NCBI RefSeq assembly: GCF_004212215.1
Contig: NZ_QVFV01000004.1
Coordinates: 1 to 64,000 of the forward strand
Direction: 5' to 3'
Source: Leptolyngbya iicbica LK
Lineage (GTDB): Bacteria > Cyanobacteriota > Cyanobacteriia > Phormidesmidales > Phormidesmidaceae
Length of the DNA stretch: 64,000 bases
Made by a program: the position numbers and the translations under genes
The notes under the pieces: model-generated
The model's input: the letters and a program-made list of their open reading frames with translations, nothing else
What the model was told of the DNA's origin: nothing
Databases searched by the model: none
Shown: positions 1 through 64,000 of the stretch, in pieces
Numbering within the stretch: position 1 is the stretch's first letter
Layout: each line of letters opens with the position of its first letter

Positions 1-116
1 GTTGTGACTTTCTCAGGCGCACTTTCTCGGACTTCTCCCTGCGGCGTTCTGAATTTAATCAGGCTCTAAAACTTTTGTCCTTGTACTGAGAAGTCCAACA
101 CTGATCGCAACTTGAT

Positions 117-397
117 CCCCTCCCACGGAGGGGTGCCCGTAGGGCGGGGTGGGTCGAGATGCCCGCGAATAACCCACCCCATTAGCCCCTCCCAAGAGGG
201 GAACAGACTTCGGCAAGCATTTCAAGGGCCTCTCATTCCCCTCCCACGGAGGGGTGCCCGGAGGGCGGGGTGGGTCGAGATGCCCGCAAATAACCCACCC
301 CATCAGCCCCTCCCAGGAGGGGAACAGACTTCGGCAAGCATTGTCAAGGGCCTCTAATTCCCCTCCACTGGAGGGGTGCCCATAGGGCGGGGTGGGT
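117..397. repeat. Tandem GC-rich repeat, two full units plus a partial third
   Basis: A unit of about 121-122 bp starts at 117, 238 and 360. Each begins with a short hairpin (CCCCTCC, ACGG or ACTGG, GGAGGGG) followed by a GGGCGGGGTGGGT box. The first two units also carry a second hairpin of the type CCCCTCCCA-GGAGGGG. The third stops after the GGTGGGT box near 397. The spacing and the clustered hairpins look like REP/BIME-type intergenic repeats common in cyanobacteria. The open frames across it are by-products of base composition. Confidence 0.85.
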
Positions 398-734
398 TCT
401 TACGATTCAAGCTTGTGGATCAAAACACGAAGAGAAAAAACGGCAGTGGAACAAGAAACAGCTAGCAGGCATCAATCTGAAACCGAAAAAGGACAAAACT
501 AGCCCCGGTCAAAAATGACTGCCCTGGGATGCCTGGCAAGTACCGATGGACGAAATCGTGGCGGTGGCGAAAAAATTTGTGCTAACGAACTGTTTTAACC
601 CTGACATTGCGGCTCTGCAATTTACGGATACGACCTGATTGCGGGTGCCAGGTAACGGTTGGCTGAAACCCTTGTTTTGGCGTTGAAAAACAACCGGAAA
701 TAAACCTTACGGATCGAGCTGAAGCCCTGATATG
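398..734. other. Intergenic stretch with a possible gene remnant
   Basis: No convincing gene is present. A short plus-strand open frame at 546-638 (30 codons, MDEIVAVAKKF at its start) reads like ordinary protein and stays open upstream for a few codons (WDAWQVP), then meets a stop. This could be the tail of a decayed gene, but I do not recognise the family. No tRNA or terminator was seen. Confidence 0.3.
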
Positions 735-3533
735 CTACAGTTCACAAGTCTCGATGCGAGAGAAGAGAACCCCCATCCCCTCCTCCTCCTGCAAAGACAA
801 AATACCAACTATCTCTCCTCCCCAATAAGGGTTAAAAGGGAGGTGTCCTATTGGGGCTGAGGTATTAACAGTGACTTGGCTGTAGGAGATATAGCTTCCC
901 CCTACACGCCAGCCATTGCGCTCGCTCATTTTTTCATAGGCCGAGATCGCGGCGTTTCTATCTTCGCCAAAATCCAACCTACCACCCACCTCACACCAGA
1001 GTTGCTTCTGCACGCTGAAACCAAATTTGCCACCGCTAAACTTCAACCAGAGTTGGTCAATTAGCAATAAGTCCTCACAGGGAAAGTTACGAATTTCTTC
1101 GAATTCTAAATATCCGCGTTGTTCCGCTTTTTTACCCACGGCTTTGAGCATCAGTTTGTCAGTTTCCTGATCGGCTTCTTTCCAACTGCCGCTGGCCAGG
1201 TAATTCACCAATTCTCGATAGCGATCGGGTATCCGTTGCCGCACCACCCGCAGGCAGTTGCCAGGGCGTTTTGGGTCGGTCGTCCATGGAGTCAGATCCC
1301 CCCGGCTGTCGCCACCCCCCTTATCAAGGGGGGCAAGGGGGGATCCCTCCGCTTCCAGAGCTTTGAAGGTCTCGACTTCCTCCGGTGTCGGCAACCGATA
1401 GTCATATACACCCTCAGCAGGGGCAAGCTGTGCTTGCGTCGCCAACCACGCACAAAACCACCGCGCCTCTTCCCAACTTAGACCGACAACAGGCTCCTGA
1501 GAGTTAATTTTCTGCCGTCCCTCGGAATCGCCTGGACCCGCCATTCGTGACATTGGAAAATCAGCTTTGGCTGTCGAATGAAATAACCCATCACGCTGAG
1601 CACCAAAGAACAGAGCAAATTCTGACAAGCTAATATGGCCTGAGATTGCAGTCGTTTCGTCTAGAAAGGATAAACTGCGGAAACGTTTCTTTAGAAGAAC
1701 ATCTGGTATCCTGTCATCTCGCTCTAACAGTTCGTCTAATAACCTTTGCTTCAATCTCTCGTCGACAGATTTTGCATCATTGGCAATGCGTTGAGCGAGT
1801 TTTAAGGTATGTAGATTCTCTGGAATCTCTAAGGCTTTTTCAATAAAAGGTACCGGGTCAGTCAGTAGCGCATAGAAGTAAACCACTTCCTTCCAGGTTT
1901 CATCGGCGAAGTGAGCCATCACGTCATGCTTGCCAGTCTCCCGTTCACTCAGCTCCACTGCTGCTAGATATTCTTGAAACGTCTTGTGGGTAAATTCGTA
2001 CAGATAGCCCTCGCCCCCGGCGAGTAGCCCCGACACCTGCTGAATCTCTTGCAAAAACTGCGCTGGCGTGAGCGCTGGGTCATCATGGGTTTCGGCGAGC
2101 CGTGGCTGAATCCAGGCGGCCCCTTGACGCGGCTTGAACTTGGTTTCATTTGCTTGGGTTAGCTCTAACGCCAGCGGCTGCAAAATCGCTTGGTTGTCGG
2201 CGGCGTTAGTAATCGTCAACCGAGTTTGACGCTGATAGGGACGATCTTCTAGCAGCAGCTTAAAAATATCGCGATACACATCGAGCCGCCGTTGGGGTAA
2301 TCGCTCTTTGAATTTGTGGGCGACGGCAATAATGGTCAGCAGTAGCGGATTTTTAGCGAGATCGATGAGGCTGCGATCGGCAAAGAGCTGCTGTCGCAAA
2401 TTGGCAGCGGCTTTATCAGCGTCTGCTTGGCTCTGGGCTTTGACCTGTTCCTTCGAGAGTTGCTTACCCGGCTCTTTACCTTCATTGTCCTGGAGGTGGT
2501 ATTTCCATTTGGTTTCCCACGCGATAAAGCGATACCACTTTTCGATAAAGTCTCGCTTTTGGTCGTCATTAAAGTCGAGAACATCGATCCGTTCCACGCC
2601 TGAAAACAGGCTGCTATTAAAGCCGTGGGGACGAGAGGTGAGAATGAACTGGCAGGGATAGTTTTGCATTTGCCAGTTGGCCCACTTGCTCACGGTATTT
2701 CGCTGAGCATCGGGTACCTCATCCAATCCGTCGAGCATGACTAAGCATTTTCCCTGCTGCAACTGCTGACGAAACCACGGCTCCGATGCTCGGAGGTCTT
2801 CACAGCGGGGCATCTTTTGCACCGTTTCCACGATGAGCTGCGGCAGTTTCGGTTCGTGCTCTGACTGGATGCGGCCATGAAAGTCTCGGAACAATAGCAG
2901 CACAGGAATCAGCTCTTTGGCTCCCTTTTCTCCATAGCCTCGATTGGAAAAGTTCAGGGTCAAAAACTGCATCAGTGTCGTTTTGCCATAGCCCGGATCG
3001 GCAATCACCGCTACCAATCGCGCTAAAAAAGTTTGGTCGGGGTCATGCGCTTTTGGCAGGATGTCCCAAATTTTGAGGTTGCGGTTTTGCAAGGTAGGAT
3101 TGCCGCGTCCGCCAGGATGCATCCGCAGCGATACGTAAATGTCTTCCAACGCTAACCGGGGTAGCCCACCATATCCCTCGACGTTGAGATCTACACACCG
3201 CACCTTCAGCGCTTCCAGGTATTGCTTGTGAAAGTCGCTGCGGTTTACCAGTGCAAGGTCAACCCGTCGATCAAACGCTTGGTCGGCGCGATCAATTACC
3301 CTTTCAACCTTGGGCGCGAAACGGTTTCCCAGTTTGATTAAAAACCAGACGCCTGCTGCCGCCCCTAGTAGAGAAACAAATTGCCACCATTCTCCGGCAA
3401 ACGCTCGACTAATCCCAAATCCGGCAATCGCTCCTGGCACACCGGCTTTGACCGCCCCAGAATCTAAAACTTTGCGAACATCCTCTAGTCCGAGACCTTT
3501 GTAAGGTGGTTGTGGGTTAGGCTGCTGGGTCAT
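735..3533 (-). CDS. Membrane-anchored NACHT NTPase with FGE-like remnant and C-terminal GUN4 domain
   Basis: A 932-residue STAND-type NTPase. A hydrophobic segment at about residues 48-68 probably anchors it to a membrane. The NACHT core has a Walker A motif (ADPGYGKTT, 178-186), a Walker B/acidic motif (LVMLDGLDE, 264-272) and an LTSRP sensor near 298. An alpha-helical region follows (about 400-620). Residues about 625-760 resemble a shortened formylglycine-generating-enzyme/SUMF1 fold (GLSWEEARWFCAWL). Residues about 771-900 match GUN4, the tetrapyrrole-binding module (LVNYLASGSWKEADQET). NACHT proteins act as ligand-triggered switches, often in defence or cell death; GUN4 could sense porphyrins, which is inference. 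A 17-residue insert (730-746) is encoded by a repeat. The gene stands alone on this strand. Domain calls are firm, biological role is not. Confidence 0.88.
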   Translation of the reverse strand: MTQQPNPQPPYKGLGLEDVRKVLDSGAVKAGVPGAIAGFGISRAFAGEWWQFVSLLGAAAGVWFLIKLGNRFAPKVERVIDRADQAFDRRVDLALVNRSDFHKQYLEALKVRCVDLNVEGYGGLPRLALEDIYVSLRMHPGGRGNPTLQNRNLKIWDILPKAHDPDQTFLARLVAVIADPGYGKTTLMQFLTLNFSNRGYGEKGAKELIPVLLLFRDFHGRIQSEHEPKLPQLIVETVQKMPRCEDLRASEPWFRQQLQQGKCLVMLDGLDEVPDAQRNTVSKWANWQMQNYPCQFILTSRPHGFNSSLFSGVERIDVLDFNDDQKRDFIEKWYRFIAWETKWKYHLQDNEGKEPGKQLSKEQVKAQSQADADKAAANLRQQLFADRSLIDLAKNPLLLTIIAVAHKFKERLPQRRLDVYRDIFKLLLEDRPYQRQTRLTITNAADNQAILQPLALELTQANETKFKPRQGAAWIQPRLAETHDDPALTPAQFLQEIQQVSGLLAGGEGYLYEFTHKTFQEYLAAVELSERETGKHDVMAHFADETWKEVVYFYALLTDPVPFIEKALEIPENLHTLKLAQRIANDAKSVDERLKQRLLDELLERDDRIPDVLLKKRFRSLSFLDETTAISGHISLSEFALFFGAQRDGLFHSTAKADFPMSRMAGPGDSEGRQKINSQEPVVGLSWEEARWFCAWLATQAQLAPAEGVYDYRLPTPEEVETFKALEAEGSPLAPLDKGGGDSRGDLTPWTTDPKRPGNCLRVVRQRIPDRYRELVNYLASGSWKEADQETDKLMLKAVGKKAEQRGYLEFEEIRNFPCEDLLLIDQLWLKFSGGKFGFSVQKQLWCEVGGRLDFGEDRNAAISAYEKMSERNGWRVGGSYISYSQVTVNTSAPIGHLPFNPYWGGEIVGILSLQEEEGMGVLFSRIETCEL
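1295..1345. repeat. 51-bp palindromic repeat inserted in frame in the NACHT-GUN4 gene
   Basis: The element begins GATCCCCCC (1295-1303) and ends GGGGGGATC (1337-1345), a perfect 9-bp terminal inverted repeat. Inside it, CCCCCCTTATCAAGGGGGG forms a second palindrome. Its length of 51 bp keeps the reading frame and adds 17 residues rich in Gly, Asp and Pro between the FGE-like and GUN4 parts. Similar CCCCTTGATAAGGGG elements are widespread cyanobacterial intergenic repeats; finding one inside a coding sequence is unusual. Confidence 0.75.
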
Positions 3534-3873
3534 AAGGAGACTGAAAGACAGAATTTATCGAAGTTCGGACTTCACCACTACGTTGATCTGCGATCTAGCC
3601 GTTGCGCTTGCCCCTAGTTTAGTGCTCGGACTGAGAATGAACGGCGATCGCCTGCTTTCGCATACTCGGTGGCATCCTTGCGCCAGACGACTTAGATGAG
3701 CTGATTTTCTTTGGCGCAGCAGGGACGGATAGCGATCGCCATTTTCAATCTGGCATGGCCGCACCCCAGTCACCGTCCAGGGCTAACGACGAGTATTTCA
3801 AAATCAGAATTGTGAGCTAGTGGCCGCTAAAACGTAGACTTGTTCTCATTGAGAACGCACCCCGGAAACGCCG
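3534..3873. other. Divergent intergenic region, NACHT gene / amidase gene
   Basis: About 340 bp lie between two divergently transcribed genes, so promoters for both should be here. I could not fix a clear -35/-10 pair. One HIP1-related site and no hairpin terminator were seen. A 72-codon minus-strand open frame at 3555-3773 has no protein-like features. Confidence 0.4.
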
Positions 3874-5655
3874 ATGAAGTCTCTGTCTCTCTGGTCAGTC
3901 AGCCTTGGAACGTTGAGTAGTCTAGCCATCATGCCCGTCGCGATCGCCGATACCAACATGGCCTCTGACTTATTCATCGCCTATCCCCCTGCGGCCCATG
4001 AAACGGTGAGCGATCGCATTTTCCTCATCGGCACGGGCGATCCCGATCAGCCGGTATTGGTGAATGGTGCACCCATTGAGTACCGCAGTCCCGCTGGGCA
4101 CTTTGCGCCCACGGTGCCGCTGGAGATGGGCGAAAATACCTTCACTCTGACCCAAGGCGACGACACCCTGACGCTATCGATCACGCGCATCTCGGCCACG
4201 CCGACGGTGCCGGCTGGTTCTTGGTTTGTGCCCGAGTCCCTGGTGCCGCAGGTGGATATTGCGCTTCCAGCGGGAGAACGGGTGTGCTTTGGCGTACAGG
4301 CGATCGCCGATGCCGACATTGCTGTGAACTGGGCCGATCAGGTGATTCCCCTCGCGCCACCGCCAACCGCCGTGACCCTGCCCCCCAACTACGCTGTGCT
4401 CACCTCGCAAAATGAGCCCGTGCCCCTAGCGGCCACCCCTTACGAGGGCTGCACGACTCTGCCAGCGACAGGTGAAATCGGCCCCCCCACCTATTCTTTA
4501 GCCACCCGTGGTCAGCCTGAAACGGTTACGGCTCCCGGCACCATTCGCCGCCTCAATACCACCGATTTTCAAGTGGCAGAAGTTATCGTCGATTCCGGCA
4601 TTGCCAGAACGGGGCCGAGTACCAGCTACTCGCGCATTACGCCGTTGCCGGCAGGCACTCGCGCCGCCATCACCGCCACGGAAGGTGACTGGTTGCGACT
4701 CGACTACGGCGGTTGGATTCGCGCCTCAGAAACAGCGATCGCCCCCGCCACCGCGCCCCCCCGCTCCATCTTGCGTAGCGTCACCTCCGAGCAAATCCCC
4801 GGCTGGACGGAGGTCCGCTTTCCGCTCCAGACTCCGGTGCCGATCGTGATCGACCAGACTGCCGATACCCTCACTCTGACTCTCCACAACACCACACCGC
4901 AAACCGACACCATTTACTTTGATGTGGATCCGGTGGTGCAGCGACTTGACTGGCAGCCGGTGTTACCCGATCGCGCCCAATTCCGTTTTCAGTTTCGCAC
5001 CGAGCAGCAGTGGGGCTACAAGGTGCGCTACGAGGGCACCACTCTGGTGTTGTCCCTCCGACATCCCCCCACTTTGGCGAACGATTCCCTGGCGGGCGCG
5101 ACGATCCTGCTCGATCCGGGACACGGCAGCGAGAATGATCTCGGGGCGCGTGGCCCCAATGGCTATCCCGAAAAAGATGTGAATCTAGTGGTCTCGAAGC
5201 TGCTGCGGGATGAGCTAGAGGCGCGGGGCGCCACGGTGGTGATGACCCGCGAGGGCGACGATGATTTGTTTCCGGGCGATCGCGTCGATATCATCAATCA
5301 AGTCGAGCCCACCCTGGCCCTCAGCATTCATTACAATGCCCTGCCTGATGCGGGGGATGCCCTCAACACCGCTGGCATTGGCATGTTTTGGTACCACGCC
5401 CAAGCCCACGATCTGTCCGAATATTTGCACAATACCCTCGTGCAAGACCTCGATCGCCCCTCCTACGGCGTGTATTGGAACAACCTGGCCCTGACCCGAC
5501 CCACCGTCGCCCCGTCGGTATTGTTGGAATTGGGCTTCATGATCAATCCTGATGAGTTTGAATGGATTACCGATCCCAACTCCCAAGGGGAATTGGCGCA
5601 GGCGTTGGCAGATGCGATCGCTCAATGGCTAAATACCAATGTGCCCCCGCAATAA
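3874..5655 (+). CDS. Secreted N-acetylmuramoyl-L-alanine amidase (Amidase_3) with SH3-like domain
   Basis: A 593-residue peptidoglycan hydrolase predicted to cut the bond between N-acetylmuramic acid and L-alanine in the periplasm. Residues 1-25 form a signal peptide ending near VAIA. A beta-rich N-terminal region is followed by a bacterial SH3-like domain (about 236-284, IARTGPSTSYSRITPLPAG), which may bind the wall. The catalytic Amidase_3 domain spans about 406-588. Expected zinc ligands and catalytic Glu are visible: His417 in LLDPGHGS, Glu433 in YPEKDVN, His486 in SIHYNA and Glu552 in LLELGFM. Length and domain order resemble cyanobacterial AmiC-type enzymes used in cell separation or septal pores, though it lacks a clear AMIN domain. 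The start is chosen because it gives an intact signal peptide. Confidence 0.93.
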   Translation: MKSLSLWSVSLGTLSSLAIMPVAIADTNMASDLFIAYPPAAHETVSDRIFLIGTGDPDQPVLVNGAPIEYRSPAGHFAPTVPLEMGENTFTLTQGDDTLTLSITRISATPTVPAGSWFVPESLVPQVDIALPAGERVCFGVQAIADADIAVNWADQVIPLAPPPTAVTLPPNYAVLTSQNEPVPLAATPYEGCTTLPATGEIGPPTYSLATRGQPETVTAPGTIRRLNTTDFQVAEVIVDSGIARTGPSTSYSRITPLPAGTRAAITATEGDWLRLDYGGWIRASETAIAPATAPPRSILRSVTSEQIPGWTEVRFPLQTPVPIVIDQTADTLTLTLHNTTPQTDTIYFDVDPVVQRLDWQPVLPDRAQFRFQFRTEQQWGYKVRYEGTTLVLSLRHPPTLANDSLAGATILLDPGHGSENDLGARGPNGYPEKDVNLVVSKLLRDELEARGATVVMTREGDDDLFPGDRVDIINQVEPTLALSIHYNALPDAGDALNTAGIGMFWYHAQAHDLSEYLHNTLVQDLDRPSYGVYWNNLALTRPTVAPSVLLELGFMINPDEFEWITDPNSQGELAQALADAIAQWLNTNVPPQ

Positions 5656-6180
5656 GCCAGCCCAATCTTGGCGGATGAAGATAAACCGGTCGTGGCGCCA
5701 GAACGAAAGTGCGACTTTTATGCGCGTTAATTTAGGTTGCAATCTGTAGAGAAATGACAATGATCCCCATTCCTTTTCCAAGGAAATAAGGATCTTTTCT
5801 ACAACATAAATAGGATTATGCAGCTGTTCGATAACGCGACTGGCAACGCCATTAATTCCAACACTGCTGATTATTGATGGGAGGTGGCCGTAGGTTATGA
5901 GTGCTTTGCTCAGTCTAAAAAGGGTGTCTGAGGGGTTGCTTTTGAGATTCAAGCATTGATTTGAACCTGGTTTATCAACCTTTGACTGCCCTTCTCACAG
6001 TTAGGTAGATGACATTTACAGTGATGTATCTCACTGAATTAGAGCTTGATGCCGCCGAGCTGACGGCCCACCCATTGGGGGCAGCGCTTTCACCTCTTGC
6101 TTGCTAATCAGCATACCGTTTGGCACTCAGTCTAACTAGCACTGGTCAGGGTTCTCATGACTGTTTAGGAGTGGATTAAT
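5656..6180. other. Intergenic region upstream of comFB-like gene
   Basis: About 525 bp with no supported gene. A minus-strand frame at 5629-5952 overlaps the end of the amidase gene and has no recognisable family. The promoter of the ComFB-like gene should lie in the last 150 bp; no clear sigma-70 pair was identified. TTTAGGAG just before the ATG is a usable ribosome binding site. Confidence 0.4.
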
Positions 6181-6537
6181 ATGACGCAAACCATCATTAA
6201 TTTGACGATCCCCGTGATTCAAAGAAAAGTTGAAGCGGCTTTGGAGGATGTCCCTTCTAAATCTGTGCCGATGACTGAAACGACCCATCGTCTGCAAGAA
6301 AAATTGGTGGCTTATGTCGTGAGTCGGATGCCGACCTATTACGTGACGGCTGAACGGCATCGCCTCTGTGCGCTCGACAATCCGATTAGCTGCTTTTCGC
6401 AAGCCCAGCAAGCAGAGATGGATCACCTTATTTATGAAGGCTTGCAGCATTTGATCGCCCGCCGGAGCAGCTGGGAGGTCAAAGCGCAAACGGCAACGGG
6501 CGGTTTTGAGTCCTCGCCGTCTCACTGGTTTGGTTAG
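6181..6537 (+). CDS. ComFB-like protein
   Basis: A 118-residue soluble protein that resembles the late-competence ComFB family. It has the family pattern of a charged N-terminal helix (INLTIPVIQRKVEAAL), then LVAYVVSRMPTYYVT and a C-terminal helix (EMDHLIYEGLQHLIARR). Family members in cyanobacteria have been linked to cyclic-dinucleotide binding and to control of motility or DNA uptake; that role is family knowledge and was not tested here. A ribosome binding site (TTTAGGAG) precedes the ATG. The next gene, a degenerate histidine kinase, begins about 140 bp downstream on the same strand, so the two may be co-expressed. The assignment rests on general pattern rather than on diagnostic residues. 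Confidence 0.6.
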   Translation: MTQTIINLTIPVIQRKVEAALEDVPSKSVPMTETTHRLQEKLVAYVVSRMPTYYVTAERHRLCALDNPISCFSQAQQAEMDHLIYEGLQHLIARRSSWEVKAQTATGGFESSPSHWFG

Positions 6538-6676
6538 AAACCCGCGCTCGCTGCGTTCGGTTCTACACCTAACGGATTCCTTGGCTTTCCAGTACGCTCA
6601 GTGTATTAGAGCAGTTTTTTCACTGGGGGTATTACCGATTGACGACTCACCCCCAGTCGCAAACCGGGAGGCCAGG

Positions 6677-8230
6677 GTGGAGGCAGCGACTAACCAAACT
6701 CGCTTGAGCGACCTATTGATGGATTTGGACGGGGACTTTGGGAGCTATCCGACAGGGGGCTCGTGGACTCGTGGCGCTCAGGCACGGCTGGTGGCTGAGG
6801 CTGAATGGCGAGCCGCGATCGCTGCCCTGACTCGGTTATTACCGGCTTTGCCCCGACCGACTCAGGCCATGGCTGACGGGCATCACCTCAGCGGCTTAGC
6901 CCTATCGGGGCCGGTCCCGGTTTTGAATGAAGCCGATTTTGGCCCCCGGTTTGAATCTTGGGTCGTGACCCCTCAACCCTTGGCTCATGCTCTGCAAGGT
7001 CAGCATGCTTTGCTCCCCAGCGAGGGCGTTGATTTGCCAACGGCATCGTCGCAAAATCAGATTTTGCCTTTGACCCTCAACAATCCGTTATTAGCCGAGC
7101 GGTTTTGCTTAGTTGCGAGCCCAGCGCTGAGTGTGGCACTGGTGCTAGGCGAACCGACCGGTCGGGGGCCTTGTTTTCAATATTCATTTGACCCCGCGAC
7201 GCTGCTGGCCCTGTGGCAACAGGTGCGACAACATATTGCCGAGCCCGCGATCGCCAGTCTGGATTATCTGGATGAGCGATTTTCTCAGGCGATCAATCCC
7301 CCAGACTATCGGGTGATTACCCGCTTTACCCAGGGAATGATGGCGCAGCTGCCGCACCGTCAGAGTGCGACCCTGCAAGCCAACGATGAACGAGGACAGC
7401 TCCGGTTCACGCACTGGTCAGACCCCACTTCCCGGTCGGGGGAAGTGCTGGATTTCCCATCCGTGCTGCCAGCCATGGCGTCAGAGCCCCGCACAGACAT
7501 CCTAGATCACCAATTGGATCAGCAAATCGAGCTGCTCCAGGCGATGGCCCATGAGATTCGTACGCCGCTGACGACCATTCGCACCCTGACGCGATCTCTC
7601 CTGCGCCGCAAAGACGTTACTGCTGCGGCTAAACAGCGGCTCCAGCGCATCGATGCTGAATGTACGCAGCAAATTGATCGGTTCAATCTGATCTTTCGCG
7701 CCGTTGAGTTAGAGACGACGGAACGCGATCGCCCCCGGTCTTCTCTGACCCCCATTGCCCTGAACCAAATCTTTCAAGATGCTATTCCGAAATGGCAGCA
7801 GCAGGCCGAGCGTCGTAATCTCAAACTCGACGTGCATCTGCCGCCCCATCTGCCCCGCGTCACGAGTGACCCTACTTTGCTTCACGAAGTGCTAAACGGT
7901 GTGGTGGAATGGTTTACCCAATGTCTGCCGCCCCAGAGCCATGTCCACATGGGGGTCATGTTGGCGGGCCATCAGCTCAAGCTGCAGTTCGAGGCTGAGC
8001 CGTTGGCAGGGCAATGCGCCACCAACGCCGATGTCAGCTTTCGTCGTCCGCCGTTGAAGTCGGTGGGTCAGCTGCTCAGCGTTGTCCCCGAGACGGGGGG
8101 GGTTAGTCTCAACCTGGACGTCACCAAAAACCTGTTTGAGTTTCTCGGTGGCAAGCTGATTTTGCGGCATCGCCCCGATCAGGGCGATGTCTTGACGGCC
8201 TTTTTGCCGTTGGATACGCGGGAAATTTAG
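6677..8230 (+). CDS. Sensor histidine kinase with degenerate ATP-binding domain
   Basis: About 517 residues when started at the GTG at 6677, which has a good ribosome binding site (GGGAGG, 6666-6671). The frame is open back to an ATG at 6506, but that start overlaps the previous gene and adds residues with no protein-like character. The N-terminal half is an unassigned cyanobacterial sensor region. The HisKA dimerisation domain is clear, with the phospho-accepting His at about residue 292 (MAHEIRTPLTTI, codon 7550-7552). The catalytic domain is weak: the N-box region reads LLHEVLNGVVEWF without the usual NLxxNA pattern, and no DxGxG G1 box is visible, although a G2-like stretch (LFEFLGGKL) remains. 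It may be a phosphotransfer scaffold or pseudokinase. No membrane segment was seen, so it is likely cytoplasmic. Confidence 0.8.
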   Translation: MEAATNQTRLSDLLMDLDGDFGSYPTGGSWTRGAQARLVAEAEWRAAIAALTRLLPALPRPTQAMADGHHLSGLALSGPVPVLNEADFGPRFESWVVTPQPLAHALQGQHALLPSEGVDLPTASSQNQILPLTLNNPLLAERFCLVASPALSVALVLGEPTGRGPCFQYSFDPATLLALWQQVRQHIAEPAIASLDYLDERFSQAINPPDYRVITRFTQGMMAQLPHRQSATLQANDERGQLRFTHWSDPTSRSGEVLDFPSVLPAMASEPRTDILDHQLDQQIELLQAMAHEIRTPLTTIRTLTRSLLRRKDVTAAAKQRLQRIDAECTQQIDRFNLIFRAVELETTERDRPRSSLTPIALNQIFQDAIPKWQQQAERRNLKLDVHLPPHLPRVTSDPTLLHEVLNGVVEWFTQCLPPQSHVHMGVMLAGHQLKLQFEAEPLAGQCATNADVSFRRPPLKSVGQLLSVVPETGGVSLNLDVTKNLFEFLGGKLILRHRPDQGDVLTAFLPLDTREI

Positions 8231-8233
8231 CCC

Positions 8234-8914
8234 TTACAGCAGCGCCGGAGCCTGCAACAGCTGGTCTGGCTCCAGCGCTTGCAATTGCGAGTAAGCATCT
8301 TTGACTATGGCCTGACCGCGCAAAAAACCAGTATTGGCAGCAGGGCAAGCATAAGCCAGGTTCTCAGCGGTGAAGCGCTCTTGGAGCTGTTTGATCTGGC
8401 GTAACTGGCGAGGCCAGTGAAAGGTTTTGGAAAATCGCAGCGGCTGAAGCTGGCCGTCGCGATCGGGCAGCAAATGTCGCCCGGTAAACAAAATGCCGCC
8501 CTGTTGGGGCCAATAAACACAGGCGGACCCAGGGGAAAAGCCCGGCGTCCAAAATGCTTCGCCGCCGCCTGGCAGTGGGTAGCGATCGCGATACGTCACT
8601 AGATTCGGCAAGTCTGGCAACAGATACGCTTCTTGCTCCTGCACCAACACTTTCGGACAGGACAAATCAGCCTGTAGCGCTTTGGCTTCACCGCTAGCGC
8701 CGCGATGGGTGATGACCCAATATTGCACCCCGCCGCGATCGCGCAAAAAGGCCACCACCTCTGGCGCTTGGGCCGGAGCATCGATCAGCACATTGGCGGC
8801 CTCGCCCGCATCATCATGGTTGATACAGAAGTAAGCCGTGCCACCTAGCGTGGCGCGATTGGGCGGAAACGCGTAGATATTTTCGAGAATCTCTCTAGGG
8901 GGTTTGACCGACAT
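8234..8914 (-). CDS. Metallo-beta-lactamase fold protein with decayed metal site
   Basis: About 226 residues starting at the internal Met of MSVKPPREILENIYAF; the longer frame to 8938 adds eight unlikely residues. The order of motifs follows the metallo-beta-lactamase fold: ANVLIDAPA (strand before the metal loop), VITHRGASGEA at the position of THxHxDH, a TPGFSPGSACVYW stretch where TPGHTPG(S) is expected, and ILFTGRHLL in place of LFTGD. The metal-binding His/Asp residues are therefore largely replaced (only the first His of the loop is kept; Phe replaces His in TPGH; Arg-His replaces Asp). It is probably not a hydrolase. It may be a binding or structural derivative. The gene converges on the histidine kinase, with four bases between stops. 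Confidence 0.8.
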   Translation of the reverse strand: MSVKPPREILENIYAFPPNRATLGGTAYFCINHDDAGEAANVLIDAPAQAPEVVAFLRDRGGVQYWVITHRGASGEAKALQADLSCPKVLVQEQEAYLLPDLPNLVTYRDRYPLPGGGEAFWTPGFSPGSACVYWPQQGGILFTGRHLLPDRDGQLQPLRFSKTFHWPRQLRQIKQLQERFTAENLAYACPAANTGFLRGQAIVKDAYSQLQALEPDQLLQAPALL

Positions 8915-9319
8915 CACCAATAATCCTGCATGCGGCAACTGCTATCGCCACGACTGCCGCAACTGACACCCCGCCCCGCTAATTGCTGGTGGGACAGTTG
9001 TTAACCCTAGCATGGCACTTGGTGAGGTTTGCTAGAGTATTGGTAGCGAATGACGAATAGCCGCCGTTATTCAGCTGTTGGGTGTGCTGGCCATGGGCTT
9101 TGCGGAGATAGCTGCATTGGTCGCAGATAGCTCTACATGACATCCCAGATATGGATTGGTGAGGGCTGATATCCGGCCATAGCTTGAGGGCTGGGCTGAT
9201 GTATCATCACGGTAGAATTTAAGGGCATACACATTGGCCGAGTCATGTCTGCTGGCTTCAGTAGCGTTAGTATTTGGTAACGGCTTGCCTGACGTGAGAC
9301 AAGCAGGAACCCTGGTTAA
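8915..9319. other. Divergent intergenic region, MBL-fold gene / site-2 protease gene
   Basis: About 405 bp containing promoters for two divergent genes. Nothing else is evident: no hairpin terminator, tRNA or repeat was recognised, and the short open frames in it lack protein-like sequence. Confidence 0.4.
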
Positions 9320-10795
9320 ATGCTGATTTTATTGCTGTTACTCAGCATCTTTACTTACTACGTGGTGAAAAAGAGTGTCGCTGACCTGACTCGCACCCCC
9401 ACGTGGATGCTTTGGCTGGTCATGATGATCCCAGCATTTGTCCTGGCTTTTTGGAGTCTCAGCGATCGCGCCGACGAGCCCTTTCCCATTGCGGTGTTGC
9501 TCGGCCTGTTCATCGTCTGCCCAGTGTTGTACTGGTTTCTGATTCAGTGGGGCCGCATTCCGCAAAAGGCCGGTCAGCAGACCCAATCGGCCCAGCAGTC
9601 CGCCGCCGAGGCCGTGCGTGCTGCGGCTGAAAAGGCCGCCATTCCCCCCCTAGAGAAAGAAGAAGAAGCCACGATTCAGCACTGCTTCCCCTGGTCAGTC
9701 TTCTACTTACAAAACATCGAATATCGTCCTCAAGCGCTCATTTGCAAAGGACAACTGCGCTCTTCGCCCACGGTGGCTTACAACACGGTACGCGAGAATA
9801 TTGAAACTCATTTTGGCAAGCGCTTTCTGGTCGTCTTTCAAGAGGGGTTGAACGGGAAGCCTTTTTTTGCGCTGGTGCCCAACCCTGAGCGACAAAAGTC
9901 ACAGTCATCAGCTCGACCCGAGAAGCTCGCCCGACCAGGTCTCGCCTTGGGATTGTTTATTGCCACCTTGTTTACGACCACTGCAGTCGGAGCCTTTATC
10001 GCTGGGATTACGGAAGAATCGCTCCAAGCTGATCCGAGGCTGTTCTGGCAAGGGTTGCCTTATGCGGTCTCACTGCTACTGATTTTAGGCACTCACGAAT
10101 TTGGCCACTACATGGCTGCCCAACGCTACAAGATGAAGGCCACGTTGCCTTATTTCATCCCGATACCGTTTTTCCTCGGTACGTTTGGTGCGTTTATTCA
10201 GTTGCGATCGCCCGTACCCAATCGACGCGCGTTATTTGATGTTGGTATTGCGGGACCATTGGCCGGCTTAGTCGTCGCCGTCCCGTTGTTAATCTGGGGT
10301 CTGGCCCACTCCGAAGTCGTGACCATGCCGGAGTCTGCCAGTCTACTCAATTTTGAAGCCCTCGATCCGGGCGCCTCTATTGCTTTAGCCCTGTTGAGCA
10401 AACTCGCTCTCGGGAGCCAGTTAGGCATGGATGAGGCCATTCATCTTCATCCCGTGGCGGTGTCGGGCTGTTTAGGATTGGTTGTGACCGCGTTAAACTT
10501 GATGCCCGTTGGCCAGCTCGACGGTGGCCACATCGTCCATGCCATGTATGGTCAACGCAACGGCGCGATTATTGGTCAGGTTTGCCGTTTTCTTGTCTTG
10601 GGGCTGACCTTTGTTCACAGTGAGTTATTTATCTGGGCGATTTTGCTATTCTTTATTCCGGCGATTGATGAACCTGCCCTAAATGACGTGAGTGAGCTCG
10701 ATGACAAGCGCGATCTCTGGGGACTCATCGCTTTAACCCTCTTGGTGCTGATTGTATTGCCCACGCCAGGTCCATTGAAAGCGCTACTCTTTTAG
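9320..10795 (+). CDS. Site-2 protease family intramembrane metalloprotease (EGY-like)
   Basis: A 491-residue M50 zinc protease that should cleave within the membrane. N-terminal membrane segments (about 2-15, 26-46, 55-72) precede a soluble region (about 75-205). The C-terminal membrane core carries HEFGH at 259-263, giving two zinc ligands and the catalytic Glu260, and LDGGH with the third ligand Asp401 in NLMPVGQLDGGH. The arrangement and size match cyanobacterial and plastid EGY proteases. Family members release anti-sigma factors or affect thylakoid development; no substrate is indicated here. The next plus-strand gene starts 50 bp downstream. The start is uncertain by a few codons because the N-terminus is hydrophobic from the first residue. 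Confidence 0.93.
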   Translation: MLILLLLLSIFTYYVVKKSVADLTRTPTWMLWLVMMIPAFVLAFWSLSDRADEPFPIAVLLGLFIVCPVLYWFLIQWGRIPQKAGQQTQSAQQSAAEAVRAAAEKAAIPPLEKEEEATIQHCFPWSVFYLQNIEYRPQALICKGQLRSSPTVAYNTVRENIETHFGKRFLVVFQEGLNGKPFFALVPNPERQKSQSSARPEKLARPGLALGLFIATLFTTTAVGAFIAGITEESLQADPRLFWQGLPYAVSLLLILGTHEFGHYMAAQRYKMKATLPYFIPIPFFLGTFGAFIQLRSPVPNRRALFDVGIAGPLAGLVVAVPLLIWGLAHSEVVTMPESASLLNFEALDPGASIALALLSKLALGSQLGMDEAIHLHPVAVSGCLGLVVTALNLMPVGQLDGGHIVHAMYGQRNGAIIGQVCRFLVLGLTFVHSELFIWAILLFFIPAIDEPALNDVSELDDKRDLWGLIALTLLVLIVLPTPGPLKALLF

Positions 10796-10845
10796 TACCA
10801 GCAGCATGTCTGGCTGGAGCGAGTCGTTATTGCCCCCTGTGTTCC

Positions 10846-11298
10846 ATGACTCAAGAAATCACCCGCTGGCTAACGGAAATTCGCACCCTACAGCAACAGT
10901 TAGAAGCTGTGCGTCAAGAGCGTGATCAGGCTTATCAAAGTGCGGCGAACTGGCGGCAACTCTATGATGCCGAAGCCCAGCAACGGCGAGCTGATGTGGA
11001 GACTCTGAAGGCGACTGAGGCGACCCTACGCACCGAATTATCGACTTTGCGATCGCACCATGCTGACGCGATCTCCGCTGAACTCGAAAATCATCTCGAC
11101 AGCACTAATCTTGACTCGGTCGAAGGCTTGCGGGCAGAGCTAATCAAAGCCTTACAAACCTGCGACCAACTGCAAAATGCGCTGAATGCCGAAAAACACG
11201 CTCACGCCGAAACCCGTAAAACCCTCACCTCGGCTCTGGGGGAAGCGATCGATGCATTTAATCCCTCTTCTAGTCTGGTGAAGCGGAAACCTTCTTGA
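10846..11298 (+). CDS. Coiled-coil protein of unknown function
   Basis: A 150-residue protein made almost entirely of predicted coiled coil: heptad-like Leu/Ala spacing with many Glu, Gln and Arg (IRTLQQQLEAVRQERDQAY), a short break near residue 80-95, then a second helix (LIKALQTCDQLQNALNAEK). It has no signal peptide or membrane segment and is likely a cytoplasmic oligomer. It lies 50 bp after the site-2 protease on the same strand, suggesting an operon. I do not recognise a named family. Confidence 0.75.
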   Translation: MTQEITRWLTEIRTLQQQLEAVRQERDQAYQSAANWRQLYDAEAQQRRADVETLKATEATLRTELSTLRSHHADAISAELENHLDSTNLDSVEGLRAELIKALQTCDQLQNALNAEKHAHAETRKTLTSALGEAIDAFNPSSSLVKRKPS

Positions 11299-11473
11299 TG
11301 TGGTGAGAGCGATCGCTCGCGATTATCCAGCTACTCAGAGCCTGATGAGTCAGCGTTTGCCGCTTTGATTTAATCGGATGAGAACAGCGGTAGTCTGAGT
11401 CTCCGTGACCAATCAGTAAATCAGCACTATGATGGAACCAGCTTGACTGCAAGCAAGTCGGGAGGGCCATCGC

Positions 11474-11860
11474 ATGAATCGATACGTATTAGCAGCCGTG
11501 CTGGGGGCGATCGCCTTTTTGACGCTGCTGGGCATTGGCAACAGCCAGGATATGCTGCGGCGCTCTCGCAGTTCACTGTCGGCGAATCCTTCTTCAGCGG
11601 CGACGGGCGCAACCCAAACGGGGATTGCTGGGGCAGGGCAGTATGTGCTGCGTCAAACTTCTCCAGAAGCGATCGAGCGTCTGCCCAACGTGGCCAATGG
11701 CACGACTGCGCAACCTAACATCAATCCTGGCGCTACCGAGCCCACGCCGACTGACCCCAACGCCACGCCACCCGTGCCGCCCAGCACGACGCCCCCCTCA
11801 ACTCCGGCTCCGGAGACGCCACCCCCGACTGATCAAGAAGCGATCCCGGCGTTATGGTGA
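11474..11860 (+). CDS. Small membrane-anchored protein with proline-rich tail
   Basis: A 128-residue protein. An N-terminal hydrophobic helix (about 4-23, YVLAAVLGAIAFLTLLGIG) acts as an anchor or uncleaved signal. The middle is Ser/Ala/Gly-rich, and the last 50 residues are a low-complexity Pro/Thr-rich linker. Such proteins often span the periplasm or bind the wall. No conserved domain was recognised. GGGAGGGCC before the ATG provides a ribosome binding site. It follows the coiled-coil gene by 175 bp and is convergent with the anti-sigma-type gene. Confidence 0.7.
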   Translation: MNRYVLAAVLGAIAFLTLLGIGNSQDMLRRSRSSLSANPSSAATGATQTGIAGAGQYVLRQTSPEAIERLPNVANGTTAQPNINPGATEPTPTDPNATPPVPPSTTPPSTPAPETPPPTDQEAIPALW

Positions 11861-11970
11861 GTCGATTATCTGAGATATTGGCCGCTGGCGTAGGCGAGAT
11901 TAGCGCAGCGTGACGAGGTCAAATCTTGGGTCGTCGGCCATAACTTAGGAATTGGAATTAAATTAAGTGT

Positions 11971-12040
11971 GAACAGCCGTCTCGGCTGTTCAAGAGCAGG
12001 CAAGATGTCTGCCAGACAAAACTTGGATTTTATAAAATCC
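11971..12040. repeat. Cluster of hairpins between convergent genes
   Basis: Three hairpins lie in a row: a perfect 9-bp stem with a 3-nt loop (GAACAGCCG, TCT, CGGCTGTTC; 11971-11991), a short GGCA/TGCC stem near 11999-12013, and a perfect 16-bp palindrome GGATTTTATAAAATCC (12025-12040). They may end both convergent transcripts, but there is no U-run after the first stem. The middle part resembles the GGCAAGATGCCTGCC-type repeats of cyanobacterial spacers. Confidence 0.6.
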
Positions 12041-12117
12041 TGATTCCTTAGCCGCGCTACCGATGCGTGAAGCTGTGGCTAGGTTCGCGGAAAAAGCTTC
12101 TCAGTTGAGGCTGGGGC

Positions 12118-12561
12118 TTAAGCCTGAGGGCTAGAGTACGACTTGCGAATGTGGAGGCAGTTTCGTTCATCGGCCATGCGTTCATATTGCACAATGTCGG
12201 CTACTCGATACATAATGCGCAGCCCTCTCCCCCCCTCTGAGTCGGCGTTGGTGGTTTCCAGCTTATGATCTAGCATGGCTTGGAAATCAAAGCCCGGCCC
12301 ATGATCCCAGATTTTCATATCCAGATAGTCATGGGTGATGGTGATTGTAATGGCGATTGGCGTTTCTGGCGGTAATCCTTTATGAGCATGGCGCACCGCA
12401 TTGGTGAACCCCTCAATCAGCGCCAGTTGACATTGCAGCCAATCTTCTTGGGGAATGGGCAAGGCATGAAACTCATCAAACCAAGACAGTACCCCCTGTA
12501 ACGCTTGGGGATCGGTCTGGGTTTCATAGGTACTCTGCTTCAGAATAGTCAAGGGTTTCAA
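12118..12561 (-). CDS. Anti-sigma regulatory factor-type serine kinase (HATPase_c_2)
   Basis: A 147-residue single-domain GHKL ATPase of the RsbW/SpoIIAB type. The N box is EGFTNAVRHAH (Asn54), the G1 box is WDHGPGFD (86-91) and the G2 box is EGGRGLRIM (109-117), all intact, so ATP binding is likely. Members bind and phosphorylate STAS anti-sigma-antagonist proteins and so control alternative sigma factors or other targets. No STAS partner or PP2C phosphatase is encoded nearby. The length is normal for the family. The start is the first Met, MKPLTILKQ. Confidence 0.88.
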   Translation of the reverse strand: MKPLTILKQSTYETQTDPQALQGVLSWFDEFHALPIPQEDWLQCQLALIEGFTNAVRHAHKGLPPETPIAITITITHDYLDMKIWDHGPGFDFQAMLDHKLETTNADSEGGRGLRIMYRVADIVQYERMADERNCLHIRKSYSSPQA

Positions 12562-12806
12562 TACCGTTGATCGCGAGAGTCATTCACATGTTATCTAGCT
12601 AGCAGAAATTTAGACGCACATTCAGGATGGTTCCTAGTCAAAATATTCCCACATCCCAGCATTTGCATGGATGAAGAGCCAGAAAGTTGAAAAAGACCCT
12701 TGCCAAAAGGTCATGAAATATTGCTGCTAGGCGATCGCTGCCCGGGGTCTTGGCTGCTCCAGACTGAAATTGATGGCTCATCAGGATGGGTTTTGCTTAC
12801 CGATGT

Positions 12807-14030
12807 TTAAGCGCTGCGTAGCGCCACAATCGGGTCTAGCTTAGCTGCTTGTCGGGCCGGAAACACGCCGAAAAATAGGCCAATGCCGCCGGAGACGCCG
12901 ACCGCGATCGCGATCGCCGAGCCTGACACGCCCGCTTCAAACGGGGTCAATGCCCCAATCAACACCACGCCGCTGATGCCCAGGCCGGTGCCAACCAAAC
13001 CGCCCGCGATGGACAAAATGATGGCCTCAATCAAAAACTGGGTCAAAATGTCTTGCTGTGAAGCGCCGATCGCCTTCCGTAAACCAATTTCTTGGGTGCG
13101 TTCGCGAACGGAAACCAGCATGATATTCATGATGCCGATGCCGCCAACCAGCAGCGAAATGCCCGCGATCGCCGCAAGCATTACTGTCAATGCTCCAGTA
13201 ATCGTCTCGGCAATGCTGAGCAGCGTATCTTGGCTTTGGATAAAGAAATCATCTTCGCCGCGAATGTCGTGCCGCAGCCGCAGCAAATTGGTAATCTGAA
13301 ACGCTGCGGTGCTCATGCTTTCTCGGTCTTTGGTCGAAACTGAGATAAACGACACCTCAATGCCATAGGGCGACTGTCGCCGCCCCACTAAGCGACTGGC
13401 CTGGGTGGTAATCGGCAGCAGCACCGCGTCGTCATAATCCAGGCCTAAGTTCGACCCCTTTTGGGCCATAACGCCAATGACTTCAAAACTGGTGCCATTG
13501 ACGCGAATCGACTGGCCAATGGGCAAGGTATCGTCAAATAGCCGTTCCGCTAGGGTCGCTCCCAACACCGCTACCTGACTGCGGCGATGAAGATCGAGTT
13601 CAGAAATGAAGCGTCCCTGACCCATTTCAAAACTGCGCACTTGTAAAAACTGTTCGCTCGTGCCGACGACGCTGGTGTTCGTGTTGCGATTGCGAAAGGT
13701 GACTAGATTGCGGGTGCTGTATTCCGGGGCGACGCCGACGACTGAGGGCACTTGTTCGGCGATCGCCTGGGCATCGGCCACCACTAATGTGCGCGGAATA
13801 TCGAGCCCGCCGAGTTCTCGCGTTTCGCGATTGCCGGGGGCAATAAACAGCACATTAGGGCCGAGGGTTTGTAACTGGTCATTCACATAGCGCTGTGCCC
13901 CTTCGCCAATCCCCACCATCGAAATGACGGAAGCATTGCCAATCACAATGCCCAGCATGGTCAAGCTGCTGCGTAATTTATTAGCGGTGAGGGTTTTGAC
14001 CGCCATCCGTAAGCTTTCACCCAGATCCAT
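12807..14030 (-). CDS. MacB-type ABC transporter permease
   Basis: About 407 residues from the Met of MDLGESLRMAVKTLTANKLR; the frame extends 15 codons upstream, but that extension is polar and not typical. The protein has one N-terminal membrane helix (LRSSLTMLGIVIGNASVISMVG), a large periplasmic MacB-PCD domain (about 45-260), then three C-terminal membrane helices with the FtsX signature (GGIGIMNIMLVSVRERTQEIGLRKAIGA). Members work with a separate ATPase and often a membrane-fusion protein to move lipoproteins, peptides or drugs. Neither partner is adjacent here, so the transporter is assembled from genes elsewhere. The substrate is unknown. A divergent gene starts about 250 bp away. Confidence 0.92.
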   Translation of the reverse strand: MDLGESLRMAVKTLTANKLRSSLTMLGIVIGNASVISMVGIGEGAQRYVNDQLQTLGPNVLFIAPGNRETRELGGLDIPRTLVVADAQAIAEQVPSVVGVAPEYSTRNLVTFRNRNTNTSVVGTSEQFLQVRSFEMGQGRFISELDLHRRSQVAVLGATLAERLFDDTLPIGQSIRVNGTSFEVIGVMAQKGSNLGLDYDDAVLLPITTQASRLVGRRQSPYGIEVSFISVSTKDRESMSTAAFQITNLLRLRHDIRGEDDFFIQSQDTLLSIAETITGALTVMLAAIAGISLLVGGIGIMNIMLVSVRERTQEIGLRKAIGASQQDILTQFLIEAIILSIAGGLVGTGLGISGVVLIGALTPFEAGVSGSAIAIAVGVSGGIGLFFGVFPARQAAKLDPIVALRSA

Positions 14031-14282
14031 AGATTGCGACTCAATGTGTGCGGGGTTTCTTTTAGGAAAACACATCCAGCCGGGTTTGGGGGGCAGGCTG
14101 CCGGGTGAAGGGATATTACAGCTTGGTCGCTCAGAGATGAATAATCTTTGCTGGGCAGAAATTGCTGAAATGAAGTTTGCTACGGTACAGGCATCTCAAT
14201 CGATGGCTAGGGCTGCTTCCACCGTCAGTAAGTCCTGTCAGTTCCCCCCCAAGCGCTAAACGATATTGAGGAAGCAAACATC

Positions 14283-14630
14283 ATGACCGATTTTTTAGAC
14301 TGTCTGAAGCATAAATATGCCTACATCGCCATTGGCGAATTTAAGCCCGGGTGCTTTTCAGAAGCGCGCCAACTCTACGAAAAGGCGGTTTCGACTTATA
14401 CCGGAGAAGGCTTTGACGGAGCCTATCTGCTGCAAGAACCGGATAGCGATCGCGGCATCGCCATCATTTTTTGGGATAATCCCGGCGATATGACTGAGCA
14501 TCACACCAAGGTGTATGACGAGGCGCTGAGCCAAATTTCCCACTTATTTGCCGAGCCCCCCAAAACGGGCTTCTATGAAGTCTGTAGTGAAATTATGCCG
14601 ATGTTGGCCGGGGCCATGGCCAGTAACTGA
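14283..14630 (+). CDS. Small conserved protein, possible dimeric alpha-beta barrel
   Basis: A 115-residue soluble protein. The pattern of a strand (YAYIAIGEFKPG), a helix (FSEARQLYEKAVSTY), a strand (GAYLLQEPDSDRGIAIIFWD), another helix and a final strand (TGFYEVCSEI) resembles the ferredoxin-like barrel of antibiotic-biosynthesis monooxygenases. No cofactor residues define a reaction. It has no signal peptide. The start (ATGACCGATTTT) follows GAGGAAGC, a plausible ribosome binding site. The gene stands alone between divergent and convergent neighbours. Confidence 0.7.
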   Translation: MTDFLDCLKHKYAYIAIGEFKPGCFSEARQLYEKAVSTYTGEGFDGAYLLQEPDSDRGIAIIFWDNPGDMTEHHTKVYDEALSQISHLFAEPPKTGFYEVCSEIMPMLAGAMASN

Positions 14631-14771
14631 GGCCGCACCGCGCTGATGGGTTAGCTGCGATCGCTGAAAATAGCGACATCGCTGCCTCGTGAATGCTGTC
14701 AGCGACGTTGAAAAACCGTCTTCAATGAGCGCTGCAGTGTCTTAGCAGTCGTGTGGATGGCGATCGCCGAT

Positions 14772-15257
14772 TTACAAGACGACAATTCGATGGGCGAGAT
14801 AATCTTGCAGATGTTGAGCATGGTCGTGGTCTAGCGGTAGCGTTTCTGCGTCAGACCACGAAAACGTTTGTACAGCCAAGGCTTCTGTTGGGTCATTGAC
14901 CTGGGGTACGCCGGTGGCAAATACTTCGATCGCCACGCAAATGGAATGAAATCGAGGATCGCGTTGGGGAGAGGAATAGACCCCCACCAATCGGCCAATT
15001 TTTGCGATGTTGAGGTTGGTTTCTTCGGCAAGTTCTCGCCGGGCTGCGGTGGCTACGTCTTCGCCCCAGTCGATGAGGCCACCGGGAAAACACCAGAGAC
15101 CAGTGTCGCGGCGGCGCATTAGCACCACTGAACCGTCTGGCAAAATTGGAATGACACAGACGCCCACTAAGGGGCGGCGCAACAATAACCCCAGCAACGT
15201 CCGAATGGCGCGCTGCCAGGGTTGACCGACGGTGGCACTGGATGACGTTCTCGGCAT
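14772..15257 (-). CDS. Nudix hydrolase
   Basis: A 161-residue protein with a complete Nudix box: G-x5-E-x7-REL-x-EET-N-L in GGLIDWGEDVATAARRELAEETNL. Such enzymes hydrolyse nucleoside diphosphates linked to another group, often as housecleaning. The N-terminal 35 residues are basic and slightly hydrophobic (RAIRTLLGLLLRRPLVG), which may extend the fold or contact a membrane. The substrate cannot be deduced. Its ATG overlaps the stop codon of the upstream peroxiredoxin gene by one base (TAATG arrangement, 15255-15259), a sign of translational coupling, so both may respond to oxidative damage. Confidence 0.92.
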   Translation of the reverse strand: MPRTSSSATVGQPWQRAIRTLLGLLLRRPLVGVCVIPILPDGSVVLMRRRDTGLWCFPGGLIDWGEDVATAARRELAEETNLNIAKIGRLVGVYSSPQRDPRFHSICVAIEVFATGVPQVNDPTEALAVQTFSWSDAETLPLDHDHAQHLQDYLAHRIVVL

Positions 15258-15727
15258 TAACTGGATAACTCGGCGATGTCCTGCAGCACCTCTTGAGCAT
15301 GGGGCTCAGGTTTGACCTTGCGATAGATTTTGGCCAGCTTACCCTCTGGGTCAATGATAAAAGTGCTGCGGGTAATGCCCATATATTCTTTGCCCATGAA
15401 CTTTTTCAGGCCATAGCTGCCATACTCGCTGGCGATCGCCCCCCCTTCATCCACCAGCAACGGAAAAGGTAAATCATATTTGGTGGCAAATTTGGTGTGC
15501 GATTTAGCATCGTCGGTGCTCACGCCCAGGACCACCACATCGCTGTCGGTGTATTCGCTGTAAGCATCTCGAAAGCCACAAGCTTCTTTGGTACAGCCAG
15601 GAGTATTATCCCGGGGATAAAAATACAGCACCACCCACTTGCCCTGGAGATCTTGCAGTTTAACGGTATTGCCCTCGGCATCTGGCAGCGCAAACTCAGG
15701 AGCCGGATCACCAACAGTTAGAGTCAT
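15257..15727 (-). CDS. bcp: Thiol peroxidase of the PrxQ/Bcp type
   Basis: A 156-residue atypical 2-Cys peroxiredoxin that reduces hydrogen peroxide and organic peroxides using thioredoxin. The active segment is FYPRDNTPGCTKEACGFRD: the peroxidatic Cys follows the PxxxTPxC pattern and the resolving Cys lies five residues later, as in the PrxQ/BCP subgroup. The C-terminal strand RSTFIIDPEGKLAKIYRKV completes the thioredoxin fold. No signal peptide is present. It is the first gene of a two-gene unit with the Nudix hydrolase. Cyanobacteria carry several PrxQ paralogues, and which one this is cannot be told. Confidence 0.94.
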   Translation of the reverse strand: MTLTVGDPAPEFALPDAEGNTVKLQDLQGKWVVLYFYPRDNTPGCTKEACGFRDAYSEYTDSDVVVLGVSTDDAKSHTKFATKYDLPFPLLVDEGGAIASEYGSYGLKKFMGKEYMGITRSTFIIDPEGKLAKIYRKVKPEPHAQEVLQDIAELSS

Positions 15728-16002
15728 GAAGCTTAAATAAATCTAAAAACAACCTTTTTCACATTCTATACTGCCGCCACGAGACCTTGATGACGCGCTA
15801 ACATGAACTCATAATGAATACGCTTTTGGGCGTGTCTGTATTCATGCAGCCGAGCCGACGGTGCCCCGATCCTATTATTTAAGGTGAAAGGGTGACGGCA
15901 GTGGAGTGGGCGATCGCCCAAGTTTGCCTCACTGGGCATGCTCCCCGGCTATGCTGATCTTACTGATGAGTCGATGCTCTGTTAACGCAACGTGAGACTG
16001 TT

Positions 16003-18084
16003 ATGACTGCAACTGTGCAAAAAAATCCTCTGCTAATTGGTCAAGGGTTGCCACCCTTTCAAGAGATTCAACCGGAGCATATTGAACCCGGTATTCAAGT
16101 CCTATTAACGGAACTGGCTGCCGAGCTGGAAACGCTCGAAAAAACGGTTGAGCCGACTTGGGCCGGACTAGTCGAACCGCTGACGCAGATTGAAGAGCGG
16201 CTGGGCTGGAGCTGGAGCATCATTGGTCACTTGATGGGCGTTAAAAATAGTCCTGAACTGCGGGCCGCCTACGAAGCCGTGCAGCCAGGACTCGTTCAGT
16301 TTGCCAATCAATTGGGCCAGAGTAAGCCTTTGTATGATGCATTTAAGCAAATCCGAGCAGGGGCCCTGTGGGGTGAACTGACCGCCGCTCAACAGCGCAT
16401 TGTTGAAGCGGCTATTCGGGATGCGGAACTCTCAGGCGTTGGCTTAGAGGGCGAAACGAAAGAGCGCTTCAACCAAATTCAGCAAGAGTTGGCAGAACTT
16501 TCTACGAAGTTTTCCAACCATGTTTTGGATGCGACTAAAGCCTTTCAACTCGTTTTGAAAACGCCGGAAGACATCGAGGGTCTGCCTAAGAGTCTGCTCG
16601 GACTCGCAGCGCAGGCGGCCAAGGGAGCCGGACACGAAGACGCCACGGCAGAGAACGGCCCGTGGGTCATTACCCTCGACTACCCGAGCTATGTGCCATT
16701 TTTGCAGCACAGCCGTCGCCGCGATTTGCGAGAGCAGGTTTATCGGGCGTTCATTTCGCGGGCGGCCTCCGGCGAGTTGGATAACCAACCGATTATTGAG
16801 CGCACGCTGGCACTGCGCCAACAAGTGGCCGATATTCTCGGCTATGACACCTATGCTGATCTGAGCATCGCTCGCAAAATGGCTCCCTCGGTGGCAGCGG
16901 TGGAACAGCTGATGGAAGAGCTACGTAGCGCCAGCTATAAAGCGGCCACTCGGGAGTTAGAAGAGCTGACCGCATTTGCTCGCGATCGCGGTTTCACCGA
17001 AGAATTGAAGCAGTGGGACGTGGCCTTTTGGTCGGAGCGGATGCGGGAAGAGCTGTACGGCCTGAACGATGAGGAGCTGCGTCCCTACTTCCCCTTACCG
17101 CAGGTGCTCGATGGGCTGTTTGCGTTGGCGAAGCGACTGTTTGGTGTGACGATCACCCCAGCGGATGAGGAAGCGCCGGTATGGCATCCCGATGTGCGCT
17201 ACTTCCAAGTGGCGGGCGAAACGGGAGAGGCGATCGCTCACTTTTATCTCGATCCCTACAGCCGTCCGGCAGAAAAACGGGGCGGCGCGTGGATGGATGA
17301 CTGTGTGAACCGGGGCAACGTCAAAGGTCAAGTACGTTTGCCGGTGGCCTATCTCGTGTGCAACCAGTCGCCTCCGGTGGATGGCAAACCCAGCTTGATG
17401 AACTTCCGCGAAGTGGAAACGCTCTTCCACGAATTTGGTCACGGCTTACAGCACATGCTGACCACGGTGGATTACTCCGGGGCGGCGGGCATTAACAATG
17501 TGGAATGGGATGCGGTGGAATTGCCCAGCCAGTTTATGGAGAACTGGTGCTATCACCGGGAAACCCTGCTGAAATTAGCGCGGCATTATGAAACCAGTGA
17601 GCCTTTGCCCGAGGATCTGTATCAGAAGATTTTGGCCGCCCGCAACTTCATGACCGGCAGCGCGATTTTGCGTCAGGTCAACTTTGGCTGGCTGGATATC
17701 GAACTCCACCACCGCTATCAGCCCGGTGGCGATGAGACGATTTGGGACGTGCGCGATCGCCTCTCTGAAAACACGACGGTCATGAAGCCGCTGCCGGAAG
17801 ACGCCTTCCTCTGTGCGTTTGGCCATATCTTTGCCGGGGGCTATGCGGCAGGATACTACAGCTACTTCTGGGCTGAGGTGCTGAGTGCGGATGCCTTTGC
17901 CGCATTTGAAGAAGCGGGGCTAGAGGATGAAAGCGCCATTGTGGAAACGGGACGCCGCTTCCGCAACACAGTATTGGCGTTGGGGGGCAGTCAGCATCCG
18001 ATGGAAGTGTTCAAATCTTTCCGGGGACGGGAGCCGAGCACTCAGGCTCTGTTGCGACACCGGGGACTCGCGATCGCCGCATAA
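16003..18084 (+). CDS. prlC: Oligopeptidase A (M3 family metallopeptidase)
   Basis: A 693-residue cytoplasmic zinc peptidase, full length for the M3A family. The catalytic motif HEFGHGLQHML starts at residue 476 (His476, Glu477, His480), and a downstream Glu in NNVEWDAVELPSQFMENW supplies the third ligand. The N-terminal helical half (about 1-350) forms the cap that restricts substrates to short peptides. It clears peptide fragments, including cleaved signal peptides. The gene is monocistronic: a strong hairpin follows at 18132-18166. The start gives the usual short N-terminus before NPLLIGQGLPPF. Confidence 0.95.
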   Translation: MTATVQKNPLLIGQGLPPFQEIQPEHIEPGIQVLLTELAAELETLEKTVEPTWAGLVEPLTQIEERLGWSWSIIGHLMGVKNSPELRAAYEAVQPGLVQFANQLGQSKPLYDAFKQIRAGALWGELTAAQQRIVEAAIRDAELSGVGLEGETKERFNQIQQELAELSTKFSNHVLDATKAFQLVLKTPEDIEGLPKSLLGLAAQAAKGAGHEDATAENGPWVITLDYPSYVPFLQHSRRRDLREQVYRAFISRAASGELDNQPIIERTLALRQQVADILGYDTYADLSIARKMAPSVAAVEQLMEELRSASYKAATRELEELTAFARDRGFTEELKQWDVAFWSERMREELYGLNDEELRPYFPLPQVLDGLFALAKRLFGVTITPADEEAPVWHPDVRYFQVAGETGEAIAHFYLDPYSRPAEKRGGAWMDDCVNRGNVKGQVRLPVAYLVCNQSPPVDGKPSLMNFREVETLFHEFGHGLQHMLTTVDYSGAAGINNVEWDAVELPSQFMENWCYHRETLLKLARHYETSEPLPEDLYQKILAARNFMTGSAILRQVNFGWLDIELHHRYQPGGDETIWDVRDRLSENTTVMKPLPEDAFLCAFGHIFAGGYAAGYYSYFWAEVLSADAFAAFEEAGLEDESAIVETGRRFRNTVLALGGSQHPMEVFKSFRGREPSTQALLRHRGLAIAA

Positions 18085-18131
18085 TTTGCCCAAGGCTCGC
18101 GAATCACCGACCTGGAGAGCGGTCCATCACA

Positions 18132-18166
18132 AGAAAACGGGGCAGCCATGTGCCACCCCGTTTTCT
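18132..18166 (+). terminator. Predicted intrinsic terminator of prlC
   Basis: Perfect 11-bp stem AGAAAACGGGG / CCCCGTTTTCT (18132-18142 and 18156-18166), with an inner GCA/TGC extension. The A-rich and T-rich flanks of the stem serve either direction. It lies 48 bp after the prlC stop. Confidence 0.75.
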
Positions 18167-18340
18167 GCAACCAATCTGAGAAACCTATGAAGTAATGTAT
18201 CGGTTCTGCGAAAGTGACTCCGTTTTTGTGTAAACAGCGTTATGTTAGTCAGCAACTATAGATCCACTTAAATCAAACCGATAAATTCAAAACTTGAATC
18301 CAAAAGATACTCAAAAGCCCAGCACTGCTGGGCTTTTTTT
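18167..18340 (+). ncRNA. Possible short transcript ending at an orphan terminator
   Basis: A second, very good terminator lies at 18312-18340 (AAAAGCCCAGCA / CTGCTGGGCTTTTTTT) about 150 bp after the prlC terminator, with no open reading frame between them. This arrangement fits a small RNA transcribed on the plus strand. Alternatively the hairpin ends the minus-strand ycf23 transcript, although its U-run on that strand is only four bases. No promoter could be fixed, so the RNA is a hypothesis and its 5' end is not known. Confidence 0.3.
18312..18340 (+). terminator. Strong intrinsic terminator
   Basis: Stem AAAGCCCAGCA / TGCTGGGCTTT with a tight loop, followed by a run of seven T on the plus strand. 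It may act in both directions, since A-residues precede the stem. Confidence 0.8.
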
Positions 18341-18367
18341 GCTTTTTAGGGCATCTATTCGCATTCC

Positions 18368-18428
18368 AGGGGACGGTTCCTTTTCGAATACCGATACGTC
18401 AAGGACTTAGACAAAGGAACCGTCCCCT
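18368..18428. repeat. Inverted-repeat element (GGGGACGGTTCC type)
   Basis: Perfect 16-bp arms AGGGGACGGTTCCTTT (18368-18383) and AAAGGAACCGTCCCCT (18413-18428) enclose a 29-bp centre. A close relative lies at 25726-25788. Such GGGACGG/CCGTCCC palindromes resemble the REP-like ends mobilised by RAYT/IS200-type Y1 transposases; no transposase is present here. Confidence 0.75.
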
Positions 18429-18441
18429 TTTGGTTGAGGTT

Positions 18442-19185
18442 TTAGCGAGCGATCGCGGCCCGATTTACGGTTTGCAGCGCTTCTGCCAGGCTGCGCACTA
18501 CTGCGACCATCGCCAGCTCATTGTCGAGCTTGTTGACGGCGGAGCCGACGCCAATGCCTGCGGCCCCAGCGGCGATTGCCATGGGCGCGGTCACGTCGGA
18601 CAGACCCGACGCACAGAGCACGGGGACAGAGACCACGCGAGAAATTTCCCGCGCTGCGGCCAAAGTGGGAGCGGCTTTTTCAATCAGGCCCAGAGTGCCG
18701 CTGTGGGTGGGCGCACTGCTGGTGCCGCCTTCGGTTTGAATGATGTCGGCACCCGCTGCGACCAGGGCTTCTGCCAAAGCCACTTGCTCATCCAACGCGA
18801 GAATGTGGGGCACGGTCACGGACAGGGTGATGTCCGGCAGCAAGGCTCGGGTTTGCTGAGTCAGCGCCAATACCTCAGCCGCCTCAAATCGGATGCCCTG
18901 GGCATAAAAGGCATCGAAGTTACCAATCTCAATCAAGTCTGCACCAGCGGCCACAGGCGCGACAAATGCCTCGGCCTCTACCGCCGATACGCAAATGGGC
19001 AAGTCGGTCAGTTCCTTCGCCATGCGCACGAGGTCTGCATTGGCAGCGATATCCAGAAACGTCGCACCGCCTTGGTCGGCCGCCCGCACCACCGCCGCCA
19101 CGCGATCGCGATCAAAATTCGTCAGGCCACTAATGATTTTCAGTGCTTGGCCCTGGGCAAATGCCGTTTGAAGCTTGGCTTGCAT
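18442..19185 (-). CDS. ycf23: Ycf23/DUF561 family protein
   Basis: About 247 residues from the Met of MQAKLQTAFAQGQALKIISG. The open frame runs on to 19344, but that part crosses a repeat and is not protein-like. The sequence is a TIM-barrel-like fold with repeated glycine-rich strand ends (GADLIEIGNFD, GADIIQTEGGTSS, GAAGIGVGSAVNKL), as in the Ycf23 family shared by cyanobacteria and red-algal plastids. The phosphate-binding type loop at the end resembles nitronate monooxygenase and indole-glycerol-phosphate synthase barrels, but the reaction is unknown. The gene is downstream of the repeat-bracketed toxin-antitoxin-like pair on the same strand; one copy of the 39-bp repeat lies 15 bp before its start codon and may contain its leader or promoter. 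Confidence 0.88.
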   Translation of the reverse strand: MQAKLQTAFAQGQALKIISGLTNFDRDRVAAVVRAADQGGATFLDIAANADLVRMAKELTDLPICVSAVEAEAFVAPVAAGADLIEIGNFDAFYAQGIRFEAAEVLALTQQTRALLPDITLSVTVPHILALDEQVALAEALVAAGADIIQTEGGTSSAPTHSGTLGLIEKAAPTLAAAREISRVVSVPVLCASGLSDVTAPMAIAAGAAGIGVGSAVNKLDNELAMVAVVRSLAEALQTVNRAAIAR

Positions 19186-19200
19186 AAGTCTAAGTGTCCC

Positions 19201-19239
19201 CGTAATCAGGTTCGTAACTTGCCCTATTTTGCCATTCCT
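19201..19239. repeat. 39-bp direct repeat, copy 1
   Basis: Identical over 39 bp to 19987-20025 (begins CGTAATCAGGTTCGTAACTT, ends TTGCCATTCCT). The copies bracket the DUF433/DUF5615 gene pair. This copy lies just upstream of the ycf23 start codon on the minus strand. Confidence 0.95.
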
Positions 19240-19294
19240 TGGGTAGCGACGGGCGCGATCGCTAAACGAGTGCAATTCCCTGACGGCAACACCG

Positions 19295-19627
19295 TTATGG
19301 CAAGGCGAGTAGCGATACGGTGGCGTCTTGATAGAACTGAACAATTACCTGATAGTGCTGACGTAATAAGTCTTCTACTTGGGCTGTCGAGCAATTTCCG
19401 AGGCGTATCCAAATCACCTTGGGTGGATTACCCAGAGCCAAACTCAAGTCATGCATGTCTGCATCCTTGGAGACGATCATCAAGTCGTGGGCTTTGGCAT
19501 AGTCCCAAACCAAACTGTCAACTGTCGCTTTCATCCCGATATCTCGAACGTGCAAGGAGTCGGGAAAGCGATCGCTCAGGCGACTAGTCAGTTTCGGGGA
19601 CAGATTTTCGTCAAAGAGCAACCGCAT
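19295..19627 (-). CDS. DUF5615 PIN-like toxin candidate
   Basis: A 110-residue protein that opens with MRLLFDENLSPKL, the hallmark of the DUF5615/Mut7-C-like PIN-fold family, with further acidic residues in RDIGMKATVDSLVWDYAKAHDLMIVSKDADM that would complete a metal site (Asp7, Glu8, Asp54, Asp56 region). PIN-fold proteins of toxin-antitoxin loci cut RNA; activity of the DUF5615 branch is less well established. It starts five bases after the stop of the DUF433 gene, the classic antitoxin-first order. The pair sits between identical 39-bp repeats. Confidence 0.85.
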   Translation of the reverse strand: MRLLFDENLSPKLTSRLSDRFPDSLHVRDIGMKATVDSLVWDYAKAHDLMIVSKDADMHDLSLALGNPPKVIWIRLGNCSTAQVEDLLRQHYQVIVQFYQDATVSLLALP

Positions 19628-19632
19628 GAGAC

Positions 19633-19854
19633 TCAGGAAGCCGTCATGTACCGGCGTTCGCGATCGGCGGCATAGGCAATACAGGCTTTCAAATCTTCGC
19701 GGGTGAGGTCAGGAAAGTCGTCCAGGATTTCGGCTTCGGTCATCTCAGAGGCCAGATATTCCAATACTTCATACACTGTGATGCGCAAACCCCGGACACA
19801 GGGCTTGCCCCCTCGCTTACCTGGTTCAACTGTGATGAAATCTTTGTAGTTCAT
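19633..19854 (-). CDS. DUF433 antitoxin candidate
   Basis: A 73-residue protein starting at MNYKDFITVEPGKRGGKPCV; the frame is open to 19974, but the extra 40 residues overlap the repeat side and are not family-like. The DUF433 signature is clear: GKPCVRGLRITVYEVLEYLASEMTEAEILDDFPDLTREDLKACIAYAADRE. This is a winged-helix-like fold that pairs with DUF5615 proteins. It probably neutralises the toxin candidate and represses the operon. The end is tightly spaced with the next gene (5 bp). Confidence 0.88.
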   Translation of the reverse strand: MNYKDFITVEPGKRGGKPCVRGLRITVYEVLEYLASEMTEAEILDDFPDLTREDLKACIAYAADRERRYMTAS

Positions 19855-19986
19855 CGCTTTCCGCAATTGATTAACATCTGGTTCACTGCTACCCAGCGAT
19901 AGACATTGCCAAGATTGCCCCTGGGGGACGATGCCGACCCTTGAGCACAGTCCGCTGGGTGGCATGGCTGGCATAACCAGGCTGTC

Positions 19987-20025
19987 TCGTAATCAGGTTC
20001 GTAACTTGCCCTATTTTGCCATTCC
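19987..20025. repeat. 39-bp direct repeat, copy 2
   Basis: Identical to 19201-19239 and in the same orientation. It lies about 130 bp upstream of the DUF433 start codon on the minus strand, so it could hold the promoter of the toxin-antitoxin-like pair. Confidence 0.95.
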
Positions 20026-20237
20026 TGAGACCAGGCGATCGCGCAATATCCTTGGCATTGCCCCCAGGTTTACTAGCCTCCAGCAAGATTAGCCGACCTC
20101 AGCCACTTTGAACTGCTGGGTCAGGATAGCGGCCATCCATTTAGCTAAACCCGAGATGACTATTGACAGGTTTTAATCCGCCGATTATTGTTTAGGAGTC
20201 CAATTAATTGGTATTCCTAACTAAAGGAGTTGTCGCC

Positions 20238-20990
20238 ATGAAATTATTTGTCGGTTTGCTGAGTGCGGGATTGGTGTTGGCGGGTGGTTTGAGCTTTGCC
20301 AGTCCGTCGTATGGTCAGGCGGTGGTCGCGACGCCGCGATCGCCAGCGCTCGACATTCAGTCGACTCAGATTCAATATCTGGAAGAGTTGGATTTGTTGG
20401 TTTTTGAACAGCAGTTGGCAGGGGTTGTAGGGGCGACTTTGCCACAGTCCGCTGGTCAGCTAGATGGGGCTCCGGTATTGGGGTATGTCTTTCCCACCAC
20501 GCTGAGTCCGGCAGCGGTCGGGTTTGGGGGCGTGGATGGCATTTTGGCGTTGGCGGTTACTTCCCATCCCGATTTTGATGACACCCCGCTGTGGGACGAG
20601 GACAATGATGCCGACTACGCGAATGATGGCGTGATTTGGCATACCCATTGGGTGGTGCTGACGGGGGACAATCGCGTACCGGGGGGTCTCTCGGTAGCCG
20701 AATTTGCGGCGGATGATGCCTCGGTTGTGATGCCGCCCACCAATCCCGGCATGACGATTTATCTTGATTCTCCAGGTTTTTCGGTGGTGACTGACCAAGA
20801 GACTCTGCGGGTATTGGTGCCGGCCCAACGGGTTGACCACAACACCGACTTCAACTTTGATGCGGTCACTGCCTACATGCAGGTAAACACCAGCGACGCC
20901 AGTCGTCCCACCCTGGGCGTGTATGAGGTGTACAGCGTGGGGTCAGGCGATCTGAGTTTGCCCTATGGGGTCCGGCACGATGCGGACTGA
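20238..20990 (+). CDS. Secreted protein of unknown function
   Basis: About 250 residues from the ATG at 20238, preceded by AAAGGAGTTGTCGCC, a strong ribosome binding site. A signal peptide (residues 1-27, FVGLLSAGLVLAGGLSFA then SPSYGQA) is followed by a soluble domain with an acidic, Asn/Asp-rich stretch (DFDDTPLWDEDNDADYANDG) that could bind calcium, and an IWHTHWVVLTGD motif with two His. I do not recognise the family. It lies 139 bp upstream of the thioredoxin-like gene on the same strand, so it may be part of an envelope redox or stress unit. Confidence 0.8.
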   Translation: MKLFVGLLSAGLVLAGGLSFASPSYGQAVVATPRSPALDIQSTQIQYLEELDLLVFEQQLAGVVGATLPQSAGQLDGAPVLGYVFPTTLSPAAVGFGGVDGILALAVTSHPDFDDTPLWDEDNDADYANDGVIWHTHWVVLTGDNRVPGGLSVAEFAADDASVVMPPTNPGMTIYLDSPGFSVVTDQETLRVLVPAQRVDHNTDFNFDAVTAYMQVNTSDASRPTLGVYEVYSVGSGDLSLPYGVRHDAD

Positions 20991-21129
20991 CTTCTCGGCG
21001 CATCGAGGTTCATGACTAGCTGAGGTGTTCCCAACTCGATACCGTCCGGTAGGCATTGAGTTCGGGATACCTCGGTGAATGTCGAGACGGTTTTTAGTCA
21101 TCGACCACTGCTCACATAGGAGGGCTGTA

Positions 21130-21699
21130 ATGGTCATTTTTCAGATGAAGATCTCTGAAGTTTTGCAGGGTGAGTTTGCTCTGCGACCGTTAAATTTGCT
21201 GCTGGTGTTTCAGGTGAATTGTCCGGGTTGTTTCATGTATGCGTTGCCGTTGGCGGCTCGGTTACACGACCAGTATGGCGATCGCGTCAACATCCTCGGC
21301 CTCTCAACCGCCTTCGAAGATTTTGACCTGAACACGGCGGACAATACTCGTCGGCTGCTGACCACAGGCGAAGTCGTTGGCATGACAAAACTCCATTTGG
21401 CACAGCAGGGACAAACGGCTTACACCGTGCCGATGCGGTTTCCGGTGGCGTTTGATGCGCCAGATGGCCAGACTCCAGGCGATGCGGTTGAGTCATCGTC
21501 TGTCCCTAAACTGGTATCTGCTGGCTACACCTTCCGCAGTAATCATCTACGCGGCACGCCATCGTGGATTCTATTGGATGAAAGCTCTAGGATATGGGCA
21601 CAGTGGTTTGGACATCGGTCTGAATCAGCGGTGGAGTTAATGCTCCAGCAAGCGCTTGCAGCGAACTCTGTGCACACGTTCCATGAACAATCCGTTTGA
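21130..21699 (+). CDS. Thioredoxin-fold protein with CPGC motif
   Basis: About 189 residues from MVIFQMKISEVL, chosen because TAGGAGGGCTGTA gives a strong ribosome binding site; the frame opens 17 codons earlier. The core is a TlpA/AhpC-like thioredoxin fold: NLLLVFQVNCPGCFMYALPLA has the CxxC redox pair after the first strand, then VNILGLSTAFEDF, and a cis-Pro loop RGTPSWILLDESSRI. No export signal is seen, so it is probably cytoplasmic. The MarR gene overlaps or abuts its 3' end, so the two are likely co-transcribed. Peroxide or thiol substrates cannot be told from the sequence. Confidence 0.85.
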   Translation: MVIFQMKISEVLQGEFALRPLNLLLVFQVNCPGCFMYALPLAARLHDQYGDRVNILGLSTAFEDFDLNTADNTRRLLTTGEVVGMTKLHLAQQGQTAYTVPMRFPVAFDAPDGQTPGDAVESSSVPKLVSAGYTFRSNHLRGTPSWILLDESSRIWAQWFGHRSESAVELMLQQALAANSVHTFHEQSV

Positions 21700-22303
21700 C
21701 ACGATGAATGACCCGATCGCTCAACGGACGATCGCGGGTCTCTCTAAAATCTGCACGGCTCTGCGGAGTCAGGCCTGGGTGGGGGCCGAGTCCCAAGGAC
21801 TCACACCGACCCAGGGCCAGATCTTGGCATTGCTACAGGCCACCCCAGACAAAGATATGCGCTTGTCAGCGATCGCGGCGGGCATTGCGACGACGCCCGC
21901 AACGGCGAGTGAAGCAGTGTCATCACTGGTCAAAAAGGGATTAGTCTCGCGGGAACGGGCCACGGACGATCGCCGGGCGATCGCGATTCGGCTGACGCCT
22001 GAGGGGCACCAACAAGCGGCCAAAGCCGCTGACTGGCCCGACTTCCTGCTAGATGCGGTGGAAACGCTGCCCTCAGAGGAGCAAACGATTTTTTTCAAAG
22101 GCTTGACGACCATCATTCACCAACTTCAGGAAGACCAAAAAATTCCGGTTTCGCGGATGTGCGTCACCTGCCATTACTTCAACCCCAATGTTTACGATGA
22201 CCGCGATCGCCCCCATCACTGCAATTTGGTCGATGCGCCGTTTGGCGATGGCGATTTGCGATTAGACTGCCCCGAACATGTCACCAAAACCGTCGACAGC
22301 TAA
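21683..22303 (+). CDS. MarR family regulator with four-cysteine C-terminal extension
   Basis: About 206 residues from the ATG at 21683; an ATG at 21704 is equally possible. The winged helix is clear: LTPTQGQILALL, a recognition-helix region (IAAGIATTPATASEAVSSLVKKGLVSRERA) and the wing (DDRRAIAIRLTPEG). Beyond the MarR fold there is an extra tail with four cysteines, CVTC then Cys after 16 residues (HHCNLVDAPFG) and Cys after 15 more (LDCPEH), suited to bind zinc or sense thiol state. It overlaps the end of the thioredoxin-fold gene, so a redox-controlled regulator-reductase pair is plausible. The regulated operon is probably this one, which is inference. Confidence 0.88.
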   Translation: MNNPFDTMNDPIAQRTIAGLSKICTALRSQAWVGAESQGLTPTQGQILALLQATPDKDMRLSAIAAGIATTPATASEAVSSLVKKGLVSRERATDDRRAIAIRLTPEGHQQAAKAADWPDFLLDAVETLPSEEQTIFFKGLTTIIHQLQEDQKIPVSRMCVTCHYFNPNVYDDRDRPHHCNLVDAPFGDGDLRLDCPEHVTKTVDS

Positions 22304-22365
22304 CGCATCCGTCATTTTGGGGGATAGCGATGGGGTGATACCAGTGCTGTACTTTGCCGCTAGAC

Positions 22366-22412
22366 CTGGCCCTCACCCCAACCCCTCTTCCAAACTTGGG
22401 AGAGGGGCTTTG
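22366..22412. repeat. Dispersed hairpin repeat (CCCTCACCCCAACCCCTCT type)
   Basis: The segment reads CCCTCACCCCAACCCCTCTT, a short spacer, then GGGAGAGGGGCTTTG. CCCCTCTTCC and GGGAGAGGGG pair as a stem. This is a widespread intergenic repeat of cyanobacteria and other bacteria. It lies between the convergent MarR and deaminase genes and may help terminate both. Confidence 0.75.
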
Positions 22413-22491
22413 AAGAGACGGGTTTTGTAGTCCTGATTCAGAGAATTGCTCTGAAACTAAACCTTGTTGCTCCTGAGAGCTACCACGGGCT

Positions 22492-22974
22492 TCACATTGT
22501 CTTGCTGTGGAGACGACGATGTAAGTCATGTACCTGTTCGGCCAGACTGGGCACTGGCCCGTCAACTTCTATAGTGGGCACGATGTCACGGATGGGTAGC
22601 GTGCGGACGGGTGGGGCGGGAACGCCGAGTTCGCTCAGCCAGGAGGCCAATTGCTCGGAGGAACTCGCGTACACGATCCGTCCCAGTCCGACCCAGCCGT
22701 GGGCAGCGGCACACATCGGACAATGCTCACCCGAGGTATAGACGGTGGCGGCGGCTCTAGCTTCCGAGGTCATATTGGCTGCCGCCCACCGGGCAATCTC
22801 GAACTCTGGATGGCGAGTTTGGTCACCGGAGGCGACATGGTTGTGATCTTCAAACAGCACTTCGCCGTCCGCCGCGACCAGCACAGAGCCGAAAGGCTCA
22901 TCCCCGAGCGCTAGCGCCTCAGCGGCCAATTCTATGCACCGACGTAGATGCTGGATATCTTGCTCGCTCACCAT
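22492..22974 (-). CDS. Nucleoside/guanine deaminase-like zinc enzyme
   Basis: About 160 residues from MVSEQDIQHLRRCIELAAEA; the frame extends 31 codons upstream without family-like sequence. The cytidine/deoxycytidylate deaminase fold is shown by HPEFEIARWAA (zinc His and catalytic Glu in the H-x-E position) and GEHCPMCAAAHGWVG (the two zinc cysteines of the C-x2-C motif). The HPEF variant and overall length resemble bacterial guanine-deaminase/TadA relatives that act on free bases rather than tRNA. The residue before the first Cys is His rather than the usual Pro. Cytoplasmic. The substrate remains uncertain. Confidence 0.85.
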   Translation of the reverse strand: MVSEQDIQHLRRCIELAAEALALGDEPFGSVLVAADGEVLFEDHNHVASGDQTRHPEFEIARWAAANMTSEARAAATVYTSGEHCPMCAAAHGWVGLGRIVYASSSEQLASWLSELGVPAPPVRTLPIRDIVPTIEVDGPVPSLAEQVHDLHRRLHSKTM

Positions 22975-23178
22975 AACGGGTTCCTCGGGTTTCAGGTTCA
23001 GCACAGACGTATAGCTGCTGCCTAACGTTGCACGCCAGAAGCAGTCATCACTTTTGCCTTTAGCCAAATCATATTAACCGTCGGCTTGACGCCGTTGATG
23101 AATAACTTCAGCGTCATCCCTGCTCTGCTCTCTCCAGCTGGGGACTGATCTGACTTTTTTGAGGGACAGCGATCGCCC

Positions 23179-23730
23179 TCAAGCTTGCAGCAACACAGAC
23201 AACAGACTGCGGTTTGGATGTGCAACGTATACAGTGGCTTTCCGTCCCGCTAATCCTGCTCGCTGGAGCGTTGCAAAATCTTTGTAGTTATCAATCCTGA
23301 ACTTGTGGCGATCGACGCCAAAATATCGGCTCTGCATTCTCTCGCCCCGCTCCGTAAAGAGTTGGATTGGTCCGGCCACGGGCTTCACACTGCCTTCCCG
23401 CAGAGTCCGCTGCATCTGCAGTCGGTGGTAAATAATGAAGGCCCACACAACCGAGCCCCAAAAAGCTGTAGCGCCCAAGTAAATCAGCACGGTGTCCACC
23501 CCCAGATTGTCATTGCGAATCATATCCGCCGAGAATCCCAGAAAGCCCAGGCCAAAAATGAGGGTGAATATCTGCCAAGCAATCCGGCAATTTGCAGCGT
23601 GTTTTTGGGTGATGCGAGCCTTTTGCGCGTCCGAAATCAGCCCCATCCGGTTGGCCGCTAGATCAGCGGGCGAAAACTCAAAGACACGGGCCAGCACCGC
23701 TTGCAGGTGGTCAATATCATTGGGAGCCAT
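23179..23730 (-). CDS. Membrane protein of unknown function with two transmembrane helices
   Basis: A 183-residue protein. A basic N-terminal helix (FSPADLAANRMGLISDAQKARI) is followed by two membrane helices (about 50-68, WQIFTLIFGLGFLGFSA; and about 80-102, VLIYLGATAFWGSVVWAFIIY). The C-terminal half (about 105-183) is a small basic domain (FTERGERMQSRYFGVDRHKFRIDNY) that ends in VYVAHPNRSLLSVLLQA. A similar layout is seen in many uncharacterised cyanobacterial proteins. No function can be given. It shares orientation with the next small membrane protein, 30 bp away. Confidence 0.7.
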   Translation of the reverse strand: MAPNDIDHLQAVLARVFEFSPADLAANRMGLISDAQKARITQKHAANCRIAWQIFTLIFGLGFLGFSADMIRNDNLGVDTVLIYLGATAFWGSVVWAFIIYHRLQMQRTLREGSVKPVAGPIQLFTERGERMQSRYFGVDRHKFRIDNYKDFATLQRAGLAGRKATVYVAHPNRSLLSVLLQA

Positions 23731-23759
23731 GAAGAAATTCTACAGTCATGGACGGGGCG

Positions 23760-24137
23760 TTACGCATCGATCAGAACCGTGTAGGTTGCCAGTCCCAGCA
23801 TGATGCTGGTGATCGGAGCCCACAGTCGCCGCTCTGGGGCAGACAGCGTTATCCAGTTCAACAGCGTGCTCAATGCCTGAATCCCCAGTGCTACCCAGCC
23901 TGTCCACTCGGGCCAATGGGGCGGTAGGCCTGCCGCTGAAGTAATGCCCGCCCCCATGAACGCCAGCAACACAATGGACACACCCGCGGCGACTCGCCCA
24001 GACATAGGCAGCGCCCCCTCATGCTGTCCCCCCTGAGTCAGTCGTCCCCAAGGCGCACCGGCCATCAGGCAGATCTGAAAACCGATCACCCCAGCGACAG
24101 CCAGCGTGTACAGGATGGCAGTGTTTTGGCTCATCAT
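23760..24137 (-). CDS. Small four-helix membrane protein of unknown function
   Basis: About 125 residues from MMSQNTAILYTLAV; a Met seven codons upstream is also possible. Four predicted membrane helices: AILYTLAVAGVIGFQICLMAG, GRVAAGVSIVLLAFMGAGIT, TGWVALGIQALSTLLNWITL and RLWAPITSIMLGLATYTVLI. No charged catalytic residues occur in the helices. It is 30 bp upstream of the 23179-23730 gene on the same strand, so the two may work together. No family was recognised. Confidence 0.7.
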   Translation of the reverse strand: MMSQNTAILYTLAVAGVIGFQICLMAGAPWGRLTQGGQHEGALPMSGRVAAGVSIVLLAFMGAGITSAAGLPPHWPEWTGWVALGIQALSTLLNWITLSAPERRLWAPITSIMLGLATYTVLIDA

Positions 24138-24286
24138 AGGCAGCCGACATGAGTCCAAGTCAAGATTGGTCGTATGGGCAATTCGTTAAGCCGCTGGTAA
24201 CTGTATAGCATCTGACCCTGCTCAAATCCCCTGTGGGGCTTGGTTTGCATAGTCGAAGATAGAGCAGCATTGTCGGAGCGGACGGC

Positions 24287-25657
24287 TTACTGCGCCATGA
24301 TTTCACGAGCGGCCCGCACGCCGGACAAATAGGCTCCGTGGGTTGTGCCAAAGTAGTCTCCATTGGTCGCTTCGCCCGCAAAGAATACCGATGCTTCCAG
24401 CGGTGCCGCCAGGTGATGGCGCATAGTCGGCGCTGACCCCACGGCGTTGAATGAATAGGAGCCCAGCGCAAACGGATCGGCGGCCCAACGGGTGATTTGA
24501 TGGTCCGTCGGCTCGGGAATGGGGTCGCCGTAGATGGTTCGCAGGGTTTGCATGGCACTGTCAACAATTTGTTGATCTGACAACGCTTCGATCGCTCTTC
24601 CCTGATGGGCGGCATTAAATCCCAGCAAAATCGGCTGATTGGCGACTCGCTGAAAGCTCACCCAATCGACCCACTCCCCAGGATTAGCGGGAATATGGCC
24701 TAACCAATCCACATCAGCAGGCCAAAAACTGTCAGGAAATCGCAGATAGCATTTGTTCAACACGCCCATGCCCAGTTGAGCGATCGCGGCCTGCTTGTCT
24801 GGGGGCAAGGTGGGGACGAACTGCACTGTATCCGCTTGCAACACTCCCAGGGGCAAAGTCACTACAACGCGATCGGCCAGAAATTCAGTTTGCTGAGTGA
24901 TGACGCGCAGCGGGGCAGATTGCCAGTGAATCGCTTGCACCACTTGCCCCAGTTCAAGGGTTAATCCCTGAGCGAGAAACTCGGGAATGACCTGAAATCC
25001 TGGTAAAAATAGCGCCTCGTCACCCTCAAACTGTTGATCGCTGTCATACCAATGGCTGGAGAGCTGGTCGATGCTGCCGGCATATTCCTGTTCGATTTCA
25101 CTGCTCAGGATGAAATTGATGAAGCGAGCTGCTTCGGAGTCGGGCTCTAACGGCTGTCGTAGGGGTGCCATGACCTGCTGAATTGAGGTGTCAGTTTCGG
25201 CCTCTTGGGCGGCGGCGATCGCCCGCAACACCTGCGCTCTCAGATCGGCCATAAGGCTGGCTTCGGCGGCGGTCAGGGGGGCTCCAGCCGTGTTGTACGT
25301 GATGGCCCGGTCGTAACTCGTCACCACCCGTTGGGCATTGATCTGGTCCGCCAACTCCGTGATGGGGTTGCCTTGGGTGCCATGAATCCAGCTGGCTCCC
25401 AAATCCAAGGGCATATCGGGCCAATCGAGACTCGTCCAAACCCGCCCCCCGATGCGATCGCGCCCCTCCACGATCACCACGTCGTAGCCGTTGTTGTGCA
25501 ACTCTCGGGCCGCGGCCAACCCGGCCAAGCCTGCGCCAATCACGACTACACGCTGTTGGCTGGTGGCTGCCCTGGTGCCGGGTGCTTGTTCACCACAGGC
25601 AGGGCTGACGGCTCCTAACAGCGTCAAACCGGATAGTGTCAGAAAATTTCGCCGCTG
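24287..25657 (-). CDS. Tat-exported flavin monoamine oxidase family protein
   Basis: About 456 residues from MQRRNFLTLSGLTLLG, which contains a twin-arginine motif (RRNFLTL) and hydrophobic stretch, so the enzyme is likely folded with FAD in the cytoplasm and exported. The dinucleotide-binding fold starts VVVIGAGLAGLAAARELHNNGY, followed by the amine-oxidase marker VEGRDRIGGRVWT and LDLGASWIHG. The C-terminal FAD motif FFAGEATNGDYFGTTHGAYLSGVRAA is intact. Members oxidise primary or secondary amines, polyamines or L-amino acids, with release of hydrogen peroxide. The substrate is not evident. A REP-like inverted repeat lies just upstream. Confidence 0.93.
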   Translation of the reverse strand, partial: QRRNFLTLSGLTLLGAVSPACGEQAPGTRAATSQQRVVVIGAGLAGLAAARELHNNGYDVVIVEGRDRIGGRVWTSLDWPDMPLDLGASWIHGTQGNPITELADQINAQRVVTSYDRAITYNTAGAPLTAAEASLMADLRAQVLRAIAAAQEAETDTSIQQVMAPLRQPLEPDSEAARFINFILSSEIEQEYAGSIDQLSSHWYDSDQQFEGDEALFLPGFQVIPEFLAQGLTLELGQVVQAIHWQSAPLRVITQQTEFLADRVVVTLPLGVLQADTVQFVPTLPPDKQAAIAQLGMGVLNKCYLRFPDSFWPADVDWLGHIPANPGEWVDWVSFQRVANQPILLGFNAAHQGRAIEALSDQQIVDSAMQTLRTIYGDPIPEPTDHQITRWAADPFALGSYSFNAVGSAPTMRHHLAAPLEASVFFAGEATNGDYFGTTHGAYLSGVRAAREIMAQ

Positions 25658-25725
25658 CATGAATGACCTCAATTTCGCCTAGTTTGCCCAATATGCGGTT
25701 TGGCGAATGCACCGATGATCGTGGC

Positions 25726-25788
25726 AGGGGACGGGTCCCTGTCGGCTCAACCGATGTGGTTTGGAACAGTTCAAGGGACCCGTCCCCT
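25726..25788. repeat. Inverted-repeat element (GGGGACGGGTCCC type)
   Basis: Perfect 15-bp arms AGGGGACGGGTCCCT (25726-25740) and AGGGACCCGTCCCCT (25774-25788) enclose a 33-bp centre. Related to the element at 18368-18428 (shared AGGGGACGG end). It lies in the leader of the amine oxidase gene, between it and recG. Confidence 0.8.
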
Positions 25789-26032
25789 TGAGCGGCTGGC
25801 GATCGCTGTTTTTTTATCTTTGGGAGTGACGCGATCAGGCCGATGATGGGCAGTGCCAGCAGCCCGCTCAGGTGCCAAGTCAGGCTCAGGGGCATTCATG
25901 CCGGGTCGGTCTATCGCGGTCATGCTGGATGCGTGGGTGCTTGGGCTAAAATCCTAAAGCAGCAATGAGCTGCATGATTGACGCGGGATTGGCGTTAGTC
26001 TGTGGAATGAAAATCGCCTCTCGGCCGAGCTG

Positions 26033-28567
26033 ATGAGTGAAGTGCCCACTAACGATAAAACGCCGGATTGGAGTCGCTTACAGCGGGCGCTGATGGTGGA
26101 AGCTGAGCGGGGCTTCAATGATCTGGAGGGGCATCAGCAGCGGTTTAGTGAGTTTTTGCACGGCGAGTTGGCGTCGCCGCCGGAGCCGTTGTCAGAGGAC
26201 AAACGAGGCGTGTGGCGATCGCTGGCCGCCGATTACCGTCGCTATGGTGAAATGAGTTTTGCGGCCCGTCAGTACCTTGTCGCCGAAACCCGCAAGACCA
26301 TTTACGAAACCCAGAAGTCTTTAGAACAGGCCACACCCGCTGCCAAAACTCAAAAGTCCACGGCTAAGGCAGCTGCGGGGAAATCGTCTCGTGCGGGGAA
26401 TCAGAATAGTCAGGAAAAATCGGGGAGATCGCCCGCTACCCACTCGGCCTTTTCCAGCAAGACACCGCCGTTAGAGCAGCCCGTCACCTATCTGAAGGGC
26501 GTCGGGCCGAAGAATGCGGAACGGTTGGCAAAACTGGGCATTTTCACTGCGCTGGACTTGCTGCACTACTATCCCCGCGACTACATTAACTACGCCCAAC
26601 AGGTCGCCATTCGGGAGCTGCAGCCGGGGGAGACGGTGACCCTGGTGGGTACCGTGACGCGATCGACCTGCTTCAGCAGTCCTAAAAATCCCAATCTCAC
26701 GATTCAAGAATTGGTGCTCAAAGACTCCACTGGGCAACTGCGCATCACCAAATTCTGGCCGGGGAAGCGGTTTCGCAATGCGGGGTGGCAACAGGGGCAA
26801 AAGCGGAAGTATCCCACCGGGGCGATCGTCGCGGCATCGGGCCTGGTCAAGAAGAATAAATACGGCATCACCCTCGACAGCCCTGATTTGGAAGTGCTGG
26901 ATGGGCCGGATGGCGATCCCGAGTCGCTGACGGTGGGGCGCATTGTGCCCGTGTATCCGCTAACGGAGGGGGTGGGGGCGACGTTGGTGCGGCGGGCCGT
27001 TGCTTCTGCGATGCCCGCGGCCATTGAACTGGTCGATCCCCTGCCGGAAGCGATCCGTCAGGAATTTGGCCTGGTGCCGCTGCCCGTCGCGATCGCCCAC
27101 ATCCACTTTCCCAAGGACGAAGAAGGCTTGCAGGAAGCCCGCCATCGCCTGGTGTTTGATGAATTCTTTTATCTGCAACTGGGTCTGCTGCGCCGCCGCC
27201 AAGAACGGCGCAAAGAAGCCACATCGGTGATTTTGCCGCCCACCGGAGCGCTGATCGATCAGTTTTATGACAACCTGCCGTTTGCCTTTACGGGAGCGCA
27301 GCAGCGAGTCGTCAACGAAATTTTGACCGATATTCAACAGCCGACGCCGATGAATCGGCTGGTACAGGGCGATGTCGGTTCCGGTAAAACGGTGGTCGCC
27401 GTGGTGGCGATTTTGGCGGCCATCCAAGCCGGATACCAAGCAGCGCTGATGGCCCCGACGGAGGTGTTGGCCGAGCAGCACTATCGCAAACTAGTGGGCT
27501 GGTTCAACGCGCTGAATTTGCCCGTGGAGTTGCTCACGGGTTCCACGCGCACTGCCAAGCGCAAACAGATTCACAGCGAACTCTTGACGGGGGAACTGCC
27601 CCTGCTGGTGGGTACCCACGCCCTGATTGAAGATCCGGTGCAGTTTCAGCGGTTGGGCTTGGTGGCGATCGATGAACAGCATCGCTTTGGCGTGCAGCAG
27701 CGGGCGCGGCTCCAGCGCAAGGGCGACAATCCCCATGTGTTGACGCTGACAGCGACCCCGATTCCTCGGACGCTGGCGCTGACCCTGCACGGCGACTTAG
27801 AAGTGAGCCAGATTGATGAGTTGCCGCCGGGACGTAAAGCCATCAAAACGACCCTGCTGCGGGGCCGCGATCGCAACCACGCCTACGACCTGATTCGTCG
27901 CGAAATTGCCCAGAGGCGACAAGTCTACATTGTGCTGCCCCTGGTGGAAGAGTCGGAAAAGCTGGATTTGCGATCGGCGATCGACGAGCATCAGCGCCTG
28001 CAAGAAGTGATTTTTCCCGAATTCAAAGTCGGCCTACTCCACGGACGCATGTCCTCGGCGGAAAAAGACGACGCCATCAGCCAGTTCCGCGACGGCCATA
28101 CCCACATCCTGGTATCCACCACGGTGGTGGAAGTGGGGGTGGACGTGCCCAACGCCACCGTCATGCTGATCGAACATGCGGAACGGTTTGGCCTTTCCCA
28201 ACTGCACCAGTTGCGCGGTCGCGTCGGTCGGGGGGCAGCCCAGTCCTTCTGTCTATTGATGAGCAGCACCCGCAACGACCTGGCACTACAGCGACTCAAA
28301 GTGCTGGAAGACTCGCAAGACGGTTTCTTTATCTCGGAGATGGACATGCGCTTTCGGGGACCGGGGGAAGTGCTCGGCACTCGCCAATCGGGACTGCCGG
28401 ACTTTGCGCTGGCGAGCCTGGTGGCGGATCAAGATGCGCTGGCGATCGCCCGTAAAGCTGCCGAATCCTTAATCGAGCAAGACGCCGAACTAACCCATCT
28501 CCCAATCCTGCGCAAAGAGCTCCAGCGCCGCTATGAAAAGCTGATGGGCGGCGCAATTTTGACGTGA
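26033..28567 (+). CDS. recG: ATP-dependent DNA helicase RecG
   Basis: An 844-residue helicase that remodels stalled replication forks and branched DNA. An N-terminal extension of about 150 residues, partly low complexity (AKTQKSTAKAAAGKSSRAGN), is typical of cyanobacterial and plant RecG. The wedge/OB-fold domain starts at PVTYLKGVGPKNAERL. Walker A is GDVGSGKT (446-453), the Walker B variant is DEQH (547-550, in VAIDEQHRFGVQQR), then TATPIPRTLAL (motif III) and the C-terminal helicase motifs STTVVEVGVDVPNA and QLRGRVGRG. The RecG signature LGTRQSGLPDF follows. A terminator lies about 50 bp downstream. Confidence 0.97.
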   Translation: MSEVPTNDKTPDWSRLQRALMVEAERGFNDLEGHQQRFSEFLHGELASPPEPLSEDKRGVWRSLAADYRRYGEMSFAARQYLVAETRKTIYETQKSLEQATPAAKTQKSTAKAAAGKSSRAGNQNSQEKSGRSPATHSAFSSKTPPLEQPVTYLKGVGPKNAERLAKLGIFTALDLLHYYPRDYINYAQQVAIRELQPGETVTLVGTVTRSTCFSSPKNPNLTIQELVLKDSTGQLRITKFWPGKRFRNAGWQQGQKRKYPTGAIVAASGLVKKNKYGITLDSPDLEVLDGPDGDPESLTVGRIVPVYPLTEGVGATLVRRAVASAMPAAIELVDPLPEAIRQEFGLVPLPVAIAHIHFPKDEEGLQEARHRLVFDEFFYLQLGLLRRRQERRKEATSVILPPTGALIDQFYDNLPFAFTGAQQRVVNEILTDIQQPTPMNRLVQGDVGSGKTVVAVVAILAAIQAGYQAALMAPTEVLAEQHYRKLVGWFNALNLPVELLTGSTRTAKRKQIHSELLTGELPLLVGTHALIEDPVQFQRLGLVAIDEQHRFGVQQRARLQRKGDNPHVLTLTATPIPRTLALTLHGDLEVSQIDELPPGRKAIKTTLLRGRDRNHAYDLIRREIAQRRQVYIVLPLVEESEKLDLRSAIDEHQRLQEVIFPEFKVGLLHGRMSSAEKDDAISQFRDGHTHILVSTTVVEVGVDVPNATVMLIEHAERFGLSQLHQLRGRVGRGAAQSFCLLMSSTRNDLALQRLKVLEDSQDGFFISEMDMRFRGPGEVLGTRQSGLPDFALASLVADQDALAIARKAAESLIEQDAELTHLPILRKELQRRYEKLMGGAILT

Positions 28568-28617
28568 AGTAAGCTGTTAAGCCTTTAGTTTGCATAGTGG
28601 ATTCAGTTTCAGGTGCG

Positions 28618-28654
28618 GTTGGACAGGCGAGGACGCCTATCCAACGAGTTTTTT
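28618..28654 (+). terminator. Predicted intrinsic terminator of recG
   Basis: Stem GTTGGACAGGCG / CGCCTATCCAAC (one non-Watson-Crick pair) with a tetraloop AGGA, followed by GAGTTTTTT. Confidence 0.8.
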
Positions 28655-28782
28655 CTGATATCCCAATACGCAAAGTAGGTGGGTTTTAGCGGAACTTCGG
28701 ACGCTCCAGGGTTCACGCCATGACTGTGACGTTGAGCGACGCCCAGCGGTTAAACTATGAGAAGACGTAACAAAATGTAAAC

Positions 28783-30294
28783 ATGGTCGCGGGACATTCC
28801 AAACAAGAGCGAGTCGTTGTGATTGGTGGGGGCATTGGGGGGCTCACCGCCGCTGCCCTGTTGGCTCATCGCGGCTATGACGTCATCACCTTTGACCAAG
28901 CGATCGTGCCCGGTGGCTGTGCCTCCACCTTTCGGCGGCGCGGCTTTACCTTTGATGTCGGTGCGACTCAGGTGGCCGGACTGGAACCGGGCGGCATTCA
29001 CCACGAGATTTTTGCCGAACTCGACATCCCCCTGCCCGCCGCCACCCATTGCGATCCGGCCTGTGCAGTGTATCTGCCGGGTGAGTCGGAGGCGATTTCC
29101 GTCTGGCGCGATCGCCAGGCATGGCAAGCTGAGCGGCAGCGGCAGTTTCCCGGCAGTGAGCCGTTCTGGCAGTTGCTCAACACGCTCTTTCAGGCGAGCT
29201 GGCGTTTTCAAGGACGGGAGCCCGTGTTGCCGCCGCGTAATGCGTGGGATGTGTGGCAGTTGGTGTCAGCGGTGCGACCCGATACGTTGGTGACTGCGCC
29301 ATTCACCTTCTCCACTGTCGGGCAGTTGCTGAAAGCATTTGGATTAGCCAGCGATCGCCGCCTCAAGACCTTTTTAGATATGCAGCTCAAGCTGTATTCC
29401 CAGGTCAACGCCGACGAAACTGCCCTGCTGTATGCCGCCACCGCTCTCGGCGTCTCGCAAGCCCCGCAGGGACTCTTTCACCTCGAAGGCAGTATGCAGG
29501 TGTTGAGCGATCGCCTTGTCGCCGCATTGGAACGGGATGGCGGCAAACTCTTGATGCGCCACAGCGTTGAACAGATTCATACCCAAAACAACCAGGTCAC
29601 TGGCGTCACCGTGCGCAGTCAAAAAACGGGCCAAACCTGGACCGAACCCGCCGACATTGTGGTGGGCAATGTGACGGTGCAAAGCTTGGTAAAACTGCTC
29701 GGTGACGACGCCCCTCAAGGCTATCGCCAACGAGTGGAAAAGCTAGAGGATTCTTCGGGAGCCTTCGTGGTTTATCTCGGCGTGGATCAGGCCGCGATTC
29801 CCGCCGACTGTCCGCCCCATCTGCAATTTTTGTATGACTACGACGCTCCCATTGGCGAAAATAATTCGCTGTTTGTCTCGGTCAGCCGTCCCGGCGATGG
29901 CCGCGCTCCAGATGGCAAGGCGACGATTATTGCTTCTTCGTTCACCGACTTAACCCAGTGGCAGCAGGCCGATGACTATGCCGCGCTGAAACAGCAATAC
30001 ACCGACACCGCGATCGCGCGCCTCGGCCAATTTTTTGATCTGCGGCCCGATCATTTGGTGCATGTCGAGGCCGGGACTCCCCGTACATTTGAGCGGTTTA
30101 CGGCGCGCGATCGCGGCGCGGTGGGTGGCCTGGGCATGCGCGTCAGCACCTTCGGCCCCTTCGGTTTTGCCAACCGCACCCCCTTCCAAAACCTGTGGCT
30201 CGTAGGTGACTGCACCCATCCCGGCGAGGGCACCGCGGGAGTCAGCTACTCCGCCCAAACCGCCGTCCGCCAAATCGAAGCCTGGTTGCGCTAA
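28783..30294 (+). CDS. crtD: Carotenoid C-3',4' desaturase, CrtD type
   Basis: A 503-residue FAD oxidoreductase of the phytoene-desaturase/CrtISO superfamily. The FAD fold is VVVIGGGIGGLTAAALLAHRGYDV. The segments VPGGCASTFRRRGFTFDVGATQVAGLEPGG and GRAPDGKATIIASS, and the C-terminal WLVGDCTHPGEGTAGVSYSAQTAVRQIEAWLR, match the cyanobacterial CrtD group that adds the 3',4' double bond during myxol glycoside (myxoxanthophyll) synthesis. CrtH and CrtO relatives share the fold, so the exact reaction is moderately certain. Myxoxanthophyll is made in the cell and placed in cytoplasmic and outer membranes. The gene stands alone. Confidence 0.85.
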   Translation: MVAGHSKQERVVVIGGGIGGLTAAALLAHRGYDVITFDQAIVPGGCASTFRRRGFTFDVGATQVAGLEPGGIHHEIFAELDIPLPAATHCDPACAVYLPGESEAISVWRDRQAWQAERQRQFPGSEPFWQLLNTLFQASWRFQGREPVLPPRNAWDVWQLVSAVRPDTLVTAPFTFSTVGQLLKAFGLASDRRLKTFLDMQLKLYSQVNADETALLYAATALGVSQAPQGLFHLEGSMQVLSDRLVAALERDGGKLLMRHSVEQIHTQNNQVTGVTVRSQKTGQTWTEPADIVVGNVTVQSLVKLLGDDAPQGYRQRVEKLEDSSGAFVVYLGVDQAAIPADCPPHLQFLYDYDAPIGENNSLFVSVSRPGDGRAPDGKATIIASSFTDLTQWQQADDYAALKQQYTDTAIARLGQFFDLRPDHLVHVEAGTPRTFERFTARDRGAVGGLGMRVSTFGPFGFANRTPFQNLWLVGDCTHPGEGTAGVSYSAQTAVRQIEAWLR

Positions 30295-30808
30295 AGGGGC
30301 ACGAGGGCCGGTCATCAATTAATTCCAGTAACCTTGCGACCAGCCTTGCTACGCCTGCCCTCGTTAGATTAACTGGGCGCTGTTTGCCACAGCGGTAAAG
30401 GTCATTCGGACGATTGAGTGTTGGGTTTCACTAAGTTTTATGCCTCACTCATTACATTGGGAAACCTTTTAGAAAGGAATGAAATGATTAACTTGAGGTG
30501 TATGAAGGCATGAGCGGCACGGATGATGTTAGTAACGCTGCCGGCCCCAATCCAGACCCTCATCACAGGTCTGAATCATGATCACCGGAGATCAAAAATT
30601 AGGTGGCATTGGCGACATAGCTGTGCGCCAGCAAGTAGAGGTAGATGATGCTGAATAAGCCCACACAACATTCACCAAAGCAATCCCAAGCCCATCAGTC
30701 ACGAGTTGAAAAATCGAATTGGGCGTCATGTCGCGCTACTTGCTGGCGCGAGGTGCGTCTCAACCCCTGACGCTCGAATGCGCACCTCACTAGATAGGGA
30801 AACGTCAG
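30295..30808. other. Intergenic region before the PAS-GGDEF-EAL gene
   Basis: About 515 bp without a supported gene. An imperfect hairpin (AGGTGCG at 30749-30755 pairing with CGCACCT at 30780-30786) lies about 25 bp upstream of the next start codon and could influence its leader. Otherwise nothing was recognised. Confidence 0.4.
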
Positions 30809-33670
30809 ATGTCTGAAAGATTGACCTATGAAGAGTTGGAGCAGCGAGTGCGGGCGCTGGAAGCGAGCCAAACCCTGCGATCGCAAAGCCTGATGGGTGA
30901 ATTGCTCGAAAGCATACAGGCTGGGGTCGTGGTTCATGACGGGAACGGCACTGTCATCAACAGCAATACGATCGCGCAGAGCATGCTCGGCCTCACCAGC
31001 GAACAGATGTTGGGCAAGGAGTTGACTGATCCGGCTTGGACATTTTTGCGCGAAGACGGCAGTCCATTACCCGTTGAGGAATACCCTGCGGCGCGGGTGC
31101 TTGCGACGCAAAAAACCGTTCATAACTTGGTAGTCGGCATTCAGCATGGCCCCACCGCCGAACCCATTTGGGTCCTTAATTCGGCGCATCCTGAGTTTGA
31201 TGAAACTGGCCACCTCTGCCAAATTGTGACCACCTTTATGGACATTAGTCCCCTGAAAAAAGGTGAGGAACAATATCGCAACTTGTTCGAGAATATGATG
31301 CACGAGGTCCATCTCTGGCAGCTCGTGCGGGATGAGCAAGGGGCGATTCAGACCTGGCGATTGTTGGAGGCCAATCCTGCGGCGCTCAACGCCTGGGGCA
31401 AAAAACGTTCTGAAGTGGTCGGCAAAACGACCAATGAAATCTTTGCCTATGATGCAACGGCACAGTTCATGCCGATTGTGCAAAAGATTTTTGCAGAGGG
31501 CAAACCCTACACCTGGGAAGCCTATTTCCCCCCCACTGATCAGTTCTTCCACATGACCAGTGTTCCCTTTGGGGAATATTTCATGAGCACCGGGGTAGAC
31601 ATTACTCAGCGCAAGCAGATACAACTTGCTCTGGAACAAGAACTCCTGCTGAGTAAAACCCTGTTTAACGTCTCGATTGACGGCATTGTGCTGTTGAACC
31701 ATCAGGGCAATGTCTTGCAAGCCAGTCACAGCTTTGCCCAGATGCTCGGCTATTCCCTGGCAGAAACTGGCACCCTGAATGTGGTGGATTGGGATGCCCA
31801 GTTTTCCCGGGCAGAATTACAGGCCATTCTTGAAGATGAAGTGCTTTTGCCACCTCGGTTTGAAACGCAGCATCGTCGTCAGGATGGTTCGGTCTGTGAT
31901 GTGGAAATCAGCTACAGCCGCGAAGTCCTGAATGGTGAGGCTGTCCATTTCTGTATTTGTCGGGATGTTAGTGACCGTAAGCAGGCCGAGGCCGAGCGTA
32001 ATCGGCTGCTGGCTGTCCTGGAAGCCAGCCTCAACGAAATTTATCTGTTCTGGAGTGACACGCTCAAGTTTGAGTATGCGAATCAGGGCGCATTAGAAAA
32101 CCTGGGCTACTCGCTGGAACAGCTCCAGCAAAAAACACCCCTCGATATTATGCCGGAGCTATCAGCGCCTGAATTGGCACAGCAACTCACGCCCTTGCGG
32201 CAAGATCAGGTCTCGAAGTTGCATTTTGAAACCGTGCATCAGCGGGCTGATGGTAGTTGCTATCCGGTCGATGTCTATCTACAGACCACCCACTATGGCG
32301 GTCAGCCAGCGTTTTTGGCGATCGCGTTGGATATCAGCGATCGCAAACGGGCTGAGGCCCAACTCATCCACCAGGCATTGCACGATAGCCTGACTGACTT
32401 GCCCAATCGCACGTTGTTAAACGATCGGCTGGAACTTGCCCTCAAACGGGCGCAGCAGTCGGCGACTTACCAATTTGCGGTGTTGTTTCTGGACTTGGAT
32501 CAGTTCAAAGTCGTCAACGACAGCCTGGGGCACCAAGTTGGCGATGAGTTGTTAATTCATGTGGCCCAGAAGCTGCAAACCATTATTCGTCCGGCGGATA
32601 TTGCGGCTCGACCCGGCGGCGATGAGTTTGTCATCTTGTTAGAGCATCTGTCTGACCTGCAGGCTGCGACTCAAATTGCCGAGCGCATTCTGGCCGATTT
32701 CGAACACCCGATCGCAATGTCAGACCACAGTATTTTCATCACCACAAGTATTGGGCTGGTTTGGGGCGATCGTCACTACAACGAGGCATCGAGCTTGCTC
32801 CGAGATGCAGATATTGCGCTTTATCGGGCCAAGGCTGCCGGACGCGGCGGTTACGCCATTTTTGATGGGGACATGCACGTCCAGGCCATGAAACGCATGC
32901 AACTAGAGCATGACTTACGGGTCGCTGTGGCTCAGCAAGTTTTTGCGCTGCATTATCAACCGATTGTTGATCTCAAGACGCAGCAAATCACGGGATTTGA
33001 GGCCCTGATCCGTTGGGACCATCCGACTCGGGGGTTTATCTCGCCAGACGAGTTTATCCCCGTTGCTGAAGAAACTGGGATGATCGCGCCCATCAGTCGC
33101 TGGGTGTTGCAGACGGCCTGTGAGCAAGCGGCGCAATGGCGTTCTCAGTGGCCTCACCGTCATCACTTGCGCATGAGCATCAACCTCTCGGGATACGATT
33201 TGCGACAGGCGACCCTGGTGGAAACCGTTCAACACGTATTAACGCAAACACAGTTGCCAGCGCATATCCTCACGCTAGAGATTACGGAGAGCATGCTCAT
33301 TGAGGATATTGAAACGGCCATTGAGCGCTTGCTACAACTGCAGGAATTAGGCGTGCGGATCAGTATTGATGACTTTGGCACCGGCTATTCTTCCCTCAGT
33401 TATCTCTACAACCTGCCGGCCAACTATCTCAAAATTGACAAGTCTTTTGTCAGCCAGATGCAGCTGGGCAACACGAACTACAAAATTGTGGAGGCGGTAG
33501 TCACGCTGAGTGATCAGCTAGGGCTCGCGGCGATCGCGGAAGGCATTGAAACGCCTCAACAACTCAACTGGCTGGAAGCGCTGGGGTGTGAACTCGGTCA
33601 AGGTTATTTGCTGTCTCGACCACTATCAACCGAAGCCGCCACGGCACTTTTGTCAGCACAGTCCACTTAA
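30809..33670 (+). CDS. Multi-PAS GGDEF-EAL protein (cyclic-di-GMP turnover)
   Basis: A 953-residue cytoplasmic signalling protein. A short N-terminal coiled coil (SERLTYEELEQRVRALEA) leads to four PAS-type sensor modules (about 30-150, 155-270, 275-400, 405-525). The GGDEF domain has an intact active site (RPGGDEF, GGDEF at 603-607) and so may make c-di-GMP. The EAL domain starts FEALIRW (EAL at 731-733) and keeps SIDDFGTGYSSL and the loop of active phosphodiesterases, so hydrolysis is also likely. PAS input selects the balance; the ligand is unknown, since no heme or flavin signature is obvious. No membrane segment was seen. It has no operon partners. Alternative: only one of the two catalytic domains may be active in vivo. 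Confidence 0.95.
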   Translation: MSERLTYEELEQRVRALEASQTLRSQSLMGELLESIQAGVVVHDGNGTVINSNTIAQSMLGLTSEQMLGKELTDPAWTFLREDGSPLPVEEYPAARVLATQKTVHNLVVGIQHGPTAEPIWVLNSAHPEFDETGHLCQIVTTFMDISPLKKGEEQYRNLFENMMHEVHLWQLVRDEQGAIQTWRLLEANPAALNAWGKKRSEVVGKTTNEIFAYDATAQFMPIVQKIFAEGKPYTWEAYFPPTDQFFHMTSVPFGEYFMSTGVDITQRKQIQLALEQELLLSKTLFNVSIDGIVLLNHQGNVLQASHSFAQMLGYSLAETGTLNVVDWDAQFSRAELQAILEDEVLLPPRFETQHRRQDGSVCDVEISYSREVLNGEAVHFCICRDVSDRKQAEAERNRLLAVLEASLNEIYLFWSDTLKFEYANQGALENLGYSLEQLQQKTPLDIMPELSAPELAQQLTPLRQDQVSKLHFETVHQRADGSCYPVDVYLQTTHYGGQPAFLAIALDISDRKRAEAQLIHQALHDSLTDLPNRTLLNDRLELALKRAQQSATYQFAVLFLDLDQFKVVNDSLGHQVGDELLIHVAQKLQTIIRPADIAARPGGDEFVILLEHLSDLQAATQIAERILADFEHPIAMSDHSIFITTSIGLVWGDRHYNEASSLLRDADIALYRAKAAGRGGYAIFDGDMHVQAMKRMQLEHDLRVAVAQQVFALHYQPIVDLKTQQITGFEALIRWDHPTRGFISPDEFIPVAEETGMIAPISRWVLQTACEQAAQWRSQWPHRHHLRMSINLSGYDLRQATLVETVQHVLTQTQLPAHILTLEITESMLIEDIETAIERLLQLQELGVRISIDDFGTGYSSLSYLYNLPANYLKIDKSFVSQMQLGNTNYKIVEAVVTLSDQLGLAAIAEGIETPQQLNWLEALGCELGQGYLLSRPLSTEAATALLSAQST

Positions 33671-33739
33671 ATCGACAACGCTGCGGTCTGGTGTTTGACT
33701 TGTCTGTCGTTGTTGACCAGCGCTACTTGTGGGGGGCAG

Positions 33740-34711
33740 CTACAGTAAAGCCTCTTGTTCAACGATCACGCGACTGAGATCAAGATTGGGGTTGGGGTCG
33801 CCATTCACCGTCAAATACCCTAAATCCAATAAAAACGACTCTAGCGCCTCAGGATAGTCAGCAAATGTGCCGATCTCTTCACCATCGGTGCTGTATTCCG
33901 TCAGGCCCCAAGTATCGGTGTCATCGTAATGGGCCAGCATGTAGTCCCAGCCAGACTCATATTCACCCATGAGAATTTTTTGGCCCACATATCCGGCCAA
34001 GATGCTATTTGCCCCCAGGCCAGGGTGATCGCGCGTATGTTCGTACATGGTGTAGGCGGTCGATCGCAGTCGGTCAGGAAATTGTCGCGTTGTGTCAATC
34101 AGGGAACCGTTGCGAAACGTGAGAAAAATATTCGGCGGCCAAGAACTCGCATAGCTGCCGAAAGCGTACAAAAATCGCTGGTCAGCACTCAAAAATTCGC
34201 TGTAGCCATCACCATCCAAATCTTCAAAGCCACCCGCTCCCGCCGCATCTAATGGATAGGTCAAGGTGCGATGCAGGCGATCGCCCTGCGCCGAGTAAAT
34301 GGTGTAGATACTGCAACAGTGAGCTCCGCCCGTATAGCGATGAAAAATGACCTCAGGCACCCCATCGGGATCAAGATTTTGCAAGCTAAAGTCAGCAAAC
34401 CGAAAATCAACTTCTTGACGCACTTGGGTCTGAAATTCGTCGTTGACATAGACCTCATAGGTCAAATATTGCGTTTCACCCGTGTCGTAATTGAGGGGAT
34501 CAAACTCAATAATGATGACTTTGGTCGGGCCAGCGGTTAATGCTTGATTCCGCAGCGGCATCTCCCCTAATTCCAGTGTTGCCAGTGGCTCGGCTTGGGT
34601 GGGGGTGCCGATGGTGAGGGCGATCGCACTGCCCATTACCAGTGTCGCAACCGTCGACCAGCTTGACTGATGCGAGTATCCATTGGGCTGATTCAAGGTG
34701 ATCCCTGTCAT
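33740..34711 (-). CDS. Secreted protein of unknown function with FG-GAP-like segment
   Basis: A 323-residue protein. A hydrophobic segment (about 18-38, STVATLVMGSAIALTIGTPTQA) forms a signal peptide. The mature part is beta-rich. It has the segment VPEVIFHRYTGGAHCCSIYTIY and a calcium-type loop EDLDGDGYSEFL, as in FG-GAP/VCBS proteins that extend into the periplasm or outside. The C-terminal region is acidic and unassigned. No enzyme motif is present. The gene stands alone; the upstream region (34712-35243) carries an 8-bp inverted repeat. Confidence 0.75.
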   Translation of the reverse strand: MTGITLNQPNGYSHQSSWSTVATLVMGSAIALTIGTPTQAEPLATLELGEMPLRNQALTAGPTKVIIIEFDPLNYDTGETQYLTYEVYVNDEFQTQVRQEVDFRFADFSLQNLDPDGVPEVIFHRYTGGAHCCSIYTIYSAQGDRLHRTLTYPLDAAGAGGFEDLDGDGYSEFLSADQRFLYAFGSYASSWPPNIFLTFRNGSLIDTTRQFPDRLRSTAYTMYEHTRDHPGLGANSILAGYVGQKILMGEYESGWDYMLAHYDDTDTWGLTEYSTDGEEIGTFADYPEALESFLLDLGYLTVNGDPNPNLDLSRVIVEQEALL

Positions 34712-35243
34712 GCTGGTTTCTCTCCGTCGTCGTCAACTATTTTCAGGTTACTGATGGATCAAGCTTCTCACTACGACAAAATCATTCCGGGAACTTGCTG
34801 CAAGTTTTTAGCAATTGGCCTTAACTGTCTGCCGTCATCGGTTGAATGATCTTGAGTAATCTTGTGGCCATTAAGCAAGGAGATCAATTTTGCTTAACGG
34901 TACGACAGCACTCTGTCGAAATCGCATCGTACATGAACTGCAAATTTGTAATCTTTAGTAGAAATCTCGAAAAAATTGTTGCATTCTAGGCATTTTGTTG
35001 CATCCTTTTATAGGAGATGTTGGCTTCTGTGAATGGCACTTTTTCATAGGTGCGATCGCTAATGTTGACCAACGCTAGTGACCCGATCTACTTGAAACAT
35101 TCTCGTCAGACAGGCAATACTGCTGGCCTGGGTGATCTGCCCGCCACGAGCAATGATGATCTGGAGACTTGGTTGAGCAACCGAGAGGGCAACATCTGCA
35201 AGTGGCATCAAGGTGAAATCACGCTGAGTTCAGGACAATTGCG
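34712..35243. promoter_or_regulatory. Divergent intergenic region with an 8-bp inverted repeat
   Basis: About 530 bp between divergent genes. TTAAGCAA (34871-34878) and TTGCTTAA (34890-34897) form a perfect inverted repeat with an 11-bp spacer, of a size that could bind a dimeric regulator. A plus-strand frame at 35050-35370 begins sensibly (MLTNASDPIYLKHSRQ from 35062) but overlaps the next gene by 126 bp; I could not decide whether it is translated. Confidence 0.4.
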
Positions 35244-35957
35244 ATGGCCCCAAAATCCACTTCCCTCGATTTGCCCGCTTTCATCACTGCCGCGACAGCG
35301 ACGGCTAAAGCGACTCAGCGCGATCACCTGCCGGATGCGACCCCAACTGCTTCGGTGTCTTATGCGGTAAAACAGTCGGCTTCAGCAGAGCAAGCCGCTT
35401 TACCTTTGCTCCCTCGTGCCCAGCGTCCGAGCTTTAGCAGCCACCGCAATGACGCCAATGCGGCCCTTGCCCTCGATCTATTGGCAGACGTGCAGGGGGC
35501 GATCGTCGGTTGGCATCAAGCTCTGCGCGATATTCTGCTCGAAATTCAAGCACTGTATATGTCTGGCCCCATCGTGGATGGCTGGTTAGAATCCACCAAC
35601 CGTCAGACGAATCAAACCGCTCTGGACGAACACGCTGCGATTTTGCGCCACGGCGACCCTGAGCAGGTGGCCGCATATGTGGAAAAACTGGCACAACAGG
35701 CCCAAGCCGACGCCACAACCCAAGGGACCCAATATCGCTTATGTACCCTGGATGCCGAGGGCCAAATGCAGTGTGAAGATTGTCCACCCGATCAGCTAGG
35801 GGTAATTAGTCAGGCGATCGCCCGTAATCAAAAACTGCGTCAGCTAGTGAGTCAAAAGCAATATCTCGAAGCCAAACTTAAGCGGGCTGCCGAAGCACTT
35901 GAGGTCACCCGCAAAGCGCTGGATATTCGCCATGATCCTGGCTCTGCGGCCAGTTAG
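35244..35957 (+). CDS. Conserved cyanobacterial protein of unknown function
   Basis: A 237-residue cytoplasmic protein. The N-terminal 70 residues are Ala/Thr-rich and probably disordered. The remainder is helical: LALDLLADVQGAIVGWHQALRDILLEIQALYMSGPIVDGWLES, then a small Cys pair (LCTLDAEGQMQCEDCPPDQLG), then a coiled coil (NQKLRQLVSQKQYLEAKLKRAAEALEV). The two-strand segment with Cys residues may bind metal. No signal peptide. The start is uncertain because the N-terminal part is low complexity. A hairpin at 36009-36037 ends the transcript and is shared with convergent typA. Confidence 0.7.
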   Translation: MAPKSTSLDLPAFITAATATAKATQRDHLPDATPTASVSYAVKQSASAEQAALPLLPRAQRPSFSSHRNDANAALALDLLADVQGAIVGWHQALRDILLEIQALYMSGPIVDGWLESTNRQTNQTALDEHAAILRHGDPEQVAAYVEKLAQQAQADATTQGTQYRLCTLDAEGQMQCEDCPPDQLGVISQAIARNQKLRQLVSQKQYLEAKLKRAAEALEVTRKALDIRHDPGSAAS

Positions 35958-36008
35958 GGGAATTAGTCAGGCGATCGCGCTCTTCATCTCTAGGCTACAA
36001 AATATGAA

Positions 36009-36037
36009 ACCGGGAAGGAGCTTAGCCCCTTCCCGGT
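36009..36037. terminator. Bidirectional hairpin between convergent genes
   Basis: A perfect 10-bp stem ACCGGGAAGG (36009-36018) / CCTTCCCGGT (36028-36037). On the minus strand it is followed by a T-rich segment, so it probably terminates typA; on the plus strand it follows the 35244-35957 gene. Confidence 0.7.
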
Positions 36038-36071
36038 CTGCATCTGATGGGTGAGTTGCGGGTATCGACCC

Positions 36072-37862
36072 TTAACGCTTCACCAGCTTCTTCGACATCT
36101 TCCGCAGGCGAATCGATTCTGGCGTCACTTCCACCATCTCATCAGAGCTGATGTATTCCAAAGCCCGTTCTAGACTCATCTCGACCGGCGTTTGCAACTG
36201 CACGAGTTCATCGCCCGTGGCTGAACGGTGGTTGGTGAGCTGCTTGGTTTTGCAGACGTTCAGTTCCAGGTCTTGGGGACGATTGTTTTCCCCAATGATC
36301 ATGCCTTTGTAGACCTTGGTGCCGGGAGTGATGAAGAAGACGCCGCGATCCTCGGCATTTTTCAGTGCATAGAAGGTTGCTGTTCCTTCTTCAAAGGCGA
36401 TGAGTACACCGTTGCGGCGGGTTTCGAGTTCGCCGCTCATGGGGCGATATTCCAAGAAGCTGTGGTTCATGAGCCCCTCGCCTCGGGAAAGGCGCATAAA
36501 ATCGCCCCGGAAGCCAATCAGGCCGCGAGCGGGGACTACAAACTCCAGCGTCGATCGCCCGGTGCCGGTCACGCGCATATCCTGCATTTCACCGCGCCGC
36601 TGACCCAGCCGCTCCATACAGCCACCGACGGCATCTTCCGGAACATCTAGCACTACCAGCTCATAGGGCTCGCAGGGTTGGCCGTTCATTTCTCGATAAA
36701 TGACCTGGGGCTGCGAGACTTGAAACTCGTAACCTTCGCGGCGCATATTTTCAATCAAAATGCCCAAGTGCAGTTCGCCTCGGCCCGACACGGAGAAGCG
36801 ATCGGGGGAATCGGTGGGTTCGACCCGCAGCGCGACGTTCGTTTCGAGTTCGCGCATGAGGCGATCGCGCAATTGCCGTGAGGTAACGAATTTGCCCTCT
36901 TGTCCTGCAAAGGGGGAGTCATTGACTGCGAAGGTCATGCTCAAGGTGGGCTCGTCAACGCTAATCAACGGCAGGGGTTCCGGTTCATCGGGACAGGCAA
37001 TAGTTTCGCCAATATTGGCATCAGCAAAGCCTGCGATCGCCACAATCTGTCCGGCACTCGCCTCCTCAATTTCGATGCGCTGCAGACCTTCAAAGCCCAG
37101 CAGCTTCGTGATTTTAGACTTGTTGTGCTTGCCCTCGCGATCAATCAAGACAGCCTGTTGACCCATTTGAATGGTGCCGTTGTGGATTTTGCCGATGACG
37201 ATGCGGCCCAGATATTCTGAATAGTCCAGAGTGGTGACTTGCAGTTGGAAGGGCTTGGCCGGGTCGCCCACTGGCGGCGGCACATGATCCAAGATGGCTT
37301 CGAATAACGGCTGCATATCTTTGTCTTCGTCGTCGAGTTCCTTTTTGGCAAACTCGCTGAGGCCAGACGCATACAGATAAGGAAATTCACACTGGTCATC
37401 GTCTGCGCCCAGTTCAATAAAGAGGTCTAACACTTTATTGATGGCGTTATGAGGATCCGCTTGGGGACGGTCGATCTTATTCAGCACGACAATGGGCCGC
37501 AAGCCTTTTTCCAGCGCTTTTTTCAGCACGAACCGCGTTTGGGGCATGGGACCTTCGTTGGCATCCACAATTAGAATGCAGCCGTCGACCATGCCGAGTA
37601 CGCGCTCGACTTCGCCGCCAAAGTCGGCGTGACCAGGGGTATCAACAATATTGATCAGCGTGTCTTGGTAACGAACCGCTGTGTTTTTGGAAAGAATTGT
37701 GATGCCTCGTTCGCGCTCGAGGTCGTTCGAGTCCATCACGCAGTCAGGAATCTCTTCTCCCTCACGGAAAATGCCGGACTGTTTGAGAAGGGCGTCTACC
37801 AGCGTGGTTTTGCCGTGATCAACGTGGGCGATGATAGCAACGTTGCGAATGGGAAGAGTCAT
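36072..37862 (-). CDS. typA: Translational GTPase TypA/BipA
   Basis: A 596-residue ribosome-associated GTPase with stress roles in translation and ribosome assembly. G1 is AHVDHGKTT (about residue 13-20), the effector region has [16 protein letters not shown]3 is [15 protein letters not shown] and G4 is NKIDRP. Domains II, III and the TypA-specific C-terminal domain ([15 protein letters not shown]) are all present, and the length is normal. The gene stands alone and ends at the hairpin at 36009-36037. The leader is about 260 bp to the divergent RimB-like gene. Confidence 0.97.
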
Positions 37863-38121
37863 GATTTCTGGGAAATCCTGTGATGTGTAGAAAAGTGCGA
37901 TCGCGTAACGGAGTGTCCTTTAACAAAGGTCAATCTTAACAATTGTAACGTACGCTTCAACCCGCTGGTAATTCTAAGTTTTGTAGCTTTCAGAGAAAAA
38001 CGAGAGTCTGGCATGGGAAAGGTCAGCGATCGCTAATACATTTCCTGTCAATTTTGTAATTGGATGATGGTGGATGACGTCCCATGAGTAGGATGGGACA
38101 GGGCAAAAGCCCGTATTCGCA

Positions 38122-38634
38122 ATGAACAGAACGGCCACCGTGAGAGAATCACCAGCACATGACTTAGCCACGATTGGGTGGCGTGAATGGGCGACCTTGC
38201 CACAGTTAGGGATCAATCGAATTAAGGTCAAGGTGGATACCGGGGCCAGAACGTCAGCGCTCCATGCCTTTGACCTGGAGTACGTAGAAGCACCAGCAGG
38301 GACGATGGTGCGGTTCAAAATTCATCCGTTGCAGCGGGAGACGAGTCTGACGGTGGCGGCGATCGCCCCGCTGCTGGAAATGCGGCACATCCGTAATTCT
38401 GGCGGTCAGGCCCAAGAACGCCCCGTGATTAAAACTCAGATTTCGTTGGGAGAGCAGCCTTGGGACATTGAACTTACCCTCACTAATCGCGATGTGATGG
38501 GATTTCGCATGTTGCTAGGTCGCGAAGCCGTGCGTCGTCGCTTTTTAGTGGATCCTGGAGGCTCATACCTGATGAGCCAATTTAGCCGCAAAGCTACCCC
38601 TGCCGATGAGATTGACGAACCAGATTTGCCATGA
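38122..38634 (+). CDS. RimB-like ATP-dependent zinc protease family protein
   Basis: A 170-residue protein with a pepsin-like single-lobe fold related to retropepsins. The active-site motif is [13 protein letters not shown] (D-T-G-A), and there is a second half with [18 protein letters not shown]. Such proteins (formerly DUF785, RimB in pseudomonads) occur next to RimK and trim or control glutamate tails added by RimK. The 3' end overlaps the rimK start (ATGA at 38631-38634), so the two are translationally coupled. No signal peptide; cytoplasmic. Confidence 0.85.
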
Positions 38635-39530
38635 AAATTATCATTTTGTCCCGTGACAGTACGCTTTATTCCACCCGTCGATTAAAGGAAGCAGGAGAGG
38701 CGTTAGGCCATGAAATGCGGGTGATCGACCACATGCGGTGTTACATGGATATTACTTCCCACGATCCGAAGGTGCTTTATCAAGGCACTCCGATCACCGA
38801 TGTCGATGCGATCATTCCGCGCATTGGGGCCTCCAATACGTTTTATGGCGCTGCCGTGGTGCGGCAGTTTGAAATTATGGGGGTATTTACGCCCAACTCT
38901 TCGCAGGCGATCACGCGATCGCGAGACAAGCTCAGCAGCTTGCAATTGTTGGCACGGCGAGGTATTGGCCTCCCGGTCACTGGCTTTGCCCATTCCACTC
39001 AAGACATTGACGGGCTGATCGATCTGGTGGGCGGTGCCCCCCTTGTGATCAAACTTTTGGAAGGTACCCAGGGCATCGGTGTCGTGCTGGCAGAAACCTA
39101 CCAAGCCGCTAAGTCGGTGATCGAGGCCTTTCGGGGCCTGGACGCCAACATCTTGGTGCAGGAATACATCAAGGAAGCGAAAGGGGCCGATATTCGCTGC
39201 TTTGTCGTGGGTGACAAAGTGATCGCGTCCATGAAGCGTCAAGGAGCGGCTGGAGAGTTTCGCTCAAACTTGCATCGGGGCGGCTCTGCCTCTAAGGCTA
39301 AGCTCACTCCCGAAGAACGGAGCACTGCCGTGCGGGCCGCTAAGGCGATGGGACTGAGAATTGCCGGGGTTGATCTACTCCGGTCTAACCACGGCCCAGT
39401 GGTGATGGAAGTTAACTCCTCACCGGGGTTAGAGGGCATTGAAAAATATACCAATATTGACGTCGGCACCAAGATCATCAACTTCATTGAGAAAAGTTTG
39501 CAGGCTCGCGCAGCTCAAGATGGCAAATGA
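38631..39530 (+). CDS. rimK: RimK family alpha-L-glutamate ligase
   Basis: A 299-residue ATP-grasp ligase, close in length and sequence to the enterobacterial enzyme that adds glutamates to ribosomal protein S6 and also makes poly-alpha-glutamate. Motifs: [26 protein letters not shown] (start of ATP-grasp), [17 protein letters not shown] (glycine-rich ATP loop), [22 protein letters not shown], and [15 protein letters not shown] with the magnesium-binding Glu and Asn. It forms a two-gene operon with the RimB-like protease; their adjacency supports a cycle of glutamylation and removal. Substrate in cyanobacteria is not known for sure. Confidence 0.95.
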
Positions 39531-40260
39531 TTGGGGTGAGATTTAGCTAAGGGTTAGAAGAACGCATGGTCACCTTGGCATCGGTGACATCTTCATTCAT
39601 CTCTATAAATCGCGATCGCTCGTTGCGATGGACTGTAAATCCCCAGTCCACGCGATCGCGTATCTCCGTCCCAGCCATCAGTAGCGCCACACACGATTGG
39701 TTGATTGGCCGCAACTTTGTGCTGCGCCAAATACTTGGCAGTCAGTGGTGTACACACCCAAACTTAAGATTAGTTAAAGTATTCTCGATTCCAAACACTT
39801 CAAAAGTCTAAGACCTGTAAACTCCTGCTTAAGAAAGAGCGATAAATATTTACGATGCATCTGTAAAAAAGCTGAAAGATTAACACTGCAATAGTCTTGA
39901 TTTGATGAGTGGGTTGGAGCGAGCAGTCGCAGATATTTACTATTGACGCTACGCTGAGATAGTTAGCGATGATGAGTTCCGCTAGCTAACAGTATCAACT
40001 CAGACTGATAGCATTAGTTAGGCTGAGCGTAAATGCAAATTCATTCAATTTGAGTATTAAATAGATGTTAATCCCGCAATCTTAACCTCAACAAAATTAT
40101 TGGCGATATAAAAAAATAAAAGCACTTATGCGCTATGGATGTAGTGTGAAAGCTTAAAAAAAGGAATTATTTACGCTATTGAGGACTTCATATCAACCAC
40201 AATCAAGGTGGCTAACTTGGGTGGTGACTCAATTAATGCATCTGTGAGTTCAATGCATCT
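39531..40260. other. AT-rich gene-poor stretch with a tandem repeat at its end
   Basis: About 730 bp. The 5' part holds two HIP1-like sites around a GGACTG/CAGTCC hairpin (near 39630-39650). From about 39780 to 40200 the sequence is clearly more AT-rich than its surroundings, and no gene, tRNA or terminator was found. A 15-bp direct repeat begins at 40235. This could be a large regulatory leader or a remnant of transferred DNA. Confidence 0.4.
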
Positions 40261-40266
40261 GTGAGT
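40235..40266. repeat. 15-bp tandem direct repeat before the pseudo-receiver gene
   Basis: AATGCATCTGTGAGT occurs twice (40235-40249 and 40252-40266), with a period of 17 bp. It could be a paired binding site for a response regulator, or a slippage duplication. The second copy includes a possible GTG start at 40261. Confidence 0.85.
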
Positions 40267-40320
40267 CTCGTTTATGCCTGGCTACCTTGCCGCTGGAAAA
40301 TTCCAACAGATGGTCTATTC

Positions 40321-40707
40321 ATGAAACTTCTTGAAGATTACGTTCTTGTTCTAGACGAACAGGAAAATCAACCTCCCAGGGCAGAGTTGTCTGGCCTTGC
40401 TGACCACTGTGCTTTTGTGACGGCTAACTCGGCAGAACACGCTGTTGAGCAAGCTCAACAGAAAAATCCGTGTTTGGTCATTTTGGTGGGTGAAAATCAG
40501 AGTTGGTTTGAGCGTCAGGTAAGGATTTTACGCCAGGCGAGGCAAACTCCGCCGATGACGATTGTTGCCCTCACTGAATCCGGTTCTCCACGCTGGCAGA
40601 AGGATGACTGCGCTCTCGATTTGGATGGTTTTCTGGTCCAACCATTAACCGACGATATTCTGGTTTCGCTGCTACAGTCTGCTGTGATCAAGCAGTCTTA
40701 TCAATAA
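40321..40707 (+). CDS. Degenerate response-regulator receiver-like protein
   Basis: About 128 residues from the ATG at 40321; a GTG at 40261 would add 20 residues. The alternating strands and helices match a CheY fold: YVLVLDE, the segment CLVILVGENQSW where the phospho-accepting Asp is expected (V-G-E instead of D-x-x-MP), IVALTESG with the conserved Thr, and DGFLVQPLTDDIL where Gln replaces the invariant Lys. Because both Asp and Lys are absent, phosphorylation is unlikely. No output domain is present. Function may be protein binding in a signalling chain. Surrounding DNA is AT-rich and repeat-containing. Confidence 0.65.
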   Translation: MKLLEDYVLVLDEQENQPPRAELSGLADHCAFVTANSAEHAVEQAQQKNPCLVILVGENQSWFERQVRILRQARQTPPMTIVALTESGSPRWQKDDCALDLDGFLVQPLTDDILVSLLQSAVIKQSYQ

Positions 40708-41137
40708 TCCAATTTGGTTGCGGACTTCACACCTATTGGTAGTGATGTGAGGGGGCATCTCAGAGTTGTAAGGCTTCAATTGCCGTGGGGCAGGAACTTG
40801 TGGAGGCATGAAACCCGCAAGATGACATCGAGGTTAAGAAGAGCCAGGCTTTGACAGTGGGGTGCTTGCTAGGCACGAGGCCAGCGCTGGATGGTTGTTG
40901 CGATGAGCTAGAGCGCTTCAAGTTATTATCAAGGTAAAGGTGCATAGAACTCGATTTAATAAAAGTTCCATGAAAGTTGTGCCAGTGTTACGAAATGGTC
41001 AGTTAAATCGAAATACTTAAGGTAAGTTTCATGTTTAGCGGCTGTCATGAACGTGACTATTTACGTTATCCAGCGGCTTTTTGGTTTCTAGCATCACATT
41101 GGGGTTTCGTCTGCGCGTTAGCTGTCACATTAATTTA
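40708..41137. other. Intergenic region
   Basis: About 430 bp that holds no recognisable gene, hairpin terminator or repeat. Several short open frames have no protein-like character. Confidence 0.4.
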
Positions 41138-41458
41138 GTGTGCGAGGTTACACCTTTGCTACCTAGAGTTGTTACTGAAAGTCAAGTGCAGCCATTCAAG
41201 TTTTGGTTTAATGACAGCTTGCAAGATGGTGTGCATTTTCAAAATGAACTTTACTATCGGCTGCGGCAAACGCCTATTACGGAGCGCAGTCGTTTATATC
41301 ACCTAGCCTGTAAGTTGGTGCAGCATGGTGCCGATGTATTCGTGACCGCATCGGATGACGAGTGTAGTCTCTGGGCTAATTTGCGGAACCAGAAGATTTT
41401 TGCCAGCAGCGTGTCTGACAAGTTGTCCTTGCCGACAGCGGAAGGACTAATGGGCTGA
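41138..41458 (+). CDS. Small protein of unknown function
   Basis: About 106 residues if started at the GTG at 41138; the frame opens at 41081, but residues before VCEVTPLLPRV look hydrophobic and unlikely. Content is otherwise protein-like (FWFNDSLQDGVHFQNELYYRLRQTPITERSRLYHLACKLVQHGADVFVTASDDECSLWANLRNQ), with a well-formed helix and no signal peptide. No family was recognised. Neighbours: pseudo-receiver gene 430 bp upstream. Confidence 0.55.
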   Translation: MCEVTPLLPRVVTESQVQPFKFWFNDSLQDGVHFQNELYYRLRQTPITERSRLYHLACKLVQHGADVFVTASDDECSLWANLRNQKIFASSVSDKLSLPTAEGLMG

Positions 41459-41685
41459 GTGGCTGGGGCGGCAGTTGGATGACTCGACTCAATGGATATC
41501 TATATGAGTAGTCCGGCTCATTGTCCTATGACCGACCAAAACCATCACAGTCACTTATGTGGCTGTGATGGCTGGTGATGTGGCTAAGTGAACTGAGGTG
41601 CGATCGCGGTTAAGCTGCCCTGGCGAGGCGCGCCGCTGGTTGCATGGAGATCGCGCCTCAAACGCCCTCACAGTGAGTGGATTGA

Positions 41686-42993
41686 TTACTCGCTGGGCCA
41701 ACTGGCTTCAATGTCAGCTAGCACGCTCTCGACGTCCTCACCCCCAACATAATCCACAATGCCGCTCCAAAAGGTGCCTGTGCCCACGACACCAGGCATC
41801 ATGTCCGACCCGTCGAAACGGACGATTTCGGCATCTGCCAGAATCTGTGCTTGCTGTTGCGTCACCTCATCCGGATAGACCTCTAAACCCACATTATTGT
41901 GTGGGGAGATAAAGCCACCCAAGCCAGCCCAGACTTCGTGCGCTTCGGGGGTTGTGAGATATTCCATTAAAGCTTGGGCTTCAGGAGTGTCGTTAAACAT
42001 GGCAAAGACATCTCCTGCAACCAGCACCGGCGTGCCAAATTCGGGATCAATGCCGGGGAGGGGAAATACTGCGATGTTTTCGCCCAGGACGGCCTCTTCA
42101 GGCAAAAAGCTAGCAATAAAATTAGCTTGTCGATGCATAAAGCAGCGAGGCTCATCGCCAAATAACCCTTGAATGGAGTCACCAAAGGGCGTGCTGATGG
42201 CTCCTACCGTGCCTCCAGAAATGTAGTCTGGGTTGAGCACAATCTCACCAAACTCTGTGAATGCAGTCGTGACCGGGTCGGCATTAAAGGGAATTTCGTG
42301 GGTGATCCATTGGTCATAGACCTCAGGGCCAGCGGTCCGCAGCATGATGTCTTCTACCCAGTCAGTGCCAACCCAGCCGGTGGCATCGCCACTCTCCATC
42401 CCAAGGCACCAGGGTGTGTTGCCATCGGCCACGATTTGATCGCTGAGAGCAATCATTTCATCCCAGGTGGTGGGAATGGTGTAACCTGCGGCTTCAAACG
42501 CTTGGGGGTTGTACCAAACGAGACTTTTCACCGAGGCCCGAAACCAGACGCCGTAAACGTCGCCATCGACGGAACCGAGGGTAATCCAGTCAGCGGGGTA
42601 GGCCGCTTCGAGGTCGCCCATTTCCATAAATGAAGTGATGGGAATGAGCTGTCCCGATTGGGCAAAATCCGCCATCAATCCGGGTTGGGGAAACATGGCA
42701 ATGTCCGGCGCATCACCGGATTCGACCCGCACGGGCAGCAAGGTAGCAAAGGCGTCAGTGCCTTCGTAAACCACATCGATGCCAGTTGCCTCTTCGAAGG
42801 GGGCAAAGGCAGCTTCTAATTTTTCTTGTTGCTCACCAACGACGACCCCAAGCACCGTGACTGTGCCTGCACCACTATCTCCAGTCCCGTCTGTGTTAGC
42901 TGCTTGATCGCCGCCGCAGGCGGATAAAAAGGACAGACTGAGCCCGATCGCTAATCCTGGGCTGAGATACTGCCTGAGTATTATGCGCTTCAT
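41686..42993 (-). CDS. Orphan carbohydrate ABC transporter substrate-binding lipoprotein
   Basis: A 435-residue extracytoplasmic solute-binding protein, family 1. The signal peptide ends in a lipobox (LSLSFLSACGG, Cys26), so it is lipid-anchored on the outer face of the inner membrane. The bilobed periplasmic fold is indicated by VTVLGVVVGEQQEKLEAAFAPFEEATGIDV, GDAPDIAMFPQPGLM, WYNPQAFEAAGY and FSSTW-like motifs. The overall pattern resembles alpha-glucoside/glucosylglycerol-binding proteins (AglE or GgtB type), compatible-solute uptake in salt-adapted cyanobacteria. No permease or ATPase gene lies next to it, so it depends on genes elsewhere. The exact ligand is inferred from family only. 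Confidence 0.85.
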   Translation of the reverse strand: MKRIILRQYLSPGLAIGLSLSFLSACGGDQAANTDGTGDSGAGTVTVLGVVVGEQQEKLEAAFAPFEEATGIDVVYEGTDAFATLLPVRVESGDAPDIAMFPQPGLMADFAQSGQLIPITSFMEMGDLEAAYPADWITLGSVDGDVYGVWFRASVKSLVWYNPQAFEAAGYTIPTTWDEMIALSDQIVADGNTPWCLGMESGDATGWVGTDWVEDIMLRTAGPEVYDQWITHEIPFNADPVTTAFTEFGEIVLNPDYISGGTVGAISTPFGDSIQGLFGDEPRCFMHRQANFIASFLPEEAVLGENIAVFPLPGIDPEFGTPVLVAGDVFAMFNDTPEAQALMEYLTTPEAHEVWAGLGGFISPHNNVGLEVYPDEVTQQQAQILADAEIVRFDGSDMMPGVVGTGTFWSGIVDYVGGEDVESVLADIEASWPSE

Positions 42994-43102
42994 TGTCCTA
43001 AAGGTTGATTTAGCATGGTTTTAATGCTTTCCACCATAGGACTTGATGGGATTTAGGGCAAAGCTTCCTGTAAGGTTTGCTACGAAGATTTGTCCAATTT
43101 TT

Positions 43103-45040
43103 TTAAATATCGAGATCTTCGAGGTCGAGTTTGGGGCCGTAAGTTTCGATGAACTCGCGGCGGGGAGCCACGCGATCGCCCATCAACACCGTAAAGATGC
43201 GATCGGCTTCGGCGGCGTCTTCAATTTCAACTTTCTTCAGGGTGCGGCTTTCAGGATTCATCGTGGTATCCCACAGCTGCTGAGGCATCATTTCACCCAA
43301 GCCCTTAAAGCGCTGGATGCCGTAGTTGGCATTTTCGGGGAAGCCTCTGAGAATCTCATCACGCTCGCGATCGCTATAGCAGTACCAGTGATTGCGGCCC
43401 CGCTCAATTTTGTAGAGCGGCGGACAGGCAATGTAGACAAAGCCCTGATCAATCAAGGCGCGCTGATAGCGATAAAAGAAGGTGAGCAGTAGCGTCCGAA
43501 TATGGGCGCCATCGACGTCGGCGTCAGTCATAAGGCAAATGCGGTGATAGCGCAGTTGCGATTCGTCAAATTCTTCGCCTTTGATGCCTAATCCCAAAGC
43601 CGTAATCAATGCCTGAATTTCAGTGTTCTTGTAGATCCGGGCGTCGTCGGTTTTCTCAATGTTGAGAATCTTGCCTCGCAGCGGCAGGATGGCCTGGAAG
43701 CGGCGATCGCGGCCTTGCTTGGCACTACCGCCGGCTGAGTCTCCTTCCACAATGAAGATTTCGGACTCGCCGGGATCACGGCTGCTGCAGTCCGCTAGCT
43801 TACCCGGAAGGGTGGAGGACTCTAGCACCGACTTGCGGCGCACCAGTTCTCGTGCTCGTTTAGCTGCTTCTGCGGCGTTAAAGGCTTGAATGGCCTTATC
43901 CAAAATGGTGTCGACGACGCTGGGGTGAAAGTCCAAATACTCCGTCAACGTTTCGCCGACCAATGTATCAACGATGCCTCGGACTTCCGTGTTGCCCAGC
44001 TTGGTCTTGGTCTGGCCTTCAAACTCTGGTTCGGGTACCTTAACGGAAATGACTGCTGTCAAGCCTTCGCGAATGTTTTCACCGCTGAGGTTAGACTCGT
44101 TTTCTTTACGCTTGTTACGCTTGCGCGCAAAGGTATTGAGTGTGCGGGTGAGAACAGTCTTCAAACCTTCCAGGTGGGTGCCACCATCGACGGTGCGGAT
44201 GTTGTTGGCGAAGCCCAGTAGGTTATCGGAATAGGCATCGATGCACCATTGCAGGGCGACTTCGACCTGCACGCCATCGCGTTCGCCTTCCACATAGACA
44301 ATTTCTTCGTGGACGGGCTGTTTGTCGTTATTGATGTACTGAACATACTCTTTGATGCCGCCTTCGTAGTGATAGCGCGACACCTTCGGCTGATCAGACT
44401 TCAACAATTCCAGACGGTTATCGGTAAAAGTGATATTGACACCGCCATTAAGGTACGCCAGTTCGCGCAACCGCCCTGCCAGGGTATCGTAATCAAACTC
44501 AATGCCCGTGGTGAAAATCATGGTGTCGGGCAGAAAAGAAATGGCGGTGCCGGTGCGATCGCTGCCGCTATCACTCACCCGCAAGTCACCAATGGGAAGA
44601 CCACGCTCAAACCGCTGGATGTGTTGCTTACGGTTGCGCCAGACAGTGACCTCCACCCATTCCGATAGGGCATTGACTACGGAAACGCCGACGCCGTGCA
44701 GACCGCCAGAGACTTTATAGCCGCCCCCGCCAAACTTCCCGCCGGCGTGGAGCACGGTCAAAACGGTTTCCAGGGCTGATTTTCCCGTTTGCGGATGGAT
44801 ATCGGTAGGGATGCCGCGGCCATCATCGACAATAGTTGCTGAGCCATCGGCATTGAGCACCACTTCGATTTGAGAGCAATATCCGGCCAGGGCTTCATCG
44901 ACAGAATTATCCACCACCTCGTACACTAGGTGATGCAACCCACGCGGGCCGGTGCTGCCGATGTACATTCCAGGTCGTTTACGAACCGGCTCCAGCCCTT
45001 CTAGTACCTGAATCTGCTCAGCACCATAGTTGCTCGCCAT
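43103..45040 (-). CDS. gyrB: DNA gyrase subunit B
   Basis: A 645-residue type IIA topoisomerase subunit. The GHKL ATPase domain includes [25 protein letters not shown] and [13 protein letters not shown]. The transducer segment follows, and the TOPRIM domain is intact: [37 protein letters not shown] and [22 protein letters not shown]. The C-terminal part contains [15 protein letters not shown]. The length is typical for the short GyrB without proteobacterial insertion. Start: [16 protein letters not shown]. It is upstream of miaA, divergent by 192 bp, and gyrA is not in the window. Confidence 0.98.
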
Positions 45041-45232
45041 AAATTAATTGCTCCCAAAAAGACGCCTCAGCGCCTTTAACCATTGTTTGAGTCAAAATAC
45101 CCTAAAATTCTACCACAAACGCTCCAATGCAGTGCATAGGGTGCTTTCTGGGGATGCTTGAAACTAGGGTGTTATTCCCAAGCTCTATCCCTGTCGATGG
45201 AAGTCGTAGAGTACGCATGATCTACGCTACAT

Positions 45233-46183
45233 ATGGATGATATGCTGCCGCGTTGTCTATTAGCGATCGCTGGGCCGACGGCAACGGGTAAAACCGGTTT
45301 ATCGTTAGCGCTGGCAGAGCGGTTGTCGATCGCTATTTTGAGTGCTGATTCGCGGTTGGTTTATCGCGAGTTAGATATTGGCACTGCCAAGCCGAGCCAG
45401 ACGGAGCGATCGCAAGCGCCCCATTATTTGATTGATATTCGCGAGCCGACGGAGACGATGACCGTCGCGGAATATCAACGCTCGGCGCAAACGTTAATCC
45501 AGCAACTGCACCTCGAACAAGAGCGGGTGCCTTGTTTGGTGGGCGGCACTGGACTGTATATTTCATCGGTGGTGGATGGTTTGCAGATTCCCCCGGTGGC
45601 ACCGCAGCCGGAGTTGCGATCGCAGCTCCAACGATTGGGACAGCCTCAGTGTTACAGCATGTTGCAGCAAGTTGATCCGGTAGCAAGCGATCGCATTCAC
45701 GCCAACGATGCTGTCCGTACCATCCGCGCTTTAGAGGTGGCTTACGTGACGGGGCGACCGCTATCGGCTCAGCAAGGCCAGCATCCGCCCGACTACCCCA
45801 TCTTATATATCGGGCTTGATTGTGAGATCGAGGCACTGGCGGCGCGGATTCGACGACGGACAGCGCAGATGATTGAGCAGGGTTTAGTGGCCGAAGTCGA
45901 GCAGCTGTGCCAGCGATATGGCAAAGATTTACCCCTTCTGCAAACTCTGGGCTATGCAGAGATTTTGGGGTATCTGGCGGGCAATTATTCACTACCAGCG
46001 GCCGAGGAATTGATTGTCAAAAATACCCGTCAGTTTGCCAAACGCCAGCGTACCTGGTTTCGTAAGCAGGCGATCGCCTGGTTTGATGCCGACTCAGTTG
46101 ATCTACTAGAGGATGTCTGGCAGACCATCAAAACGTTCTGGGCGCAAGTCAACCAGGCAAAAACGTCTGCACCGAAGCCCTAG
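45233..46183 (+). CDS. miaA: tRNA dimethylallyltransferase
   Basis: A 316-residue enzyme that adds dimethylallyl to A37 of tRNAs reading codons that start with U. The P-loop is AIAGPTATGKTGLS (N-terminus), then ILSADSRLVYRELDIGTAKPS, VLTGGTGLYISS-like VGGTGLYISSVVDGL, RIHANDAVRTIRALEV, and C-terminal KNTRQFAKRQRTWFRKQ, all typical of MiaA. The stop codon (TAG at 46181-46183) overlaps the stop of ccmO on the opposite strand (palindromic CTAG at 46180-46183). Length is normal. Start is the first Met, MDDMLPRCLL. Confidence 0.95.
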   Translation: MDDMLPRCLLAIAGPTATGKTGLSLALAERLSIAILSADSRLVYRELDIGTAKPSQTERSQAPHYLIDIREPTETMTVAEYQRSAQTLIQQLHLEQERVPCLVGGTGLYISSVVDGLQIPPVAPQPELRSQLQRLGQPQCYSMLQQVDPVASDRIHANDAVRTIRALEVAYVTGRPLSAQQGQHPPDYPILYIGLDCEIEALAARIRRRTAQMIEQGLVAEVEQLCQRYGKDLPLLQTLGYAEILGYLAGNYSLPAAEELIVKNTRQFAKRQRTWFRKQAIAWFDADSVDLLEDVWQTIKTFWAQVNQAKTSAPKP

Positions 46184-47046
46184 TCCAATTCGCCTTCTTG
46201 TAGCGGCGGCGGTTGAGGCACGACCTTGAGTGGAGCTGGTTGAGGGTCTGCCGTTTTCGTCGGTTCGGGGACTGCCATTTCTTGAGCTACCTCTGCGGCA
46301 GCAGCTTCCGGCAATTCCACCAATTCTTTCTCTTTTTCTTCAAGCTTGAGGGGCAGGCGTACGGGCTGCTGCGTTTCCACTGCATCCGCTTGGGGTAAGG
46401 ACTGTTCGAGGTCATCTAGCGGTCGGGGAATGACCATCACGGCATGGAGTTCGCCGATGCGTTCGGCCTCGTGCATACCCGCTTCTACGGCGATCGCGAC
46501 ATTCGATAGCGAGCCCCGAATGATCACTGTACACAGTCCATCGCCAATGGATTGGTGGGCTACGACTTGTACTTCTGCGGCCTTGGTCATGGCGTCGGCA
46601 GCACCGACCATGGCTGGGAAGCCACGAGTTTCTAAGAGACCGAGGGCACCGCTCCCGACGCGCCCTTTACCGATGCGATCGAGCTCGTCCAAACGCATAC
46701 AAATCGGCAGCACCGCTTCCAGGTTCGGCAGCGGCCGAGGAATTAAGGATGACGAAATAAATTGGCCAAATTGTTTAGCGGTGGCCGTGCCCGCTTCCAC
46801 GGCCATCCGCACATCGGCGACGCCGCCGCGAACGACAGCCGTACAATGCCCCGCGCCAGTTTTTTCGTAACCGATGAGCATCACATCCGAAGACTTCAGC
46901 ATGGCATCGGCCGTGCCCACGACGGCGGGAAAGCTATGGGTAGAGACCATGCCCAGAGCCGCTCCCTTCAACTTTGAGGCCCATCGCTGAGCATGGGGTG
47001 AGGGTTTTGCCAGTGCTAGCTGTTTGGAATTAGTTGCCACCATCAC
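46180..47046 (-). CDS. ccmO: Carboxysome shell protein CcmO, tandem BMC domains
   Basis: A 288-residue shell protein with two bacterial-microcompartment domains that form a pseudohexameric trimer. Domain 1 is about 27-113 (GAALGMVSTHSFPAVVGTADAMLKSSDVMLIGYEKTGAGHCTAVVRGGVADV), domain 2 is about 132-218 (GALGLLETRGFPAMVGAADAMTKAAEVQVVAHQSIGDGLCTVIIRGSLSNV). A Pro/Glu-rich tail of about 70 residues follows, absent from hexameric CcmK, and might reach neighbouring proteins. CcmO is essential for shell closure in beta-carboxysomes. It is the last gene of the ccm operon, 87 bp after ccmN, and its stop shares four bases with convergent miaA. Confidence 0.97.
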   Translation of the reverse strand: MMVATNSKQLALAKPSPHAQRWASKLKGAALGMVSTHSFPAVVGTADAMLKSSDVMLIGYEKTGAGHCTAVVRGGVADVRMAVEAGTATAKQFGQFISSSLIPRPLPNLEAVLPICMRLDELDRIGKGRVGSGALGLLETRGFPAMVGAADAMTKAAEVQVVAHQSIGDGLCTVIIRGSLSNVAIAVEAGMHEAERIGELHAVMVIPRPLDDLEQSLPQADAVETQQPVRLPLKLEEKEKELVELPEAAAAEVAQEMAVPEPTKTADPQPAPLKVVPQPPPLQEGELD

Positions 47047-47133
47047 GGGGCCTCGCAGAATGTATGGACGAGCGTTCTTTTATTGTAGGAACTCGGCGGG
47101 TAGGTGTCGGTAAGCTGCAGCTAAATCGTTATA

Positions 47134-47727
47134 TCAGGACGGATTTTGACCGTTGTCGTTGAGCGCGTCGCGATGAGGGAATAGGGTCTTCATCAATTGC
47201 GTCACCTGCTCACGGCCATAGACGACCCGATTAGGGGTGAGGCCATTGCTTTCTGGGGTAGTTGGTGCTGCGCCATTCGGTTCGATCTCGGTTGCGGATG
47301 CGTCAGTCGTTTCTGGGTTGTCACCCGAATCAGCTGACGGTGCAGGCTGACCGTTACTCGCTGCCGGGCTGTCGGCGATCGCGTCGGGAATACCGTGGAG
47401 CGATCGCGCCGGTAGCACTGTTCCCGCCGCCACCTGCGGATTCAGCAAAGAACTCTCAGCACCAATACAAGCATGAGGTCCAACTAACCCTTGGCCGACA
47501 ACCAACACCCCACTGCCCAAGTTGACACCGGCCCCCAGTACCAGCTTGCCTCCCGCTGCTTGCACAATCACGCCTAAGCCCAGACAAACCCCGGAAGCAA
47601 TGACTAACCGAGCATCAGGAGCGGCTTCTAAAACAACCCCAGCGGCGATCGCCACATCCGGGGCAAGTTCGACATTGGCCCCGATGTAATAGTCGGCTGC
47701 TGCTCGTTGTTCATGTGCCTGCACCAT
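47134..47727 (-). CDS. ccmN: Carboxysome assembly protein CcmN
   Basis: A 197-residue adaptor. The N-terminal part (about 15-105) is a left-handed beta-helix with hexapeptide repeats (LAPDVAIAAGVVLEAAPDARLVIASGVCLGLGVIVQ) and binds the CcmM beta-helix. A low-complexity linker (about 115-170) connects it to a C-terminal amphipathic encapsulation peptide (about 174-192, RVVYGREQVTQLMKTLFPH) that docks to the shell proteins CcmK and CcmO. Both parts are needed for recruiting the shell to the procarboxysome. It starts 12 bp after the ccmM stop, so translation is likely coupled. Confidence 0.95.
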   Translation of the reverse strand: MVQAHEQRAAADYYIGANVELAPDVAIAAGVVLEAAPDARLVIASGVCLGLGVIVQAAGGKLVLGAGVNLGSGVLVVGQGLVGPHACIGAESSLLNPQVAAGTVLPARSLHGIPDAIADSPAASNGQPAPSADSGDNPETTDASATEIEPNGAAPTTPESNGLTPNRVVYGREQVTQLMKTLFPHRDALNDNGQNPS

Positions 47728-47739
47728 GCAAGAAATTGA

Positions 47740-49773
47740 CTAGGGTCGCTGAATGGTGGTCTCAAGTACCCGGCGTTTGGCTTGAGGATCAATGCCGACC
47801 AGCCGGACATATTCTCCCGCGTGGGAGGCCAAACCAGATTCCAAAGCCGATAGCACGGCAGACGGATTCTGTCCCTCAATCATGCCGCCAGTTTGCCAAG
47901 CGCCACTGCGGTAACGCCGGACATCAGCATGTTCCAGACTGATGCGGTAGCCTTGCCCGACGAGCTGCCGCACCTGTTGTACCACGTCCTCGCTAAGAGG
48001 GTGGTGGCCGTTGGTACTACTGCCATTAGCTGGGGCGGTGGCTGCGGCGTAGGTTGAACCGCTAGAGGCTGGAGCGCTGTTGCTGGCGTAGCTGGCTGAG
48101 TGACCATTGCTGCCTGCTTGGCCGGGGCGGTTAATGATAGTGGGTGCCAAGCGTTTTTTCGCGGTGGGATCGATGCCAAAAACGCGCACATATTCCCCAG
48201 CGTGCTCTTGCACACAAGCATTCAGGGCTGACAACACCTCACTTTCGCGAGTCGCCTCAATCGGTGAGCAAGTTTGCCACACATTGCTGCGGAAGCGGCG
48301 GGCGTCGGCATGCTCGGTGCCAATTTTGAAGCCTTGGCTCAATAATCCCCGAACCTGTTGCACGGCTTCGCTGGAGAGTTGACCGCTGGGGGCAGCTGCA
48401 GCCCCGTTGCCGGCGTAGCTTGCGGGAGCAGCAGCGGAACCGCCTCCGGTATTCCCCAGTGACGCGGGGCCGTCTGGTCGCTGAATCGTGACGGGCGAGA
48501 TGCGTCGCTTAGCAACGGGGTCAATCCCAAACATGCGGATATATTCGCCCGGATGCTCGTTGACACAAGCTTGGACTGCGGTCATGGCTTCCCGCTCTCC
48601 ACCGGCCTGCACTGGTGAACAGGTTTGCCACACGTTGCTGCGATAACGGCGGGCATCGGCATGCTCTAAGCCAATTTTGAAGCCTTGGCTTAACCAGTTG
48701 CGAATCTGGTGGCTCAGATCACCGCCTCCGTTACCGCTGGTACTATTTGGGCTGCTGTAGCTAGTGGCCGCACTGCTATGACCAGCGGTAGGGACGGCGT
48801 GAGTCTGGACCGCTACGGGTTTCCCATCAGGTCGCTGAATTGTGGTGGTAGCGATCCGCTGCTTTGCCGCTGGGTCAATCCCAAATAGCCGCACATACTC
48901 GCCTGCGTGCTCCTCTAAACAGGCCTCAAGGGCGGTTAATACATCGCCTTCACGGGTAGATTGGATGGGGCTACAAGTTTGCCAAACGTTGCTCCGGTAA
49001 CGACGAGCATCGGCATGTTCGGTGCCAATTTGGTAACCCTGGTTGAGCAGTTGTCGCACCTGTTGAACGATATCGGTCGTCAGTCTTTGAGGTTGCATGA
49101 TCTTAGTTCCGTTGTCTTGAGCGATAGAGGTAAGCGGTAAGCGATCGCGCTGATCGGCGACGTCAGATGGCTGCGAGGACGTCATAACGGCCTGCCCATA
49201 GCCTGCCCGCAGTGATTGATTAATAGTGCTGAGTTCTGCGACAAAGGCGAGATCTTGAGGCTGGGCATCGGCTAGGCGATCGGCTTGCTCTTGCTGCGTG
49301 ATCACCGCTCCCGAGGGCACAAGTTTGCCGGGTGGAATTTCGACATCCTGCACTAGGGCGTGCATCATGACGACGCAGCCAGCCCCCAAGCGGGCATTAA
49401 AAACCGTTGAGCGGAAACCCACGAAAGCATTGTCACCGATGTAAGCTGGCCCCTGAATGATGGCCTTGTGACCAATGCAGACGTTTACTCCGAGCCATAC
49501 GGAGTACGATTTATCATCGTCACCGAGCACTCGGCCCTCGCGCAAAGCGTGGATCACCACGCCATCTTGAATGACCGTGCCTGCCCCCAGGCTAAATACG
49601 ACATTTGTATCGGCGCGAATGACGGCACCGGGTGCCACCAATACATCCTCTGCAATCCGAACATCGCCAACGACCTCGGCAAAATCGTGCACGATCGCTG
49701 TCGTGTCGGATGCTAGTCGCCCAGAGCCAGACGCTTCAGACGTTGGCGGAGCTACTGCGCTTCGGGTCACCAT
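47740..49773 (-). CDS. ccmM: Carboxysome scaffold CcmM with gamma-carbonic-anhydrase domain and four RbcS-like repeats
   Basis: A 677-residue scaffold that organises Rubisco and links it to the shell. The N-terminal gamma-CA-like beta-helix is residues about 1-205. Zinc ligands His75 (VVIHALREG) and His102 ([13 protein letters not shown]) are present, but the third position is Gln107 (codon CAG at 49453-49455), where active homologues have His, so it is probably catalytically dead. Four Rubisco-small-subunit-like (SSUL) repeats follow from about 230 to 677. Repeats 1-3 carry two Cys each (WQTCSP and a Cys near the helix end), and repeat 4 has none. An internal ATG at 49098 (Met226, [14 protein letters not shown]) could start the shorter isoform of about 450 residues (M35-type) that lacks the carbonic-anhydrase domain. 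It is the fourth gene of the operon. Confidence 0.98.
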
Positions 49774-49883
49774 AAACCCGATCCCTCCCTTAATTTATCT
49801 GCCATCTCGCGGCACTAGCGCACCGAGGTCGGCCAAAAGGGGCGGCACAAATGTATGGGCCGTCCCCTCAGACCTTGAAGGAT

Positions 49884-50186
49884 TTAACTGAAATCATCAC
49901 GCTTGCTGTACAACGTGCCTGAACTCAAAGAAACAGTATCGACAATGGCGATTACTGCGGCATCAACCGGACGATCGTGGTAACCCTGATGTTCCCGCGC
50001 ACCACTGCCTCGGGTAATCAGCACCCACTCTCCCGGTCCCGCCCCAACCACGTCAGCGGCGACCTCATAGTCTGGTAATGGCTCACCCGTATCACTGATG
50101 AGTTGCACCATCAAAAACTTGACGCCACTGAGACTCGGTTCCTTGCAGGTACTCACAACCGTGCCGCGAACTTTAGCCAAAAGCAT
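49884..50186 (-). CDS. ccmL: Carboxysome pentamer shell protein CcmL
   Basis: A 100-residue BMV-fold protein forming pentamers that cap the vertices of the icosahedral shell. The family pattern MLLAKVRGTVVSTCKEPSLSGVKFLMVQL starts the protein, and the pore region GAGPGEWVLITRGSGAR follows. Length is typical. It lies 13 bp after ccmK1, so it is co-transcribed; the gap to ccmM is 110 bp. Only a few copies are needed per carboxysome, so translation is expected to be lower than for CcmK. Confidence 0.97.
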   Translation of the reverse strand: MLLAKVRGTVVSTCKEPSLSGVKFLMVQLISDTGEPLPDYEVAADVVGAGPGEWVLITRGSGAREHQGYHDRPVDAAVIAIVDTVSLSSGTLYSKRDDFS

Positions 50187-50199
50187 AAAAAGCGTTTAC

Positions 50200-50538
50200 C
50201 TAACGGCCGTAGGGGCGAATACCACTAACGCTCTCGCGGAACTGTTCTACAGCCTCGGTATAACGGATGGGCAGCACAAATTCCAGGTTTTCGTGAGGAC
50301 GAGCGATGATGTGCGTTGAGAGCACTTGGCCTCCGTTCACTCGCTTCACATTCTCAACCCCGGCAGAAACCGAAGCTTGTACTTCAGAGACGTCTCCCCG
50401 CACGATCACCGTTACGCGACCGCTACCGATTTTCTCATAGCCCACCAGGGTTACCCGAGCTGCTTTCACCATGGCATCAGCAGCTTCAACAACAGCTGGG
50501 AAGCCCAAGGTTTCAATCATGCCAACGGCAATGGCCAT
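50200..50538 (-). CDS. ccmK1: Carboxysome hexamer shell protein CcmK1
   Basis: A 112-residue single-BMC-domain shell protein that forms hexamers in the flat facets. The pore loop is KIGSGRVTV, as in CcmK1/K2. It differs from the upstream CcmK2 in its longer C-terminal tail ([14 protein letters not shown]). AAAGGAGTT gives a strong ribosome binding site before the ATG. The K1/K2 naming rests on order (K2-K1-L-M-N, as in Synechocystis) and on the longer tail. The two paralogues differ at few positions, so a recent duplication or gene conversion is likely. Confidence 0.95.
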
Positions 50539-50850
50539 AACGCTAACTCCTTTGAATCAATATCAATTACTTTTGCTTGAAAACACGATGAGGACTGGCT
50601 CTCCGTTCAACTCACTCAGCAGCACCTGCTGTCTCGATGAGTCAACTGCCGCCATGCTGAGCTTTGACACAACGATGGCGATCACTCAGGAAACTTGACG
50701 GCTGAATCGGTCACTTACCCGTACCAATCAGCGATCGCGCCGGATTTGAATGGCTACTGTGATTGCCCATGAGGACATCATTAGCCAGTTACCTACAGCA
50801 CAGTTTCCTAAGACCGTCTGCCATTAGTTGGTCAGACTCGTGACTCAGTC
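50539..50850. other. 312-bp spacer between ccmK2 and ccmK1
   Basis: An unusually long spacer for two adjacent shell genes. No gene is supported. It may contain a processing site, an internal promoter or an attenuator that sets ccmK1-L-M-N-O level apart from ccmK2. A weak hairpin cannot be excluded; no clear intrinsic terminator with a U-run was found on the minus strand. Confidence 0.4.
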
Positions 50851-51159
50851 CTAGGTTCTAAACTGCTCTACGGCTTCGGTATACCGAATCGGCAACACAA
50901 ACTCCAAGTTTTCGTGGGGACGAGCAATGATGTGGGTCGATAGAACTTCGCCACCATTGACCCGCTTGGCAGACTCAATCCCAGCAGAAACCGAAGCCTG
51001 CACCTCAGAAACGTCGCCACGCACAATCACGGTGACTCGGCCACTGCCAATCTTTTCGTAGCCCACCAAAGTTACCCGGGCTGCTTTCACCATGGCATCA
51101 GCAGCTTCAACAACGGCAGGGAAACCCTTGGTTTCAATCATTCCAACTGCAATAGGCAT
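50851..51159 (-). CDS. ccmK2: Carboxysome hexamer shell protein CcmK2
   Basis: A 102-residue BMC protein and the main shell facet subunit. The sequence starts [49 protein letters not shown], with the charged pore motif KIGSGR. A ribosome binding site (AGAGGGAGATAA) precedes the start. It is the first gene of the ccm operon, so its promoter lies in the 636-bp region shared with ndhF3. Length is the usual 102-103 residues. Confidence 0.97.
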
Positions 51160-51795
51160 TTATCGTTATCTCCCTCTTAAGACGCTATGAGCCACTGCAA
51201 CTTGCTTGAACTCGCTACGAGCCTCAAGCCTGGCGCACTCAATATTAAGAAATACTGCTTTTGCCAGTAGGCACGGAAGTGGCCCACTCAAACTCCATGT
51301 AAGTCAAGGATATGAGGCCACTGCACCCTTGGCAATATAAGCCTCGATGATTGTCCTTAATATGAAATATCAATACGACTAATGAAATATTCCGCAGGCT
51401 TGATTTACAAGCTGTTGTCAAGCTTGATGTCGGCACTCTCGATCGCTCTCACAAGTTCGTCATAATTTGTTGAAAAAGTTCATGCTTCTATAGCTGAATC
51501 AAAAGCGGCAAACGCTTGAAAGCCGCCTGTTTGAGCGCCATCCAAATTCCGTTATGATGAACCATAATTCTTACTCTGAAGCCTTTACCTGATTTGGCCG
51601 CTTTTTGGGGTTTTGAGTCATTGCCTGGAGCGGTGAATTAGCGATTTTTGTCCTGTTTCAGCGCCGAATGTGAGCGCGAGGTAGGAGGCTACGGTCTGTT
51701 TCTAGCTGCTACTAAGCTGCATCGGCTGTGTGGGTGGGTTGGTAGCTGGTGGCGATCGCGGTGATGGTGGGGAATGTCTATAAGCGCAGAGGCCC
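51160..51795. promoter_or_regulatory. Shared control region between ccmK2 and ndhF3
   Basis: A 636-bp region between two divergent concentrating-mechanism operons. Toward ndhF3 it holds a sigma-70-like pair (TTGAGC at 51531-51536, TATGAT at 51553-51558, 16-bp spacing) and a TTATG-N6-CATAA inverted repeat (51552-51567) over the -10. A GCGGC/GCCGC hairpin lies at 51505-51526. LysR regulators (NdhR/CcmR, CmpR) are known to control these genes in other species; no regulator is encoded in the window. No supported gene lies here; a minus-strand frame at 51245-51436 has no family. Confidence 0.6.
51531..51567 (+). promoter_or_regulatory. Predicted ndhF3 promoter with overlapping inverted repeat
   Basis: TTGAGC, 16-bp spacer, TATGAT, with the dyad TTATG(N6)CATAA covering the -10. 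Overlap of an operator-sized dyad with the -10 suggests repression, as reported for NdhR at low-CO2-induced operons. The long leader to the ndhF3 start (about 230 bp) is a caveat. Confidence 0.5.
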
Positions 51796-53631
51796 ATGGC
51801 AGATTTTTGGATGCAAAGTGGCTGGCTGATTCCGGCCTATGGATTGATGGGGGCGATCGCCACCTTGCCCTGGTCGATCGGGTTGATTCGTCGCACAGGG
51901 CAGCGCCCAGCGGCGTATCTCAATCTCGTGATGACGCTGCTGGCCTTTGTGCATGGCATCGGAGCCTTTCGATATGTCCGTCAGCACGGGGCGCAGGAGC
52001 TGAACTGGGATTGGTTCCAAATTACGGACTTGACCCTGCATGTGTCTTTCGAGCTCTCTCGGTTAAGTCTGGGCATCGTACTGTTGATTACTGGCTTGAG
52101 CTTTTTGGCACAGCTGTTTGCGCTGGGCTATTTAGAAAAAGATTGGGCTTTGGGACGCTTCTATGGGCTGATGGGCTTTTTTGAAGCGGCGATGAGTGGG
52201 GTGATTTTGAGCAGTTCGCTGTTCTTGTCTTATTCCTTGTTGGAGATGTTGACGCTATCGACCTATTTGCTGGTCGGTTTTTGGTATGCGCAGCCGCTGG
52301 TAGTGACGGCGGCCCGGGACGCCTTTTTGACCAAACGCATTGGCGATGTACTGCTGCTTATGGGCATGATTGCCCTGTCGGCGTTTGCAGGGAGTTTGCG
52401 TTTCAATGACCTGTACGAATGGGTGAAGGTGGCGGATTTAGCGCCGCTGGTGGCCACGCTGCTGGGAGTGGCCCTGATTGCTGGCCCGACGGGCAAGTGT
52501 GCACAATTTCCCCTCCACCTCTGGTTAGACGAGGCGATGGAAGGCCCCAACCCAGCATCGATTTTGCGCAATTCAGTCGTGGTGACCTGCGGGGCGTATG
52601 TGCTCATTCGTCTACAGCCGATTGTCGTGCTGTCTCCGATCGCCTTAGATGTGCTGGTTTTTATTGGCACGGTCACGGCGCTGGGGGCATCATTGGTCGC
52701 GCTGGCCCAAGTGGATATTAAGCGGACGTTTTCTTACTCCACCAGTGCTTATTTAGGGCTGGTCTTTATCGCTGTCGGTACTGAGTGGCCGGGGGTGGCC
52801 CTGACGATTTTGCTGACCCACGCGATCGCTAAAGCGCTCCTTTTCATGAGTGTCGGGGCGATCATTTTGACAACCAACTGCCAAGACCTCACTGAGTTAG
52901 GGGGCCTAGCCCGCAAGATGCCTGCGACTACGGTGGCTTACATCACCGCCGGATTGGGGATGGTTGGCATTTTTCCCTTGGGCTGTTTCTGGGGGTACAA
53001 CCTGGGCATTGAATTTTTCTGGCAATCACAGCCCGCTTTGGTTGCCGTCTTTTTGCTGGTGAATTTGCTGACTGCCTTAAACCTGACCCGAGTGTTTCGC
53101 CTGATTTTCTTAGGCTCGGCCCAACCTAAGACACGGCGAGCTCCGGAGGTGCCTTGGCCGATGGCTGTGCCGATGGTAACGCTGGTCGGCGTGACGCTGT
53201 TGCTGCCCTTAGGGATGCACCAAATGGATCTGCTACCGCCTTGGCGATATATCAACTTGACGGCGTTTGTCTTGTTAATGGCGTCAGGCGTCGCGGGAGT
53301 TGCGATCGGGGCGACTATGCCGCTGAGTCAAGCCTTGGCCCGGTCGACTCAAAAACCCCTGCGGATTTTGCAAGATTTACTGGCTTATGACTTCTACACC
53401 GAAAAGCTCTATCGCCTTACCGTCGTTGGCCTAGTTGAGCGGTTGTCTTTTGCCAGTAGCTGGTTCGATCGCTACGTTGTCGACGGCTTGGTCAACAGTA
53501 TCGGGCTGGCGTCGTTGATGGGAGGCGAAAGCTTGAAATACAGCATATCGGGGCGATCGCAAGGCTACATCCTCACCATCGTATTTGGGGTGGGGCTGCT
53601 GATGCTATTGACGACTTGGAAACTGTGGTAA
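51796..53631 (+). CDS. ndhF3: NDH-1 subunit NdhF3 (CO2-uptake complex)
   Basis: A 611-residue proton-pumping membrane subunit of the inducible NDH-1MS complex, which powers CO2 hydration on the thylakoid membrane. It has about 15-16 membrane helices and the conserved core of antiporter-like NdhF (GPTGKCAQFPLHLWLDEAMEGPNPASILRN, with lysine and histidine residues of the proton channel; FSYSTSAYLGLVFIAVG; LLTHAIAKALLFMSVGAI). It is shorter at the C-terminus than NdhF1, as expected for NdhF3. The order ndhF3-ndhD3-cupA is the diagnostic signature. Next gene starts nine bases downstream. Confidence 0.95.
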   Translation: MADFWMQSGWLIPAYGLMGAIATLPWSIGLIRRTGQRPAAYLNLVMTLLAFVHGIGAFRYVRQHGAQELNWDWFQITDLTLHVSFELSRLSLGIVLLITGLSFLAQLFALGYLEKDWALGRFYGLMGFFEAAMSGVILSSSLFLSYSLLEMLTLSTYLLVGFWYAQPLVVTAARDAFLTKRIGDVLLLMGMIALSAFAGSLRFNDLYEWVKVADLAPLVATLLGVALIAGPTGKCAQFPLHLWLDEAMEGPNPASILRNSVVVTCGAYVLIRLQPIVVLSPIALDVLVFIGTVTALGASLVALAQVDIKRTFSYSTSAYLGLVFIAVGTEWPGVALTILLTHAIAKALLFMSVGAIILTTNCQDLTELGGLARKMPATTVAYITAGLGMVGIFPLGCFWGYNLGIEFFWQSQPALVAVFLLVNLLTALNLTRVFRLIFLGSAQPKTRRAPEVPWPMAVPMVTLVGVTLLLPLGMHQMDLLPPWRYINLTAFVLLMASGVAGVAIGATMPLSQALARSTQKPLRILQDLLAYDFYTEKLYRLTVVGLVERLSFASSWFDRYVVDGLVNSIGLASLMGGESLKYSISGRSQGYILTIVFGVGLLMLLTTWKLW

Positions 53632-53640
53632 GGCCAGAGC

Positions 53641-55161
53641 ATGATGTTGAGTGCGTTAATTTTGATTCCCCTGGTGGGGGCATTAATCGTTAGTCTGTGG
53701 CCACGATCGCGGCCTAATCCAGAAGTGGGGCAGGTGGCTTTGGTGGTGCAAGCCCTGTCTTTGGTGGGCGCGATCGTGGTGGCGACGCAGTTTGACATTC
53801 AGCAGCCCGACTTGCAATTTGTCGAATCGTTGCCATGGATCGACACCCTGGGCCTCACTTATCAACTGGGGGTGGATGGGTTATCCATGCCGCTACTGGT
53901 GATCAACAGCCTGTTGGGTGCGATCTCGGTTTACGCGACCGCCACCACGATTCCGCGCCCGCGACTCTATTTCACGCTGATGCTACTGATTAATGCGGCG
54001 GTGGCGGGGGCGTTTCTGGCGCAAAACCTGATTCTGTTTTTCATCTTCTATGAGCTAGAGCTAATTCCGCTGTACTTGCTCATTGCCATTTGGGGTGGGG
54101 CGCGGCGGGGCTATGCGGCCACCAAGTTTTTGATTTACACCGCCACGTCCGGCATTTTGATTCTGGGCGGGTTTCTAGGATTTGTGTGGCTGGGGGGCAC
54201 GGGCTCCTTCAACTACGATGCGACCCTGGCCCAATCGATGACGCTTTTCCAGCAGGGTGCGATCTTAATCGCAATTTTGATTGGCTTTGGCATCAAGATT
54301 CCGCTGTTTCCCTTTCACACCTGGCTGCCGGATGCCCACGTCGAAGCGTCGACCCCGGTATCGGTGCTCTTAGCGGGGGTGCTGCTGAAACTAGGCACCT
54401 ACGGCATCGTGCGCTTTGGCCTACAAATGTTGCCGGATGCTTGGGCCTTCTTTGCCCCTTGGCTGGCGATCTGGGCTGTGGTGAGTGTGCTCTATGGTTC
54501 GCTCGCCGCGATCGCCCAAACCGATATGAAAAAAATGGTGGCCTACAGCTCCATTGGTCATATGGGTTACATCTTGTTGGCGGCAGCGGCAGCAACGCCT
54601 CTGGCCATCTTGGGAACGGTGATGCAAATGGTCAGCCACGGGCTGATCTCAGGTCTGTTGTTTCTGCTCGTGGGCATCGTTTACACCACGACGGGAACGC
54701 GCGACCTGACCGTATTGCGGGGATTGCTCAATCCCGAGCGAGGGTTGCCTCTGGTGGGTAGTCTGATGATTTTGGGCGTGATGGCCAGTGCGGGCATTCC
54801 TGGCATGGTGGGCTTCATTTCCGAATTTGTGGTGTTTCGCGGTAGCTTCCTCGCCTTTCCGGTGCCGACGCTGCTGTGTATGGTCGGTGCGGGTCTGACG
54901 GCAGTGTATTTCTTACTGCTGGTTAATCGGGCATTTTTTGGCCGATTAGCGGTGACGCCCCCCAGCGACAAAGTGGTGCCGGATGTGCTGTTGCCGTCAG
55001 TGGCTTGGCGCGATCGCCTGCCAGCCATTGCCCTTGCCCTGTTGATTGTGACCCTCGGATTGCAGCCGCACTGGCTCTCGCGCTGGAGCGAAGTCACGAC
55101 CCTGGCCTGGCGATCGCCCAGCGTCGAAATCGCTCAGCAACTGCCGCCAGATCGCCCCTAA
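53641..55161 (+). CDS. ndhD3: NDH-1 subunit NdhD3 (CO2-uptake complex)
   Basis: A 506-residue antiporter-like membrane subunit with about 14 helices. Conserved segments include LGVDGLSMPLLVINSLLGA, FFIFYELELIPLYLLIAIWGG (channel Glu), IPLFPFHTWLPDAHVEASTPVSVLLAGVLLKLGTYGI and the DMKKMVAYSSIGHMGYILL motif with a key Lys. It sits beside NdhF3 in NDH-1MS. The MMLSALILIPL start follows AGAGC and is nine bases after ndhF3, so translation is coupled. The assignment as D3 rather than D1/D2/D4 rests on the operon. Confidence 0.94.
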   Translation: MMLSALILIPLVGALIVSLWPRSRPNPEVGQVALVVQALSLVGAIVVATQFDIQQPDLQFVESLPWIDTLGLTYQLGVDGLSMPLLVINSLLGAISVYATATTIPRPRLYFTLMLLINAAVAGAFLAQNLILFFIFYELELIPLYLLIAIWGGARRGYAATKFLIYTATSGILILGGFLGFVWLGGTGSFNYDATLAQSMTLFQQGAILIAILIGFGIKIPLFPFHTWLPDAHVEASTPVSVLLAGVLLKLGTYGIVRFGLQMLPDAWAFFAPWLAIWAVVSVLYGSLAAIAQTDMKKMVAYSSIGHMGYILLAAAAATPLAILGTVMQMVSHGLISGLLFLLVGIVYTTTGTRDLTVLRGLLNPERGLPLVGSLMILGVMASAGIPGMVGFISEFVVFRGSFLAFPVPTLLCMVGAGLTAVYFLLLVNRAFFGRLAVTPPSDKVVPDVLLPSVAWRDRLPAIALALLIVTLGLQPHWLSRWSEVTTLAWRSPSVEIAQQLPPDRP

Positions 55162-55199
55162 ATCAATCATTCTGATGCTGTTCATCCGTGCCCTGAACC

Positions 55200-56345
55200 A
55201 TGACTAACACCCTGTCTCCCACTCCAATTACCGATCATCCCCTGCAACCCTTTATTGAGCGGTTGCTGAACGCTGAAGCCCTGCTGCCTGATACTGAAAT
55301 CAACTTGTTAGAGGTGGTGGGCATTCTCAAAAGTTACGGTGTGGTCTTGGACGCTTACGCCGTCAATCTGAAGTACATCGCGGATCATCAATTTTTGTTG
55401 CTGTTTCCGTTCTTCAAATATTTCAACGGCGACATCACGTTCAACAAACTGCTAAAGCACTGGTGGCACGATCGCATTAACTACGAATATGCCGAATACT
55501 GCATGCGCACGATGCTCTGGCACGGGGGCGGCGGGCTCGATGAGTATCTCGACAGCGAGGAATTTCAGCAAAATTGCGAACAGGCGATTCAGGCCAAGCT
55601 CAAAGGCAACATTTTCATGCAAACGCTGCATCGGCTATTTCCCGAATTTTTGCCCGAACAAGTGCGGCAGTCGGCCTACTACAGCGGCTTGGGCCAATTT
55701 TGGACGGTGATGAGCGAAATGTTTCTCACCCTGTCGGATTTGTATGACCAAAAGCGCATTACTTCCATCCCCGAAGTGGTGGCTCACATCAAGGATGGAC
55801 TGGTGGCCGCTGCTAGTTTGCCGATCACCTATAGCGTGGAAATTCGAGGCGATCGCTACGACTTGTTGCCCGAGTCTGCTGGGTTGACCTTCCTCATGGA
55901 TACCGCTGTCCCCTATGTAGAAGCCGTTTTCTTCCGTGGCACCCCTTTCTTAGGCACGGTTTCCTACAACGCTCAGGTGCAGCAAATTTCGCCGGATCAA
56001 TCCCGCTTTGACTATGGCGCGCTCTACGCTGACCCGATTCCGGTGGGGGGCGCGGGTATTCCCCCCACCTTGCTGATGCAAGACATGCGCCACTTTCTCC
56101 CCGATTACCTGGCAGACTACTATCGCCAAAGCCTGCGGGGCGACGCCGACGTACGGGTGCAAATTACCCAAAGCTTCCAAAAATCGATGTTTTGCGTCAC
56201 CTCTGCTGCTCTTCAGGGCTTGCTGCCCTATGCGCCGAAGACTGAGGTGCCCGCCGAGCAAGCCGCTAATCAGGCATTCCTTGCCAGTTGGATGGATCGG
56301 CTAATGTCGTCACGGCTCGCTGTCGTTCAACTTGCTGAACGGTAG
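55200..56345 (+). CDS. cupA: CO2 hydration protein CupA
   Basis: A 381-residue peripheral protein that, with NDH-1MS, converts CO2 to bicarbonate in a redox- or pump-driven reaction. It has no membrane helix. The His/Arg/Cys-rich segment KHWWHDRINYEYAEYCMRTMLWHGGG (about 86-110) lies where the metal/active site is placed in reported structures of the complex. Length is in the range known for CupA (ChpY). It is the third gene of the operon, 38 bp after ndhD3. CupS, which often follows cupA, is missing; DUF427 follows on the opposite strand instead. Confidence 0.95.
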   Translation: MTNTLSPTPITDHPLQPFIERLLNAEALLPDTEINLLEVVGILKSYGVVLDAYAVNLKYIADHQFLLLFPFFKYFNGDITFNKLLKHWWHDRINYEYAEYCMRTMLWHGGGGLDEYLDSEEFQQNCEQAIQAKLKGNIFMQTLHRLFPEFLPEQVRQSAYYSGLGQFWTVMSEMFLTLSDLYDQKRITSIPEVVAHIKDGLVAAASLPITYSVEIRGDRYDLLPESAGLTFLMDTAVPYVEAVFFRGTPFLGTVSYNAQVQQISPDQSRFDYGALYADPIPVGGAGIPPTLLMQDMRHFLPDYLADYYRQSLRGDADVRVQITQSFQKSMFCVTSAALQGLLPYAPKTEVPAEQAANQAFLASWMDRLMSSRLAVVQLAER

Positions 56346-56366
56346 AGCAATCCCAAAACCCAGCAG

Positions 56367-56429
56367 AGGCACCCGGTCCCTGCTGGATGATGCAATCGCT
56401 AGAAAGGATAGCCAAGGGACCAGGTGCCT
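56367..56429. repeat. Inverted-repeat element (GGCACCCGGTCCC type)
   Basis: Arms AGGCACCCGGTCCCT (56367-56381) and AGGGACCAGGTGCCT (56415-56429) pair with one mismatch. It follows the cupA stop by 20 bp and may end the operon. It is related in sequence to the elements at 18368 and 25726. Confidence 0.75.
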
Positions 56430-56473
56430 AAAGTGAGTCAATTGATCGTTCAGGAGACTGGAGCGCTCCCTGG

Positions 56474-56758
56474 CTACTTTTCGACGGTTACGCCGCGCCA
56501 AAAGGCGACGTAGCCTTTGATGTTACTAGCCGCTGATTTAGGTTCCCGATACACCCAAGCCGCATCGGGATTCGTCTGTCCATCGACTTCCACTGTGTAA
56601 TACGAAGCCGTCCCTTTCCAGGGGCAAAACGTGGTTTTCTCGCTGGGCTTGAAGTATTCCATCTTGAGCGAATCGGGGGGAAAGTATTGATTTCCTTCGA
56701 CGACTTCGCAGCGATCGCTCTCGGCGAGCACAACACCATTCCAGGTTGCTTTGGGCAT
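56474..56758 (-). CDS. DUF427 domain protein
   Basis: A 94-residue protein starting at MPKATWNGVVLAESDRCEVV; the frame extends 31 codons into the next repeat without family features. The whole protein is a DUF427 domain: GNQYFPPDSLKMEYFKPSEKTTFCPWKGTASYYTVEVDG and an AWVYREPKSAASNIKGYVAFW end. The fold is a small barrel around a conserved Cys-Pro-Trp-Lys-Gly motif. The biochemical role is unknown. It lies between two inverted repeats of one family, so it may have moved as a cassette. The start follows AGGAGAAA. Confidence 0.88.
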   Translation of the reverse strand: MPKATWNGVVLAESDRCEVVEGNQYFPPDSLKMEYFKPSEKTTFCPWKGTASYYTVEVDGQTNPDAAWVYREPKSAASNIKGYVAFWRGVTVEK

Positions 56759-56811
56759 TTTGTCATTTCTCCTAAGCTGTCCACTTTGAGCATAAATCGC
56801 CCCATTAAAAA

Positions 56812-56886
56812 ACGGGCACCTCATCCTCGACCAACGCCATCTTGCGATCACGCTCAGCCCAGTATTAGGTGCCCGTCAGTTAGACA
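56812..56886. repeat. Inverted-repeat element (ACGGGCACCT type)
   Basis: Perfect 10-bp arms ACGGGCACCT (56812-56821) and AGGTGCCCGT (56877-56886). It belongs to the same GGCACC/GGTGCC family as the element at 56367, and the two flank the DUF427 gene. Confidence 0.75.
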
Positions 56887-57026
56887 ATCAGCTAGCTAAC
56901 TGATTGATTCCAGTCAATTTATATTTTGGCCGAGACCATGACCAGTCATCAAGGAGTTGTGATTAGGCTTAATGGAATCCTGTTGTACGATTGAGCACAA
57001 GCCTGCTTTGCTCTGAGTTGCCAGCC

Positions 57027-59000
57027 ATGAACCAACCATCCAGCCGCGTTTTACAAGTGTTAGACCAGCGCGATCGCGCGGGCATTGCCCAGGGACAAGA
57101 CTACGGACAGATTCAATCACTGCCAGAAATTTGGCCGATTGCCGCTGAGCGTTACGGCAGCCAGCTCGCGATGGATGATCCCCATAATCAGCCCAGTGCC
57201 CAGCTAACGTATCAGGAACTTTGGAGCAAGATTCAGCAATTTGCGGCTGGACTGCAAGGTTTGGGGATGCCGTCTCGCGCCCACGTCGCTCTGTTTGCTG
57301 ACAATAGCCATCGCTGGTTTATCGCCGACCAGGGCGTGATGGCGGCAGGCGGCATTGACGCGGTGCGCAGTGCCCAAGCCGAGACCGAAGAGTTGCGCTA
57401 CATCGCCGAACATAGCGATAGCACTGTCCTGATTGTGGAAAATCTAAAGCTGTGGCGGCGGTTGAGCGATCGCTTTCAAGACCTGCCCATGCAGTTTGCG
57501 GTGTTGCTGTCAGATGAGACGGTGCCCGAGCATCCACCCTTCAAAATGGTCAACTACTCGCAACTGCTCGACATTGGCAGCCAGCATCCCTGGCAACCCG
57601 TCCCGATAGAAGCAGACAGCTTAGCGACGCTGATTTACACCTCTGGCACCACCGGCAAACCTAAAGGGGTGATGATTAGCCACGCCAATTTGCTGCATCA
57701 AATCACGACGCTGAGCGCAGTGGTGCAGCCCCAACCGGGCGATCGTGTCTTGGGGCTACTGCCCACCTGGCATACCTTTGGCCGTACAGCAGAATACTTC
57801 CTCTATGCCAACGGCTGTACGCAGACCTACACCAGTATTCGTCACATCAAGGCGGATTTTCGGAACAGCAAACCCCAGTACATGGTCGGCGTACCCCGCA
57901 TTTGGGAGTCGATTTATGAAGGCGCCCAGAAAAACTTCCGCGACCAGCCCGCCAGCAAGCAAAAGCTGGTGAATACGTTGCTGTGGTGCAGCAAAAAATA
58001 TGTGCAAAATCGTCGCACCGCCAATGGCCTGAGCCTCGACCATCCCCATGTGTCAAGCATTCAGCGATTTAAATCGCGGCTATTACAGGGTTTAGCATGG
58101 CCCCTACATATGCTGGGAGAAAAGCTTGTTTACAGCAAGGTGCGCGACGCGACCGGCGGGCAGGTCAAACAACTCATCAGCGGCGGCGGCTCTCTGGCCC
58201 AGCATATTGACCTGTTTTTTGAGATTGTCGATGTCACCATTTTGGTGGGCTATGGTCTGACGGAAACGTCTCCAGTCGTTTCCGCGCGGCGCATTTGGGC
58301 CAACTTGCGGGGCGCATCGGGCCAGCCCATTCCCGGTACAGAATTCAAGATCGTCGATCCCGAAACAAAAGCGCCCCTGCCGCTGGCACAAAAAGGGCTG
58401 GTGCTGGTGCGCGGCCCCCAAATCATGCAGGGCTATTACAAAAATCCGGAGGCGACCCAAAAAGCGATCGACGCTGAGGGCTGGTTTGACACGGGCGACC
58501 TGGGCTACCTGACCGCTGACTACAATATCGTGCTGACCGGACGCGCCAAAGACACCATTGTGCTAACCAACGGTGAAAACATCGAGCCGCAGCCGATTGA
58601 GGATGTCTGCGTCCAGAGTCCTTACATCGACCAGATGATGCTGGTGGGCCAAGACCAGCGATCGCTAGGGGCGCTCATCGTGCCAAATCTGGATGCCTTG
58701 CAAACCTGGGCGGCAACCCAATCTTTGTATCTCGATGCACCCGGCCAAGAGACCGAAAATAGCGCTAATTTGCCGAGCGTCACCCTGGATGATGATCGCG
58801 TGCAAAAGCTCTTTCGTGAAGAACTCAACCGCCGCGTCAAAGACCGACCGGGCTATCGTCCCGACGATCGCGTTGGCCCCTTCCGATTAATTGCCACCCC
58901 CTTCTCAATCGAAGATGGCACCATGACTCAAACCCTGAAAATTAAACGCCCGGTGGTCACCGCTCGCTATCGCGATATGATTGACGGGATGTTTGCCTAG
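57027..59000 (+). CDS. aas: Long-chain acyl-[acyl-carrier-protein] synthetase
   Basis: A 657-residue ATP-dependent ligase of the AMP-binding superfamily. In cyanobacteria it activates free fatty acids released from membrane lipids to acyl-ACP for reuse. The start MNQPSSRVLQVLDQRDR is chosen over an ATG 12 codons earlier. The ATP motif is TLIYTSGTTGKPKGVMISH, then GYGLTETSPVVSARR and the adenylate motif GWFDTGDLGYL, with a catalytic Lys near the C-terminus (MTQTLKIKRP). The length and hydrophobic insert (about 330-380) agree with the cyanobacterial Aas type. It does not form an operon with neighbours; YlqD-like gene follows by 116 bp. Confidence 0.9.
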   Translation: MNQPSSRVLQVLDQRDRAGIAQGQDYGQIQSLPEIWPIAAERYGSQLAMDDPHNQPSAQLTYQELWSKIQQFAAGLQGLGMPSRAHVALFADNSHRWFIADQGVMAAGGIDAVRSAQAETEELRYIAEHSDSTVLIVENLKLWRRLSDRFQDLPMQFAVLLSDETVPEHPPFKMVNYSQLLDIGSQHPWQPVPIEADSLATLIYTSGTTGKPKGVMISHANLLHQITTLSAVVQPQPGDRVLGLLPTWHTFGRTAEYFLYANGCTQTYTSIRHIKADFRNSKPQYMVGVPRIWESIYEGAQKNFRDQPASKQKLVNTLLWCSKKYVQNRRTANGLSLDHPHVSSIQRFKSRLLQGLAWPLHMLGEKLVYSKVRDATGGQVKQLISGGGSLAQHIDLFFEIVDVTILVGYGLTETSPVVSARRIWANLRGASGQPIPGTEFKIVDPETKAPLPLAQKGLVLVRGPQIMQGYYKNPEATQKAIDAEGWFDTGDLGYLTADYNIVLTGRAKDTIVLTNGENIEPQPIEDVCVQSPYIDQMMLVGQDQRSLGALIVPNLDALQTWAATQSLYLDAPGQETENSANLPSVTLDDDRVQKLFREELNRRVKDRPGYRPDDRVGPFRLIATPFSIEDGTMTQTLKIKRPVVTARYRDMIDGMFA

Positions 59001-59116
59001 ATCTGTCTGCCAGTTTAAATTTCGTCGAAACTTTAAGCTTTCAGACTTGCTTTCCGCTACATCCTCTGCCAATTTGAAGCAGTGCATTCTGCATCTCAGA
59101 CCACTAGCTAGAGAGT

Positions 59117-59560
59117 ATGGACGTGTCTCAACTTCAGCTCAAACGCAATATCACCATCAAAGCGATCGTGACGCCTCTATGGAAAGAGGAAGCACAAAAA
59201 CAACTACAGAGTCAAATTAATCAAACCGACAGTCGCCTACAGCAGCTTGAAATGCAGAGCCAGCGCGTGGTCGCAGAAGTGCAAAAGCAAGCGGCTGATC
59301 CTGAAGATCCAGCCGTCAAGCAACAAATTGCTTCCGTCCAAAACAAGCTCAATCAAGATAAGAGCAAAATGCTGCAGCAAAAAAATCAGTTGCTACAGCA
59401 GCTCCAGTCGGTGCAAACTTTGGAACTGGACCAAGAGGTCAATCAAGGCCAGGCAGAAAGCCTGTTCACCGTCAGTCAAGGCGATAACCTCATCAAAAAA
59501 ATGCAGGTTGAAATTCTACTGCGGGATGGCGTGATCGAAGAAATTCGGGGCGAGTTGTAG
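59117..59560 (+). CDS. YlqD-like coiled-coil protein
   Basis: A 147-residue protein with the YlqD pattern: a short N-terminal strand part (QLQLKRNITIKAIVTPLWKEEAQKQLQSQI), a long coiled-coil region (about 35-110) rich in Gln and Lys, and a C-terminal strand (NLIKKMQVEILLRDGVIEEIRGEL). YlqD proteins are widespread in Firmicutes and cyanobacteria, usually of unknown function. No signal peptide, cytoplasmic. It lies alone between two long spacers. Confidence 0.85.
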   Translation: MDVSQLQLKRNITIKAIVTPLWKEEAQKQLQSQINQTDSRLQQLEMQSQRVVAEVQKQAADPEDPAVKQQIASVQNKLNQDKSKMLQQKNQLLQQLQSVQTLELDQEVNQGQAESLFTVSQGDNLIKKMQVEILLRDGVIEEIRGEL

Positions 59561-60135
59561 GGCGCTCACTGATTGCCCCAGCTATGTGTACCTGAGCCCC
59601 TCCAAATTCCTGACCTCCAAAAAATTGGAGAGGCTCAGCGCGTTGTATTGAGAGGCGAGGACGCTGATAGTTATGGCTGTCGTGGAATTTTCCCGAACTA
59701 AAGCCTTCTCCGGTGCCGACCCTAGTCCCTCACTGAGTGACTGAACTGGCCGTTTGTGTCTGTGCGCTTGTGGCCTCAGCTTACCTTTACGATGAATATT
59801 TCCATCTGTAGAAGTTGTTTACAATTGAGTTGGGTATTCTGGAATGGATTCGAGGGTGTAGTCTAGTTGCGCAACTAGACGTCAGGCGTTACCCATCAAC
59901 TCATCAGCGTGAGATTTGGCCGTTTGATTAAATTACCGACCCAATCACCAACGTTGTGATGTTGTCTTTGGCCGGTTAGCATCCCGATAATGCAAAACTG
60001 TTCGGTAAAGTATTCTAAAAGTCAGGGTTTTGCTGTCCTGGGTAAAGGGCGGCCTGAGAGTTCGAGTTGGGCGATGGATTTTAGGCAAGCCTTTATGTCA
60101 TGCAGAACTGGCAAGCAGCTGGGTAACTAATACAC
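59561..60135. other. 575-bp intergenic region with hairpin and palindrome
   Basis: Contains a hairpin TGAGCCCCTCCAA (59593-59605) / TTGGAGAGGCTCA (59625-59637), probably ending the YlqD-like transcript, and a perfect 20-bp palindrome at 59861-59880. No gene was found. The promoter of the next gene is expected after the palindrome; a TATTCTAAAA tract near 60010 is AT-rich but has no fixed -35. Confidence 0.5.
59861..59880. promoter_or_regulatory. Perfect 20-bp palindrome
   Basis: GTCTAGTTGCGCAACTAGAC is its own reverse complement over 20 bp, with no loop. This favours a dimeric protein-binding site more than an RNA hairpin. It lies about 255 bp before the next gene. Confidence 0.7.
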
Positions 60136-61494
60136 ATGCTTAATCGTGTTTTACTAATCATGCTGACATCGGCGGCGACTTGTGGCTGGCAGGTAGCCGC
60201 GATCGCTCAAGAGTCCACAGCCAGCAGCTCCGTAGCATGGCCTTCCGGCGCACTGATCAGCCAGGCAACTGGTAATCAAAATGAGGGCTCCCAACAGCCT
60301 TCAGCAGCCATTCAGTCTTTGCAGAGCCGCTTGTTAGAGTTGGGTTATTACGAAGGCTCCGTCACCGGCATTTTTGATGATGCTACTCGAGAGGCGTTGT
60401 CACAGTTTCAGCAAGACCAGGGGTTAGTGGGCACCGGCATTTTAGATCCCCTGACCCAACAAAGACTTGCTGACCCGACTGGGGCACAAACTGCTGAGCC
60501 TGACGCTGCTGCTCCGGAAGCCTCAGAAGCCGCCCCAACGCTTGATTTACCCCCCGTGTCTGAAAACGGTGAGGCGCTTGAACCCGAGGCTGCACCGGCT
60601 GACGAGCCTGCGGAAGCGGCTGCTCAGGGCAACGACGAGAATGCCACTGGTGGTGCGCCCGCAGGTGAAACGGCGAATCCTGCTGAGGACAGTGCTGCTC
60701 CTGAAGGCAGTAGTTTCCCGCTGCTGATTTTACTAGGGGCCGTCATCTTGGTGGTGGGTGGCCTGGCAGGCGGCGTAGCCCTCTGGCTAGGCAAGCGGCA
60801 AGGCCAAAAAGCCGCCCAGAGTGGTGCGGCTGACTCTCCCAACTCGGCCGCCCCGTCGCCGCCATCGAGTTCTTCAGCCGCACCGCCTCATCAGCCCCAG
60901 TCATCTGCGACTCAGGGAACTGTTAACCCTCAAAACCCAGTTGCGGCGGGCCTAAACGTTCAGCCAAAACCCACCTCTCCGTTGGACAATGTGACGGAAT
61001 CCCGGGTCACGAAAATCAATATCATTGATGAGTTAATTCAGGATCTGGAACAACCTGATGCTGAAGTGCGACGGCGAGCCATTTGGGAGTTGGGGCAGCG
61101 CGGTAATTCAGCTGCCATGCAGCCTCTGGTAAGTCTATTGACTCAGGTGGATTCACGAGAGCAGAGTTTGATTCTTGCGGCGCTGGCTGAGATCACGAGC
61201 CAAACGCTAAAGCCCATGAACCGGGCAGTGATGATTGCGTTGCAGAGTGAAGATGCGGAGGTGCGCAAAAATGCGATTCGCGATCTCACTAAGATTTTTG
61301 ATTCGTTTAAGCAGTCTGGCAAAATGTTGGGACATGCCGCTCTAGATGAAGACCCGGATGTGAAACAAACGGCTGATTGGGCTCTGGATCAGTTGAACAA
61401 AATGAAGCCGAGTTCGTCGAAAGCGGCGGGTTTTTTGGGAGAAAGCGATCAGCCCCAGAGACGCTTAACGGATGATGGGCATTCGTCGAAATAA
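60136..61494 (+). CDS. Peptidoglycan-binding membrane protein with HEAT-like repeats
   Basis: A 452-residue protein. Signal-like segment at 1-25 (VLLIMLTSAATCGWQVAAIAQ) is followed by a peptidoglycan-binding PG_1 domain (about 53-112: IQSLQSRLLELGYYEGSVTGIFDDATREALSQFQ). A Glu/Ala/Pro-rich linker precedes a membrane helix (about 195-218, FPLLILLGAVILVVGGLAGGVALWL). After a second low-complexity linker, a HEAT/PBS-type repeat domain (about 295-430, VTKINIIDELIQDLEQPDAEVRRRAIWELGQRG) is predicted to lie in the cytoplasm. It could couple wall state to a cytoplasmic partner. Family members are known as uncharacterised cyanobacterial proteins. Confidence 0.82.
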   Translation: MLNRVLLIMLTSAATCGWQVAAIAQESTASSSVAWPSGALISQATGNQNEGSQQPSAAIQSLQSRLLELGYYEGSVTGIFDDATREALSQFQQDQGLVGTGILDPLTQQRLADPTGAQTAEPDAAAPEASEAAPTLDLPPVSENGEALEPEAAPADEPAEAAAQGNDENATGGAPAGETANPAEDSAAPEGSSFPLLILLGAVILVVGGLAGGVALWLGKRQGQKAAQSGAADSPNSAAPSPPSSSSAAPPHQPQSSATQGTVNPQNPVAAGLNVQPKPTSPLDNVTESRVTKINIIDELIQDLEQPDAEVRRRAIWELGQRGNSAAMQPLVSLLTQVDSREQSLILAALAEITSQTLKPMNRAVMIALQSEDAEVRKNAIRDLTKIFDSFKQSGKMLGHAALDEDPDVKQTADWALDQLNKMKPSSSKAAGFLGESDQPQRRLTDDGHSSK

Positions 61495-61657
61495 TTCTGA
61501 AATGACGCTGATTGTCTAGTGAGGAGTTGTGACCTCACGGGCTAGAGGATCCATCAGTTAAGCCGGATATTTTGTGATGACACCAGCGGCAACGGTTAGG
61601 GGGAGTCGCTGTTCGCTACGATCATGAGGCTAACTGACTCACGATTGTCTGGGTGTT

Positions 61658-62743
61658 ATGGACGCGGCTCCGAAGTATCGAATTTTGCTGATTTCTACAG
61701 CGGTTGCGCCTCTGGGGACTGGCCTCGGCGGTGGTGTAGAACTTTTTGTGAAAAATGCTGTGCAGGGATTGCAGCAACGGGGGCATCGAGTGACGGTGGT
61801 GGCACCAGCTGGTTCGCAACTGGAGAACTGCGATCGCTTAGTGCCCGTAGAGGGGCAATTGCAGCCGACGGCCCACACCAGCGATCGCCAGACACCGATT
61901 GTGATGCCCAAGTCATCGGTGCTATCGGCCATGATGGCGTATGCCCAGCAGGTGCAGTCGGACTATGACGTGCTGCTGCATTTTTGCTATGACTGGCTGC
62001 CGTTTTATCTCGCCCCATTTTTGCAAATCCCGATCGCCCACTATGTCAGCATGGGGTCGTTGACCGACGCGATGGACGCGGTGATTGCGCAAGTAACAAC
62101 CCAGTTTCCGGGCACGGTGGGGGTGTGTACTCAGGCACAAGCGGCGACGTTGCCCCACGCTGAGACCTATCGGCCCATTGGCAGCGCGGTGGATTTGGCT
62201 CTGTACGATTTTTGTGCGGAGCCAGGAGCAGCTCTGGGCTGGATGGGGCGTATTTCTCCTGAAAAAGGGTTGGAAGATGCGATCGCCGCCGCGCAGGCGA
62301 CCCAAACGCCGCTCAAAATTCTCGGAAAGTTAGAAGATCAGGCTTATTGGGAGCATTTGCAAAAAAACTATCCTGAGGCTCCCATCCAGTATTTAGGCTT
62401 TTTGGATACGCACGGGCTGCAGGCCGCCATTCGCGACTGCCGCGCCCTCTTGATGACACCTAAATGGGTCGAGGCGTTTGGCAATGTGGCGATCGAGGCG
62501 ATGGCTTGCGGGGTGCCGGTGATTGCTTATCGACGCGGGGGGCCGACCGAAATCGTGCGTCCAGGCAAAACTGGATGGTTGGTTGAACCCGATAGCGTCG
62601 TGGGATTGGTGGACGCGATCGCCCAAATTGCTCAACTGGATCGGTCTGCCTGTCGTCAACAGGCCGAGGCTGAATATTCCCTTGATGCTCTCGCCCAGAG
62701 ATACGAGCACTGGTTTCACGATATCTTGACCCGCTATGCCTAA
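61658..62743 (+). CDS. Family 4 glycosyltransferase, likely pteridine glucosyltransferase-like
   Basis: A 361-residue GT-B fold enzyme. The N-terminal lobe starts RILLISTAVAPLGTGLGGGVELFVKNAVQGLQQRGHRVTVVAPAGSQ. The C-terminal lobe has LGWMGRISPEKGLEDAI and the sugar-nucleotide motif EAFGNVAIEAMACGVPVIAYRRGGPTEIV. The GGGVEL pattern recalls UDP-glucose:tetrahydrobiopterin glucosyltransferase (BGluT) of cyanobacteria, which makes biopterin-glucoside; other group-1 transferases in polysaccharide or lipid pathways remain possible. No export signal or membrane segment. It stands alone, 160 bp after the HEAT-repeat gene. Confidence 0.82.
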   Translation: MDAAPKYRILLISTAVAPLGTGLGGGVELFVKNAVQGLQQRGHRVTVVAPAGSQLENCDRLVPVEGQLQPTAHTSDRQTPIVMPKSSVLSAMMAYAQQVQSDYDVLLHFCYDWLPFYLAPFLQIPIAHYVSMGSLTDAMDAVIAQVTTQFPGTVGVCTQAQAATLPHAETYRPIGSAVDLALYDFCAEPGAALGWMGRISPEKGLEDAIAAAQATQTPLKILGKLEDQAYWEHLQKNYPEAPIQYLGFLDTHGLQAAIRDCRALLMTPKWVEAFGNVAIEAMACGVPVIAYRRGGPTEIVRPGKTGWLVEPDSVVGLVDAIAQIAQLDRSACRQQAEAEYSLDALAQRYEHWFHDILTRYA

Positions 62744-62870
62744 CAGTTGGGTCAACGGTGCGATGCGTGGATATTGGGTCAGAGCGGTAGTATGAGTCTT
62801 TTGAGGGCCGACAGCCAGCAGTTTTTGCCGATGTGATGCCGATTTGGACTTCCAGTCTGTGGACGGCAGT

Positions 62871-64000
62871 TCAGTTGGCGAGCGGAGCCAGCACCGTTAA
62901 GGCTTTGGGCAAACACTCAAACTCGGTTGCTTCGGCGGTCACAATTTCGCCATCAATCACCACTTTTTGCGGCGGCTCGGTGGTAATTTTGACGCGCTCG
63001 GTGCGCAGGCGAATGATGTCTTCTCGCTGGGTCGGCGTATTTACCAGGGCCGACGCAAATAGACTGGTCAGGGTATTGAGACCTTGCAAGCGGGTCTGTG
63101 GTGTGGCGATCGTGACATCTAACAAGCCGTCATCCACAATGACTTGACCAAAGCCTTGGGCTAGCACTGAAGTCGCTGGGGCGGCGTTCGCTACGGTAAT
63201 GGTGCCGGTTTGCACCTCGGTTTTTTCGCCATCCAGATCGATAATCGCTTTGAAGGCGGTTTGTTCTTGAAATTGCTGGACTCCCGCCAACAGGTAGGCT
63301 AAGACCCCTAGGCGATTTTTGAGTTCGCGGTTGGCGCGATCGACCATTTCGGCCTCAAAGCCAATACCCGCTAAGAGCACATAGGGCTGACCATTACAGC
63401 GAGCGACGTCGACGACTCGGGTCGTGCCGGCCAAAATCGTGTCGCAGGCGCCCCGAATGCCGTTAGCAATGCCGAGTGCCCCGGCAAACGCATTGGCGGT
63501 GCCGCGGGGAATGATGCCGAGGGGAATGTCGGTGTTGACTAAGCTGCTGGCGACTGCGGAAACGGTACCGTCGCCCCCCGAGGCGAGCACGATGTCGGCT
63601 CCGGCGGCGATCGCCTGTTGGGCTTGCTCTGCCGGGTTCGCCTCAGCGCTGGTAAACACGACCTTGAGGTGGATTTGGGGTTCTAACAAGCTGCGAATGA
63701 GCGCCAGATCTTGATCGGGATTGCTCTGTCCCGACACTGGGTTAAAGATGAGATGAGCAACCTGTGATTTTTGCAGCGTGGCTAACACCGCATCTGCGGT
63801 TGCCAAGTTGGTAGCAAGGGGCACGTTGTAAACTTCGCAGACTCGGAGTAATGCCCGAATATCAGGTTCATGGGGTTGCGCATAGAGCGGATCGACTAAA
63901 AAAATCACCGCTACAACATTGCCGGCCACGACCTGGGCCGCAATTTGGGTGTCGCCCCCCAGGGGGCCTGAGGCCATGCGTTCAACGGTCAGTTCGGTCG
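62871..64000 (-). CDS. Methylglyoxal synthase-diacylglycerol kinase-like fusion (partial)
   Basis: The N-terminus lies beyond the window: the frame continues upstream of the Met at 63977 (TELTVER), so at least 376 residues are visible. Residues before about 70 of the visible part are the C-terminal half of MgsA (VERMASGPLGGDTQIAAQVVAGNVVAVIFLVDPLYAQPHEPDI), which makes methylglyoxal from dihydroxyacetone phosphate. The remainder is a YegS/DAGK-type lipid kinase (VAHLIFNPVSGQ; LASGGDGTVSAVASSLVNTDIPLGIIPRGTANAFAGAL; VVIDGEIVTAE). The fusion is seen in other cyanobacteria. A possible regulatory link is between triose-phosphate overflow and lipid phosphorylation, which is inference. Confidence 0.88.
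   Translation of the reverse strand, partial: TELTVERMASGPLGGDTQIAAQVVAGNVVAVIFLVDPLYAQPHEPDIRALLRVCEVYNVPLATNLATADAVLATLQKSQVAHLIFNPVSGQSNPDQDLALIRSLLEPQIHLKVVFTSAEANPAEQAQQAIAAGADIVLASGGDGTVSAVASSLVNTDIPLGIIPRGTANAFAGALGIANGIRGACDTILAGTTRVVDVARCNGQPYVLLAGIGFEAEMVDRANRELKNRLGVLAYLLAGVQQFQEQTAFKAIIDLDGEKTEVQTGTITVANAAPATSVLAQGFGQVIVDDGLLDVTIATPQTRLQGLNTLTSLFASALVNTPTQREDIIRLRTERVKITTEPPQKVVIDGEIVTAEATEFECLPKALTVLAPLAN

Follow-up and report, generated by a model that had tools for sequence, protein, structure and literature searches.

Whether CcmM acts as an enzyme or as a scaffold decides which carbonic anhydrase (CA) feeds Rubisco in the beta-carboxysome, and the question is raised by the ccm locus of Leptolyngbya iicbica LK (hereafter LK), where the gamma-CA-like N-terminal domain of CcmM carries Gln at the position of the third zinc-binding His. 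The locus lies in the window analyzed here, a 64,000-nt stretch of contig NZ_QVFV01000004.1 (assembly GCF_004212215.1), to which coordinates refer unless another record is named, and comprises ccmK, ccmK, ccmL, ccmM, ccmN, and ccmO in this order on one strand, a ccmKLMNO arrangement (Table 1). The encoded CcmM has the make-up of a beta-carboxysome scaffold, with a gamma-CA-like domain followed by SSUL modules, and scores above the curated threshold. On the plus strand (51796-56345), divergent from the locus and separated from the nearest ccmK by about 640 bases, lie NdhF3, NdhD-type, and ChpXY CO2-hydration genes.

Table 1. Features of the ccm locus of LK and residues of the CcmM active site, in window coordinates.
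Feature	Position	Strand	Details
ccmK, BMC-domain shell protein	50851-51159	minus	102 aa; PF00936
ccmK, BMC-domain shell protein	50200-50538	minus	112 aa; PF00936
ccmL	49884-50186	minus	100 aa; NF053795 155 bits (cut-off 125)
ccmM	47740-49773	minus	677 aa; NF053794 733 bits (cut-off 550); PF00101 in four stretches
gamma-CA-like N-domain of CcmM, residues 1-200	49174-49773	minus	alignment to 3KWC/7O4Z, model
Thr56	49606-49608	minus	replaces conserved Glu of RADEG motif
His75	49549-49551	minus	codon CAC; first zinc ligand, kept (Gln in same-genus G389)
His102	49468-49470	minus	codon CAC; second zinc ligand, kept
Gln107	49453-49455	minus	codon CAG; replaces third zinc-binding His
Gln194 and Ser200 (residues 194-200)	49174-49194	minus	replace both Cys of activating disulfide
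Four SSUL modules of CcmM	47743-49098	minus	48829-49098, 48475-48720, 48124-48375, 47743-47994
ccmN	47134-47727	minus	197 aa; NF053793 106 bits (cut-off 100)
ccmO	46180-47046	minus	288 aa; NF053792 338 bits (cut-off 270)

The preliminary description of this DNA had reported Gln at the third zinc-binding position in a gap-free alignment to active homologues, and both statements hold. Aligned with the active CcmM of Thermosynechococcus elongatus BP-1 (3KWC), the LK protein shows no gap over residues 2-193 and has the same residue numbering, with His75 and His102 kept, and Gln107 falls on the second His of the H-x4-H-G-P motif in 3KWC, in 7O4Z, and in the gamma-CA 9LIN. Where an active gamma-class enzyme has three His, LK CcmM thus has His75, His102, and Gln107. 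The Glu of the R-x-D-E-G motif, which has a catalytic role in gamma-class carbonic anhydrases, and the C-terminal Cys pair of active CcmM-type gamma-CAs are absent as well: Thr56 aligns with Glu in 3KWC, 7O4Z, and 9LIN, and Gly57, Pro59, Cys194, and Cys200 are also lost. The Cys pair has been called essential, with reference to Pena et al. 2010 (PMC9120777, PMC5472144). Arg53, Asp55, and Gln69, beside the active site, are kept. The preliminary description is right as to residue 107 and makes no mention of the losses of Glu56 and Cys194/Cys200; a lone mutation at 107 was rejected given these other active-site losses in LK CcmM and its sisters. Because Gln107 is one of several losses common to three genomes of the genus, a Q107H reversion is no clean test, and by itself it would probably not bring back activity.

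To assess how rare these replacements are, we surveyed an even draw of 386 genomes across the phylum, 208 of which gave a match, and took the 128 strongest N-domain sequences, from 126 genomes; the other 82 genomes matched less well (E above 2.5e-39) and lie outside the counts. Position 107 is His in 126 of these domains, Gln in one (LK), and Tyr in one, while Glu stands at position 56 in 117, Cys194 in 96, and Cys200 in 99. We call a long CcmM intact when it has the three His (HHH), Glu56, and the C-x5-C pair. Among 70 intact CcmM from genomes without a CcaA-type gene, Glu56 is present in 70/70, and 78 positions between residues 20 and 189 are at least 97% conserved; LK CcmM departs from them at 13, including 56, 57, 59, 76, and 107. 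These conservation counts cover sequences other than G175, which has an internal stop, and the fragment G413.

In a nearest-relative set of 39 genomes (LK included), Gln107 is common to LK and two genomes of the same genus, G389 and G390, all three without Glu and Cys; G389 has also lost His75, so that its site reads QHQ. Two further members of the genus, G386 and G388, retain all three His, Glu, and both Cys. The Gln107 codon is CAG in L221 (Halomicronema sp. CCY15110) and CAA in L222 (Leptolyngbya sp. SIOISBB); these two records seem to represent the genes of G389 and G390, respectively. LK, G389, and G390 cluster together on a domain tree, which makes a single origin of the change inside the genus the simplest account. 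More distant members of the family have Gln107 too, for example G398, G399, G400, and G407. Glu and Cys are lost and the three His kept in G207 and G406, and His107 is lost with Glu and Cys kept in G409; within the genus, all Gln107 genomes are without Glu and Cys, and the intact genomes have lost none. One pattern scan of viral contigs gave no confirmed copy of the CcmM domain.

The domain that has lost these residues shows signs of constraint. For the gamma-CA domain dN/dS is 0.076 between LK and L221 and, as a rough value at a dS of 1.9, 0.049 between LK and L222; for the SSUL part it is 0.070 against L221 and saturated against L222. AlphaFold2, run on one chain with 40 aligned sequences, gave a model of the N-domain with mean pLDDT 86 and pTM 0.82, which matches 7D6C, 7O4Z, and 3KWD at Z 29.5-30.6 and rmsd 1.1-1.2 over 165-169 residues. 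In this single-chain prediction the domain adopts the left-handed beta-helix, as in the gamma-CA of Methanosarcina thermophila (1QRF, 1THJ; Z 27.6-28.8), which is a zinc enzyme and not carboxysomal. By purifying selection and predicted fold the N-domain is thus no wreck, and a common fold in itself says nothing on function.

The preliminary description had predicted an inactive domain and a need for CcaA, or for another source of CO2 within the shell, and this reading is supported. The LK genome (5.72 Mb, 16 contigs, 99.99% complete) holds, by whole-genome search, one PF00484 beta-CA of 246 aa, on a contig other than that of the ccm locus, with the zinc motifs CSDSR and GHSQCG. Its best PDB match is 5SWC (residues 1-208, E 1.4e-91), the carboxysomal beta-CA CcaA of Synechocystis PCC 6803 (PMC10536570), a likeness which belongs to this partner gene and not to CcmM. 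Its tail, ...RLSREQAERIYRG, resembles the CcmM-docking C2 peptide of CcaA from Synechococcus elongatus PCC 7942 (hereafter 7942); the C-terminal helix reads LSREQAERIYRG, and the protein terminates in RLSREQAERIYRGTARV. No alpha-CA (PF00194) was found in the LK genome at E 0.001, and a stand-alone 182-aa gamma-CA-like ORF has three His at the ligand positions and lacks an SSUL module. From its sequence, LK CcaA would be carboxysomal. A CcaA homologue need not be, as CahB1 of Sodalinema gerasimenkoae makes plain: it is the only CcaA homologue of that organism and is extracellular, though the CcmM there looks inactive (PMC9865033, PMC5472144).

The CcmM domain of LK also retains the residues known to receive CcaA in 7942. 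The tail of 7942 CcaA forms a helix, PEQQQRIY, which docks into CcmM; there the C2 peptide contacts L81, F123, N124, R126, D141, E143, Q159, and D163 (PMC8580825). All eight residues are identical in LK CcmM (positions 83, 125, 126, 128, 143, 145, 161, and 165). The Arg of the tail, whose change abolished binding in 7942 (PMC8580825), has its equivalent in LK CcaA; the Trp (W257) that stacks on F123 and matters for docking (PMC8580825) has, by eye, no counterpart there. Judged by these residues, the LK CcmM domain would be expected to bind the CcaA tail.

To place the LK pair in a wider setting, we compared the state of CcmM with the presence of CcaA across genomes. A hit to LK CcaA was classed as CcaA-type at E below 1e-79, a limit chosen post hoc after the hits had been inspected; five genomes with intermediate hits (G022, G024, G183, G247, and G330) were counted as without CcaA, the tails of those in G022, G183, and G330 having no docking motif, and G386, whose hit runs off the end of a contig, was counted by hand as CcaA-bearing. 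In the phylum draw, 57 genomes have CcaA, with CcmM intact in 25 and broken in 32; all five genomes with intermediate hits are intact, as are 62 of the 64 with none. A broken site is therefore found in 32/57 genomes with CcaA versus 2/69 others (Fisher p 3.7e-12, kinship uncorrected), and, since 25 of the 57 CcaA-bearing genomes remain intact, CcaA permits decay and does not force it. On the domain tree, built with the trait columns removed and without G175, G413, G393, G390s, and G002s, and pruned of short copies before losses were counted, all nine parsimonious losses of the intact state fall on CcaA-bearing branches, with five reversals (P 0.0014 by branch length, 7e-5 by branch number). 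Similarly, six of six zinc-ligand losses do so, with two reversals (P 0.14 and 0.015, respectively). The independent-pairs test, with four pairs on supported branches, has no power. Because the tree is midpoint-rooted and was itself inferred from this short domain, and because independent pairs are so few, the association counts as support and not proof.

Zinc ligands are lost in 17 long CcmM (G175 aside), six in the draw and 11 among relatives, all from CcaA-bearing genomes, and a CcaA-type gene is present in 10 of 11 further zinc-ligand-lost genomes reached through genome_contigs. There are exceptions to the rule. G229 is without the Cys pair and gave no CcaA-type hit, in a draft of about 300 contigs; six of its congeners in the draw (G089, G091, G227, G245, G304, and G349) have CcaA. 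G175 has an HYH site and a stop codon inside the gene; no CcaA-type gene was found in its genome of 3.0 Mb. The clearest exception is the metagenome-assembled G417 (L265/L360), with an HHY site and intact Glu and Cys pair, where neither CcaA nor a short CcmM was found, in an assembly given without completeness.

The docking pocket is largely retained where the zinc site is not. Among the 17 zinc-ligand-lost CcmM, Gln161, Arg128, and Asp143 are kept in 17/17, Phe125 and Asn126 in 16/17, and Glu145 and Asp165 in 14/17; Glu56 is kept in one. Surfaces with a reported SSUL contact drift more, position 78 holding the common residue in 2/17. As for the other partner, a basic-aliphatic-Tyr motif beyond residue 200 occurs in 71 of 90 CcaA-like rows (four intermediate hits and three repeats of listed genes among them) and is missing in some rows classed as CcaA by E-value. 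The tails of G391, G403, and G398 (L318, L319, and L315) have RIF instead of RIY, and those of G203, G052, and G077 (L171, L175, and L176) are quite different. Two pocket positions vary with the presence of CcaA: Arg128 (49390-49392, minus strand) is found in 80/82 CcmM with CcaA versus 58/70 intact CcmM without, and Ile at position 83 in 7/82 with CcaA versus 34/70 without. Co-adaptation of pocket and tail at positions 128 and 83 may possibly account for this pattern.

Some genomes carry a second, short CcmM with a single SSUL module, of the satellite kind previously described (Sommer et al. 2017, PMC5853843). We found short copies of about 305-320 aa in 11 genomes of the draw and the relatives, all with HHH and C-x5-C; Pfam assigns one SSUL module to a short CcmM checked whole and to two more. 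The long CcmM partners in these genomes have lost a zinc ligand in five (G002, G290, G390, G396, and G409) and only the Cys pair in two (G391 and G403), are intact in three (G388, G397, and G410), and in G387 are represented by a protein cut by a contig end. True absence of the long CcmM in G387, and of CcmM in G394, was considered and set aside, since it is best explained by assemblies that break within or next to the ccm genes. Short copies in which the zinc site, Glu, and both Cys are all intact are found at L329:1129-2088 and in L330-L332, L334, L336, L338, L346, and L348, and the long CcmM that accompanies them is often degraded; among the matches listed, no report of this contrast in active sites was found in work on satellite copies. 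The short CcmM of G390 (L343:1009-1955) lies in two overlapping frames (72 and 244 aa), through a frameshift or a sequencing error, and L359 and L361 (records of L285 and L294) hold short CcmM with a non-homologous or shortened N-terminus and the His residues kept. No short CcmM is present in the LK genome.

Collectively, these data point to the N-domain of LK CcmM as a catalytically dead scaffold that recruits CcaA, a reading to which we give a probability of about 0.87. It draws on features read from sequence: the active-site losses, the CcaA with its zinc motifs and tail, the retained CcaA contacts, the low dN/dS, and the co-occurrence of broken sites with CcaA in the genome survey. The domain would keep its gamma-CA fold as a trimeric scaffold and would hold no zinc and have no activity; the C-terminal helix of CcaA would dock in the conserved pocket, the four SSUL modules would bind Rubisco, and the separate beta-class CcaA would supply CO2 within the carboxysome, in which case we would expect LK CcaA to be needed for growth in air.

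Two readings would rescue the enzyme or remove the anomaly. The domain could hold a metal through His75, His102, and Gln107 and contribute weak CA activity beside CcaA: Gln can in principle bind zinc weakly, two His, Arg53, Asp55, and Gln69 are kept, and the fold is predicted intact. We consider this improbable, as Glu56 and both Cys are lost in LK CcmM, the sister G389 has dispensed with His75 too (which suggests an unconstrained site), and only one of the 17 zinc-ligand-lost long CcmM (G409) has both Glu and the Cys pair. A sequencing or assembly error at 49453-49455, which the preliminary description had allowed for, would take a single base, CAG and CAC being one apart; Gln107 in two same-genus genomes, one of them with CAA, excludes it for practical purposes, the other losses in the same domain speak against it as well, and its probability is negligible. 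It is also very unlikely that another protein gives gamma-CA activity in the LK carboxysome. Intact short CcmM exist in 11 other genomes and the 182-aa LK protein has three His, but LK is without a short copy, and the 182-aa protein is without SSUL, with nothing found that links it to the carboxysome.

A further reading, compatible with a dead scaffold, is that Gln is favoured at emptied zinc positions, where it would repack the metal-free site or bind something else. Among 11 long CcmM without His107, the residue is Gln in eight, Tyr in two, and Asn in one, and Gln fills position 75 in eight of 13 that have lost His75; two of the eight nonsynonymous one-base changes of a His codon give Gln, both transversions, and Gln107 has persisted across a CAG/CAA difference. 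Against this, the rows share ancestry, the tree has only six changes at 107, and other fillers occur, with Tyr75 accompanying Gln107 in six of 15 zinc-ligand-lost rows from genome_contigs and one more reading YYQ. We regard this reading as possible but less likely than not, and likewise its extension, that the zinc site has been dismantled repeatedly with a preferred His to Gln change at 75 and 107, the pocket fixed, the satellites intact, and Gln the selected filler. If that were true, the CcmM family would show an enzyme turning into a docking platform in this filamentous cyanobacterial branch.

Several parts of this picture are already published. That active CcmM and CcaA are inversely related has been described (PMC9120777, PMC5472144, PMC10172474, PMC9865033), as has the idea of the gamma-CA-like (gammaCAL) domain as a docking platform (PMC8580825). 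In 7942, the gammaCAL domain is reported to be a non-functional CA (PMC9120777); it is alike in predicted fold (7O4Z, 7D6C; Z 29.7 and 30.6) and has the CcaA-docking pocket in common with LK, but 7942 CcmM keeps His75, His102, His107, and Glu, whereas LK CcmM has lost His107 and Glu. The Thermosynechococcus protein, from a genus without ccaA (PMC9120777), has three His, Glu, and the Cys pair, whereas LK CcmM has kept two His only. Satellite CcmM of other genomes, with a gamma-CA domain and SSUL, keep the active site, and LK has none. To this the present analysis adds that losses in this clade reach the zinc ligands, that they do so repeatedly, and that Gln most often fills positions 107 and 75; no paper pairing CcmM with His75, His102, or His107 was found among the matches listed, and a prior report is possible.

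Family membership alone is poor ground for calling a CcmM a gamma-CA. LK and its relatives present natural forms that are intact, without Glu and Cys, or without a zinc ligand, in which scaffolding can be distinguished from catalysis, and for carboxysome engineering a CcmM of the LK type would be a scaffold, presumably free of metal, for use with CcaA. A further SSUL-type module lies at G000:C1:1431006-1431257 within a 471-aa open frame, which has the size of an SSUL-tailed Rubisco activase.
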